This document shows, piece after piece, positions 1-44,574 of a stretch of DNA of 44,574 bases. This stretch comes from Chromatiales bacterium (GTDB lineage: Bacteria > Pseudomonadota > Gammaproteobacteria > SZUA-152), in contig JALSGT010000140.1 in NCBI GenBank assembly GCA_026982555.1, positions 1 through 44,574 on the forward strand, in the 5' to 3' direction. Position 1 is the stretch's first letter, and every line of letters starts with the position of its first letter. Under the pieces are notes generated by a model, which had not been told where the DNA came from, made no database searches, and was given only the letters and a program-made list of their open reading frames with translations. Position numbers and translations under genes: made by a program.

Positions 1-38
1 TTGTTAGTCTAAAGCTTGGGTGGAAAAAATAAGCAAAG

Positions 39-1319
39 CTAAAGGTCACGACTTTTGAGATTATACAATTCGCGGGCAGCATCAAAAATTTCTTCGCGGG
101 CATCGTAACCCGCTTTTTTGAGTTGCACGCTGGGGGTGTGGATAAGTTTGTTGGTGAGCCGGTTGGCCATTTCGGTAATGACTTGTTCGGCATTTTTACC
201 GGATTGCAACAGGCGTATGGCTCGTTCAAGTTCGATATCCCGCTGGCTTTGCGCATCTTCACGCATGGCGCGAATCGTGGAGACGGCATCCAGTGAGCGA
301 AGCCAGTGCATGAAGTGTGATACTTCAGTGTCGATAATTTCTTCTGCCTGCTGTGCGGCTTCCTGGCGGGAACGCAGGCCTTCCTGAATGATGTCCTGCA
401 GGTCATCCACGGTGTACAGGTAAACGTCATTGAGGTCGCTGACTTCGGGCTCAATGTCGCGTGGTACGGCGATATCCACCATCAGCATGGGACGGTGTTT
501 GCGTTTTTTCAGTGCGCTTTCCACGCTGCCTTTGCCGAGGATGGGCAGGGGGCTGGCGGTGGAGGAAATAACAATATCCGCTTCGGCGAGGTGTTGAGTG
601 ATCTCCGGCAGAGAAATAGCATAAGCACCGACTTCCTGTGCCAGAGTGTGGGCGTTTTCTACAGTGCGGTTGGCGATGATCATCCGGCCAATGCCGCTTT
701 GGTGCAGATGTCGTGCGGCCAGTTCCACGGTTTCGCCCGCGCCGATGAGCAGCGCGGTGCGTTTGTCGAAGGCATCAAAAATCTGTTTGGACAGGCTCAC
801 TGCCGCAAAGGCCACGGATACGGCGCTGGCACCAATGGCGGTGTCGGTGCGCACCTGCTTGGCCACGGAAAACGTGTGCTGAAACAGCCTGTCGAGCTGG
901 CCACCCATGGTGCCTGCTTCGGTGGCGGTGGCGTAGGCGTCCTTGATTTGACCGAGAATTTGCGGTTCGCCCAGCACCAGTGAATCCAGCCCGCTGGCAA
1001 CGCGCAACATGTGGCGCACGGCTTCCTGATCCGGGTGCAGGAAAATATAAGGCTCAATATCCCGCTTTTCGAGCTTGTGATATTCTCGAAACCAATCGAC
1101 AATAATGGCGTTGTCACGCTGACCTTGAGGGGTGTGTTGACCGGAATCGCAGTACAGCTCGGTACGATTGCAGGTGGAAACAATGGCAGCCTCTTGAATT
1201 CTGGCGTTGGTGACCAGGTCTTTCAGGGCATCAATCAGCTTACCCGGAGCGAACGCAACGCGTTCCCGGATGTCTACAGGGGCGGTTTTGTGATTAATGC
1301 CAAAGGCTAGAAGTGACAT
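39..1319 (-). CDS. hemA: Glutamyl-tRNA reductase
   Basis: This enzyme reduces glutamyl-tRNA(Glu) to glutamate-1-semialdehyde with NADPH, the first committed step of C5-pathway tetrapyrrole synthesis in the cytoplasm. The 426-residue product starts MSLLAFGINHKTAP and carries the family motif STCNRTELY, with the expected nucleophilic cysteine at residue 50. An NADPH-binding region follows (LLIGAGETVELAARHL), then the C-terminal helical dimerisation part. The frame is open for 20 more codons upstream, but the conserved N terminus fits the ATG ending at 1319. It diverges from the TPR-lipoprotein gene across a roughly 220-bp region. This is the usual gammaproteobacterial hemA/lolB arrangement, and prfA would be expected just beyond the left edge. 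Confidence 0.97.
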   Translation of the reverse strand: MSLLAFGINHKTAPVDIRERVAFAPGKLIDALKDLVTNARIQEAAIVSTCNRTELYCDSGQHTPQGQRDNAIIVDWFREYHKLEKRDIEPYIFLHPDQEAVRHMLRVASGLDSLVLGEPQILGQIKDAYATATEAGTMGGQLDRLFQHTFSVAKQVRTDTAIGASAVSVAFAAVSLSKQIFDAFDKRTALLIGAGETVELAARHLHQSGIGRMIIANRTVENAHTLAQEVGAYAISLPEITQHLAEADIVISSTASPLPILGKGSVESALKKRKHRPMLMVDIAVPRDIEPEVSDLNDVYLYTVDDLQDIIQEGLRSRQEAAQQAEEIIDTEVSHFMHWLRSLDAVSTIRAMREDAQSQRDIELERAIRLLQSGKNAEQVITEMANRLTNKLIHTPSVQLKKAGYDAREEIFDAARELYNLKSRDL

Positions 1320-1538
1320 GCGTGCCGATAGTACCTTGATCAAACCGTAAATTCTGAGCGAACTGGGGTGCGAATACAAGTCATGCTGAATCTGTCGGGT
1401 GCTTGATTTACCTTGGGGTGTTTATTTGCAACCCGGGTTTAAGCGCGCCAATGCTGTGGCCGACAGTCATTACAGTCGTTAAGAGATGTAGCACATGAGG
1501 CGCAAAATGCGCGAATTATCCGGGATTTTGGAGTAAAA

Positions 1539-3263
1539 ATGGTGAGAGTAGTGCGTTTTTTATGGGTTTTTGGTGTGGTTTGGTTGACGGGCTGCGCGGT
1601 TTCCACTGATGTGGTGAAAAATTCACCAGCACCCACGACAGCATCCGTGACTAGCTTGACGGAATTGCCTGAGGGTGAGTTTTCAGCACAGGTGATGTAT
1701 CGGCTGCTGGTTGCCGAAGTAGCCGGGCAGCGGGGCGAAATTGGTGTGGCGGTGAACAGTTACCTGGCGGCAGCAAGGGAATCCCGGGATGCCAGCGTGG
1801 CAGAGCGTGCGGCGCGTGTTGCTATTCTTGCCCAGGCGCTGGAACAGGCGTTGGAAGCAGCGGAATTGTGGGTCGAGCTGGCTCCGAATGATGCAAAGGC
1901 CTATGAGGTGCTGGCACCGTTGTTGCTGGTTTTTGGCCGTGCGCCGGAAACTGTGGCGCGTTATGAGCGCTATATCACCTTGTCAGCGGACGAGGCGGAT
2001 CAGGGATTCATGCAAATCTCTGGGCAGCTGATGCAAGCCAAAAGCCCCGTTGCTGCGCTTTCAGTCATGGAACAATTGCTGGCTAAACATCAGGACAATC
2101 CGCATGCATGGTTGGCGCATGGTCAGCTGAGTCTGCGTCAGGGCAAATTGAAGCTGGCTATGGATTCGGTGGATAAATCCCTGGCATTGAAATCGCACTG
2201 GGCGCCGGCCGTGGTCATGCGTGCGCGGATTCTCAGTTTGCAGGGGGACAAGAAAAAGGCGCTGGTTTATCTGGAAAAAGAGCGTGAAGGTGAGTTGGGG
2301 AATGATATTTCCGTTGGCATGAGCTATGCGCGGTTGTTGACAGAAGTTGAGCAGTTGCCCCAGGCTTTTGTCGAGTTTGAACGTCTTGCCGAACAAGATC
2401 CACGCAATGCTGAGGCACAATATGCCGCAGGTGTGCTGGCATTACAGCTGGACAAACTCGACAAGGCGGAAGCCCGCTTCAAACGTGTCTTGCGCATGAG
2501 ACAGCGTATGCTGGCGAGCAGTTATTATCTGGGGCGTGTTTATGAGAAAAAAAATGAGCCTGAGGTTGCGTTGAGATATTATTTTGCAGTACATCGTGGC
2601 GATTATTATTTAGGCGCGCAGTCTCGGGCAGCCAATTTGCTGGCCGAGCAAGGCAAGCTGGAGCGTGCGCGTGAGCATCTGCATTCACTGCGTGTTCGCA
2701 ATGAACAGGACCAGGTGCGGCTTTATCTGATGGAGGGAGAGCTGTTGCGCAAGGCCGGGAAATACCAGGAAGCACTGGTGTTCTTTGCGGATAAACTGGA
2801 AAAACGACCTGATGATACTTCCTTGCGTTATGCGCGGGCGCTGGTTGCTGAAAGGGCCGATAAACTGGCTTTGGCTGAAGAAGACCTGCGCATTATCATC
2901 GAACGGGAGCCGGGTAATGCACAGGCGCTGAATGCGCTTGGTTATACGTTGGCTGACCGTACTGATCGTCTGGATGAGGCGCTGGATTACATCACCCGGG
3001 CGCTGGAAGTGGAGCCGAGGGATGCAGCCATCATTGATAGTATGGGGTGGGTGCAGTACCGCATGGGTAACCATGCCAGAGCCGTTGAATTGTTGCGTCA
3101 GGCATTGTCATTAGTTCATGATCCGGAAATCGCCGCGCACCTGGGTGAAGTCTTGTGGGAAATGGGCAATAAGCAGGAGGCATTGGATGTATTGGAAACG
3201 GCTCTGGAAAAACACCCCAGGCACAAAATTTTACTGGATGCCATGAAGCGTCTGGGTTTGTGA
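1539..3263 (+). CDS. TPR-repeat outer-membrane lipoprotein (LbcA-like position)
   Basis: The 574-residue product has a lipoprotein signal peptide with lipobox LTGC, Cys19 being the lipidated residue. The rest is almost entirely tetratricopeptide repeats, visible as recurring A-x-Y/L-x-A-LGY-type helices up to the C terminus. In Pseudomonas a TPR lipoprotein occupies the same place between hemA and lolB. In P. aeruginosa that protein (LbcA, PA4667) is the partner of the periplasmic protease CtpA. Function here is inferred from position and architecture, not from sequence comparison. A GGAG lies 6-7 nt before the ATG. The stop overlaps the GTG start of lolB by four bases, so the two are probably translationally coupled. 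Confidence 0.88.
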   Translation: MVRVVRFLWVFGVVWLTGCAVSTDVVKNSPAPTTASVTSLTELPEGEFSAQVMYRLLVAEVAGQRGEIGVAVNSYLAAARESRDASVAERAARVAILAQALEQALEAAELWVELAPNDAKAYEVLAPLLLVFGRAPETVARYERYITLSADEADQGFMQISGQLMQAKSPVAALSVMEQLLAKHQDNPHAWLAHGQLSLRQGKLKLAMDSVDKSLALKSHWAPAVVMRARILSLQGDKKKALVYLEKEREGELGNDISVGMSYARLLTEVEQLPQAFVEFERLAEQDPRNAEAQYAAGVLALQLDKLDKAEARFKRVLRMRQRMLASSYYLGRVYEKKNEPEVALRYYFAVHRGDYYLGAQSRAANLLAEQGKLERAREHLHSLRVRNEQDQVRLYLMEGELLRKAGKYQEALVFFADKLEKRPDDTSLRYARALVAERADKLALAEEDLRIIIEREPGNAQALNALGYTLADRTDRLDEALDYITRALEVEPRDAAIIDSMGWVQYRMGNHARAVELLRQALSLVHDPEIAAHLGEVLWEMGNKQEALDVLETALEKHPRHKILLDAMKRLGL

Positions 3264-3904
3264 TTCACTCGCTGTTACAACGTATTGCGCCGTGGTGCCT
3301 GCTGGGCGCGGTGTTTCTGTTTTCCGGTTGCGCCTCGTTGTCACCCTTTGCTCCTGAGCCCCCCTCCGGGCGTATTGCGCAATTATGGCAGCAACATGTT
3401 CAGTCTGTGAATGCACAAACTGACTGGACGTTGAGCGCACGCATTGCTGCCCACAGTGAAGATGACGGCTGGAATGGCAAGCTGCATTGGCGACAGGAAA
3501 AAGACACTTATCAAATGAGTTTCAATGCACCGTTTGGCCAGGGTGGGTTACAGCTGGATGGCGGGCCACAGTATGTCGAAATGCGTACCTCGGACGGGCA
3601 GACGATGGTTGCTACGGATGTTGAGTCTCTTCTTTATCAACAGCTTGGCTGGCGGCTGCCGTTGCACAGTCTGCGGTATTGGGTGCGTGGTATACCTGTG
3701 CCGGCAGGCGGGAAAGCCCCGCTGTTGGCTTTTGATGAAGAGGGCCGGCTTGCCCGTTTGCAACAGTCCCACTGGCAAATTGAATACTTCGCCTACCGCC
3801 AGACGGATGGGTTGATGTTACCGCGCAAGGTCTATCTGGAAAACGGTGAACTCAGTGTGCGTCTGGTGATTGATCGTTGGGAGTCAGGTGACGGCGGACA
3901 GTAA
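3260..3904 (+). CDS. lolB: Outer-membrane lipoprotein receptor LolB
   Basis: LolB accepts lipoproteins from the periplasmic carrier LolA and inserts them in the outer membrane. The 214-residue product has its own lipobox (LFSGC, Cys24). Its family-typical body includes the NGKLHWRQ strand, the LP-L-LRYWVRG segment and a C-terminal RLVIDRW. The start is a GTG that shares bases with the TGA of the upstream TPR gene (GTGA overlap). The stop codon is followed directly by a 234-bp dispersed repeat that separates lolB from ispE, genes that usually lie closer together. Confidence 0.93.
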   Translation: MIHSLLQRIAPWCLLGAVFLFSGCASLSPFAPEPPSGRIAQLWQQHVQSVNAQTDWTLSARIAAHSEDDGWNGKLHWRQEKDTYQMSFNAPFGQGGLQLDGGPQYVEMRTSDGQTMVATDVESLLYQQLGWRLPLHSLRYWVRGIPVPAGGKAPLLAFDEEGRLARLQQSHWQIEYFAYRQTDGLMLPRKVYLENGELSVRLVIDRWESGDGGQ

Positions 3905-4138
3905 CCTGGATTCCTCAGTTGAACGGCCTGTAGCGTGCGTTGAATGTTGTGGCTGACAAGGCGCGATGAAGAGTCATAGCCCGCTGTTGCGATGATACGC
4001 AACGCGGCCAGACGCAAAGGGCAGCGTGTTATACAGGTCGTAGCGACTCACTTAACCCGTGAATGCGCCAAAATCACCCAACAAGCTATTTATCAAAATG
4101 TGAATACACCCGCGAAGCAGTCAACTGCGGAATCCAGG
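3905..4138. repeat. Dispersed repeat, copy A (MITE-like, between lolB and ispE)
   Basis: This 234-bp gene-free segment has imperfect terminal inverted repeats: CCTGGATTCCTCAGTTGA at the left end, and CCTGGATTCCGCAGTTGA at the right end read on the other strand. The same sequence occurs in opposite orientation at 21653-21831. Copy A holds about 60 extra internal bases, lying between short TAGC direct repeats, that copy B lacks. It begins at the base after the lolB stop and ends 8 bp before ispE. It encodes no plausible protein. The features fit a small non-autonomous element, but no transposase in this window matches it. Confidence 0.75.
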
Positions 4139-4146
4139 ATTAAGGC

Positions 4147-5079
4147 ATGTCAGACAGTCTCGTTTTACAGCAACCCGTCTGGCCCGCGCCAGCCAAACTC
4201 AACTTGTTTTTACACATCACCGGGCAACGCCCCAACGGTTTTCATGATTTGCAAACCGTATTTCAGTTTCTGGATTTTGGTGACAAGCTGCGTTTTTGTG
4301 TGCGTGCCGACGGGCAATTGCGGCGAGTTACCGATGTGCCTGGAGTGCCGGAAGCAGAAGATTTAATGATTCGTGCCGCACGATTATTGCAGACTGAAAC
4401 CGGTTGCACACAGGGCGCAGAAATTTACATCGAAAAAAAATTGCCCATGGGCGGCGGTCTGGGCGGTGGCAGTTCTGACGCCGCCACCACACTGGTTGCA
4501 CTCAATGATTTGTGGCAGCTTGGTCTTAACGAAAACCGGCTTGCGACGCTGGGTTTGCAACTGGGTGCTGATGTGCCGGTGTTTGTGCGTGGCCGTGCCG
4601 CCTGGGCGGAAGGTGTGGGTGAAAAACTGGAGCCGGTGATGTTGTTGCCCGAACCCTGGTTTGTGGTGTTGGTTCCCGGAGTGCAGGTCTCCACAGCTGA
4701 ATTGTTTAGTGATACACAATTGACACGCGATGCGCGACCCATCAAAATACGCGATTACCTTTCGTGGGTTAGCGCTGGGGGTGCCGGGAGTGTGAGCGGT
4801 GCCCTTTTTTGTCGGGGTGGTGAGAGCCGCGTTGGCAATGTATTCGAGCCATTGGTGCGGGCAAAGTACCCTGAGGTTGATGCCGCATTGATGGATTTGA
4901 TGCGATTTTCGCCCGCACGATTGACTGGCACCGGGGGTTGTGTGTTTGCGGCATTTGAACGCGAATCACAGGCGCGTGAGGTGGCTGAACAGCTTGAAGA
5001 CCGCTGGCAGACGATAGTCGCCGCAGGTTGTAATCGTTCGGTATTGTTCGGCTCAGAAAGGTTTTATAGAGAAAAATAA
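4147..5079 (+). CDS. ispE: 4-diphosphocytidyl-2-C-methyl-D-erythritol kinase
   Basis: IspE phosphorylates CDP-methylerythritol with ATP in the non-mevalonate (MEP) isoprenoid pathway. The 310-residue product is a GHMP-family kinase. The N-terminal PAPAKLNLFLHITG substrate loop and the glycine-serine-rich ATP motif PMGGGLGGGSSDAA (residues 100-113) are present. The C-terminal ARLTGTGGCVFAAF motif is also there. Length is a little above the usual 280-290. It stands before tRNA-Gln and prs, as in many gammaproteobacteria. A dispersed repeat ends just upstream of the ATG, so part of its upstream region may have been replaced. Confidence 0.97.
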   Translation: MSDSLVLQQPVWPAPAKLNLFLHITGQRPNGFHDLQTVFQFLDFGDKLRFCVRADGQLRRVTDVPGVPEAEDLMIRAARLLQTETGCTQGAEIYIEKKLPMGGGLGGGSSDAATTLVALNDLWQLGLNENRLATLGLQLGADVPVFVRGRAAWAEGVGEKLEPVMLLPEPWFVVLVPGVQVSTAELFSDTQLTRDARPIKIRDYLSWVSAGGAGSVSGALFCRGGESRVGNVFEPLVRAKYPEVDAALMDLMRFSPARLTGTGGCVFAAFERESQAREVAEQLEDRWQTIVAAGCNRSVLFGSERFYREK

Positions 5080-5087
5080 GTTTTTAT

Positions 5088-5162
5088 TGGGGCGTCGCCA
5101 AGCGGTAAGGCACTGGGTTTTGATCTCAGCATGCGCAGGTTCGAATCCTGCCGCCCCAGCCA
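5088..5162 (+). tRNA. tRNA-Gln (anticodon TTG)
   Basis: A 75-base cloverleaf is visible. The acceptor TGGGGCG pairs with CGCCCCA, a D-arm contains AGCGGTAAGG, and the anticodon stem CTGGG/CTCAG encloses loop TTTTGAT with anticodon TTG. The T-arm GCAGG-TTCGAAT-CCTGC is followed by an encoded GCCA end. It starts 8 bases after the ispE stop and lies between ispE and prs, the same place as in Pseudomonas. Confidence 0.97.
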
Positions 5163-5339
5163 ATCGATAAATGATAACCGTAAACACGGTGGTTGATTGT
5201 CAATAAATTGTTGGGTCAGAGCGGTGGGGTTTGAACCTTAAGGTTTGACCGGTTTCGCGCAACCAACGGGTAAATGACGACTGATGAAAATGCAGTTGTC
5301 AATTGTAAACAGAGCTGGTCACTTCTGGTGGAGTAAATC

Positions 5340-6293
5340 GTGTCTGACAGCCAAATGATGGTGTTTACGGGTAACGCTAACCCGCAGCTGGCGCAGGCCG
5401 TGGCGAGCTACCTTGATCTTTCACTGGGTAAAGCCGTGGTGGGAGAGTTCAGCGATGGCGAAACCCTGGTTGAAATCACTGAAAATGTACGTGGCCGGGA
5501 TGTGTTTATTATCCAGCCTACCTGTGTGCCCACCAACAATAATCTGATGGAATTGCTGGTGATGATTGATGCCCTGCGTCGTTCATCAACACGCCGTATT
5601 ACAGCGGTCATTCCGTATTTTGGTTATTCACGACAAGATCGCCGGCCGCGTTCAGCGCGTGTGCCACTGACGGCCAAACTGGTGGCAGACATGATTGTCA
5701 CCGCAGGTGCTGATCGCGTGCTGACAGTGGATTTGCATGCTGACCAGGTGCAAGGTTTTTTCGATAAACCCATGGACAATATTTACGCTTCTCCCATTTT
5801 GCTGGGCGATATCTGGCGTCGGGGGTATGAGAATCTGATGGTGGTGTCGCCGGATGTCGGTGGTGTGGTGCGCGCCCGGGCATTGGCCAAGCGACTGGAT
5901 GATGCGGACCTGGCTATTATCGACAAACGGCGCCCCAAGCCCAATGTGGCGAAGGTGATGAACATTATCGGTGATGTGGAAGGGCGGACCTGTGTGCTGG
6001 TGGACGACCTGGTTGATACGGCGGGTACCCTGGGGCAAGCGGCTAAAGCATTGAAAGACAAAGGTGCTACCAAGGTGGTGGCTTACTGTACACATCCGGT
6101 GTTATCCGGCCCGGCGGTGGAAAACATTATCAAATCCGAGCTGGATGAATTGGTGGTGACAGATACGATTCCGCTCAGCAAGGCCGCTGCTAAATGTGGT
6201 CGTATCCGGCAGCTGTCTATCGCTGAACTGTTGGCGGAAACCATGCGGCGCGTGAGTAATGAAGAGTCGGTAAGCTCGTTGTTCATGGATTAA
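5340..6293 (+). CDS. prs: Ribose-phosphate pyrophosphokinase
   Basis: Prs makes PRPP from ribose-5-phosphate and ATP for nucleotide, histidine, tryptophan and NAD synthesis. The 317-residue product matches the class I enzyme throughout: [10 protein letters not shown] near residue 38, the [10 protein letters not shown] flexible-loop region at 93-102, and the PRPP-binding loop [13 protein letters not shown] around 218-230. The start is a GTG at 5340 preceded by GGTGGAG 7 bases upstream, and no earlier start fits. It follows tRNA-Gln after about 180 bp. Confidence 0.97.
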
Positions 6294-6354
6294 CGCCGGA
6301 TAAAAATGTGAATTAAAGAATTGTTGTTGGAGTCATTGTTAATAATAGAGTGAC

Positions 6355-6482
6355 TTTAACAAAGGTGCTTCATCCTGGTCGCAAGGACGAAGTGAAAAGC
6401 GAAGACCGCAAAATCATGGCGGTCTTTTTTGTCGGATGTGACTGGCGGTATTTGCCAGACACACAATTGCTGGAGATACATT
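6355..6482 (+). promoter_or_regulatory. Candidate structured 5' leader of rplY
   Basis: The prs-rplY gap contains a weak promoter candidate (TTGTTG at 6321-6326, TAATAG at 6343-6348, 16-bp spacing). Next comes an imperfect hairpin (CTTCATCC 6368-6375 with GGACGAAG 6385-6392), then an intrinsic-terminator-like hairpin, then about 50 bases to the rplY ATG. A hairpin plus terminator inside a ribosomal-protein leader suggests attenuation or autoregulation. From memory, leaders in front of bL25 genes have been proposed in Gammaproteobacteria. I have not been able to test similarity. The terminator could equally just end the prs transcript. Confidence 0.35.
6402..6430 (+). terminator. Intrinsic terminator or attenuator between prs and rplY
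   Basis: The stem GACCGC / GCGGTC, extended by neighbouring A-T pairs, encloses a short loop containing ATCATG and is followed by TTTTTT. It ends the prs transcript or acts as an attenuator in the rplY leader. It lies 108 bases after the prs stop and about 50 bases before rplY. Confidence 0.8.
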
Positions 6483-7133
6483 ATGTCTGTTGATTTTAAT
6501 ATTATTGCTGAAAGCCGTACGGACGTAGGGAAAGGTGCGAGCCGCCGCCTGCGCCATACGGGCAAAGTACCGGGAATTATTTATGGCTCGGGTAAAGACC
6601 CCGTGCCCTTTACTGTGGTGCATGATGACTTGATGCATCATCTGGAAAATGAAGCCTTTTATTCTCACGTTCTCACCGTGACGGTTGATGGCAAGGTCCA
6701 AAAAGCGGTACTCAAAGACTTGCAGCGTCATCCCGCTAAACGCAAAATCCTGCATGTGGATTTTTTACGCGTGAGCGACAAAGACGTTATTAATATGCAA
6801 GTGCCGATGCATTTTATCAATGAAGGTGTCAGTGTTGGTGTTAAAGCGGGTGGCTTGGTGTCGCATTTGTTGAGCACCATTGAAATCACCTGTAAAGCCA
6901 GCGATTTGCCAGAATATCTGCAAATTGATCTGACGGATCTGGATGTCGGTGCTTCGTTGCATTTGTCGGATATTGATCTGCCTAAGGGCGTACAGATTAC
7001 CGCTTTGACGCATGGTGCAGACCACGATTTACCAGTGGTCAGCATTCACGCACCGAAAGGGGGTGACTCCACAGAAGAAAGTGAGGCAGCTGATACCACT
7101 GCCACAGAAGAAGGTGACGCCACCAGCGAATAA
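6483..7133 (+). CDS. rplY: 50S ribosomal protein bL25, long (CTC/TL5) form
   Basis: bL25 binds 5S rRNA in the large subunit. The 216-residue product is the two-domain form: an N-terminal L25 domain (residues about 1-95) and a C-terminal CTC/TL5-type domain (about 100-190). The tail is acidic, disordered and rich in E, T and A. The frame is open 18 codons further up, but MSVDFNIIAESR at 6483 is the conserved start and has CTGGAG 8 bases before it. It is followed by pth after 36 bases, the usual rplY-pth-ychF order. Confidence 0.96.
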   Translation: MSVDFNIIAESRTDVGKGASRRLRHTGKVPGIIYGSGKDPVPFTVVHDDLMHHLENEAFYSHVLTVTVDGKVQKAVLKDLQRHPAKRKILHVDFLRVSDKDVINMQVPMHFINEGVSVGVKAGGLVSHLLSTIEITCKASDLPEYLQIDLTDLDVGASLHLSDIDLPKGVQITALTHGADHDLPVVSIHAPKGGDSTEESEAADTTATEEGDATSE

Positions 7134-7169
7134 GCTTTTTTGTTTCTCTAAAGTACAGGAAAGCCGACT

Positions 7170-7751
7170 TTGTCGTCGCCCGTTCAGCTTATTGTCGGCC
7201 TGGGAAACCCCGGGCCGAAGTATGAGCAGACGCGACACAACGTCGGCTTTGTTTTTGTGGACGAACTGGCGCGCAGCAAAGGTGCATCGTTCAAGCTGGA
7301 AAATAAATTCCATGGCGATGTGTGCAAATTGTCACTGGCAGGCGATGACATCTGGTTGCTCAAACCCAACACCTTTATGAACTTAAGCGGCAAGTCCGTT
7401 GCTGCATTGGCGCGTTTTTATAAAATCGTACCGGAATCAATATTGGTGGTGCATGACGAACTGGATATTCCACCAGGTCAATTACGACTCAAGCAAGGTG
7501 GTGGTCATGGTGGTCATAACGGCCTGCGTGACATGATTGCGCAACTGGGCAGCAAGGAATTTATGCGCCTGCGTATCGGTATTGGCCACCCCGGGCAAAG
7601 CCGGGACGTATCAAATTATGTGCTGGGTAAAGCCTCGCGTGACGAGCAAATCGACATTGATGCGGCCATTGATGAAGCTTTGCATACTTTGCCAAAAGTG
7701 ATCGAAGGCGAAATGCAAGCGGCGATGAATCATTTACATAGCCGTAAATAG
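7170..7751 (+). CDS. pth: Peptidyl-tRNA hydrolase
   Basis: Pth cleaves peptidyl-tRNA released by drop-off, so that tRNA is recycled. The 193-residue protein carries the full active-site set: GLGNPGPKYEQTRHNVGF with Asn13 and catalytic His23, FMNLSG, HDELDIPPG, and the GGHGGHNGLRD loop. The start appears to be TTG at 7170, since there is no ATG or GTG nearby and the family N terminus begins at once. AGGAAA stands about 10 bases upstream. It is read between rplY and ychF. Confidence 0.96.
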   Translation: MSSPVQLIVGLGNPGPKYEQTRHNVGFVFVDELARSKGASFKLENKFHGDVCKLSLAGDDIWLLKPNTFMNLSGKSVAALARFYKIVPESILVVHDELDIPPGQLRLKQGGGHGGHNGLRDMIAQLGSKEFMRLRIGIGHPGQSRDVSNYVLGKASRDEQIDIDAAIDEALHTLPKVIEGEMQAAMNHLHSRK

Positions 7752-7829
7752 TGATGGCAGCAACGGCAGGGCGGGCACATTGTTTGTGTCCACATGTTGC
7801 TTTATAACATTAGAGTAGAGATTAAAAAC

Positions 7830-8921
7830 ATGGGATTCAAATGTGGCATCGTCGGCTTACCCAATGTGGGTAAATCCACCTTGTTTAACGCGCTGACCAA
7901 AGCGGGCATTCAGGCAGCCAATTACCCTTTTTGCACCATCGAGCCCAACGTCGGCGTGGTCCCGGTCCCGGACCCGCGTCTTGATGCGCTGGCCGCGATA
8001 GTCAACCCTGAGCGCATACTGCCCACCACCATTGAATTCGTGGACATTGCCGGGCTTGTTGCCGGAGCCTCCAAAGGTGAAGGCCTGGGCAACCAGTTTC
8101 TGGCCAACATTCGCGAGACCGATGCCATCGCTCACGTAGTACGTTGTTTTGACGACGACGATGTGGTGCATGTCGCGGGTAAAATTGATCCGCTGGATGA
8201 TATCGAAGTCATCAACACCGAACTGGCGCTGGCTGACCTGGATTCTGTGGACAAAGCCATCAATCGTGTTGGCCGGGTTGCCAACTCCGGTGATAAAGAT
8301 GCCAGAGCCAAACTTGTGGTGCTGGAGAAAATCAAAACGGAACTGGACGAAGGCAAACCCGTACGTGCCATGGGTCTGGATGAAGACGAGCAGGCGATGT
8401 TAAGCGATATGTTTCTGCTCACCGCCAAGCCAACTCTGTATGTCGCCAATGTCGCCGAAGATGGCATGGAAAATAATCCACTGCTGGACAGGGTGCGTGA
8501 ATTTGCCACCAGCGAGGGTGCAGGCGTCGTTGCCGTGTGTGCGGCTATCGAATCCGAGCTGTCCGAACTGGATGACGACGAGCGCGATGAATTTCTGCAA
8601 GAACTGGGGCTGGAAGAGCCGGGCCTCAATCGTGTGATCCGTGCTGGTTACGGTTTGTTGAGTCTGCACACCTATTTTACTGCTGGTGTCAAAGAGGTGC
8701 GTGCCTGGACCGTGGCTATCGGTGCTACTGCACCGCAGTCTGCCGCCGTGATTCACACTGACTTTGAAAAAGGCTTCATCCGTGCGGAAGTTATTGCTTA
8801 TGATGATTTTATCGCCGGTAACGGTGAGCAGGGCGCCAAAGAAGCGGGCAAATGGCGGCTGGAAGGCAAGGATTACGTTACTCAGGACGGTGATGTCATG
8901 CACTTTCGCTTTAACGTCTGA
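7830..8921 (+). CDS. ychF: Redox-regulated ATPase YchF (Obg family)
   Basis: YchF is an Obg-like P-loop NTPase that prefers ATP and interacts with ribosomes. It is implicated in translation and oxidative-stress control. The 363-residue product starts [17 protein letters not shown], the G1 loop. It has [16 protein letters not shown] as G3, and NVAE in place of the NKxD motif, which is the known reason for ATP preference in this family. A TGS-type C-terminal domain follows ([11 protein letters not shown] to FRFNV). The ATG at 7830 is chosen over an upstream one at 7794 because it matches the family N terminus. Confidence 0.96.
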
Positions 8922-9024
8922 GGTCGGATGAGAATCGTGTGACGGCTACGGCTGGACAAGCCTGCCGGGAAACCATACAATTCCGCCTCTTCAAAATCCG
9001 GCTTGCCGGATCATTTCTTAAAAC

Positions 9025-9101
9025 GGCTATGTAGCTCAGCTGGTTAGAGCACATCACTCATAATGATGGGGTCCCCTGTTCGAATCAGGGCATAGCCACC
9101 A
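9025..9101 (+). tRNA. tRNA-Met (elongator, anticodon CAT)
   Basis: This is a 77-base cloverleaf with encoded CCA. The acceptor GGCTATG pairs with CATAGCC, the D-arm includes AGCTCAGCTGGTTAGAGC, and the anticodon stem CATCA/TGATG encloses CTCATAA. The T-arm is CCCTG-TTCGAAT-CAGGG. The sequence is of elongator-Met type rather than initiator, since the first acceptor pair is matched. Its 3' half is repeated at 10571-10620, which marks it as the integration target of the following islet. Confidence 0.96.
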
Positions 9102-9106
9102 TATTC
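9071..9106. repeat. attL-like direct repeat in the tRNA-Met 3' end
   Basis: These 36 bases run from the variable/T-arm of tRNA-Met through CCA and five bases beyond. They are repeated without mismatch in the same orientation at 10585-10620. A direct duplication of a tRNA 3' end with a short insert between copies is the usual trace of site-specific integration by a tyrosine recombinase. Confidence 0.75.
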
Positions 9107-9155
9107 CATTTTCACGACTTTTTCGGGCCCTCCAAAAACAGCCCGAAAATGCCCC

Positions 9156-9184
9156 GTGACCATCTCGTGACCATTCTGTGACCA
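9156..9184. repeat. Three helically phased GTGACCA repeats
   Basis: GTGACCA occurs at 9156-9162, 9167-9173 and 9178-9184. The 11-bp period places all three on one face of the helix. Lying about 50 bp from the attL-like repeat, they would suit arm-type binding sites of a tyrosine recombinase, though no such enzyme is encoded here. Confidence 0.5.
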
Positions 9185-9464
9185 CTTTTTAAAATCAGTG
9201 TTTTTTTGGCTCTTCAGAGAAATTAGTGGGTAAAAATATAGCGAATTTGAAGCAAGAGAGATCGTTTTTCCGAGAATGAGGGTAGAGCATCCTGCCCCGA
9301 CTCTGAGAAGATGGAAGTATCGAGCAACCATCAATCAGAGCAAAAGGAACAGGATCTTTTCCCTGAAATTTTTTTGGATAATCTTGAGGTTTGGGAGTTC
9401 ATTTGCCATAATCATTGCACGACTCACCCCTCGCGGAGTTATTCAGTTAATATCCGCTTGGGGC

Positions 9465-9496
9465 GAAAAGACCGCCGAAAGGCGGTCTTTTCATTT
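9465..9496 (+). terminator. Strong intrinsic terminator upstream of the NYN gene
   Basis: A perfect 12-bp inverted repeat (GAAAAGACCGCC / GGCGGTCTTTTC) closes a GAAA tetraloop and ends in a T-rich run. It ends 22 bases before the GTG start of the NYN gene, so it either insulates that gene from tRNA read-through or regulates it by attenuation. Confidence 0.8.
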
Positions 9497-9514
9497 CTGG
9501 GGAAAGGAACTTCT

Positions 9515-10201
9515 GTGAGAACGATAGTTTATATCGATGGGTACAATCTTTATTATGGCCGATTAAAACACTCAACCCATAAGTGGTTGGATGTCCACGA
9601 ACTCTTCTCGGGGTATATTCTCAAAGCCCAATCTCCCGAATCTACCATTCACAAAATCAAATATTTTACCGCGGATATCAGAGCCAAAATCGCCACTCAT
9701 GGGCAGGACGCGCAAAAAGCTCAGAACAGTTATCTCCGGGCCTTGGTTACCTTGTACCCAGATACCATAGAAATCATTAAGGGCTACCATTCCCTAGAAC
9801 GCGGGAGACTTCTCCGTTATAAGCAGCCGCCAGATAAGACAGATAGGGTTGATGTTTGGCGGCTGGAGGAGAAGCAAACGGATGTGAACATCGCATTGCA
9901 TGCATACAGGGATGTCATCCGAGGTGAGTGCGACCAGATTGTTATTGTGTCTAATGACACAGACCTTGAACCTGCGCTTCAAATGATACGTCAGGATGTC
10001 GGGTCAGCAATTAACATTGGCATTGTTATCCCAATTCCAAAGCCAACCCCTGGAAAAAAACACCGACCGTCAAATGCTGCATTGAGCAAGTATGCTGATT
10101 GGACTCGTCAATATATTTTGGATTCTGAGGTAGAATATTCTCAGTTGCCGAATCCCATACCAACAAAGAAAAAACCGATTCTGAGGCCAGATTACTGGTG
10201 A
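9515..10201 (+). CDS. NYN-domain (LabA/DUF88-like, PIN-fold) putative ribonuclease
   Basis: The 228-residue product has the NYN family hallmarks. The N-terminal VYIDGYNLYYG supplies the first acidic residue, an acidic DRVDVWRLEEKQTDVNIALH follows in mid-protein, and SNDTDLEPAL near residue 148 carries the metal-binding aspartates. NYN proteins are PIN-fold, metal-dependent and usually RNA-cleaving. The substrate here is unknown. The GTG at 9515 is preferred because it has GGAAAGGA 6 bases upstream and begins directly with the domain; the open frame further up runs through a terminator hairpin. It is the sole clear gene of the tRNA-Met islet, so a role in defence or RNA control is possible but not shown. 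Confidence 0.82.
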   Translation: MRTIVYIDGYNLYYGRLKHSTHKWLDVHELFSGYILKAQSPESTIHKIKYFTADIRAKIATHGQDAQKAQNSYLRALVTLYPDTIEIIKGYHSLERGRLLRYKQPPDKTDRVDVWRLEEKQTDVNIALHAYRDVIRGECDQIVIVSNDTDLEPALQMIRQDVGSAINIGIVIPIPKPTPGKKHRPSNAALSKYADWTRQYILDSEVEYSQLPNPIPTKKKPILRPDYW

Positions 10202-10764
10202 GCATGTAAGTGGTGCGCCAAGAAGTAACTGGCATAAATGATTATTGTCGATTGAAGCTGGGCCTGGTTATGGCGGATCGATATTGGCTGCTCAGGCAAT
10301 CATTAATCCGAATTGCAAGAATATTTGCTATCAAATTACCCGCGATGACTATGAGTAAGACTTGAGCGAAAGGGTTGTTTTGAGTGGCGTATGTTTGTGC
10401 CAATTTTGAGACAAGAACTCGTAAAAATACGTTGCGGGCTCAGCATTCCCGAAAAAATGATCCTAATTTACAGCAAGGTATCGCCAGATAACTTATTGAT
10501 ATTATGTGAGAATGTGCATTAGTGCCCAATGCGGCGACATTATGCTTCTTGAGAAGCAAGTAATATGAGCTCACTTATAATGATGTCCCCTGTTCGAATC
10601 AGGGCATAGCCACCATATTCTATTTTTACGGTTTTCCACGTTGCTTAAAACAGGGCGGAAGTTTGCCGTGGTCAGAGGGTAAATTGCAATGCAGTAGTGA
10701 AAAAACCTGCTGGATTTTGCCTTTCGCCGGAATGACAACAGAGTAGTTCTGGTAGAATGCCCCG
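10202..10764. other. Gene-free stretch between NYN gene and uvrD
   Basis: Apart from the tRNA-Met remnant at 10571-10620, this stretch shows one possible coding scrap at 10245-10358. In frame it reads AGPGYGGSILAAQAIINP before a TAA, looks protein-like and has no convincing start. Near 10707-10737 there is an inverted copy of a GTCATTCCGGCGAA-type repeat. No promoter or SOS box was recognised ahead of uvrD. Confidence 0.5.
10571..10620 (+). repeat. attR-like partial tRNA-Met (anticodon arm to CCA)
   Basis: This is a truncated tRNA-Met copy. The 36 bases at 10585-10620 are identical to 9071-9106. The preceding bases match the tRNA anticodon arm with one C-to-T change and two missing G residues. 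It lacks the acceptor 5' strand and D-arm, so it is not a functional tRNA. It is read as the displaced 3' end left by integration. Confidence 0.75.
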
Positions 10765-12939
10765 ATGGATGTTTCCCACATTATTGATGAACTCAACGAG
10801 GCCCAGCGCGAGGCAGTGTGTGCCCCGCCTGAAAACGTGCTGGTGCTGGCGGGTGCGGGTAGTGGTAAAACCCGGGTGCTGGTGCATCGTATCGCCTGGC
10901 TGGTAGCAACAGAAAATCTGTCACCTTACGGTATTCTTGCTGTCACCTTCACCAACAAGGCTGCTGCGGAGATGCGTGGCCGCATTGAGGAATTGCTCAA
11001 ACAGCCAGTGGGCGGTATGTGGGTGGGCACTTTTCATTCTCTGGCACATCGCTTGTTGCGCACTCACTGGAAAGATGCCGGTCTGCCGCAGACGTTTCAG
11101 ATTCTCGACAGTGAAGACCAGCAACGTGCTATCAAGCGAGTGATCCGCAGTCTTGAACTGGATGATACGCAGTGGCCGCCAAAACAGGCCCAGTGGTTTA
11201 TCAATGCACGTAAGGACGAGGGGCAGCGCCCCGGGCATATCGAGCATTTCGATGACCCTTACCAAAAACAGATGATCCGTATCTACCAGACTTACGAGGA
11301 AATGTGCCAGCGCTCGGGACTGGTGGATTTTGCCGAGCTGCTGTTGCGTGCGCACGAGCTGTGGTTAAAAAATCCACATCTGCTGGCGCATTACCAGAGC
11401 CGCTTTCAACACATTCTGGTGGACGAATTTCAGGACACTAACAGCATTCAGTATGCCTGGATACGTGTTCTCGCAGGCAAAACATCCCGGGTGTTTGCGG
11501 TGGGTGATGACGATCAGTCGATTTATGGCTGGCGTGGTGCGAAGATTGAAAACATTCAGCAATATACCCGCGATTTCCCCGGTACGCGTACCATAAAACT
11601 GGAACAGAATTACCGTTCTACGGCCAATATTCTTAACGCCGCCAATGCGTTGATCGCCAACAACGATGATCGTCTGGGCAAAAACCTGTGGACTGCTGAC
11701 GAAGACGGTGAAGCCATCCAGCTTTATTCCGCGTTCAATGAGCGTGACGAGGCGCGTTTTATTGTCGAGCAAATTCAAAACTGGGTGGATAACGGTAATC
11801 CCTACCGGGATAACGCCATTCTTTACCGCTCCAATGCACAGTCGCGGGTGATTGAAGAAGCACTGATTCAGGCAGGTATTCCCTATCGTGTTTACGGTGG
11901 CATGCGCTTTTTTGAGCGTGCAGAAATCAAGGATGCGCTGGCTTATTTGCGACTCATTGCCAACCGGCATGACGATGCCGCTTTTGAGAGAGTTGTCAAT
12001 ACACCCACGCGCGGTATCGGCGACAAGACTGTCAGCGCTGCGCGTGATTACGCCCGCGAGCATAGCGTTGCCTTATGGCAGGCTGCGCAGGCCGTGGTTG
12101 AGCAAAAGCTGCTGCCTGCACGGGCCACCTCTGCGCTGGGTGCGTTTCTTGAGCTGATCACCCGGCTGGCCAGTGACACCGACGGCATGGATCTCTACGA
12201 GCAGTTAGAACACGCCCTGCATCACAGCACCCTGCTTGAGCACTATAAAAAAGACCGGGGTGAAAAGGGGCAGGCGCGGGTGGAAAACCTGGAGGAACTG
12301 GTTAATGCCGCGCGTTATTTTGAGCAGGAGGAAACGCCGGAAGACGAAGAGGAAATGGATGAGCTGTCGGCATTTTTATCCCATGCAGCATTGGAAGCAG
12401 GCGACAAACAAACTGATGGCTCGCAGGATGGTGTACAACTGATGACCCTGCATTCCGCCAAAGGTCTGGAATTTCCTCTGGTGTTTTTGGCCGGAGTGGA
12501 AGAGGGGCTGTTTCCGCATCAAATGTCGCTGGACGAGCCCGGTCGTCTCGCCGAGGAGCGTCGTCTCTGTTACGTGGGCATTACCCGTGCCCGTCAGCGT
12601 TTGTATCTGACACATGCTGAAACCCGTCGTTTGTACGGCAACGAAACCTGTCCGCATCGTTCGCGTTTTATCAGCGAGATTCCCGCTGAGTTAATGGAAG
12701 AAATCCGGCTCGGCGGCAATGTCAGTTTTGCACCTCGTCGTCCGGCGGGTTTTTCCTCCGTGCAGGCATCATCCGTGGGGGGTATGCGACTGGGTCAGCG
12801 TGTGTTGCATGCCAAGTTTGGCGATGGTGTGGTGCTTAATGTGGAGGGTCAGGGTGCGCAGGCGCGGGTGCAGGTGAACTTTGATGGCATTGGCAGCAAG
12901 TGGCTGATGATGGAATATGCGAATTTGCAGCCGGTATAA
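10765..12939 (+). CDS. uvrD: DNA helicase II (UvrD, superfamily 1A)
   Basis: UvrD is a 3'-5' helicase of nucleotide-excision and mismatch repair. The 724-residue product begins MDVSHIIDELNEAQREAV, the typical UvrD rather than Rep N terminus. It has Walker A AGAGSGKT (29-36), FTNKAAAEM, DEFQDTN, GDDDQSIYGWRGA, TLHSAKGLEFPLVF and CYVGITRARQRLYLTHA. A C-terminal Tudor-like segment (RVLHAKFGDGVVLNVEG) completes the full length. No LexA box was recognised in the preceding 150 bases. It stands alone, immediately after the tRNA-Met islet. Confidence 0.96.
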   Translation: MDVSHIIDELNEAQREAVCAPPENVLVLAGAGSGKTRVLVHRIAWLVATENLSPYGILAVTFTNKAAAEMRGRIEELLKQPVGGMWVGTFHSLAHRLLRTHWKDAGLPQTFQILDSEDQQRAIKRVIRSLELDDTQWPPKQAQWFINARKDEGQRPGHIEHFDDPYQKQMIRIYQTYEEMCQRSGLVDFAELLLRAHELWLKNPHLLAHYQSRFQHILVDEFQDTNSIQYAWIRVLAGKTSRVFAVGDDDQSIYGWRGAKIENIQQYTRDFPGTRTIKLEQNYRSTANILNAANALIANNDDRLGKNLWTADEDGEAIQLYSAFNERDEARFIVEQIQNWVDNGNPYRDNAILYRSNAQSRVIEEALIQAGIPYRVYGGMRFFERAEIKDALAYLRLIANRHDDAAFERVVNTPTRGIGDKTVSAARDYAREHSVALWQAAQAVVEQKLLPARATSALGAFLELITRLASDTDGMDLYEQLEHALHHSTLLEHYKKDRGEKGQARVENLEELVNAARYFEQEETPEDEEEMDELSAFLSHAALEAGDKQTDGSQDGVQLMTLHSAKGLEFPLVFLAGVEEGLFPHQMSLDEPGRLAEERRLCYVGITRARQRLYLTHAETRRLYGNETCPHRSRFISEIPAELMEEIRLGGNVSFAPRRPAGFSSVQASSVGGMRLGQRVLHAKFGDGVVLNVEGQGAQARVQVNFDGIGSKWLMMEYANLQPV

Positions 12940-13243
12940 TCCTGAATCAATTAACGGAATCTTTCTTCTGGTATGTCTTTAATCAATTCTTTCTTGCAGA
13001 GGAATGCGAACGCTAAATGCGAATTTAGGTTAAATCCTCGAACAATCGTTTCAGCGCGTTGGGAAGTTATGTTGTCAGTGGTACTGGCAAGTGGCGTGTT
13101 ATAAACGCAGAGGTCGCAGAGACGCAAAGGATGCAGAGAAAAATACTAAAAATGTTGTGTTAAAGGCCCATTGTTTTTTTGGATGAGGGCGTTTTAGCTC
13201 TTAATTCATATTTAAATTTAGATACATAAATAAGGACAACGTC
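12940..13243. other. Gene-free stretch between uvrD and dctP, with a purine-rich repeat
   Basis: No gene is seen. Positions 13103-13140 hold a run of CGCAGAG/GACGCAAAG-type units, a repeat type also found near 18580 and, on the other strand, near 35590. The A+T-rich 13200-13240 segment just before dctP probably carries its promoter and ribosome-binding site, but no clear consensus was identified. Confidence 0.5.
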
Positions 13244-14341
13244 ATGTTTCAAAGTAAGTTGCTGGTTTTTTTTACGCTGTTTGCCGTATTGATATTGAGT
13301 GCCTGTGGCGAATCCAATACACCTATGACAGCTGTCGCAGCGGAAAATAAAACCTACAAATGGAAACTGGTGACCACCTGGCCACCAAATTTTCCCATTT
13401 TTCAGGAAGGCGTGGAGCGTTTTGCTGAAGATGTAAAAACCCTCAGTAATGGCCGACTCAATATCAAGGTTTTTGCCGGTGGAGAACTGGTACCTGCTTT
13501 GCAGGCTTTTGATGCTGTTTCCCAGGGTACGGTGGAAATGAGCCACGGCGCAGCCTATTACTGGGCAGGGAAAATCCCGGCCGGTCAGTTTTTCACCGCC
13601 GTGCCTTTTGGTATGAATGCGCAGGGTATGAACTCGTGGCTGTACGCAGGTGGCGGGTTGGAATTGTGGCGCGAATTATACAAGCCACATAACCTGGTAC
13701 CTTTTCCCATGGGTAATACCGGTGTGCAAATGGGTGGTTGGTTTAATAAAAAAATCGACGCCATTGCTGATTTGAAAGGCTTGAAAATGCGCATCCCCGG
13801 TCTTGGTGGCAAAGTGTTTGCCAAGGCGGGCGGCAACCCCGTGTTGATGGCTGGTGGCGAAATTTACACCGCACTGGATCGTGGCACCATCGACGCGACC
13901 GAATGGGTCGGACCGTTTCACGACGAACGTCTTGGCCTGTATCGTGCTGCCAAATATTATTATTACCCCGGCTGGCATGAACCCGGTCCGGTGCTGGAGC
14001 TGAATGTGAATTCCAAAGCCTGGGCCAGCCTCTCGCCGGATTTGCAAAAAACCATCGAGATTGCCGCTGCGGCAACTAACTTGTGGATGTTGGCGCAGTT
14101 CGAGGCAAAGAACCTCGAAGCCTTGGTGACACTCAAAGATAAATACAATGTGCAGGTGCTGGCCTTTCCGGATGAAGTCATTGCCGAATTGCGCAGACTG
14201 TCCAGCGTCGTGCTGGAAGAAGAGGCGGCCAAAGATCCCGATTTCAAACGCATCTATCAGGCATACAAAACGTTTGCAGATAACAATGACCGCTGGAACG
14301 AACTTTCCGAAGCGGCGTATGCAAAAGCCCGTAACCGCTGA
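13244..14341 (+). CDS. dctP: TRAP transporter solute-binding lipoprotein (DctP family)
   Basis: This is the substrate-capturing subunit of a tripartite ATP-independent periplasmic transporter. The 365-residue product has a lipobox (LSAC, Cys21), so it is membrane-anchored. The DctP fold follows: WKLVTTWPPNFP at the start of the mature part, FAGGELVPALQAFDAV, LKGLKMRIPGLGGKVF, and DATEWVGPFHDERLGLY then YYPGWHEPGP. The last segment resembles the TakP-type (2-oxoacid-binding) subgroup, so a keto- or organic-acid substrate is plausible but not shown. The matching permease genes lie convergently at 15104-17004 rather than in the same operon. Confidence 0.92.
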   Translation: MFQSKLLVFFTLFAVLILSACGESNTPMTAVAAENKTYKWKLVTTWPPNFPIFQEGVERFAEDVKTLSNGRLNIKVFAGGELVPALQAFDAVSQGTVEMSHGAAYYWAGKIPAGQFFTAVPFGMNAQGMNSWLYAGGGLELWRELYKPHNLVPFPMGNTGVQMGGWFNKKIDAIADLKGLKMRIPGLGGKVFAKAGGNPVLMAGGEIYTALDRGTIDATEWVGPFHDERLGLYRAAKYYYYPGWHEPGPVLELNVNSKAWASLSPDLQKTIEIAAAATNLWMLAQFEAKNLEALVTLKDKYNVQVLAFPDEVIAELRRLSSVVLEEEAAKDPDFKRIYQAYKTFADNNDRWNELSEAAYAKARNR

Positions 14342-14370
14342 AAAAACACCCAATAACCCAAAGGATCAAC

Positions 14371-14853
14371 ATGACCATCGCAGAAAACAAAGTAGTCACC
14401 CTGCATTACACGCTCACCGATGATGAAGGCACTATCATCGACCAATCCGACGACGGCAGTTTTTTGTACTTGCACGGTGCCAGCAATATTATTCCGGGTT
14501 TGGAAAATGCGCTGACCGGCAAGACGACAGGCGATGAACTGAAGGTGACGGTGCCACCCGAAGAGGGTTACGGTGAGCGCGATGATGCGCGCCGGGAAAA
14601 TGTGCCACGGGAAATGTTTCCGGCAGATGCCGAAATTAAAGCCGGTATGCAATTTCACGCCGAAGGCCCGGAAGGTGAAATGATGACAGTGACTGTGGCC
14701 GGGGTGGAAGGTGATACTGTTATCATTGATGCTAATCATCCGCTGGCGGGTATGCAGCTTAATTTTGATGTGAAGGTGATTGAGGTTCGTGATGCTTTGG
14801 CTGAGGAAGTCGAACACGGGCATGTGCATGAGCCGAACGGGCACCCTCATTGA
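14371..14853 (+). CDS. slyD: FKBP-type peptidyl-prolyl isomerase (SlyD-like)
   Basis: This is a cytoplasmic prolyl isomerase and chaperone. The 160-residue product shows the SlyD layout: an FKBP part split by an insert-in-flap domain (about residues 66-122), LHGASNIIPGLENALTGK before the insert and HPLAGMQLNFDVKVIEV after it. The C-terminal tail is only modestly histidine-rich (HGHVHEPNGHPH), so nickel binding would be weaker than in E. coli SlyD. It follows dctP by 29 bases and may be co-transcribed. An intrinsic terminator lies 40 bases downstream. Confidence 0.88.
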   Translation: MTIAENKVVTLHYTLTDDEGTIIDQSDDGSFLYLHGASNIIPGLENALTGKTTGDELKVTVPPEEGYGERDDARRENVPREMFPADAEIKAGMQFHAEGPEGEMMTVTVAGVEGDTVIIDANHPLAGMQLNFDVKVIEVRDALAEEVEHGHVHEPNGHPH

Positions 14854-14892
14854 AACTCAGGTAATCACAATAAAACCCAAACTCTCATTTAG

Positions 14893-14938
14893 AAAATTGG
14901 CACATAGCACAGCCCCTTGCACGCTATAGCCAATTTTT
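14893..14938 (+). terminator. Intrinsic terminator after the FKBP gene
   Basis: A 9-bp stem (AAAATTGGC / GCCAATTTT) extends inwards through ATAGC/GCTAT and ends in a T run. It sits between the plus-strand dctP-slyD pair and the convergent permease genes. Confidence 0.7.
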
Positions 14939-15016
14939 AAATGGGGATTGGGGTAAAAACGTGCAGTTGCAGGTTGTTTTATTGGTTATCCGTGTCGCCC
15001 TGTTTGCTTACTGCTT

Positions 15017-15043
15017 GTCATTTCGGCGAAGGCCGGAATCCAG
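15017..15043 (+). repeat. GTCATTCC..GGAATCCAG-type dispersed repeat
   Basis: This imperfect palindrome with arms TTTCGGC / GCCGGAA belongs to a short repeat type common in proteobacterial intergenic DNA and recalling neisserial dRS3. A shorter inverted relative lies at about 10707-10737, just before uvrD. Confidence 0.45.
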
Positions 15044-15103
15044 CGGTTTCAACGGTTTTCTGAATGCCGGTTTGTTCAGGAACAACGGGAAAGGTTGCCT
15101 GTA

Positions 15104-16420
15104 CTAAAAACCCTGCACGGAATCCATCACATCCGGCAGCCACAGTGTGATCTGCGGGAACAGCATGACCATCAGCAGTGCCAGCAGCTGAATGCCCACA
15201 AAGGGCAGGATGCCGCGATAGATTTGTGGCATACGAATTTCCGGCGGAGCGGCGGCTTTGAGATAAAACAGCGAAAAGCCGAAGGGCGGCGTTAAAAAAG
15301 AGGTTTGCAGGTTAAGGGCTATCAACACTGCGAACCACAGCATGTCGATGCCCAGGAAAGCGGCGATAGGCGCAAGAATGGGTACCACAATGAAAGTGAT
15401 TTCGATAAAGTCGAGGAAGAAGCCCAATACAAAAATGATCAGCATGCTCACCAGCAGGAACCCCCATGGGCCGCCAGGCAGACCGGTCATTAATTCCTTG
15501 ACCAGATCATCTCCACCCATACCCCGGAACACCAGGCCAAAGGCAGTGGCACCAATCAAAATCATGAACACCATGGAGGTCATGCGGGTAGTGGAACGCA
15601 TGGCCATGCGCAGGTTGCCGAGGTTGAGGCGTTTGCGGATAGCCGCCAACAGCAGCGCACCCAAGGCACCCACAGCGGCAGATTCCGTGGGTGATGCCAC
15701 ACCGAAGAAAATCGAACCCAGTACGGCGAATACCAGAAACAGCGGTGGAATCAGGCTTTTAAATACCTGTGGCCATAACGGTCCGGCATCGTTGTCCACG
15801 GGCAGAGCGGGAGCTTCACTTGGCCTGAATTTGGCACGCACCAGAATATAAACGATAAACAGGGTGATGAGCACCAGTCCTGGTGTTACTGCGGCCATAA
15901 ACAGTTGGCCCACGGGCACGCCGATCACATCACCCAGCAGCACCAGAATAATACTGGGCGGAATAATCTGTCCCAGCGTGCCTGACGCCGCAATGGTGCC
16001 GGTGGCCAGTTCGGGTTTGTAACCATGGCGCAGCATCACCGGCAGGGCAATCACCGCCATGGCCACGACGGTTGCGCCCACCACACCCGTCGTGGCAGCC
16101 AGCAATGCACCCACCAGCACGATGGACACGCCCATGCCGCCGCGCACGCGGCCAAACAGGCGAGCCATGGTTTCCAGTAATTCTTCGGCGATGCCGGATT
16201 TTTCCAGCACAATACCCATAAAAACAAACAAGGGTACGGCAATGAGCGTAAAGCTGGTCATTACCCCCCAGATGCGCATGGGTAACAGGGCGAAAAAATC
16301 CAGCCCCAGGGAAATACCGCCAAACAGCAAGGCCACTGCGCCCAGGGTGAAGGCTACCGGGTAGCCGACAAGCAACAGGACGATCACCACCGCCAGCATA
16401 ACCAGTGCCCAGATTTCCAT
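15104..16420 (-). CDS. dctM: TRAP transporter large permease (DctM family)
   Basis: DctM forms the sodium-driven transport channel of the TRAP system in the inner membrane. The 438-residue, strongly hydrophobic product has about twelve membrane segments. Its family motifs include GVVGATVVAMAVIALPVMLRHGY, SGTLGQIIPPSIILVLLGD, SPTESAAVGALGALLLA and the C-terminal TPPFGFSLFYLK. Its ATG overlaps the TAA of dctQ by one base, so the two are co-translated. It converges on the dctP-slyD pair. Confidence 0.95.
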   Translation of the reverse strand: MEIWALVMLAVVIVLLLVGYPVAFTLGAVALLFGGISLGLDFFALLPMRIWGVMTSFTLIAVPLFVFMGIVLEKSGIAEELLETMARLFGRVRGGMGVSIVLVGALLAATTGVVGATVVAMAVIALPVMLRHGYKPELATGTIAASGTLGQIIPPSIILVLLGDVIGVPVGQLFMAAVTPGLVLITLFIVYILVRAKFRPSEAPALPVDNDAGPLWPQVFKSLIPPLFLVFAVLGSIFFGVASPTESAAVGALGALLLAAIRKRLNLGNLRMAMRSTTRMTSMVFMILIGATAFGLVFRGMGGDDLVKELMTGLPGGPWGFLLVSMLIIFVLGFFLDFIEITFIVVPILAPIAAFLGIDMLWFAVLIALNLQTSFLTPPFGFSLFYLKAAAPPEIRMPQIYRGILPFVGIQLLALLMVMLFPQITLWLPDVMDSVQGF

Positions 16421-17004
16421 TAATCCTGTGTTCCGTTGTGGTGAGATTGTTGAAGAGAGGCGTTGTTTTCATCGTTGCCCAGCAAAATTTGCAGACTGCG
16501 CAGCATGTGTGCGAAGCCTTGCAACAACAGCAGCGCAAACCCCACAGGAATGGCTGCTTTGAGCAGGAATCGATACGGCAATCCACCGGGATCAGGTGAA
16601 CTTTCACCAATGCTAAAGGAGCTGATCACAAAAGGCAGAGAGCTGATAATAATCAACAGGCAAAATGGCAACAGAAAAAACAGCCCGCCGAGTAAATCCA
16701 CCCAGGCACGGCGACGGCTGTCCATATAGCGACTGTGATAAAAAATATCCACTCGCACATGGCCATCGTGTTTGAAGGTGTAAGCTGCACCAAACAGGAA
16801 AATCAGCGCGAACAAGTGCCACTCCAGCTCTTGCAGACCCACGGAGCCTGCTTGAAACAGGTAACGCATGGTCACATCGAAACCAATGAGCACCGCCATG
16901 CCCAGCACCAGCCATGCAGTGGCGCGGCCACTCCATTCCGAGATGGTTTCGATACGGGAAATAAAATGATCAAGCGATGGCAAAGTGTGTTTCCGGGTAG
17001 TCAA
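16420..17004 (-). CDS. dctQ: TRAP transporter small permease (DctQ family)
   Basis: DctQ is the small membrane subunit of TRAP transporters. The 194-residue product has four predicted membrane segments, beginning ATAWLVLGMAVLIGFDVTMRY, with the family-typical LQELEWHLFALIFLFGAAYT and HVRVDIFY. No ATG precedes the first segment. The start is a TTG, either at 17004 or seven codons later at 16983, where a GGA lies 7 bases upstream. It is the first gene of the dctQM pair. Confidence 0.9.
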   Translation of the reverse strand: MTTRKHTLPSLDHFISRIETISEWSGRATAWLVLGMAVLIGFDVTMRYLFQAGSVGLQELEWHLFALIFLFGAAYTFKHDGHVRVDIFYHSRYMDSRRRAWVDLLGGLFFLLPFCLLIIISSLPFVISSFSIGESSPDPGGLPYRFLLKAAIPVGFALLLLQGFAHMLRSLQILLGNDENNASLQQSHHNGTQD

Positions 17005-17214
17005 TCAGCAGAGACTCAAGAGCAGGCGTGATTCTAAAGGTCTTGCGACCGTAAACCAACCATCCTTTTTACCCGGCGCAGTGAAAATGCGCTAATTGCG
17101 GCTCCAGGCTCTAAAGAAACGTGGTTTCCTCGCCGATGGACAACATCGACTATGCTCAGACCGGTGACACCGGACAGGCTGTACCAAAACTGCGCACACA
17201 CTATGGAGACCGCA

Positions 17215-18564
17215 ATGAAACGATTGATGACTGCCACAGCACTGACTGTTGCCGCTACACTGCTTCCTTTACTGGTGCAGGCCGCCCCCTTGTATCATCC
17301 TCCGGGATCCAATCTGACTTATGGCGCGGTGAGCAATGGCCAGTCCATTATGTCGGATATCACCAATCCGGCTGCCGGTGCGGCGGTGTTGCAGCAGAAT
17401 GGGAATCAGTACCGGTTCGGGATTTTGAGTTCGGTTGGTGCAGGTTATGAGTTTGGCGAGGTGGATAATCTGTATTCGCGAATTGATGCAGAGGCGCAGG
17501 CATTTCAAAATCTCCAGACGGTAACATCGGTTGCCGATATTGACGCCCGGCTGGCCAGCCTCAACGCCTTGCTGGTCGATATCGAGGCCAAGGGTTATGC
17601 CAAGGTTTTTTTCGGTGGCCACCTGCCGGTAATGCCATTGGTTATTGCGCATAAAGCTTTGGGGGGCAGTCTGGTACTGGATGTCAATGGCTCGATAGCT
17701 GCGCGGGCAACCGCGTTGAATGATCCTGTCGATTTCAATTCTGCGGCTGCCAGTGTCGGGATTGATGATCCCACTGATGATTTGACACTCACGTTTGCCG
17801 GGGCTGTTCCTAACGGGTTTTCTATCGATAATGACAGCACTGTATTGGTAAAAGCTGCTCGCACTATAGAGATTGCACTGGGTTACAGCCGTCCTCTTTT
17901 GAAGACCCGTGAGGCGACGTTGTATGGGGGGTTGAGGGGGCGCTATTATAAAGTCGATACCAGTCGTGCGGGTATTCGTTTTAGTGGGCTTGTTGATGGT
18001 ACTGAACAGGCCTTCGAGGATGCGCTGGATTCCAATCTGGATTCTGACACCGGACTGGGGATGGATGTCGGTGTGTTATGGGTGAGTGAGTATTATCGCG
18101 CAGGTGCCACTCTGACTAACATTAACGAACCTGAATTCAAGTTCAGTCCCATTGATCTCAGTGGTTACAGTGATCCGGGTGGCCCCGTGTACCAAAAACT
18201 GGCAGCGAGCAATACTTATACTATGGAAAAACAACTCCAGCTGGAAGCGGCCGTGTATACGGCCAGCCGGAATTGGGTGATTTCCGGTGGGCTGGATGCC
18301 AATGCTGTGGAAGATGTGTTTGGCGATGAATATCGATGGGCCACGGTAAGTGCCGCCTATGCCACTGATACCTGGTGGTTGCCGGGCATACGTGCCGGTC
18401 TTCGTAAAAACCTGGCAGGTTCGGAAATCAACTATTACACACTGGGTACGACATTGGCGGTGGTTAATGTGGATCTGGCCTGGAGTTCGGACAAGGTCAC
18501 GATTGATGGCAGCAGTGTGCCCCGTGGCGCGATGTTAAATCTGGGGCTGGAAGTCAGTTTTTAA
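17215..18564 (+). CDS. TraF_2-type outer-membrane beta-barrel protein (first of two)
   Basis: The 449-residue product has a Sec signal peptide (cleavage near VQA-APLYHP) and a long mature part rich in alternating aromatic and small residues. It ends in a barrel-type terminal strand (MLNLGLEVSF). YGAVSNGQSIMSDITNPAAGAAVL followed by repeated strand-like segments fits the family named conjugal transfer protein TraF (PF13729 type), which is found widely outside plasmids. Its function is not established, and no conjugation gene lies nearby. The ATG at 17215 has GGAG 6 bases upstream and is preferred over ATG 17203. A related gene converges on it from 19839. Confidence 0.7.
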   Translation: MKRLMTATALTVAATLLPLLVQAAPLYHPPGSNLTYGAVSNGQSIMSDITNPAAGAAVLQQNGNQYRFGILSSVGAGYEFGEVDNLYSRIDAEAQAFQNLQTVTSVADIDARLASLNALLVDIEAKGYAKVFFGGHLPVMPLVIAHKALGGSLVLDVNGSIAARATALNDPVDFNSAAASVGIDDPTDDLTLTFAGAVPNGFSIDNDSTVLVKAARTIEIALGYSRPLLKTREATLYGGLRGRYYKVDTSRAGIRFSGLVDGTEQAFEDALDSNLDSDTGLGMDVGVLWVSEYYRAGATLTNINEPEFKFSPIDLSGYSDPGGPVYQKLAASNTYTMEKQLQLEAAVYTASRNWVISGGLDANAVEDVFGDEYRWATVSAAYATDTWWLPGIRAGLRKNLAGSEINYYTLGTTLAVVNVDLAWSSDKVTIDGSSVPRGAMLNLGLEVSF

Positions 18565-18585
18565 TATCGAGTATTTAATACAAAG

Positions 18586-18620
18586 ACGCAAAGAGTGCCT
18601 GAGTTTTCGCGCCTTTGCGT
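18586..18620. terminator. Hairpin between the two convergent barrel genes
   Basis: The inverted repeat ACGCAAAG / CTTTGCGT encloses an 19-base loop, placed 20 bases after one stop and about 55 bases before the other. It could serve both convergent genes. The left arm also belongs to the GACGCAAAG dispersed-repeat type, and no clear T run follows on either strand. Confidence 0.4.
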
Positions 18621-18675
18621 TGTTGGATTTGATGCTGCGGTGATTCGGGGGCGAGGGACAGCCTGTTCGTCGTCA

Positions 18676-19839
18676 TTAAAATTGCAGGCCCACCTGGGCC
18701 GAAATGCCTTCACCTTCGTCACCGCTGTATGCAGCGACATCTATTTGCAGTGTACTGATTAGCAGCCCGATACCGGCGGAGCCATAAGTAGCTTCATTGC
18801 CGGTCAGGTTTTGGTTGTAGCCGGCACGTAATGTCAACCATGGCCATGTTTGCCACTCCCAGCCCAGAGCGGCAATTTGTGAGGCAGAAGCAAAGCCGAC
18901 AGGGTCATTTTCCAGCAGATCGATATCCAGTTCCACGACAGAGTAGCGGCTTTGGTAGGCAAAACCGGCACGCAGCTGTGGCTCAATCTTGAAGATGTCG
19001 CCACTATCGCCGTATTTGTAATTTCCGGGCACGATATTTTTTGCCACCAGTCCCATTTTCCATACACCAAACTCTTTTAATACACCGATATCGAAGATGA
19101 ATTGCCCCCCGCTTTTACTGCCGCTGCGGTTGATATCAACATCAGCGGTGCGCAGTGGGTCAGCGTAACCATAACCTGAAACCAATAAAAATTTTGCGCT
19201 AAAACCCACCGTCAGGTTTTGCATCCAGCCACTCCCATGCAGTGCTTTGGCGGCAGCAACACCGTTTTCAACGACGCGCAGCCCACGTTGCGCCAATGTA
19301 GAGGCATAGCTTGGGGTAGTGAGGTTATCGCCGCCGACCATTGGCTGGGCGGTGGATGCTTCATAGACATTAAAAAATGCCGCACCACTAAGAATGCGAC
19401 TGGGTATTGCCAGCACGAAAGCTGAGTTGCGGCTGCTGCGGTACAAGCTGCCATCCAGCGCATTGAGTTGTTGCTGCACCGCAGCCCGGTTGGCGGCATT
19501 ATTGTTGCCGTCCAGTGTATTTGCGGCTTGTTGAAATGCGCTGAGGTTGTCTGCAACGTTGTCAGGATCACCCAGCTGGCGGCTGAGCGTTGGTGCCAAC
19601 AAAAACCATTCGTGAATTTCATCCGCCGTGGCCAGCAGGGCCGGATTATTAAATACTGCAAATTGCGGTCCCGAGGCCACCCCCACACCACCCATGGCCA
19701 TGGTGCGGGCATCAAACACACCAAAAGGCACGGCAGTGGCTGCTTGTGCATATAGTATCAAGAGCAATACAAATGGCCAGCCGGGGCGCAGTTTTCTGTT
19801 GTTTTTACGGGTAAACATCTTCACAGTCATTTTTTGCAT
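18676..19839 (-). CDS. TraF_2-type outer-membrane beta-barrel protein (second of two)
   Basis: The 387-residue product has a signal peptide (WPFVLLLILYAQAATA-VPFG), then ARTMAMGGVGVASGPQFAVFNNPALLA. That N-terminal pattern is shared with FadL/TraF_2-like barrels. The last strand is GISAQVGLQF. The overall layout, an N-terminal FNNPA segment, a helical linker rich in A and N and then a barrel, parallels the convergent gene at 17215. The ATG at 19839 has GGAG 7 bases upstream, and that GGAG lies within the last codons of serB. The gene is therefore coupled to serB translation, although no functional link is obvious. Confidence 0.68.
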   Translation of the reverse strand: MQKMTVKMFTRKNNRKLRPGWPFVLLLILYAQAATAVPFGVFDARTMAMGGVGVASGPQFAVFNNPALLATADEIHEWFLLAPTLSRQLGDPDNVADNLSAFQQAANTLDGNNNAANRAAVQQQLNALDGSLYRSSRNSAFVLAIPSRILSGAAFFNVYEASTAQPMVGGDNLTTPSYASTLAQRGLRVVENGVAAAKALHGSGWMQNLTVGFSAKFLLVSGYGYADPLRTADVDINRSGSKSGGQFIFDIGVLKEFGVWKMGLVAKNIVPGNYKYGDSGDIFKIEPQLRAGFAYQSRYSVVELDIDLLENDPVGFASASQIAALGWEWQTWPWLTLRAGYNQNLTGNEATYGSAGIGLLISTLQIDVAAYSGDEGEGISAQVGLQF

Positions 19840-19843
19840 CGTA

Positions 19844-20674
19844 CTACTCCAAAAAATCCAATACCGTATCCAGCCCACCAAATTGTATTGATACATCGGC
19901 TTGTGCGCGCACTGCTGGTTTCGCATGGTAGGCTACCCCCAGTCCGGCAATGCCCAGCATTTGCAAATCATTGGCACCGTCACCCATAGCGATAACCTGC
20001 TGGCAGGTTATGCCGAGTTGTTCGCACAGTTGTTGCAGATATTCTGCCTTGGCTTCTGCACCGACAATGACCCCGTTTACCGTGCCGTTGAGTTTCCCTT
20101 TTTCCTGGGTCAGTACGTTAGCCAGGGTGAAGTCCAGACCCAGGCGTTGCTTGAGACGCTCGGTGAAAAAGGTAAAGCCACCGGAAACCAGCGCTGTTTT
20201 GATCTGACGTCGCTTGAGTCGATGAATCAATGCTTCAGCCCCGGGGTTTAATTGTAGTCGTTCGTCATACACATGTTGCAGGGCGGAGGTATCCAGTCCT
20301 TCCAGCAGAGCGACGCGCTGTTTCAACGAGGCAGCAAAGTCCAGCTCACCGCGCATGGCGGCCTCGGTAATGGCACTGACCTGGGGTTTCACGCCGATAA
20401 AGTCAGCGATTTCATCGACGCACTCGATGTTGATGAGGGTGGAGTCCATGTCGCTGATGAGCAGGCCCACAGCGGCTGCGTCGAAATTTTCGGGCAGGGT
20501 ATTGATATCCAGTTGACAGGCTTCACGCAACGTATCCAGCGTTTCGGGCGCGAGTGTTTCGTGTTGCACGCGAAAATGCCGGGTGTAAACGCCGGGCTCG
20601 CTACCCAGTGTCTGGGTGATGTGCCGGGTTTGTTGTGTTGTGAGGGTATTGCTATGAATAATGGTTGTAGGCAT
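19844..20674 (-). CDS. serB: Phosphoserine phosphatase
   Basis: SerB removes phosphate from L-phosphoserine, the last step of serine synthesis. The 276-residue product is a HAD-superfamily phosphatase. It has motif I DMDSTLINIECVDE with the nucleophile Asp, the ALVSGGFTFF motif II serine region, KGKLNG, and GDGANDLQML as motif IV. The N-terminal 70 residues form the short variable domain common in gammaproteobacterial SerB. It is followed 5 bases later by the TraF_2-type gene, whose Shine-Dalgarno sits in the serB end. Confidence 0.96.
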   Translation of the reverse strand: MPTTIIHSNTLTTQQTRHITQTLGSEPGVYTRHFRVQHETLAPETLDTLREACQLDINTLPENFDAAAVGLLISDMDSTLINIECVDEIADFIGVKPQVSAITEAAMRGELDFAASLKQRVALLEGLDTSALQHVYDERLQLNPGAEALIHRLKRRQIKTALVSGGFTFFTERLKQRLGLDFTLANVLTQEKGKLNGTVNGVIVGAEAKAEYLQQLCEQLGITCQQVIAMGDGANDLQMLGIAGLGVAYHAKPAVRAQADVSIQFGGLDTVLDFLE

Positions 20675-20751
20675 GGACGTTAACAGGTGGTGAGTTTAGT
20701 GGCGGATAGTGTAACCGCAGTGCGTTGGCAAGCCTACTTCTATTAGGGGCG

Positions 20752-21642
20752 CTAACCACATTCACTGAGCAGGCGGTCGATCATGCCCAGAGCCTGTGAT
20801 TCATAGCCGCCGCCAAACAGATTGAAATGGTTGAGGATATGGTACAGATTGTAGAGCGTTTTGCGTGAGGCATAGCCTGTATCCAGGGGCCAGGCGGCAT
20901 TGTAGGCGGCATAAAAGGTCGGTGAAAACCCTCCAAACAGTTCGGTCATGGCCAGATCGGTTTCACGGTCACCGTAATAGACGGCAGGATCAAAAATCAC
21001 TGGTTGGCCTTGCGTATCAAAAGCCGCATTGCCAGACCACAAATCACCGTGTAACAGAGATGGCACGGGTTGATAATGGGTGAAAAAAGCGGTCAGTGCC
21101 GTTTGCAACCGTTCACCGCGGTTCAGTAATGCGCGTTTTGCCCCGTTTTGGCCAGCCAGTTCCAGCTGTGTTCCCAGTCGTTGTTCGGCCCAAAACGTCG
21201 CCCAGTTATTGGTTTCGTGGTTGAGTTGTGGTGTGCTGCCGATGGTATTGTGTCGATGCCAGCCAAATTGTGGGCGCTGGGTCTGGTGCATCGCTGCCAG
21301 TCCGCTACCCTGCTGTGTATCGTCCCCTGTGCTTTGAAGTGTGATGTGTTCCATGACCAGATAGGCATCTTCTCCTGCAATGCCACTACAAATGGGGGAT
21401 GGTACCCGCAGGCTGTGGCTGTCGATCAGGGCGTATAAGCCTTCTGCTTCGGCCTCGAACATGGAGAGATTATCAGCGGTATTGGTTTTGATGAAAAAGG
21501 TTTGCTGGTTTCCGTTTTGGTGTCCGGTAAGCGTGTAGGCCGCGTTGATGCAGCCGCCGCCCACAGGGCGTGCAGTGTCAGTGGCCAGAATTGTTCCCGA
21601 TGCAATGTGTACCTGTCGTGAAATGGATGGCCAGTCGAGCAT
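20752..21642 (-). CDS. Fructosamine kinase / ketosamine-3-kinase family protein
   Basis: The 296-residue product belongs to the FN3K-like family of aminoglycoside-phosphotransferase-fold kinases, proposed to repair glycated proteins. Visible motifs are GGGCINAAYTLTG, FFIKTN with the ATP lysine, FEAEAEGLYAL, and LHGDLWSGNAAF with the catalytic aspartate. DPAVYYGDRETDLAMTELFGGF supplies the metal-binding aspartate. The ATG at 21642 is preceded by GGGGGA and matches the family N terminus; the open frame beyond it runs into a dispersed repeat. Its upstream region is almost wholly made of that repeat. Confidence 0.9.
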   Translation of the reverse strand: MLDWPSISRQVHIASGTILATDTARPVGGGCINAAYTLTGHQNGNQQTFFIKTNTADNLSMFEAEAEGLYALIDSHSLRVPSPICSGIAGEDAYLVMEHITLQSTGDDTQQGSGLAAMHQTQRPQFGWHRHNTIGSTPQLNHETNNWATFWAEQRLGTQLELAGQNGAKRALLNRGERLQTALTAFFTHYQPVPSLLHGDLWSGNAAFDTQGQPVIFDPAVYYGDRETDLAMTELFGGFSPTFYAAYNAAWPLDTGYASRKTLYNLYHILNHFNLFGGGYESQALGMIDRLLSECG

Positions 21643-21652
21643 AATTTTTCCC

Positions 21653-21831
21653 CCTGGATATTCTTGTTTCGCCGTTGACTGCTTCGAGGATGTATTAACA
21701 TATTTGATAAACAGCTTGTTGGGTGATTTTGGTGCATTCACGGGTTGAGTGAGTCGCTATGACTCCTCATCGCGCCTTGCCAGCCACAAAACTCAACGCA
21801 CTCTACAGGCCGCTCAACTGCGGAGTCCAGG
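21653..21831. repeat. Dispersed repeat, copy B (upstream of the fructosamine-kinase gene)
   Basis: This is an inverted, shorter copy of the element at 3905-4138. Long stretches match closely (for example AGCTTGTTGGGTGATTTTGG, with CATTCACGGGTT after it). About 60 internal bases of copy A are missing, consistent with deletion between TAGC direct repeats. One end (CCTGGACTCCGCAGTTGA read on the minus strand) is well kept; the other is degraded. That end lies within 11 bases of the downstream start codon, so the element supplies its 5' untranslated region. Confidence 0.75.
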
Positions 21832-22005
21832 ATAAGCGGTATTGTCTGATTGGCGCTTGCTTTCTTCTTGTTTTTGAAGGGTTGATTAAAAAACAATCAA
21901 TCATTTAAAGTGTCAGCATACTCTGATGCTCCGGTTGGCGAGTTAACTTAAGGTGATTTCTAGTTTTTTTGCGCTAAGCACTTGCCGCAAATGACGGATG
22001 TTCAT

Positions 22006-22217
22006 TTATCCACAAAGCCTGTGGATAACTTTGTGTATAAGCTGAGGGAAGCGGCCTGCTGACCTCGGTTTTGTTACAGATTTATTAAATTGGTCAAAAA
22101 ATAGACGGACTATTTTTTCTATTAAAACCAGTAAGTTATAGTTTGATGTTGGTCTGTCCGTCAAAAAACGGTTCAAGTCGGTCAATATGTGAACAATGTG
22201 AAACATATTGTGTATAA
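22006..22217. promoter_or_regulatory. Cluster of four consensus DnaA boxes with an A+T-rich spacer
   Basis: Perfect TTATNCACA boxes lie at 22006-22014 (plus), 22020-22028 (minus), 22032-22040 (minus) and 22209-22217 (minus). The first two are TTATCCACA and the last two TTATACACA. A weaker relative lies at 22188-22196. The first three boxes are 5 and 3 bp apart. Between 22070 and 22150 the DNA is very A+T-rich and holds a perfect AAAAAATAG / CTATTTTTT palindrome (22096-22118). No gene overlaps. The cluster could be an origin, a DnaA-titrating site or a DnaA-reactivating (DARS-like) site. The usual oriC neighbours dnaA, dnaN, rpmH and mnmG are absent here. Confidence 0.6.
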
Positions 22218-22290
22218 CGTTCCACGCGGGTACATCATCAAGGCGGCTTTGCCGGTGCTGCGAGTGTTGAGGCGCCTAAAAATGTGGCAC

Positions 22291-22315
22291 AAAAAAGCCA
22301 GCACGATGTGCTGGC
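22291..22315 (-). terminator. Intrinsic terminator of the small cytochrome c gene
   Basis: On the minus strand an 8-bp stem GCCAGCAC / GTGCTGGC with a 3-base loop is followed by TTTTTT. It lies 28 bases after the cytochrome stop. Confidence 0.85.
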
Positions 22316-22343
22316 CTTTTGTGCTGCTGATAAACGCCGAAAC

Positions 22344-22670
22344 TTAGAGGGTCATGATGAAATCGACCAGTTTTTCGATGTTTTCGTCAGATACACGAGG
22401 TGAGTAAGGAGGCATGGGAGCGCCACCCGTGATTTTGGTCCAGTTACCTTTGCCACCTTTTTTCACTTTGGCGATCATACGATCTTTAGCGCCAGCGTCA
22501 CCTTTGTATTTGGCTGCCACATCTTTCCAGGATGGGCCAACGATTTTCTTGTCAACACCGTGGCAAGCCAGGCAGCCGCTTTTTTTGGCCAGGGCCAGGT
22601 CAGCCGTTGCTTGGCCGGAAATTAGTAGGGCAGCAGCAGCTGCAGGAACGATCAACCATTTTGCTTTCAT
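22344..22670 (-). CDS. Small periplasmic cytochrome c (c551/c8-like)
   Basis: The 108-residue product has a Sec signal peptide of about 23 residues (cleavage near ATA-DLALAKK). The mature part is some 85 residues with one haem site (CLACH), IVGPSWKDVAAKY, and a probable axial methionine in GGAPMPPYSPRVSD. Size and motifs fit the class I cytochrome c551/c8 electron carriers that feed nitrite reductases or terminal oxidases; the partner is unknown. The ATG at 22670 has GAGG 9 bases upstream. It has its own terminator and is probably monocistronic. Confidence 0.92.
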   Translation of the reverse strand: MKAKWLIVPAAAAALLISGQATADLALAKKSGCLACHGVDKKIVGPSWKDVAAKYKGDAGAKDRMIAKVKKGGKGNWTKITGGAPMPPYSPRVSDENIEKLVDFIMTL

Positions 22671-23012
22671 GTAGGACTTCCTCTTGATTTTTGTATCCAA
22701 TATTTAGGTAAAACTCACGAAAGAATTTGCAAACGAAACACTTCTCAAACGCTAAGTTTCGCGTGATGACAAGATTTCGCTCCCCCTTTCTCTCTTTTTT
22801 CAGAGCAATGTGCGAGGCACATGTTGTCGCCAGCCGCAGTCTTCCTCATTTCAGGTATGCAGCCGCTATTTTTGAACGCTGCTGTAACCTTGGGCGGTTT
22901 TTATGCCATTGGCATGGCCTGCTGTCAAGTTCAGCGTAGGTTCAGGAAGTCTGTGATTAATAAAATCCGGAGTGAAAATGCGTGTGTTCCGTGAATTGTT
23001 TCCAGGGAAGCC
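22671..23012. other. Gene-free stretch between the cytochrome c and DUF2782 genes
   Basis: These 342 bases should hold the promoter of the minus-strand cytochrome gene. I found no clear consensus, repeat or RNA structure. A 70-codon open frame on the plus strand (22727-22939) has no ribosome-binding site or recognisable protein character and is not called. Confidence 0.5.
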
Positions 23013-23318
23013 TTACCATTTTTTGATGACCCAGGCGGGGATTAACAGGGCCGGGTCGGTGTCATTTTTACGGGTCTCCAGGTTGCCGTCACCATCGCTG
23101 TCTACCAGATAATAAGGCGCGCCGTGTTTGGGGGAGACGCGGATCGCATAAAGTTGGCCGTTGACTCGTAGTTCTTCAACGATGTCGCCTTTGGCGTCCT
23201 GAATGGTGACTTCACCGGAAGATTCCGGTTCTTCGGCCAGCGCAATGCCGGTAAAAAATAATAGCGGCACGATGACCAGATGAATGGCAAAAGAAAAAAT
23301 CAGTTTTGAAAAACGCAT
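23013..23318 (-). CDS. DUF2782-type small periplasmic protein
   Basis: The 101-residue product has an N-terminal signal or anchor segment (LIFSFAIHLVIVPLLFFTGIALA) and a short soluble part. That part contains VEELRVNGQLYAIRVSPKHGAPYYLVD, the core of the DUF2782 family, and a DSDGDGNLE acidic loop that may bind calcium. Its function is unknown. It sits divergently next to polA, where such a gene also lies in Pseudomonas. Confidence 0.82.
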   Translation of the reverse strand: MRFSKLIFSFAIHLVIVPLLFFTGIALAEEPESSGEVTIQDAKGDIVEELRVNGQLYAIRVSPKHGAPYYLVDSDGDGNLETRKNDTDPALLIPAWVIKKW

Positions 23319-23480
23319 AAGGCTTGTCTCTTTTACGAGGAGGGCAGGTTTACATTATCCGCGTCAAAAATCCTGATTCAAGAAAGCGGTTAAAAACATC
23401 AATGGTGCCGCGGGACAAAACAACCGATAATCGCCCACAGCTTTATCACCATTCTATTCTAATCAAGACACGCTCGCACT

Positions 23481-26222
23481 ATGAAAGCAAATAAACAACT
23501 GATTCTCGTCGATGGCTCGTCGTATTTGTATCGCGCCTTCCACGCCATGCCCTCGTTGAGCAATTCCCAGGGTCAACCCACAGGTGCGGTGTATGGTGTT
23601 GTCAATATGCTGCGCCGCCTGCTGAAAGATTTTCAGCCGGAATACATGGCGATGGTGTTTGATGCCAAAGGCAAGACCTTCCGTGATGATCTTTACGCCG
23701 AATATAAGGCCAACCGCCCTCCCATGCCGGACGAATTGCGTGAGCAAATTGCCCCGTTGCACGCCATTGTTGAAGCAATGGGATTGCCGATGTTGATTGT
23801 GGAAGGGGTGGAGGCAGACGATGTGATTGGCACTCTTGCCAGGCAAGCCACGGAGATGGGGATGGATTGTCTGGTATCCACGGGTGACAAGGATATGGCG
23901 CAGCTGGTCAATCAGCACGTTACGCTGATGAACACGATGGATAATTCCACGCTGGACCCGCAAGGTGTGGTGGATAAGTTTGGTATTCCACCAGAGCGCA
24001 TTGTGGACTACCTCACGTTGATGGGGGACAGTGTGGACAATATTCCTGGTGTGCCCAAGGTCGGCCCCAAGACTGCGGTGAAGTGGCTGACCCAGTACGG
24101 CACATTGGATGAAATCATTGCCAGGGCGGGTGAAATTACCGGCAAGGTGGGGGAGAACCTGCGTGATGTGCTGGATCAGTTACCGTTGTCCCGCCAGTTA
24201 GCCACCATTAAATGTGACGTACCGCTGGATGCCGGACCGACTGAACTCAAAGTGCAGGCGGCAGATACGGAGCGCCTGACACAATTATTTGCTGAGATGG
24301 AATTTAAAACCTGGTTGTCTGAGCTGTTGCCCGGTAAATCCGCGCAAAATGTGGATAATCATTCTGCACAGACAACGGGAGAAGAACAGGCGCCAGCAGC
24401 CGATGTGCATTACGACATTGTGCTGGATGAGTCAGTTTTTGACGCCTGGCTGAAAAAGCTCCAACAGGCTGAATTGTTTGCCTTCGATACGGAGACCACC
24501 AGCCTTGATTACATGCAGGCAAAAATTGTCGGCGTGTCATTTGCGGTAAAAGCAGGGGAGGCGGCCTACGTGCCAGTGGCGCACCAGATTACCCTGGAGG
24601 ATACCGATGCCAGTACACAGTTGAGTCGTGACGTTGTGCTGGAGAAATTACGTCCGTTGCTGGAAGATGCGGACAAGGCCAAGGTAGGGCAAAACCTCAA
24701 GTATGACATGAGCGTGCTGGCCAATCATGGTATTACCCTGCGTGGTGTGGCGTTTGATACCATGCTGGAGTCCTACGTGCTGGACAGTACGGCAACACGC
24801 CACGATATGGATTCACTGGCGCTTAAATATCTCAACCGCAACACCATTCACTTTGAAGATGTGGCTGGCAAGGGCGCCAAACAAATCACTTTTGATCAGG
24901 TGCCCGTCAGTGTTGCTGGTCCCTATGCCGCAGAAGATGCGGATGTGACGTTACAATTGCACCAGACATTGTGGCCTCAACTGGAAAAGGAACCCCGGCT
25001 CGTCGAATTGTTTAGGGATATTGAATTGCCCTTGTTGACTGTGCTCTCACATATTGAGCGTAACGGCGTATTGATTGATGCCAATATGCTGGCCAAACAA
25101 AGTGAAGAGCTTGCGCAGCGTATGCTGGAGATTCAAAACGAATCTTATGAGGTGGCAGGTGAAGAATTTAATCTTGCCTCACCCAAACAGATTCAAAAAA
25201 TTCTTTTTGAAAAACTGGGGCTGCCGGTACGGAAAAAAACCCCAAAAGGTGCGCCATCCACCGCTGAAGAAGTGTTGGTGGAATTGGCTCATGACTTTCC
25301 GTTGCCCAAATTGATTCTTGAATACCGGGGCATGAGTAAACTGAAGTCCACATATACCGATAAACTGCCGCAGCGTATCGACCCTGGCACAAAGCGGGTA
25401 CATACCTCGTATCATCAGGCCGTGGCCAGCACCGGACGGTTGTCATCATCCGAGCCTAATCTGCAAAATATTCCGGTTCGCAGTGCCGAGGGCCGACGCA
25501 TTCGCCAGGCTTTTATCGCACCAGCCGGTTTCAGCGTGCTGGCAGCTGATTATTCGCAGATAGAGTTGCGCATCATGGCGCATCTTTCTGGTGATGAAGG
25601 TTTACTTAAGGCTTTTGCTGCGGGCGAAGATATTCATCGTGCCACTGCTGCCGAGGTGTTTGCTGTACCGTTGAATGAGGTGGATAACGAACAGCGGCGT
25701 AGTGCCAAGGCCATTAACTTCGGATTGATTTATGGCATGTCAGCCTTCGGCCTGGCGCGACAACTGGGCATTACGCGCGGTGATGCCCAGGAATATGTTG
25801 ACCTTTATTTTAAACGTTATCCCGGCGTGAAAAAATTTATGGACGATACTCGTGAACAGGCCCATGAGCAGGGCTATGTGGAGACGGTGCTTGGTCGTCG
25901 TTTGTATCTGCCGGATATTAATCACCGTAACGGCCAGCGTCGTCAATATGCCGAACGCACCGCCATTAATGCACCTATGCAGGGTACAGCCGCGGACATT
26001 ATTAAACGCGCGATGATTGTGATGGATCGCTGGATTGAGTCTGCTGAACTGGATATCAAGTTGATTATGCAGGTACACGATGAATTAGTGTTTGAAATTC
26101 GGGATGAACACATTGCGGTTGCAAAAATTGAAATCAATCAGTTAATGACCGGGGTGGCTGAACTCAAGGTGCCGTTAGTGGTGGATATAGGCACAGGCAG
26201 TAATTGGGATGAAGCGCATTAA
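23481..26222 (+). CDS. polA: DNA polymerase I
   Basis: PolA fills gaps and removes RNA primers in replication and repair. The 913-residue product has all three domains. The 5'-3' nuclease (about 1-290) has LVDGSSYLYRAFHA, GVEADDVIGTLA and STGDKDMAQLV. The proofreading 3'-5' exonuclease has FDTETTSLD near residue 336, GQNLKYDMSVL and AEDADVT. The polymerase (about 520-913) has motif A DYSQIELRIMAHLSGDE, motif B RRSAKAINFGLIYGMSAFGL and motif C QVHDELVFE. The acidic exonuclease residues are kept, so proofreading should be active. A probable small RNA lies just downstream. Confidence 0.98.
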   Translation: MKANKQLILVDGSSYLYRAFHAMPSLSNSQGQPTGAVYGVVNMLRRLLKDFQPEYMAMVFDAKGKTFRDDLYAEYKANRPPMPDELREQIAPLHAIVEAMGLPMLIVEGVEADDVIGTLARQATEMGMDCLVSTGDKDMAQLVNQHVTLMNTMDNSTLDPQGVVDKFGIPPERIVDYLTLMGDSVDNIPGVPKVGPKTAVKWLTQYGTLDEIIARAGEITGKVGENLRDVLDQLPLSRQLATIKCDVPLDAGPTELKVQAADTERLTQLFAEMEFKTWLSELLPGKSAQNVDNHSAQTTGEEQAPAADVHYDIVLDESVFDAWLKKLQQAELFAFDTETTSLDYMQAKIVGVSFAVKAGEAAYVPVAHQITLEDTDASTQLSRDVVLEKLRPLLEDADKAKVGQNLKYDMSVLANHGITLRGVAFDTMLESYVLDSTATRHDMDSLALKYLNRNTIHFEDVAGKGAKQITFDQVPVSVAGPYAAEDADVTLQLHQTLWPQLEKEPRLVELFRDIELPLLTVLSHIERNGVLIDANMLAKQSEELAQRMLEIQNESYEVAGEEFNLASPKQIQKILFEKLGLPVRKKTPKGAPSTAEEVLVELAHDFPLPKLILEYRGMSKLKSTYTDKLPQRIDPGTKRVHTSYHQAVASTGRLSSSEPNLQNIPVRSAEGRRIRQAFIAPAGFSVLAADYSQIELRIMAHLSGDEGLLKAFAAGEDIHRATAAEVFAVPLNEVDNEQRRSAKAINFGLIYGMSAFGLARQLGITRGDAQEYVDLYFKRYPGVKKFMDDTREQAHEQGYVETVLGRRLYLPDINHRNGQRRQYAERTAINAPMQGTAADIIKRAMIVMDRWIESAELDIKLIMQVHDELVFEIRDEHIAVAKIEINQLMTGVAELKVPLVVDIGTGSNWDEAH

Positions 26223-26347
26223 AAAGGGGGTTAACGTTTTCCTGCAATATGAATTTTAGGTTAAAAATTCTCGGTGATTTTTAACGCAGGTGTTTTTGGT
26301 GCTTAATCCACACGATGTGTCAAACAAAATATTTTTGTGAGGGGCTG

Positions 26348-26374
26348 CAACTTTTTATGATCCTGCCCGTCTTA
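26348..26374 (+). promoter_or_regulatory. Candidate sigmaE/AlgU-type promoter of the polA-engB small RNA
   Basis: CAACTT (26348-26353), 16 bases and TCTTA (26370-26374) differ from the extracytoplasmic sigma consensus GAACTT-N16-TCTGA by one base in each element. A start near 26381 would follow. In P. aeruginosa the syntenic RNA ErsA is controlled by sigma-22, a sigmaE-type factor. An alternative sigma70 reading is TTGTGA with TATGAT at 15-bp spacing. Confidence 0.4.
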
Positions 26375-26380
26375 GTGTAT

Positions 26381-26503
26381 GAACAGGCGCGATGCCTGCT
26401 CCCCGCTTCCCTCCCTAGCGGGTCTAAGCCTGGCGTCCCCAACGTCGGGTGCTTTTAGCCCCGGAGGCTGTCCCGATAATCGGGTGCCACCGGGGATTTT
26501 TTA
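26381..26503 (+). ncRNA. Probable small RNA between polA and engB (ErsA/Spot 42 position)
   Basis: About 123 bases could form a regulatory RNA. A hairpin CCCGC (26402-26406) / GCGGG (26418-26422) has a C-rich loop TTCCCTCCCTA. A second 8-bp hairpin (26429-26436 with 26442-26449) shows loop CCCCA. A terminator hairpin then ends in TTTTTT. C-rich loops suit pairing with Shine-Dalgarno sequences of target mRNAs. Small RNAs occupy this same polA-engB gap in E. coli (Spot 42) and Pseudomonas (ErsA), with engB convergent as here. Homology is inferred from position and shape only. Confidence 0.55.
26459..26503 (+). terminator. Terminator of the small RNA
   Basis: The outer stem CCCCGG / CCGGGG (26459-26464, 26490-26495) holds an inner CCCGAT / ATCGGG stem and is followed by ATTTTTTATT. 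It converges on the engB stop at 26507. Confidence 0.85.
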
Positions 26504-26506
26504 TTA

Positions 26507-27166
26507 TCATTTTTTATCATCAAAGTCCAGCCAGCGATCCAGCACAGCGTAGGTTTCGGTCAACCCCGTGCCTTTGAGTGCGGAAAATAATTGTGTGCTG
26601 CACAAATCGTCAGGTGCATGTGCTTTGAGCTCCCGCTGTACCTGCATCAGGGTATTTTGGGCTGCGCCGCGTTTAAGTTTGTCTGCCTTGGTCAGCAGCA
26701 CATGTACCGGCATGCCCACCTGCCAGCACCAATCCAGTAATTGTTGATCCACCTCTTTGAGTGGATGACGCACATCCATGAGCAAAATCAGTCCGCGCAA
26801 CGATTGGCGTTCGGAAAGATAGGCTTCCATGGTTTGCTGCCAGCGGCGTTTGATTTGTTCGGCCACTTTGGCGTAACCGTAACCGGGTAAATCCACCAGA
26901 TGGCGCTGTCCGTCCAGTTGAAAAAGGTTGATCAGTTGGGTGCGCCCGGGGGTTTTGCTGGTGCGGGCTAGCGATTTTTGTTCGCATAAACGATTGATTG
27001 CACTGGATTTTCCGGCATTTGAGCGGCCAGCGAAAGCAACCTCTGGACCACAGTTCTGTGGCAATTGATTGAGCCGGGCAGCGCTGATGATGAAGCTGGC
27101 AGCGCGGTAACGGATCGATGGATTCGGTTTTTGAAAGTCAGAAGAGGCCACGGTGTGTTTGTCCAA
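26507..27166 (-). CDS. engB: Ribosome biogenesis GTP-binding protein EngB (YihA/YsxC)
   Basis: EngB is an essential GTPase for large-subunit assembly and is linked to cell division. The 219-residue product has G1 [16 protein letters not shown]2-region [15 protein letters not shown]3 [19 protein letters not shown]4 [11 protein letters not shown] and a G5-like FSALKGTGL. Length is normal. It converges on polA and the small RNA gene and diverges from the cytochrome c genes, the standard arrangement in the Pseudomonas lineage. Confidence 0.96.
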
Positions 27167-27302
27167 TTTAGAGAATGTATCGCCAAGTATCTAAAACCTA
27201 TTGGCATTTTTGTGCCAGCTGCAATAGTCTAGACTGCTGGTATGTCAGGCACGGAACGCTGGAACGGGACTTTATCAAACGCAAACTCGTATGGGAACGC
27301 TG

Positions 27303-27683
27303 ATGGCCACAAGTACAACCAATACAATTTTAATCACACAAGTGAGGCACACGACCACTAAAAGGCGTGTATTTACACTGATGACCAGTCTGGCGATGAG
27401 TATTGTTATCGTGCCGATGGGAATAGGCAGCGCATATGCGGCCGGCAGCGTTAAGGAGGGGAGCGCCAAAGCGCGGGCCTGTCAGGTCTGTCATGGCAAG
27501 GGTGGGAAAAGCACCAAAGAAGCCTATCCTATTCTGGCCGGTCAACATGCGGCTTATCTTCGCAAGCAATTACGGGCTTTTCGGACGGGTACCCGTAAAG
27601 ACCCTATTATGAATGGCATGGCCGTCGAACTCAGTGATCAGGATATCGAAGATCTGGCTGCTTTTTTTAGTAGCGTCGAGTAA
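27303..27683 (+). CDS. Small monohaem cytochrome c
   Basis: The product has a long N-terminal region, then a hydrophobic signal segment (TSLAMSIVIVPMGIGSAYA). One haem motif CQVCH is followed by KGGKSTKEAYPILAGQHAAYLRKQL and a probable axial methionine in DPIMNGMAVELSDQD. It resembles one half of a cytochrome c4 and stands just before a dihaem c4-type gene, as in Pseudomonas. The start is uncertain: ATG 27303 has GGGA 6 bases upstream, while ATG 27291 has none and ATG 27381 lies just before the hydrophobic segment. Confidence 0.88.
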   Translation: MATSTTNTILITQVRHTTTKRRVFTLMTSLAMSIVIVPMGIGSAYAAGSVKEGSAKARACQVCHGKGGKSTKEAYPILAGQHAAYLRKQLRAFRTGTRKDPIMNGMAVELSDQDIEDLAAFFSSVE

Positions 27684-27777
27684 TCCGCCGGTCGGGTCTT
27701 ACCACTGGTGTGCCGGGTATAACAGGCTACACTTAGGCTTTTTGGGGAAGCCCTCCTAACTTTCGGGGACCTGTAAT

Positions 27778-28422
27778 ATGATGTCGAGACGCCTTGTTTT
27801 TTGTCTGTTGATCAGTATACCGATATGTACTTATTCTTCAGAGGATTCGCATCAACGGCCCGGGGGTAATGTCAGCGAGGGACAGGTTAAATCGGCCGCC
27901 TGCCAGGGTTGTCACGGCCTGGACGGTAACAGTTTCAGCCCGGACTGGCCGAATCTTGCCAGCCAGAATGCCCGTTATCTGTCCAGGCAGATTCGCGATT
28001 TTCAGTCGGGAGCCCGCCAGGACCCCTCCATGCAGAGCATGGTGACGGGACTGGCTGAGCAGGACATCATGGATATTGCCGCCTATTTTGCGACACAAAA
28101 GGTGAGGGCTGATGCCACATCAAATTCTGCGGCAGGCAAAAGGCTTTATATGGGTGGCAATCGTTACACGCATCTGCCGGCCTGTGCCGGTTGTCATGGA
28201 CCCAATGGCGCAGGTAATGGACCAGGGGGGATTCCGGGCCTTGCAGGTCAAAAGCCGGGTTATATGATCAAGACCCTGCGGGATTTTAAAACCGGTGCGC
28301 GCAACAACGACCGCAACGAGATCATGCAGGACATCGCCGCAAAAATGACAGAGAAAGAAATGGCGGCCGTGGCGCAGTTTCTCGCCGGTATGGGTGCCGG
28401 GACACCCGATGCCGATGAGTAG
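27778..28422 (+). CDS. Dihaem cytochrome c4
   Basis: This periplasmic or membrane-associated electron carrier of the cytochrome c4 family donates electrons to terminal oxidases. The 214-residue product has a signal peptide (VFCLLISIPICTYS) and two similar halves. Each half has a haem site, CQGCHGLDGNS and CAGCHGPNGAGNG. Each also has a following PxLAxQ segment and a methionine-bearing loop (PSMQSMV; NEIMQDIAAKM). The duplication and spacing are typical for c4. It follows the monohaem gene by 95 bases and converges on the cyclic-nucleotide-binding gene, with 16 bases between stops. Confidence 0.93.
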   Translation: MMSRRLVFCLLISIPICTYSSEDSHQRPGGNVSEGQVKSAACQGCHGLDGNSFSPDWPNLASQNARYLSRQIRDFQSGARQDPSMQSMVTGLAEQDIMDIAAYFATQKVRADATSNSAAGKRLYMGGNRYTHLPACAGCHGPNGAGNGPGGIPGLAGQKPGYMIKTLRDFKTGARNNDRNEIMQDIAAKMTEKEMAAVAQFLAGMGAGTPDADE

Positions 28423-28438
28423 ATTTTATTTACGCGGA

Positions 28439-28924
28439 TTATTTTCGGCCTGGGGCATAAAAATAACTGTTAAAAGTGGATACGTCCTGACTTACCTGGC
28501 GGAACAGGTGATCGAGGCTGACAATGGCGTGCTCCAGCAGGTTCACGGCGATGTACGGATGCTCTACACGTAGCCGTTTGTACATGGCCCGGCTCAGCTT
28601 CAGCAGGCGGGTACCATTCGTCAGCGCTTTTGCCCGTACCGAACGCGGATTACGGTCAAAAAAGGACATTTCGCCCATTAATTCGCCGGACTTGATATGC
28701 CCCACCTGACTTTCGGCCTTGTCACCCGCATACAGCGCCGTTTCACCCGCGATAACGAAATACAATGCCTCACCCACGTCGCCAATCTCGGCGATGACAT
28801 CACCTTTGTTGAAGGTGACCAGCTCCGTGTAATCAATCAGTGTGGTGACTTCCTTGATGGTCAGTGATTCACACAGGTACTGCTGATTTAAAAATTGCGT
28901 TAGATCGATCTTTTCGGAGACCAT
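28439..28924 (-). CDS. Stand-alone cyclic-nucleotide-binding domain protein
   Basis: The 161-residue product is almost only a CRP-type cyclic-nucleotide-binding domain. It has the beta-roll segment VTFNKGDVIAEIGDVGEALYFVIAGETALY and then the phosphate cassette GELMGEMSFFDRNPRSVRAKA. No helix-turn-helix follows; the C-terminal 45 residues are helical and end in NSYFYAPGRK. It should therefore sense a nucleotide or act as a protein partner rather than bind DNA itself. The conserved cassette Glu and Arg are present, so nucleotide binding is plausible. It lies between cytochrome c4 and dsbA, divergent from the latter. Confidence 0.85.
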   Translation of the reverse strand: MVSEKIDLTQFLNQQYLCESLTIKEVTTLIDYTELVTFNKGDVIAEIGDVGEALYFVIAGETALYAGDKAESQVGHIKSGELMGEMSFFDRNPRSVRAKALTNGTRLLKLSRAMYKRLRVEHPYIAVNLLEHAIVSLDHLFRQVSQDVSTFNSYFYAPGRK

Positions 28925-29150
28925 GGGGTCATACTCCTTGCTTGAGGTCGGTTGTGTTGAGTGATCAAAATTAAGCCGGTTTGTTCAGGCTCATAAAAAC
29001 AAGGCCATAGCATAAACCCTAAACGATAATCTGCGCCAGTGAAGAGCCGATCTGTTTTATTGCGTTCATTCAACGATTTGGATAGGCTCACGCACAGCCA
29101 TATTGCGGTTCGCAGGCAATACCCAATAATAAATGACGAGGTTAATCCCC

Positions 29151-29774
29151 ATGAAAAAATTCACCCCCCTGTTTGCCACCTTTGCCATGGTTGTTGCACT
29201 GGGTTTCACCAGCACTGGCAATGTGATGGCAGCCAAAGATTATGAAACGATCAATCCACCCCAGCCAACCACCAGTGGTGACAAAATTGAGGTGGTGGAA
29301 TTGTTCTGGTACGGCTGCCCTCATTGTTTCACGTTAGAACCTTATGTGGAGCGCTGGCTGAAACGCAAACCTGAAAACGTCAAATTTGTGCGCATGCCCG
29401 GCATGTTCCGCCCCAGTTGGGAAATTCATGGCCGTGCCTACTACACGGCGGAAGTTCTCGGTGTGGTAGACAAGGTGCATAAGCCCATGTTTGAAGCCAT
29501 TCACGAGCAAAAGCGCAGTCTGAGTGATGAAGCTTCTATTATGGCCCTGTTCAAGGAAAATGGCGTGAGCGAGAAGGATTTCAAACGGGTATTCCGTTCC
29601 TTTGCGGTGGAAACCAAACTGCGTCGTGCCAAAGACATGGGACAGCGTTACGGTGTTCGTGGCGTACCGGCCCTCATCGTTAACGGTAAATACCGCACCG
29701 GTGCGACGAAATCCGGTGGTAATGCCAAAGTCTTCAAAGTGGTGAACGAACTGGTCAAAATGGAAAGCAAATGA
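29151..29774 (+). CDS. dsbA: Periplasmic thiol:disulfide oxidoreductase DsbA
   Basis: DsbA introduces disulfide bonds into exported proteins and is reoxidised by DsbB. The 207-residue product has a signal peptide (FATFAMVVALGFTSTGNVMA), the active site FWYGCPHCFTLEP, an inserted helical domain, and the cis-proline loop RGVPALIVNGKY. The ATG at 29151 directly precedes the signal peptide and is preferred over 29133. It lies next to c-type cytochrome genes, whose apoproteins need thiol handling, and ahead of als, again as in Pseudomonas. Confidence 0.95.
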   Translation: MKKFTPLFATFAMVVALGFTSTGNVMAAKDYETINPPQPTTSGDKIEVVELFWYGCPHCFTLEPYVERWLKRKPENVKFVRMPGMFRPSWEIHGRAYYTAEVLGVVDKVHKPMFEAIHEQKRSLSDEASIMALFKENGVSEKDFKRVFRSFAVETKLRRAKDMGQRYGVRGVPALIVNGKYRTGATKSGGNAKVFKVVNELVKMESK

Positions 29775-29841
29775 TCCTGTACCGGGCCGGGTGCGGTCGC
29801 ATTACAGTGACTGCACCGCCTTGTCTGGAGCATATTGAGCC

Positions 29842-31473
29842 ATGAAAGCCGCTGAACTCTTCGTCCGTTGTCTGGAAAACGAAGGTGTTGAATACATCTT
29901 TGGCATTCCCGGCGAGGAAAATCTCGACGTGATGGATGCTCTGCTGGATTCCAATATCCAGTTCATCACCACACGTCACGAACAGGGTGCGGCCTTCATG
30001 GCTGACGTTTACGGTCGCCTCACCGGGCGTGCCGGAGTATGCATGGCCACTCTGGGTCCAGGTGCGACGAATCTGATTACGGGTGTTGCCGATGCCAATA
30101 TGGACCATGCGCCGTTGGTTGCCATCGCTGGTCAGGCCGATACCCACCGCCTGCACAAGGAATCTCATCAGGTGCTGGATTTGGAGCAACTGTTCCGCAG
30201 TTTCACCAAATACAGCTCACGCATTCTTGCGCCGGATATCATCACCGAGGTGACACGCAAGGCCTTCAAGGTGGCGCAAACGGAAAAAACCGGTGCCTGT
30301 TTTATAGAGTTTCCCGAAAACATCGCGTCGATGCACATCGACGACACGCCGTTGCGCGTCAAGCATGCCAGCATGCCCGAGCCTCCGGCGAATCGCGTGG
30401 CGTACGCTGCTGAGGTAATTTCCAATGCCCGCGAGCCCATTATCCTTGCCGGTAATGGTGTGGTGCGTGCTGGAGCCTGGCAGCAATTGGCGGATTTTGC
30501 GCAACGAATGAATATCCCGGTGACCAACACCTTTATGGCCAAAGGTGTGTTGCCATTTCGGCATGCCATGGCATTGGGCAGTGCGGGGCTGCAATCACAG
30601 GATTACGTCAATTTCGGGTTTGAGCAGGCCGACGCGATTATTTGCGTGGGTTACGATCTGGTGGAATACCACCCACGTCTATGGCACCCCACCCGTGACC
30701 GCACTATTGTACACATCGACAGTTCACCCGCAGAGGTGGATGCGCATTATCCTGTTTGTGTCGGTGTGGTAGGGGATATCAAACATTCGCTGGACCGCAT
30801 CGCCGAACAGGCCACACCGCATGAAGGCCACAAACTGCGGCCGCTGCGCGAGGCGTTGATCAAGGAAATGAACCAGCACGGTGATGATGAAAGTTTTCCG
30901 CTCAAGCCGCAAAAAATTATCTGGGATTTACGCACCGCCCTGGGTCTGGAGGACACGGTCATCTGTGACGTGGGCGCACACAAAATGTGGATGGCACGCA
31001 TGTTTCGCTGTGAGCACCCCAATACCTGCCTGATCTCCAACGGCTTTGCCAGCATGGGTATTGCTGTGCCCGGTGCGCTGGCCGCACGTCTGGCCCAACC
31101 ACAGCGCAATGTGGTGGCCGTGACCGGCGACGGTGGTTTTTTGATGAATGTTCAAGAAATCGAGACTGCCGTCCGCTTAAAAATAGCCATGGTGGTGTTA
31201 GTCTGGAATGACTCAGGTTACGGCCTCATTGAATGGAAACAAATGAATCAGTTTGGACGACCCTCCAATGTGGCATTTGGCAACCCGGATTTTGTGCAAC
31301 TGGCCGAGTCCTTTGGTGCAAAGGGTTATCGCATTGAGGCGGCTGAACAATTACTGCCGACACTGGAGCGGGCATTGGCAGACGATGCCGTCAGTATTAT
31401 TGACTGCCCGGTGGATTATCGCGAAAACCTGCGTCTTACCGAAACTCTGGGTGAGATGATTATTCATCTGTGA
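29842..31473 (+). CDS. Acetolactate synthase-type ThDP enzyme (large subunit only)
   Basis: The 543-residue product is a thiamine-diphosphate enzyme close to catabolic acetolactate synthase (AlsS), which condenses two pyruvates. It has the N-terminal ThDP glutamate in TTRHEQGAAFMADVYGR and GPGATNLITGVADA. A central domain follows, then the C-terminal GDGGFLMNVQEIETAVRL...NDSGYG motif that binds ThDP-magnesium. No small regulatory subunit (ilvH) or decarboxylase (budA) is beside it, so it may work alone or use another 2-oxoacid. It lies between dsbA and the EEP-family gene. Confidence 0.88.
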   Translation: MKAAELFVRCLENEGVEYIFGIPGEENLDVMDALLDSNIQFITTRHEQGAAFMADVYGRLTGRAGVCMATLGPGATNLITGVADANMDHAPLVAIAGQADTHRLHKESHQVLDLEQLFRSFTKYSSRILAPDIITEVTRKAFKVAQTEKTGACFIEFPENIASMHIDDTPLRVKHASMPEPPANRVAYAAEVISNAREPIILAGNGVVRAGAWQQLADFAQRMNIPVTNTFMAKGVLPFRHAMALGSAGLQSQDYVNFGFEQADAIICVGYDLVEYHPRLWHPTRDRTIVHIDSSPAEVDAHYPVCVGVVGDIKHSLDRIAEQATPHEGHKLRPLREALIKEMNQHGDDESFPLKPQKIIWDLRTALGLEDTVICDVGAHKMWMARMFRCEHPNTCLISNGFASMGIAVPGALAARLAQPQRNVVAVTGDGGFLMNVQEIETAVRLKIAMVVLVWNDSGYGLIEWKQMNQFGRPSNVAFGNPDFVQLAESFGAKGYRIEAAEQLLPTLERALADDAVSIIDCPVDYRENLRLTETLGEMIIHL

Positions 31474-31549
31474 ATTGACCATTAATACCTAATAATTAAA
31501 TCTAACAGCCATAATCAAGACAGCAGCCTCAACTGACGACATACAATAT

Positions 31550-32353
31550 ATGCAGACCGTACCTATTCCTGATCCTTTTGAAACCGCCAGCTCAGGTACC
31601 CGGTTGAAGCTGCTGAGTTACAATATTCAAGTGGGCATCGCGGCCAAACGTTATCGGGATTACGTAACCGACAGCTGGAAACATGTGTTACCCCATGCAC
31701 AAATTTACGACAATCTTGGCCGTATCGCACGCGCCATCAGTGATTTTGACATCGTGGCCTTACAGGAAGTGGACGCCGGCAGTTTGCGGTCCAGCTTTAT
31801 CAATCAGACTGAATACCTTGCCAGCCGGGCCGACTTTCCCTTCTGGCATCATCAAACCAACCGTAACCTCGGCAAAATTGCCGCCCACAGCAATGGTTTG
31901 TTGAGCCGTTACCGGCCCACGCAGATACACGAACACAAACTCCCAGGGTTACTGCCCGGTCGAGGCGTGATGGTGGTGCGCTACGGCCATCAGGACAACC
32001 CGCTGGTGTTACTCATTATGCACATGGCTCTGGGTAAGCGTGCCCGGCAGCGGCAGTTTGAGTACGTCACACGTATCGTCAATCAATACCAGCATGTCGT
32101 TGTCATGGGTGATCTCAACTGTCAGCCGGACAGTAACGAAATGCAGTTTCTGATTTCCGCCACAGATTTGTGTGAACCCTGTCACGGCCTGAAAACCTTC
32201 CCCAGCTGGCGGCCTGCACGCACCCTTGACCACATTCTTACCTCCTCAAGCCTGCAAGTGCATGACGTGCATGTCATGCAACACCTGTTTTCTGACCATT
32301 TGCCCATCGCCATGGAAATCAGCTTGCCAGACAAATTCCACATAGCCGCCTGA
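31550..32353 (+). CDS. Endonuclease/exonuclease/phosphatase-family protein
   Basis: The 267-residue product has the EEP fold motifs: KLLSYNIQVG with the first Asn, DIVALQEVDAG with the metal-binding Glu, a GDLNCQPDSNEM catalytic loop, and RTLDHILTSSSL and SDHLPIAMEI with the final catalytic histidine pair. The substrate could be DNA, a phosphodiester lipid or an inositol phosphate. No signal peptide is seen, so it is probably cytoplasmic. It is followed 6 bases later by a diguanylate cyclase gene and is probably co-transcribed with it, as in Pseudomonas. Confidence 0.9.
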   Translation: MQTVPIPDPFETASSGTRLKLLSYNIQVGIAAKRYRDYVTDSWKHVLPHAQIYDNLGRIARAISDFDIVALQEVDAGSLRSSFINQTEYLASRADFPFWHHQTNRNLGKIAAHSNGLLSRYRPTQIHEHKLPGLLPGRGVMVVRYGHQDNPLVLLIMHMALGKRARQRQFEYVTRIVNQYQHVVVMGDLNCQPDSNEMQFLISATDLCEPCHGLKTFPSWRPARTLDHILTSSSLQVHDVHVMQHLFSDHLPIAMEISLPDKFHIAA

Positions 32354-32359
32354 AGAAAA

Positions 32360-34006
32360 GTGCCTATGGATGAAGAAAACTGGAAACAAAAATATCTCGC
32401 GAGCCTGGATAATCTTGAAAAACAGGAAAACAAATGGCAGGCCAGTGAAGCCTTGCTCAAGCAGGGACTCACCCGCGTCGCCCTGGCCGCACAAGGGCTG
32501 AATGCTTCACTGGATGACGACCTCGCATTGTTGCGTAAAATCCTGCGCAAAGACATCGATTTGCAACAGCTCGAAAATGTGGTTAGCGACCTGACTCAGT
32601 CTGTCAAACAGTTGGATGAACAGCGGGGTGACAAAAATATTGCTCACAGCCCGCAAGCGCTGCTGACTCATTGGCTGGACAGCTTATCGTTTCCCGCCCC
32701 GTTCAATGCGCGCATCAACGTCCTGCGCCAGAAGATTGATGCCACGCACAACCTCGCCGACATAGAGGCACCCCTGCGCGAACTGTCGGAACTGTTCAAC
32801 GAAGCGCTGCAACATGACAGTGCCGTTTCGCAACACGTTTCGCAAAACAATAAAGAACAACAGAGCGGCGGTTTTTTCAGCCGCTTGTTCGGTGGTGACA
32901 CCCGTAACGTAATCCGTGAACAGGTACAAATTCACAGTGCAACGGACAAGCCTGCCGCACCTCAAATCAACGAATTTTGCATTCAGTTGCTGGACACACT
33001 CAGTCTGCCCGCGGAACTCACCGATCAAGTGGAAAACCTCAAAGACCGATTCGGCGAAGGCCTTTCCGACCGCTCGGTTGCACCTGCACTGACCGCCATT
33101 GCCAATCTCATTTCTGCTATGCGCCGACAAATGGAAGAGGAAAACAAAGAGCTACAGACTTTTTTGCACCAGCTTGGCGACAACCTCAAAGAGATAGACC
33201 AAAATCTTTCCGGAGCACAAAACTCGCACAAAGCATCCATGGACAGCGGTCGTGAATTTGATGCCGTAGTACATGCACACGTACAGGATATTCAAAGTAA
33301 GGTAGAAGCTGCACCGGAATCCAGCCAGCTCAAACAACAGATTCAGGGTCGGCTCGACGCCATTCGTAAACATCTTGAGCAATATCGTGAAACAGAAGAA
33401 ACACGCCAACAGCAATTGGAGGTTCAGCTGGCGCACCTCAACAGCCGTGTACACGGCATGGAAAATGAAGGTGAAAAGTTACGTCAGCGCTTGCAGGAAA
33501 AACACGAACAAGCCGTACGTGATCCGCTCACCGGTCTGCATAATCGTCTTGCTTATGACGAAAGAGTCATGCAGGAATTCGCCCGCTGGAAACGCTATGG
33601 GCAACCCATGGTACTGATGATGATCGACGTTGATCATTTCAAACATGTCAACGACACTTACGGCCACAAAGCCGGCGATAAAGCATTGGTATTAATTGCC
33701 GACCAATTGCGTAACCATTTGCGCGAAAGTGATTTTCTCGCCCGCTTTGGAGGCGAAGAATTTGTCGTGCTGATGCCGGAAACTGATATTGAGTCCGCCG
33801 TGGTTGCCGCCGAAAAATTACGTGCTGCTGTTGAGAAATGCCAATTCCATTATCAAAACACACAAGTCAGCATCACCTTTTCTGCCGGGCTTGCCCAGCT
33901 GCGCAAAAACGACAATCCCGAAAGCCTGTTTCAGCGTGCTGACGACGCCATGTATCGCGCCAAAGAAGCCGGGCGCAATCAATGCCTGATTGAAACATCT
34001 TCCTGA
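32360..34006 (+). CDS. Diguanylate cyclase with long coiled-coil N-terminal region
   Basis: The 548-residue product ends in a GGDEF domain (about 385-545) that makes c-di-GMP. The active-site signature is GGEEF, preceded five residues earlier by RESD, a match to the RxxD product-inhibition site. MIDVDHFKHVNDTYGH supplies the metal and guanine-binding residues. The first 380 residues contain no membrane segment and are mostly helical, with a probable coiled coil at about 255-385. In P. aeruginosa the syntenic gene (PA5487) also encodes a GGDEF protein. Catalytic activity is expected from the intact motifs. Confidence 0.93.
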   Translation: MPMDEENWKQKYLASLDNLEKQENKWQASEALLKQGLTRVALAAQGLNASLDDDLALLRKILRKDIDLQQLENVVSDLTQSVKQLDEQRGDKNIAHSPQALLTHWLDSLSFPAPFNARINVLRQKIDATHNLADIEAPLRELSELFNEALQHDSAVSQHVSQNNKEQQSGGFFSRLFGGDTRNVIREQVQIHSATDKPAAPQINEFCIQLLDTLSLPAELTDQVENLKDRFGEGLSDRSVAPALTAIANLISAMRRQMEEENKELQTFLHQLGDNLKEIDQNLSGAQNSHKASMDSGREFDAVVHAHVQDIQSKVEAAPESSQLKQQIQGRLDAIRKHLEQYRETEETRQQQLEVQLAHLNSRVHGMENEGEKLRQRLQEKHEQAVRDPLTGLHNRLAYDERVMQEFARWKRYGQPMVLMMIDVDHFKHVNDTYGHKAGDKALVLIADQLRNHLRESDFLARFGGEEFVVLMPETDIESAVVAAEKLRAAVEKCQFHYQNTQVSITFSAGLAQLRKNDNPESLFQRADDAMYRAKEAGRNQCLIETSS

Positions 34007-34008
34007 CG

Positions 34009-34437
34009 ATGATTAACATGGCACACAAATCCACACCCGATGCCAGCCCCCGCAGCGAGAAAAAGATACGTATCGACAAATGGCTGTGGGCTGCACGTTT
34101 TTACAAAACCCGATCACTTGCCAGTGAAGCGATTAAAGGCGGCAAAGTCAGCGTTAACAGCCATCGAGCCAAACCCAGTCGGGAAGTGGCACTGGGTGAC
34201 ACACTCGTTCTTCGGCAGGGTTTTGACGAAAAAACCGTTATTGTACAGGCACTTTCTGATAAGCGTGGTCCAGCCGTTGTCGCACAACAGCTTTACAGGG
34301 AGACGGAAGACAGCATTCAGAAACGCGAAAAAGAAAAAGAACTGCGCAAGCTCGCTGCGGTTCAGCGACCACATGGGGAGGGGCGGCCAACCAAACGTTC
34401 TCGGCGGCAGATACATCGGTTTACACGGCCGGAATAG
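34009..34437 (+). CDS. hslR: Heat-shock protein 15 (S4-domain ribosome-associated protein)
   Basis: HslR binds stalled 50S subunits carrying peptidyl-tRNA and helps their recycling. The 142-residue product has an S4 RNA-binding domain near residues 20-80 (RIDKWLWAARFYKTRSLASEAI, then VSVNSHRAKPSREVALGD). A basic, charged C-terminal tail ends in KRSRRQIHRFTRPE. It starts 3 bases after the diguanylate cyclase stop. A second in-frame ATG at 34018 is an equally likely start. Its terminator appears to have been split by a MITE insertion. Confidence 0.94.
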   Translation: MINMAHKSTPDASPRSEKKIRIDKWLWAARFYKTRSLASEAIKGGKVSVNSHRAKPSREVALGDTLVLRQGFDEKTVIVQALSDKRGPAVVAQQLYRETEDSIQKREKEKELRKLAAVQRPHGEGRPTKRSRRQIHRFTRPE

Positions 34438-34447
34438 CCCTAAAAGG

Positions 34448-34456
34448 GCTCTGACC
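34448..34456. repeat. Left copy of a 9-bp target-site duplication
   Basis: GCTCTGACC at 34448-34456 is repeated directly at 34641-34649, exactly abutting the inverted ends of the element at 34457-34640. Confidence 0.7.
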
Positions 34457-34640
34457 TAGGCTGTCGAAATTAGGCGTTTTTGGTCATTAAGCAGCAACCC
34501 GGTTTTTGGATGAAGCAATCCTTGGAAGTGGGACTTTAGTCCCGCAATACGGCGGGACTAAAGTCCCACTTCCAAGTTGTCAGAGTATCCATAAACTGAA
34601 GGAACAAAACGTTCGAAAATCAGTGGATTTCGACAGCCTA
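34457..34640. mobile_element. MITE-like insertion with central 25-bp palindrome
   Basis: This 184-bp element has perfect 14-bp terminal inverted repeats, TAGGCTGTCGAAAT at both ends, and is flanked by 9-bp direct repeats GCTCTGACC. Its centre is a perfect 25-bp inverted repeat (34521-34545 with 34552-34576, 6-base spacer). Each arm of that repeat itself contains the small palindrome GGGACT-TT-AGTCCC. It has no coding capacity. Removing it rebuilds TAAAAGGG-CTCTGAC-CCCTTTTA, a hairpin with T-rich end positioned as the hslR terminator. A 9-bp duplication fits several DDE transposase families; no matching transposase is seen in the window. Confidence 0.78.
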
Positions 34641-34682
34641 GCTCTGACCCCTTTTAAAATCAGGGAGGAGCATGGGGTGAGA

Positions 34683-35399
34683 CTATTTTATAGAGACCCC
34701 CGCATTTTTTCTGATGGCGCTGATTTTTGGGTCATCCGGTGTGAGCCGGATTTTTTTGGCCGCTCCGCTGTTGCCTGCAAGGTAGGGTGCGGCTGCGGCT
34801 GCCATGATGGGTATGGTGGTGCGCAGGTCGTTGGAGTCGGTAGTGATGTTCATCAGGGTTTTCCAGAGAATTTTTCCGGCCGGTTTGATTTTGTAGGCCT
34901 CCAGCGCGGCGCTGCTGGTGTATACGGTGTAGCTGCGACTTTCTAGGATGGTTCCAGCGTAGATTGTTTGCAGGGGGACGTAGACGGTGCTGCGTGTGGT
35001 GGTGGTTGCACCGGCTTCATTGGTTCGGGTTCGGGTGATGTTGATGGTGTTGCCACCGATGGTTTCGTAGATAGGACGGACGAAGGTGTTGACGCCGGTG
35101 CGGCCTTCAGAAATGGCATAGCGAAAGAAAATTTCCATGTCGGCATCTTTGCGGGAGTCTACGCGCTGATAACCCTTTTCTGCCAGTATCGGGATAAAGT
35201 AAGCGCTGAATTCGCGGAAAAAGAGGTCGTCTTCCTGTCCTTCGGTGTTACCGTTGACCAGTACGTAGCGTTTGTTGTTTGTGTTGGCTGCGGGATCGGC
35301 AATGGCGCTGACTTGCACCACAAATGACGAGGTGCAGCTGGTCAGCAGTACAGCTGCCAGCAGGATAATAATCACGGTGAATAAACGTTTTGTATGCAT
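34683..35399 (-). CDS. Uncharacterised outer-membrane lipoprotein
   Basis: The 238-residue product has a lipoprotein signal (FTVIIILLAAVLLTSC, Cys22 in lipobox LTSC). I do not recognise the family with certainty. The layout, RYVLVNGNTEGQEDDLFFREF then DADMEIFFRYAIS and later TILESRSYTVYT, resembles DUF4136-like lipoproteins. These have a small alpha/beta domain in which a short conserved core is followed by ILWKTLMN. The C terminus is basic. It lies alone between the MITE and dacC, with about 220 bases to dacC. Confidence 0.75.
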   Translation of the reverse strand: MHTKRLFTVIIILLAAVLLTSCTSSFVVQVSAIADPAANTNNKRYVLVNGNTEGQEDDLFFREFSAYFIPILAEKGYQRVDSRKDADMEIFFRYAISEGRTGVNTFVRPIYETIGGNTINITRTRTNEAGATTTTRSTVYVPLQTIYAGTILESRSYTVYTSSAALEAYKIKPAGKILWKTLMNITTDSNDLRTTIPIMAAAAAPYLAGNSGAAKKIRLTPDDPKISAIRKNAGVSIK

Positions 35400-35578
35400 G
35401 GTCGCCTCGTTGTGGAGTGAAGCCGAATTAAACCAGCCTGTGTTTGTTCGAGTATAGGGCTTGCGCCAGGTTCAACCCAATTTCATCGAAATCAGTTTTT
35501 CCTATATACAATAAGCTGCTACGCGATTGATGCGTTTATTTTTGGCAGAGGCCCGATGTGTAGTCGCGCCCGTTCATT

Positions 35579-35635
35579 CTGTTTTTTCCTTAACCTCTTT
35601 TTCTTTCCTCTGCTTCCTCTGCGTTATTCAAACAA
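35579..35635 (-). repeat. CGCAGAGG-type purine-rich dispersed repeat, third copy
   Basis: Read on the minus strand, this stretch begins AACGCAGAGGAAGCAGAGGA and runs on into A/G-rich sequence. It resembles the repeat at 13103-13140. It borders the 3' end of dacC and overlaps its last codons, so the repeat may have supplied the end of that gene. Confidence 0.45.
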
Positions 35636-36775
35636 CAATTTAATTTCATCAACAAGATTGCCCAACAGGCCGCCGGGTTCGATGGGGGAAAGTGCGACCA
35701 GTTTACGTTTGGCATATTGTTCATCACCGAGACGGATATTGACGGAACCAAAGGCTTGACCCTGTTTGATGGGAGCGGTGATGCGTGCATCAAGATCCAT
35801 GTCGGCCTTCAGCTTTTTATACTGGCCTTTGGGGATGGTCAGGTAGAGGTCTTCATTCAGGCCCAGTGATAACTCTTCCTGCGCACCCTTCCACACACGG
35901 GCGGTGGCGAGCGTTTCATTGGCTTTGTAGAGACGATGGGTTTCAAAAAAGCGGAAGCCATAGGTGAGCAGTTTCTGACTTTCGCTGGAGCGGGTTTCAT
36001 CGTTGCGCGTGCCCAGCACCACAGAGATGAGACGCATGCCATCACGTTTGGCGGAAGCCACCAGGCAGTAACCTGCCGATTCGGTATGGCCGGTTTTGAT
36101 GCCGTCTACATATTTGTTGCGCCATAACAGACGATTGCGGTTGTATTGTTTGATGTCGTTGTAAACAAATTCTTTTTGTGCGTACCAGTCGTAGTATTTG
36201 GGGTAGTCACGAATCATTGCAATGGCCAGTTTGGCGAGATCACGCGGTGTGGTGTAGTGGTCTTTGTGCGGCAGGCCGGTGCTGTTGATGAAGTGGCTGT
36301 CGAGCATGCCCAGTTCGGCGGCGTGCTGGTTCATCAGGGAGACAAAGGCGTCTTCGCTGCCTGCCACATGTTCAGCCAAAGCCACAGTGGCATCGTTGCC
36401 GGACTGGATAATAATGCCTTTGAGCAGGTCTTCCACGGATACTTTTTTACCCACTTCGATGAACATGCGTGAGCCTTCCATGCGCCAGGCTTTTTCGCTG
36501 ACGAGGACTTCGTCGTCGAGGCTGATGTTGCCTTTGGCCAGTTCGTGGTCGATGACGTAGGCGGAGAGCATTTTGGTCAGACTGGCGGGCTCCATGCGTT
36601 GGTCAGATTTTTTTTCTGCCAGTACGCGACCGCTGTTGAAGTCGATGAGCAGATACCCCTTGGCTTTTATTTTAGGGGTGGCGGGAATCAGTGTTGCTGC
36701 TTGCGCAGAGGCCAAAAACAACATGAGTAAGATGGCGATAAAAAAGGGTAATAAACGGTGCATGACAGTACTCAT
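35624..36775 (-). CDS. dacC: D-alanyl-D-alanine carboxypeptidase (PBP5/6 family)
   Basis: The enzyme trims the terminal D-alanine of peptidoglycan pentapeptides in the periplasm. The 383-residue product has a signal peptide (FFIAILLMLFLASAQA). Its serine active-site set is SLTK (Ser65-Lys68), SGN in IIQSGNDATV, and KTG in VDGIKTGHTESAGY. A C-terminal beta-domain is followed by an amphipathic end (LLGNLVDEIKLLF) that should anchor it to the membrane. It is the last gene of the mre-mrd-rlpA cluster. The usual next genes lipB and lipA are missing, so synteny breaks here. Confidence 0.95.
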   Translation of the reverse strand: MSTVMHRLLPFFIAILLMLFLASAQAATLIPATPKIKAKGYLLIDFNSGRVLAEKKSDQRMEPASLTKMLSAYVIDHELAKGNISLDDEVLVSEKAWRMEGSRMFIEVGKKVSVEDLLKGIIIQSGNDATVALAEHVAGSEDAFVSLMNQHAAELGMLDSHFINSTGLPHKDHYTTPRDLAKLAIAMIRDYPKYYDWYAQKEFVYNDIKQYNRNRLLWRNKYVDGIKTGHTESAGYCLVASAKRDGMRLISVVLGTRNDETRSSESQKLLTYGFRFFETHRLYKANETLATARVWKGAQEELSLGLNEDLYLTIPKGQYKKLKADMDLDARITAPIKQGQAFGSVNIRLGDEQYAKRKLVALSPIEPGGLLGNLVDEIKLLFE

Positions 36776-36857
36776 GGTGGTGTGCTCAATGGATGATGTG
36801 GTTAATGTTGTTGAAATCAGTGTACGACACGGGGTGTAGAGAATAACGATTTTTTAC

Positions 36858-36902
36858 CTTAGGTAATGGAACACAATAACGTATACAATTTCCATTCCTT
36901 AT
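36858..36902. repeat. Short palindromic repeat between dacC and rlpA
   Basis: A 45-bp imperfect palindrome has ends CTTAGGTAATGGAAC and TTCCATTCCTTATT. The first 30 bases match 43328-43357 closely, and the last 15 match 43524-43538. It reads as a solo form of the longer insertion between mreC and mreB. The TAA stop of rlpA lies within its end. Confidence 0.6.
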
Positions 36903-37777
36903 TCCACAACGATATGCGGTGAGTCTATGCCCAGCGGCGATAGCTGTGAGCGTAGTTTCAGTGCATCTGCTTCAGATTGCAATGGCCCAATGCGCACACG
37001 GTAAACATTGTAGTTGTTGGTGGCTTTGCGATTGATGGATATGTTTTGCTGAGTGGCACTCACCAGACGATTGAGCAATTGTGAGGCGTTGTCGTGGTTG
37101 GTAAAGGCTCCCACTTGCAGGTAAAGCTGGCCAGGGTTGTTGGTGGCGACGGTAACCGGTTGAGGCGTGACAGAGCGTGACAGCGTGACGGGCGTGGTGC
37201 TGGCCTGTGATGTTTTTGTGGACGCGCCGGGGTCGATGACACGGATTTTTACCCGGCCGGTGCCTTTGGTGGTGATGCCCAGTTTTTTGGCGGCGACATA
37301 CGACAGGTCAATAATGCGTCCGCTGACAAAGGGGCCGCGGTCGTTGACGCGCACAATAATTTTGCGCTGATTGTCAAGGTTATGCACTTCAACATAACTG
37401 GGAATAGGGATTGTTTTGTGTGCGGCGGTCATTGCGTACATGTCGTAAGGTTCGCCACTGGAGGTGCGATGGCCGTGAAATTTTGTGCCGTACCAGGAGG
37501 CGTCGCCTGTTTGTACAAAACCACGGGCGGACTGGCGCACTGTGTAACGTTTGCCTTGTACTACGTAGGATTTGGGATTGCCGTATTTACTGCGTGGTTC
37601 GATTTTGGGCACGGCGTCGGGGATACGGGTATGGTCCACATCTTTTACGGGTGCGCTGTCTTGCGCGATGGCATAACGACTTTGTGGCAGTGAACCACAG
37701 GCGCTGAGTAGCAGGCTGCTGGCTAAAAGCAAAAGAACTGATTGAGCCGTGCGGCTGTGTGGAAAAGATACGCGCAT
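36899..37777 (-). CDS. rlpA: Rare lipoprotein A, septal lytic transglycosylase
   Basis: RlpA cleaves peptidoglycan strands lacking stem peptides and helps daughter-cell separation. The 292-residue product has lipobox LLSAC and a double-psi beta-barrel domain with QTGDASWYGTKFHGHRTSSGE, VRVNDRGPF and DLSYVAAKKLGI. A C-terminal SPOR domain (LYLQVGAFTNHDNASQLLNRL) binds denuded septal glycan. The catalytic DRG-type loop is intact. It lies 5 bases from the mltB stop within the elongation cluster, and its stop lies inside a repeat element. Confidence 0.95.
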   Translation of the reverse strand: MRVSFPHSRTAQSVLLLLASSLLLSACGSLPQSRYAIAQDSAPVKDVDHTRIPDAVPKIEPRSKYGNPKSYVVQGKRYTVRQSARGFVQTGDASWYGTKFHGHRTSSGEPYDMYAMTAAHKTIPIPSYVEVHNLDNQRKIIVRVNDRGPFVSGRIIDLSYVAAKKLGITTKGTGRVKIRVIDPGASTKTSQASTTPVTLSRSVTPQPVTVATNNPGQLYLQVGAFTNHDNASQLLNRLVSATQQNISINRKATNNYNVYRVRIGPLQSEADALKLRSQLSPLGIDSPHIVVE

Positions 37778-37782
37778 GATGA

Positions 37783-38853
37783 TCAGCTGTTTATGTTTTT
37801 GCCTGAATCTGTTTTTGCGGATTCAGCTGCCCGTTTTGACATGATGGCCTGTCCTAACTGATAAACTGCCATGGCGTACAGCGGGCTGTGATTGTATCGG
37901 GTAATGACATAAAAATTATCCAGGGCGATCCAGTGCTCGCGACCGGCGAGGGTTTTCAGTTCGAGGAGTGCGCCCATGGCATTAGGGTCGAGTTTACTTT
38001 TTGCGGTGGCACCGCGTTTGCGCAGTTCGGTGATGGTACTGTGTGGCTTGTAGCCTTTTTTGACCAGTACCTGAATGTGGTTGCTGCCAACGACGGCGGG
38101 TACGACCACTTTGCCTCCGGGCTGCCATTTATGGCGTTTGAAATAATTGGCGACGCTGCCGATGGCGTCAACCGTGTTGTTCCACAGGTCACGTTTGCCA
38201 TCGCCGTCAAAGTCGATAGCGTAGTGACGGTAACTGCTGGAGATAAACTGGGGCTTGCCCATGGCTCCTGCGTAAGAGCCTTTGATGGTGAGTGGCTCAA
38301 TGTTTTCTTCGCGCGTTAACAATAAATATTGTTCCAGTTCACTGCGGAAAAATTTACTGCGCTTGGGGTATTGGAAGGCGAGTGTGGATAGTGAGTCCAT
38401 TACCCGGTAGCTGCCTTTGTGTCGTCCGTAGCGGGTTTCGACGCCGATGATGGCGACGATGATTTCTGGTGGCACGCCGTATTCTTTTTCTGCCCGTTCC
38501 AGAGTTTCCCGGTTTTCATTCCAGAAGGTGACGCCTTCGTTGATGCGGGTCTGGGTGACAAAGATGGGGCGATATTGGTGCCAGGATTTGCTTTCTGCCG
38601 GACGGGTAATGGCATCGACGATTTTTTCCCGGAGTTCCACCTGTTTGAACAGTGTGGTGAGTTTGTTGGCATCAAAATCGTGTTTTTCCACCATTTCGCC
38701 AATGAACTGCTGCACGTCGGCACGGGCGGCGACATCCTGTTCATCTATCGGTGTTGTGGCCATCACTGGCAGTGTTAGCAGGCCAAGAGCCGCGCAAGCG
38801 AGTTTGCAGCGAATAGGCGCAGTATGGAACAGGGATATGTGCAGTTTGGACAT
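37783..38853 (-). CDS. mltB: Membrane-associated lytic murein transglycosylase B
   Basis: MltB cleaves the glycan backbone of peptidoglycan, leaving 1,6-anhydro ends. The 356-residue product has an N-terminal hydrophobic signal (LACAALGLLTLPVMA). It has no obvious lipobox, so it resembles the soluble SltB form more than MltB itself. The catalytic glutamate lies in IVAIIGVETRYGRHKG. LLTREENIEPLTIKGSYAGAMG, the calcium-site-like DFDGDGKRDLWNN and C-terminal NFYVITRYNHSPLYAMAVYQL complete the family. It is placed between rodA and rlpA. Confidence 0.93.
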   Translation of the reverse strand: MSKLHISLFHTAPIRCKLACAALGLLTLPVMATTPIDEQDVAARADVQQFIGEMVEKHDFDANKLTTLFKQVELREKIVDAITRPAESKSWHQYRPIFVTQTRINEGVTFWNENRETLERAEKEYGVPPEIIVAIIGVETRYGRHKGSYRVMDSLSTLAFQYPKRSKFFRSELEQYLLLTREENIEPLTIKGSYAGAMGKPQFISSSYRHYAIDFDGDGKRDLWNNTVDAIGSVANYFKRHKWQPGGKVVVPAVVGSNHIQVLVKKGYKPHSTITELRKRGATAKSKLDPNAMGALLELKTLAGREHWIALDNFYVITRYNHSPLYAMAVYQLGQAIMSKRAAESAKTDSGKNINS

Positions 38854-38870
38854 AAAAAGTCTCTTGGCCC

Positions 38871-39998
38871 TTATCGGGGCAGTAATTTACGATGTGTGTG
38901 TATGGACATGAGGATACCGAAACCAGCCATCAGGGTCACCATGGATGTGCCACCATAACTGATTAGTGGCAATGGCACACCGACGACGGGCAACAGACCG
39001 GTCACCATGCCGATGTTAACAAAGATATAAATGAAGAAGGTCATCACCAGTCCGCCGCCCAGCAGGCGGGTATAGGTATCCTGTGCCTGACTGGCAATAA
39101 GCAGACCGCGCATGATGATCAACAGGTACACGGCGAGCAGGGCGAGGATACCAAACAGGCCAAACTCTTCTGCATAGGCGGCGAAGATAAAATCGGTGGA
39201 GCGCTCGGGCAAAAAATTCAGCTGTGACTGGGTACCATTGAGCCAGCCTTTGCCATACAGCCCGCCGGAGCCAATGGCGATTTTGGATTGAATAATGTGA
39301 TAACCGGCCCCCAGTGGTGATTGTTCCGGGTTGAGAAAAGTGAGTACCCGCTGGCGCTGGTAGTCTCGCATGAAATGCCACAGCACCGGGGCGCTGGCCG
39401 CCAGCGCAGCAGCAGAGATAAATATCAGCCGCCAGGAAATACCCGCAAACAACAATACAAAAATACCGGCACCCGCGATGAGCAGGGCGGTACCCAGGTC
39501 CGGCTGTTTGGCGATGAGCAGGGTGGGAATCGCGATAACCAGGCAGGCCATTAACAGGCGTTTCGAGGTGGGCGGCAACGGGTGGTCACTGAGATACCAG
39601 GCCACCATCATGGGCACGGAGAGTTTCATCATTTCTGATGGTTGAAAACGAAACAGGCCGAGGTCCAGCCAGCGTTGTGCCCCTTTGCCTGTTTCACCAA
39701 AAAACAGTACGGCCAGCAGCAGGCCAATGCCCAGCCCGAAAAACCAGGGTGTCCAGCGTTTCAGTGTGGCAGGGGTGATTTGTGCCAGCGCCAGCATAAT
39801 GCTGAAGGCTACGCTCAGGCGCACGACCTGACGCCAGACGATGTCGATGTTTTGCCCGCTGGCGCTGTACAACACAAACAGGCTGACCACGGAGAGGACG
39901 AGCAGACAAATCAGCAGCGGGGCATCCAGATGCAGCGTTTCGGCCAGGGTGCGGCGATTGGTGCGCAATGCCTCGGCGCGGGCCTCAAACAGACTCAC
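38871..39998 (-). CDS. rodA: Rod-shape glycosyltransferase RodA (SEDS family)
   Basis: RodA polymerises glycan strands for lateral wall growth together with PBP2. The 375-residue product has about ten membrane segments. It shows SEDS motifs RWLDLGLFRFQPSEMMKL, KQPDLGTALLI, SPLGAGYHIIQSKIAIGSGG...GKGWLNGTQ, the catalytic-region FIFAAYAEEFGLFG, and TGLLPVVGVPLPLISYGGT. Its start overlaps the end of mrdA by four bases, consistent with the two proteins being made as a pair. Confidence 0.97.
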   Translation of the reverse strand: MSLFEARAEALRTNRRTLAETLHLDAPLLICLLVLSVVSLFVLYSASGQNIDIVWRQVVRLSVAFSIMLALAQITPATLKRWTPWFFGLGIGLLLAVLFFGETGKGAQRWLDLGLFRFQPSEMMKLSVPMMVAWYLSDHPLPPTSKRLLMACLVIAIPTLLIAKQPDLGTALLIAGAGIFVLLFAGISWRLIFISAAALAASAPVLWHFMRDYQRQRVLTFLNPEQSPLGAGYHIIQSKIAIGSGGLYGKGWLNGTQSQLNFLPERSTDFIFAAYAEEFGLFGILALLAVYLLIIMRGLLIASQAQDTYTRLLGGGLVMTFFIYIFVNIGMVTGLLPVVGVPLPLISYGGTSMVTLMAGFGILMSIHTHRKLLPR

Positions 39999-41872
39999 GG
40001 TTTTTGTTCCTTTTGCGCTGGGCTTTCTAACATCTGGTGCAGATAATAGTCCATGACCTTGCGCGCAATCGGTGCGGCTACAGCTCCGCCACTGCCACCG
40101 TTTTCTACCACCACAGCCACCGCAATACGTGAATTTTCCACTGGGGCAAAACCCACAAACAGGGCGTGATCACGTAGCTTTTTGGCGATTTCCTCTTCCA
40201 CATATTCTTCATCCTGTTTGATGCCAAATACCTGTGCGGTGCCGGTTTTGCCCGCAATTTTGTATTTTGCGCCCTGACCAATGCGCCGCGCCGTGCCTTT
40301 GGGGCTGTGTACCACCTTGGTCATGGCGCGGATGATGTAGTCCCAATTGGCCCGGTCAAGTACGGGTACCGTAATATTGGGTACGGCGGGCCGGCCGATA
40401 ATTTCCCGGCTATCCGGGTCTTCGGTGGCTGCCAGCAGGCGTGGGCGCAGCTGGTGGCCGTAGCGGGACAGCGTGGCCGTGGCTTCTGCCAGATGCAACG
40501 GTGTGGCCAGAAAAAAGCCCTGGCCGATGCCGGTGATCAGGGTTTCGCCGGGGTACCAGATAGTGCGTTTAACCTGCCGTTTCCAGTGGCGTGAGGGTAC
40601 CAGCCCTGTTAATTCACCGCTGGTGTCGATGCCAGTGAGATCATTGAAGCCGAAGGGCTCAAGGAACTGGGAAATCCGGTCAATACCCAGTGTCAGCGCC
40701 AGGTCGTAAAAATACACGTCGCAGGATTCGACGATGGCTTGCGTGAGATCCATATGCCCATGGCCGGTTTTTTTCCAGTCCCGGTATTTGCGCTCGTCGC
40801 CATCGAGCATGTACCAGCCCTGACAATAAGTGGAAACATTGGGGTCAATGAGGCCGTATTCCAGTCCTGCCAGGCCGACGAAAGGTTTGACGGTGGAGCC
40901 TGGCGGATAACGCCCGCGCAGGACACGGTTAAACATGGGCTGGTCCGGGGAGTCCTGTAGTGCGCGGTAAGTTTTGCTGTCGATGCCACCCACAAACAGG
41001 TTGGGGTCAAAAGTCGGCATGCTGACCAGTGCCAGTACGCTGCCGTCGCTGGGATCGATGGCAGCCAGCGCACCGTTGTTGTCGCCAAAAGCAGCTTCAG
41101 CGATACGCTGTAATTCAATGTCCAGATTCAGATACAAATTGAGGCCGGGTATGGGGGGGGTGCGTTCCAGTACCCGCAGGGTACGGCCCTGGGCATTGGT
41201 TTCCACCCGTTCGACACCCACTTCACCATGCAGCAGGTCTTCGTAGAATTTTTCGATGCCGGTTTTGCCGATAAAATCCGTGCCTTCGTAGTTAGTGTTG
41301 TCGATACGGTGCAATTCCTGCTCACTGATGCGCCCCACATAACCCAGTGCGTGTACGCCACGGCCATTAAAGGGGTAGTGACGATAGAGATGGGCGACCG
41401 TATCGACACCGGGGAAACGATGCCGGTTGACAGCGAAGCGCGCCACTTCAATATCGGAAAGACGAGTGCGCAGAGGGACGGGTTTGTGGCGTTGAGTACG
41501 TTTCAGCCGCTTTTTGAAGCGGACGATGTTTTCGTCACTGATGTCGATGAGCTGACGCAATTCGGCAATGGTGCTATCCAGGTCGGTGACCCGTTCACGG
41601 GTGATTTCCAATTGATAGCTGGGCAGGTTTTCCGCCAGCAGCGCGCCGTTACGGTCGTAAATCAGCCCGCGAGTGGGAGGTACAGCACGGATATGTACGC
41701 GGTTTTTGTCAGAGAGCACGGAGTAAGTGTCGTGTTGCAGTACCTGTAAATCAAACAGGCGTACCAACAAAAGAATCATCAAGGCGACGGCCAGGAACAA
41801 GGCAATAACGGCCCGGTTGGTAAACAGGCGGGTTTCGCGAAAGTGATCCTTGAGTGTGGAATGTGAAGCCAT
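39995..41872 (-). CDS. mrdA: Penicillin-binding protein 2 (elongation transpeptidase)
   Basis: PBP2 is the class B transpeptidase of the Rod complex. The 625-residue product has one N-terminal membrane anchor (residues 21-40) and a pedestal domain with TRGLIYDRNGALLAENLPSY. The transpeptidase domain follows with the active serine in STVK (326-329), then SCD and KTGTAQVFG. It is a normal-length full gene. It precedes rodA with overlapping codons and follows mreD after about 57 bases, linking the synthase pair to the mre operon. Confidence 0.97.
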   Translation of the reverse strand: MASHSTLKDHFRETRLFTNRAVIALFLAVALMILLLVRLFDLQVLQHDTYSVLSDKNRVHIRAVPPTRGLIYDRNGALLAENLPSYQLEITRERVTDLDSTIAELRQLIDISDENIVRFKKRLKRTQRHKPVPLRTRLSDIEVARFAVNRHRFPGVDTVAHLYRHYPFNGRGVHALGYVGRISEQELHRIDNTNYEGTDFIGKTGIEKFYEDLLHGEVGVERVETNAQGRTLRVLERTPPIPGLNLYLNLDIELQRIAEAAFGDNNGALAAIDPSDGSVLALVSMPTFDPNLFVGGIDSKTYRALQDSPDQPMFNRVLRGRYPPGSTVKPFVGLAGLEYGLIDPNVSTYCQGWYMLDGDERKYRDWKKTGHGHMDLTQAIVESCDVYFYDLALTLGIDRISQFLEPFGFNDLTGIDTSGELTGLVPSRHWKRQVKRTIWYPGETLITGIGQGFFLATPLHLAEATATLSRYGHQLRPRLLAATEDPDSREIIGRPAVPNITVPVLDRANWDYIIRAMTKVVHSPKGTARRIGQGAKYKIAGKTGTAQVFGIKQDEEYVEEEIAKKLRDHALFVGFAPVENSRIAVAVVVENGGSGGAVAAPIARKVMDYYLHQMLESPAQKEQKP

Positions 41873-41929
41873 GGGGCAATGTAATATTCAGCAGGGGTCC
41901 GGGTTGTGTCGTTTGTTATCGTTGCGAGT

Positions 41930-42424
41930 TCAGCGGACACGATAAGTTCGGCGCAGGCCACGCAAGACGATAAACAAGAGTGGCCATACCAGCATGCTGG
42001 TGAGAGCAGGCAGCCAGTAGGCCCAGGTGTCGGCGGACTGTCCTGTGGCTCCCTTGATCCAGAACACCAGCATCAGATGCAGCGCAATCAGCAACAACAC
42101 GCTGACAGCCTGCTGCCACAGGGGAAACAGGCGGATGCGCTGGTGCAGGCGTAATGCTAAATAGGCAACCACGGCCAGCGCCAGCGCATTTTGTCCCAGC
42201 AAGGCACCGTGGGCCACGTCCAGCATCAGTCCCGCCAGCCAGCCGATGCCGACGCCGACACGCTCGGGCAGGGCAATGCACCAGTAGATCAGCACCAGAG
42301 CCACCCAGTCCGGGCGCAGGGTTTGCGCCCAGTCAGGCAGGGGCAGCATTTGCAACAGCAAGGCGGCAATGAACGTGAGCAGCAAAATAAGTCCGCCGTG
42401 ATGCCGGGCTATGTTCGCGGACAT
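41930..42424 (-). CDS. mreD: Rod shape-determining protein MreD
   Basis: MreD is the small membrane partner of MreB and MreC. The 164-residue, very hydrophobic product has five or six membrane segments. The family patterns LPDWAQTLRPDWVALVLIYWCIALPERVG and GIGWLAGLMLDVAHGALLGQNAL are seen, and the C terminus is basic (LRGLRRTYRVR). It starts 10 bases after the mreC stop. Confidence 0.95.
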   Translation of the reverse strand: MSANIARHHGGLILLLTFIAALLLQMLPLPDWAQTLRPDWVALVLIYWCIALPERVGVGIGWLAGLMLDVAHGALLGQNALALAVVAYLALRLHQRIRLFPLWQQAVSVLLLIALHLMLVFWIKGATGQSADTWAYWLPALTSMLVWPLLFIVLRGLRRTYRVR

Positions 42425-42434
42425 GGGCTTGTAC

Positions 42435-43268
42435 TCAAGGTTGTGCCGCTCCGGTGGCTGCTTGTGGTGTTGTGGCCTGCTCGTCCTTATGTTGAGTGGT
42501 GGGCCAGATCAACAGGACTTCGCGAGCCTGTTCCAGTCGCGCAGTGGGCATGGCAGAAATGATCGCATAGGGCAGGGTGGGGTCTTTGACAATCCTGGTC
42601 ACCACTGCCACGGGATAACCGGCTGGAAAGCGTCCGCCAAGTCCGGAAGTGGTGAGCAAATCGCCTTCGACAATATCGGCACTGATGGGCAGATAAGGAA
42701 TGTCCAGCTTGTCGGGCGCGCCGGTCCCCAGGGCGATGGCCCGCAGACCATTGCGATTCACCTGGACGGGAATAGCGTGATTGGCATCGGTGATCAACAT
42801 GGCGGTGCTGGAAAACGGTCCAAGGTGGACGATTTGTCCCATGGCTCCCTCAGCGTCCATTAGCGGTTGGCCGAGATAAACGTCATTGCGGCTGCCTTTA
42901 TTAATGACAATTTGCCGGGTGAACGGCTCAAGGTTCACCGCCAGCAATTCGCCGATAAGTACTCGCTCACTGATTTTTTTGGAGGATTGCAATAATTCAC
43001 GCAGGCGCTGGTTTTCCGCTTTCAATGATTGAAGCTTTTGCAGACGCGCCTTGAACAAGGTCTGCTGAAGTTTGAGCCGGTTATTTTCTTCCAGCAGGGT
43101 TTCCCTGCTGGAAAAACTGTCACCCACCCAGTGGCTTGCCGCTACGGGCAGGTTGATGACATATTGCAGCGGATAAATCAGCAGAGAGAGTCCGGAGCGA
43201 ATGCCTTCAAGATGATTCTGGCGATGATCCAGCGCCATCATCAGTAAAGAGAAGATGACCAGCACCAC
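42435..43268 (-). CDS. mreC: Cell shape-determining protein MreC (start codon anomalous)
   Basis: MreC is the periplasmic scaffold activating PBP2/RodA. The product has one membrane segment, a coiled coil (residues about 50-90: SSRETLLEENNRLKLQQTLF) and the MreC beta domains (TRQIVINKGSRNDVYLGQPL, TSGLGGRFPAGYPVAVV). The GTG ending at 43268 is the first ordinary start codon in frame, giving 277 residues. Homology clearly extends 15 codons further up (KPLFIQGPSITTRLV). The codon aligned with the E. coli initiator Met is ATA at 43313-43311, 8 bases after GAGG. Actual initiation may be at ATA, at CTG 43271, or at this GTG. Confidence 0.9.
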   Translation of the reverse strand: MVLVIFSLLMMALDHRQNHLEGIRSGLSLLIYPLQYVINLPVAASHWVGDSFSSRETLLEENNRLKLQQTLFKARLQKLQSLKAENQRLRELLQSSKKISERVLIGELLAVNLEPFTRQIVINKGSRNDVYLGQPLMDAEGAMGQIVHLGPFSSTAMLITDANHAIPVQVNRNGLRAIALGTGAPDKLDIPYLPISADIVEGDLLTTSGLGGRFPAGYPVAVVTRIVKDPTLPYAIISAMPTARLEQAREVLLIWPTTQHKDEQATTPQAATGAAQP

Positions 43269-43627
43269 CAGACGGGTGGTGATCGATGGCCCCTGTATGA
43301 ATAGCGGTTTTATCTTGGGAACCTCAGCTTAGGAATAGAACACAATAACTCATACAAGTGGCACCTCTGCTTCAGCCCGTTTTGCCCGTTCTTCAATTAA
43401 TCGCAAAAGCCTAAAACAAGAACGACTATTCCTGCATTTTTGCTCAATCAGAGCGAACAGCAACGGTAGGTGCTTTAAGCGGATGCGAACTGGATCAGAG
43501 CGCCACTTATTATAGATTATTTAAATTTCCATTCCTTAAGTCTGCACAAAAAATAATTGAAATGTATTACCCGCAGTTTACACCTGGGGCGGATACGGCT
43601 GTTCGATAGTTTTTATCCCGTCGTTTT
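43269..43627. other. Gene-free mreB-mreC gap enlarged by a repeat
   Basis: This 359-base gap is longer than I would expect between mreB and mreC. Most of it is the repeat at 43328-43540. Next to mreC it contains the unannotated N-terminal codons and a GAGG Shine-Dalgarno (43325-43322 on the minus strand). Between the repeat and mreB no feature was recognised. Confidence 0.6.
43328..43540. repeat. Long form of the TTAGGAATAGAAC repeat in the mreB-mreC gap
   Basis: The left end CTTAGGAATAGAACACAATA and the right end TTTCCATTCCTTAAG are inverted relatives of each other, and both match the 45-bp palindrome at 36858-36902. The 160-odd bases between them are not in the short copy and themselves start GTGGCACCTCTG and end, inverted, GTGGCGCTCTGAT, so a second element may be nested inside. 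No gene is encoded. It lies within about 5 bases of the mreC Shine-Dalgarno. Confidence 0.6.

Positions 43628-44574
<947 letters not shown>

Follow-up and report, generated by a model that had tools for sequence, protein, structure and literature searches.

NYN ribonucleases, HEC-09 proteins, type III toxin-antitoxin systems and integrase-less att-bracketed elements are already known separately. Type III loci consist of a single promoter, a repeat RNA, a rho-independent terminator and an RNase gene (PMC5086642; also PMC12373285). Among the described systems, ToxIN, CptIN and TenpIN are found on plasmids, chromosomes and prophages. In AbiF systems, the gene of a defence RNase, a HEPN protein, is preceded by a conserved antitoxin-like RNA (RF03085) and a terminator. 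Cis-mobilizable elements (CIMEs) are flanked by att-like repeats and contain no recombinase. HEC-09 (Hma-embedded candidate) is a candidate defence gene for which no function was found in the open-access literature, and its PADLOC model describes the protein only, with no RNA partner.

The window analyzed here is the whole 44,574-nucleotide contig JALSGT010000140.1 of a Chromatiales bacterium (assembly GCA_026982555.1). At positions 9071-10620 it contains a micro-islet, an insert that adjoins the 3' end of a tRNA-Met gene, has no integrase and carries an RNA-protein module of two parts as its functional cargo. Sequence comparisons suggest that this pair is a type III-like toxin-antitoxin module in which the RNA would be the antitoxin and the NYN (PIN-like) RNase the toxin, a reading to which we assign a probability of roughly 0.68.

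The islet encodes an intact NYN ribonuclease of the HEC-09 type

The NYN gene is intact and occupies positions 9515-10201 of the + strand, in a conserved frame that starts with a GTG at 9515 and encodes a protein of 228 amino acids, the proposed toxin. A start at 9311 was rejected because this frame reads through an insertion sequence remnant, the promoter and the RNA described below, and because the homologues start at 9515. The sole Pfam match of the protein is NYN (PF01936; E 7e-7, 30.2 bits vs a cut-off of 24.2), and PADLOC assigns it to HEC-09 (E 1.3e-28) with a profile match across the full model (positions 3-202 of 203). In an alignment of 45 sequences from 45 loci, the residues D8, N11, E118-E119-K120-Q121-T122-D123-V124-N125, D148 and D150 are invariant. 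The AlphaFold2 model of the protein has a pLDDT of 94.9, and the best PDB matches in Foldseek are the NYN structures 2qip and MARF1. The protein thus combines a domain above the Pfam cut-off, conserved acidic residues and the NYN fold, as expected for an NYN RNase. In a CRISPR-associated NYN RNase, the active-site aspartates are D13, D118 and D143, and a D13A substitution abolished cleavage (PMC11346440). The spacing of D8, D123 and D148 parallels that of these residues, and the active site is intact. The fold and the conserved aspartates are shared with both the CRISPR-associated and the MARF1 NYN RNases, for which, in contrast, a dedicated RNA partner is not described.

The homologues in L035, L139 and L145 contain stop codons within the gene, which shows that the module decays at some loci. 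In some plasmid records (L160, hits H48-H52), proteins of the family bear the annotation 6-hydroxy-3-succinoylpyridine 3-monooxygenase (HspA/NicB), apparently in error.

A conserved structured RNA precedes the NYN gene

A 75-nt structured RNA, the proposed antitoxin, lies upstream of the gene at 9419-9493 (+ strand), as supported by a covariance model, its fold and covariation. It is composed of a hairpin P1/P2 with a symmetric internal loop (9427-9463) and of P3, a 12-bp terminator hairpin with a U tract (9465-9492). A sigma70-like promoter, TTGAGG-N17-CATAAT, is located at 9384-9412 (+ strand), with an expected start at about 9419. Inspection of the 140-nt stretch preceding the gene in 80 homologues revealed a conserved element in nearly all cases. 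The covariance model, built from 34 of these 80 upstream sequences, detected the RNA immediately before the NYN gene in 78 of the 79 loci with upstream DNA, in addition to the window; the one homologue without a detectable RNA is L051. Two-sided changes occur in 17 of 25 pairs, and 94% of the cells are paired (100% for P3). The covariation score is 0.404, whereas shuffles give 0.233 +/- 0.010 and sliding of the partners gives no more than 0.123. The window RNA is predicted to fold at -40.6 kcal/mol (z-score -7.4), and when the best -10 boxes of the 79 loci are placed relative to the RNA 5' end, their distribution has its peak at exactly -12. No Rfam family matching the RNA was found in the window and 12 loci, and the RF03085 covariance model of the AbiF RNA gave no match in the same set.

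The original prediction had described an orphan nuclease behind a strong terminator. The terminator does exist, but it is not freestanding, being the 3' hairpin of the conserved RNA, and the term orphan has to be abandoned given the structured partner present at nearly all loci. Since this partner is dedicated to the nuclease, a toxin-antitoxin reading is better than that of a bare effector.

Several further elements were noticed in the course of these comparisons. A good copy of the RNA is present at L137:5101-5171 (minus strand; G289), where no NYN gene was detected; it lies between convergent frames, 1.3 kb from a tyrosine integrase, and is possibly an orphan antitoxin or a remnant. A match in G319 was rejected as a false match to the rpmG terminator. 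In a second NYN clade (L143, L144, L145 and L149; about 40% identity), a different hairpin-terminator element (CUACUACCCC...) takes the same upstream position, and in a third clade (L146, L150 and L151) a two-hairpin element with a terminator facing away, perhaps a divergent RNA, is found upstream of NYN. Other hairpin-terminator leaders are also frequent at this place, as judged by eye only, among the more distant NYN relatives from bacterial genomes and viral contigs.

Tandem RNA units and the type III layout

Two features of the type III layout can be read from the sequence, namely an RNA gene with its own promoter upstream of the putative toxin gene and a rho-independent terminator, P3, between the two. 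The tandem repeats of type III antitoxins are missing in the window, where the RNA is a single unit, and are encountered in relatives. On enterobacterial plasmids, tandem RNA hairpin units (three, or four to five varying between plasmids) are followed by a terminator and then by the nuclease. L162, whose protein shares 30% identity with that of the window, has four copies of a 33-nt hairpin unit, followed by the terminator and the NYN gene, and near-identical plasmids carry four or five 33-nt units (L193, L195 vs L194, L196), five of them in two cases. At about 45% identity, L152, L157 and L158 (the 4.1-kb plasmid p1_020031) contain tandem degenerate units; in L157 there are three, each predicted to form a hairpin resembling P1-internal loop-P2, and the first is weakly matched by the covariance model.

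These units bear directly on another explanation, in which an ordinary NYN RNase is regulated by the RNA as its cis-acting leader, in the manner of an attenuator or a riboswitch, and no toxin-antitoxin relation exists between the two. The position of the RNA just before the gene and the 12-bp terminator hairpin at its end speak for this explanation, and AbiF was first read in this way (PMC12373285). However, an attenuator predicts an anti-terminator, and the obvious one, formed by the P1 3' strand with the P3 5' strand, does not covary more than shuffled controls do (0.052 vs 0.041), and one anti-terminator pair is broken in 13 of the 34 sequences. Moreover, the hairpin is multiplied to three to five tandem units of variable copy number, as is typical of type III antitoxins and difficult to reconcile with a leader. 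We thus regard a cis-acting leader as unlikely. It has also to be considered that NYN and its RNA could form an RNA-guided or RNA-dependent effector instead of a toxin-antitoxin pair, since the RNA is strictly coupled to the nuclease and AbiF-ncRNA systems were proposed as Cas13 ancestors (PMC12373285). Yet the RNA is conserved along its whole length across genera and has no variable guide-like segment, making such an effector very improbable.

The type III-like reading leads to the following proposed mechanism. Most transcripts would stop at the terminator, so that the RNA would be in excess and could bind and inhibit the NYN nuclease, which would be made upon occasional read-through. If RNA synthesis stopped, because a phage took over the cell or the module was lost, the RNA would decay faster than the protein, and the freed nuclease would cut cellular RNA and halt the cell or the phage. 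Such addiction would preserve the module and would account for its being so often the sole thing left or carried between attachment-like repeats.

The RNA-NYN locus resembles ToxIN, CptIN and TenpIN in its succession of promoter, small structured RNA, rho-independent terminator and RNase gene, in the RNA repeats of some of its relatives and in its occurrence on plasmids, chromosomes and prophages. It differs from them by its proposed toxin, which is NYN (PIN-like) and not ToxN-like, and by the single 75-nt unit of the window RNA, which would inhibit the nuclease. Membership of these three families was rejected, as the protein has only Pfam NYN matches, a fold corresponding to NYN structures and no homology to ToxN, CptN or TenpN. 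With AbiF, the locus shares a defence-type arrangement of RNase gene, preceding RNA and terminator; however, both the protein and the RNA are different.

Distribution of the family

The family is present on 434 PLSDB plasmids, about half of them from Klebsiella and some only 3.5-5.4 kb in size. Two phage records of INPHARED also contain it, as do 70 loci of viral contigs; of these loci, 32 were scanned and the RNA was identified in 13, prophage contigs with the RNA before the NYN gene being among them. A defence role, as put forward in the original prediction, may be played by this HEC-09 candidate. At 6 of 12 sampled loci outside the islets, a neighbouring gene has a PADLOC match, some of these matches being weak.

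The tRNA-Met insertion site

The insertion site is an intact tRNA-Met gene (CAT; 9025-9101, + strand) identified by ARAGORN and by the Rfam tRNA family, and the order ychF-tRNA-Met is conserved in 8 congeners. The predicted 36-bp perfect direct repeat of the tRNA 3' end is real: 36 nt are exactly repeated at 9071-9106 and 10585-10620, within a 59-nt repeat of 88% identity that extends over 9063-9121 (attL-like) and 10577-10635 (attR-like), both on the + strand, with a start-to-start distance of 1,514 bp. The best ungapped flank score is 40, whereas 150 mismatched pairs of flanks never gave more than 14, and none of 151 control windows from the same loci (600-bp flanks) scored 17 or more. Homology of the right copy extends 5' to about 10566, near the anticodon arm, so that this copy corresponds to the 3' part of the tRNA. 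Its lack of the tRNA 5' half means that it is not a full tandem tRNA copy.

Within the repeat-bracketed segment, no recombinase or integrase frame is present in the ORF list, nor was an integrase detected within 8 kb of the islet with one seed profile; tyrosine recombinases are encoded elsewhere in this genome. Downstream of the tRNA, three GTGACCA repeats with an 11-bp spacing (9156, 9167 and 9178; 9156-9184, + strand) resemble integrase arm sites, and the region of this stretch also follows the tRNA in congener G002, with 92% identity. It is followed by a 148-bp end fragment of an ISL3-family insertion sequence (9208-9355), 99% identical to a sequence beside an ISL3 transposase gene in G000:C23; a longer copy of this insertion sequence is located at the end of contig C23. 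The fragment is a later insertion or a deletion remnant, and without it the islet would measure about 1.37 kb. A non-coding spacer containing no listed ORF (10202-10565) separates the NYN gene from the right repeat.

The NYN gene is absent from all 11 congeners searched and is not fixed at this site in relatives. Together with the intact nuclease gene and the missing integrase, this bears out the idea of an integrase-less, repeat-bracketed islet with a single nuclease. In the 8 congeners mentioned above, ychF-tRNA-Met is found without the NYN gene and the right flanks differ. The proposed search for an empty site revealed no site exactly rejoined at the 36-bp repeat in the genus; in every relative examined, ychF and uvrD belong to different contigs, which precludes its demonstration there. 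The left tail of the window resembles G002 and its right tail G009.

It could be argued that the islet is no insertion at all and that part of the tRNA region was duplicated in tandem long ago, as about 60 nt beyond the tRNA 3' end are also weakly repeated, making the duplicated stretch longer than a typical core. A duplication nevertheless fits poorly with the missing tRNA 5' half in the right copy, with the absence of the gene from the congeners and with the distinct affinities of the two tails, which would be expected if one of them had arrived with the element. We therefore consider it improbable. In another congener, G001, the same tRNA-Met is followed by an insert of about 150-180 bp, at the end of which 26 nt of the tRNA 3' end are repeated (L120:1278-1452).

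Similar micro-islets recur at other sites

Significant direct repeats within 600 bp on each side of the RNA-NYN module were found at 15 of 74 loci, the window included, vs 0 of 151 control windows of the same size. With 1.5-kb flanks, bracketing repeats were observed at 18 of 74 loci vs 1 of 142 controls. These modules represent roughly 12 independent sites, and several of the repeats are tRNA 3' parts. Thus, the minimal cassette is a real pattern recurring in other bacteria and not a one-off decay product. The spacing of the repeats clusters at 0.88-1.3 kb, with nothing else inside; few cases fall at 2.2-6.5 kb, and the next class, at 6.7-7.0 kb, includes integrase-bearing islands (L038 and L080) in which the module is at the end away from the integrase. 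The right repeat often begins 5-67 bp past the NYN stop codon.

The repeats derive from the 3' parts of tRNA-Arg (L050, spacing 1,210 bp), tRNA-Phe (L067, 1,154 bp) and a CAT tRNA (L059 and L061, about 945 bp), from the valS 3' end in three Psychrobacter genomes (1,039 bp), from other protein-gene 3' ends (L021 and L037), from a terminator (L046 and L047) and from the 5' end of a gene reading as aroB (L052). A repeat at L071 was rejected as an artefact of a truncated locus. In L050 and L067, short repeats reminiscent of integrase arm sites are found next to the tRNA and close to the opposite end, which brings to three the tRNA islets with such repeats. In the 80 loci and the window, an integrase was detected within 8 kb only in L034, L036, L038 and L080, using one seed profile.

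An empty site could be reconstructed for the valS islet. When its two flanks were joined in silico, the resulting sequence aligned without interruption over the junction in G386 (positions 13-600 of 600, 89% identity), and the rejoined site is present in at least 10 further Psychrobacter genomes, with a match to about position 420 (at least 11 genomes in all). The Psychrobacter valS 3' end is also a hotspot (L179-L186, L177, L178 and L189), with inserts of about 0.17-1.8 kb between partial valS copies that differ in content, for example a small membrane protein or non-coding DNA. As these other inserts indicate, small islets at gene ends are found beyond the NYN module.

The islets resemble CIMEs in having attL-like and attR-like repeats and no recombinase inside. 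In L059 (7655-14795), the RNA-NYN micro-islet and a 6-kb integrase-less island that contains metabolic genes occupy one tRNA end in tandem and share repeats, which is a further point of likeness. In contrast to CIMEs, however, the islet is about 1 kb long with one module, and its mobilization is putative.

How these islets arose can be explained in two ways. On the one hand, they could be pure decay products of different integrative elements that have lost all but the addictive module, so that no 1-kb unit would move. The islands of 6.7-7.0 kb that carry both integrase and module are consistent with such an origin, as are the repeats from many different sites, which indicate that no single integrase is involved. 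Conversely, the tight clustering of the spacing at 0.88-1.3 kb, the scarcity of cases from 2.2 to 6.5 kb, the frequent start of the right repeat so close to the stop codon and the arm-site-like repeats kept in three tRNA islets speak against it; we see pure decay as having about even odds. On the other hand, the cassette of about 1 kb, formed by the promoter, the RNA and NYN, could itself be mobile, as an integrase-less satellite that would use the recombinases of other elements at tRNA or gene ends and would be kept by addiction. That the RNA-NYN pair is a new type III-like family and that this cassette moves is, taken as a whole, a tentative and rather doubtful proposal. Both origins may occur, and we slightly prefer to see most islets as relics rather than as satellites moved by integrases in trans.

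Discussion

The open literature contains no description of the RNA partner, of its tandem-repeat form with an NYN protein or of the recurrent 1-kb islet, subscription papers and bioRxiv preprints being outside the scope of this search. Likewise, no co-mention of NYN with type III toxin-antitoxin systems, or of NYN with a ncRNA and defence, was found in the open literature, and a prior description elsewhere is possible.

A widespread and unexplained candidate defence gene, HEC-09, gains with this work a partner and a testable mechanism, and the labels of nicotine-pathway monooxygenase (HspA/NicB) in some database records would be corrected. The recurring insert of about 1 kb, bracketed by repeats and containing only the RNA-NYN module, makes the question of relic or satellite directly testable. 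Finally, if the proposed reading is true, RNA-antitoxin systems would have recruited a PIN-like RNase, meaning that the type III layout would have arisen with another toxin fold.
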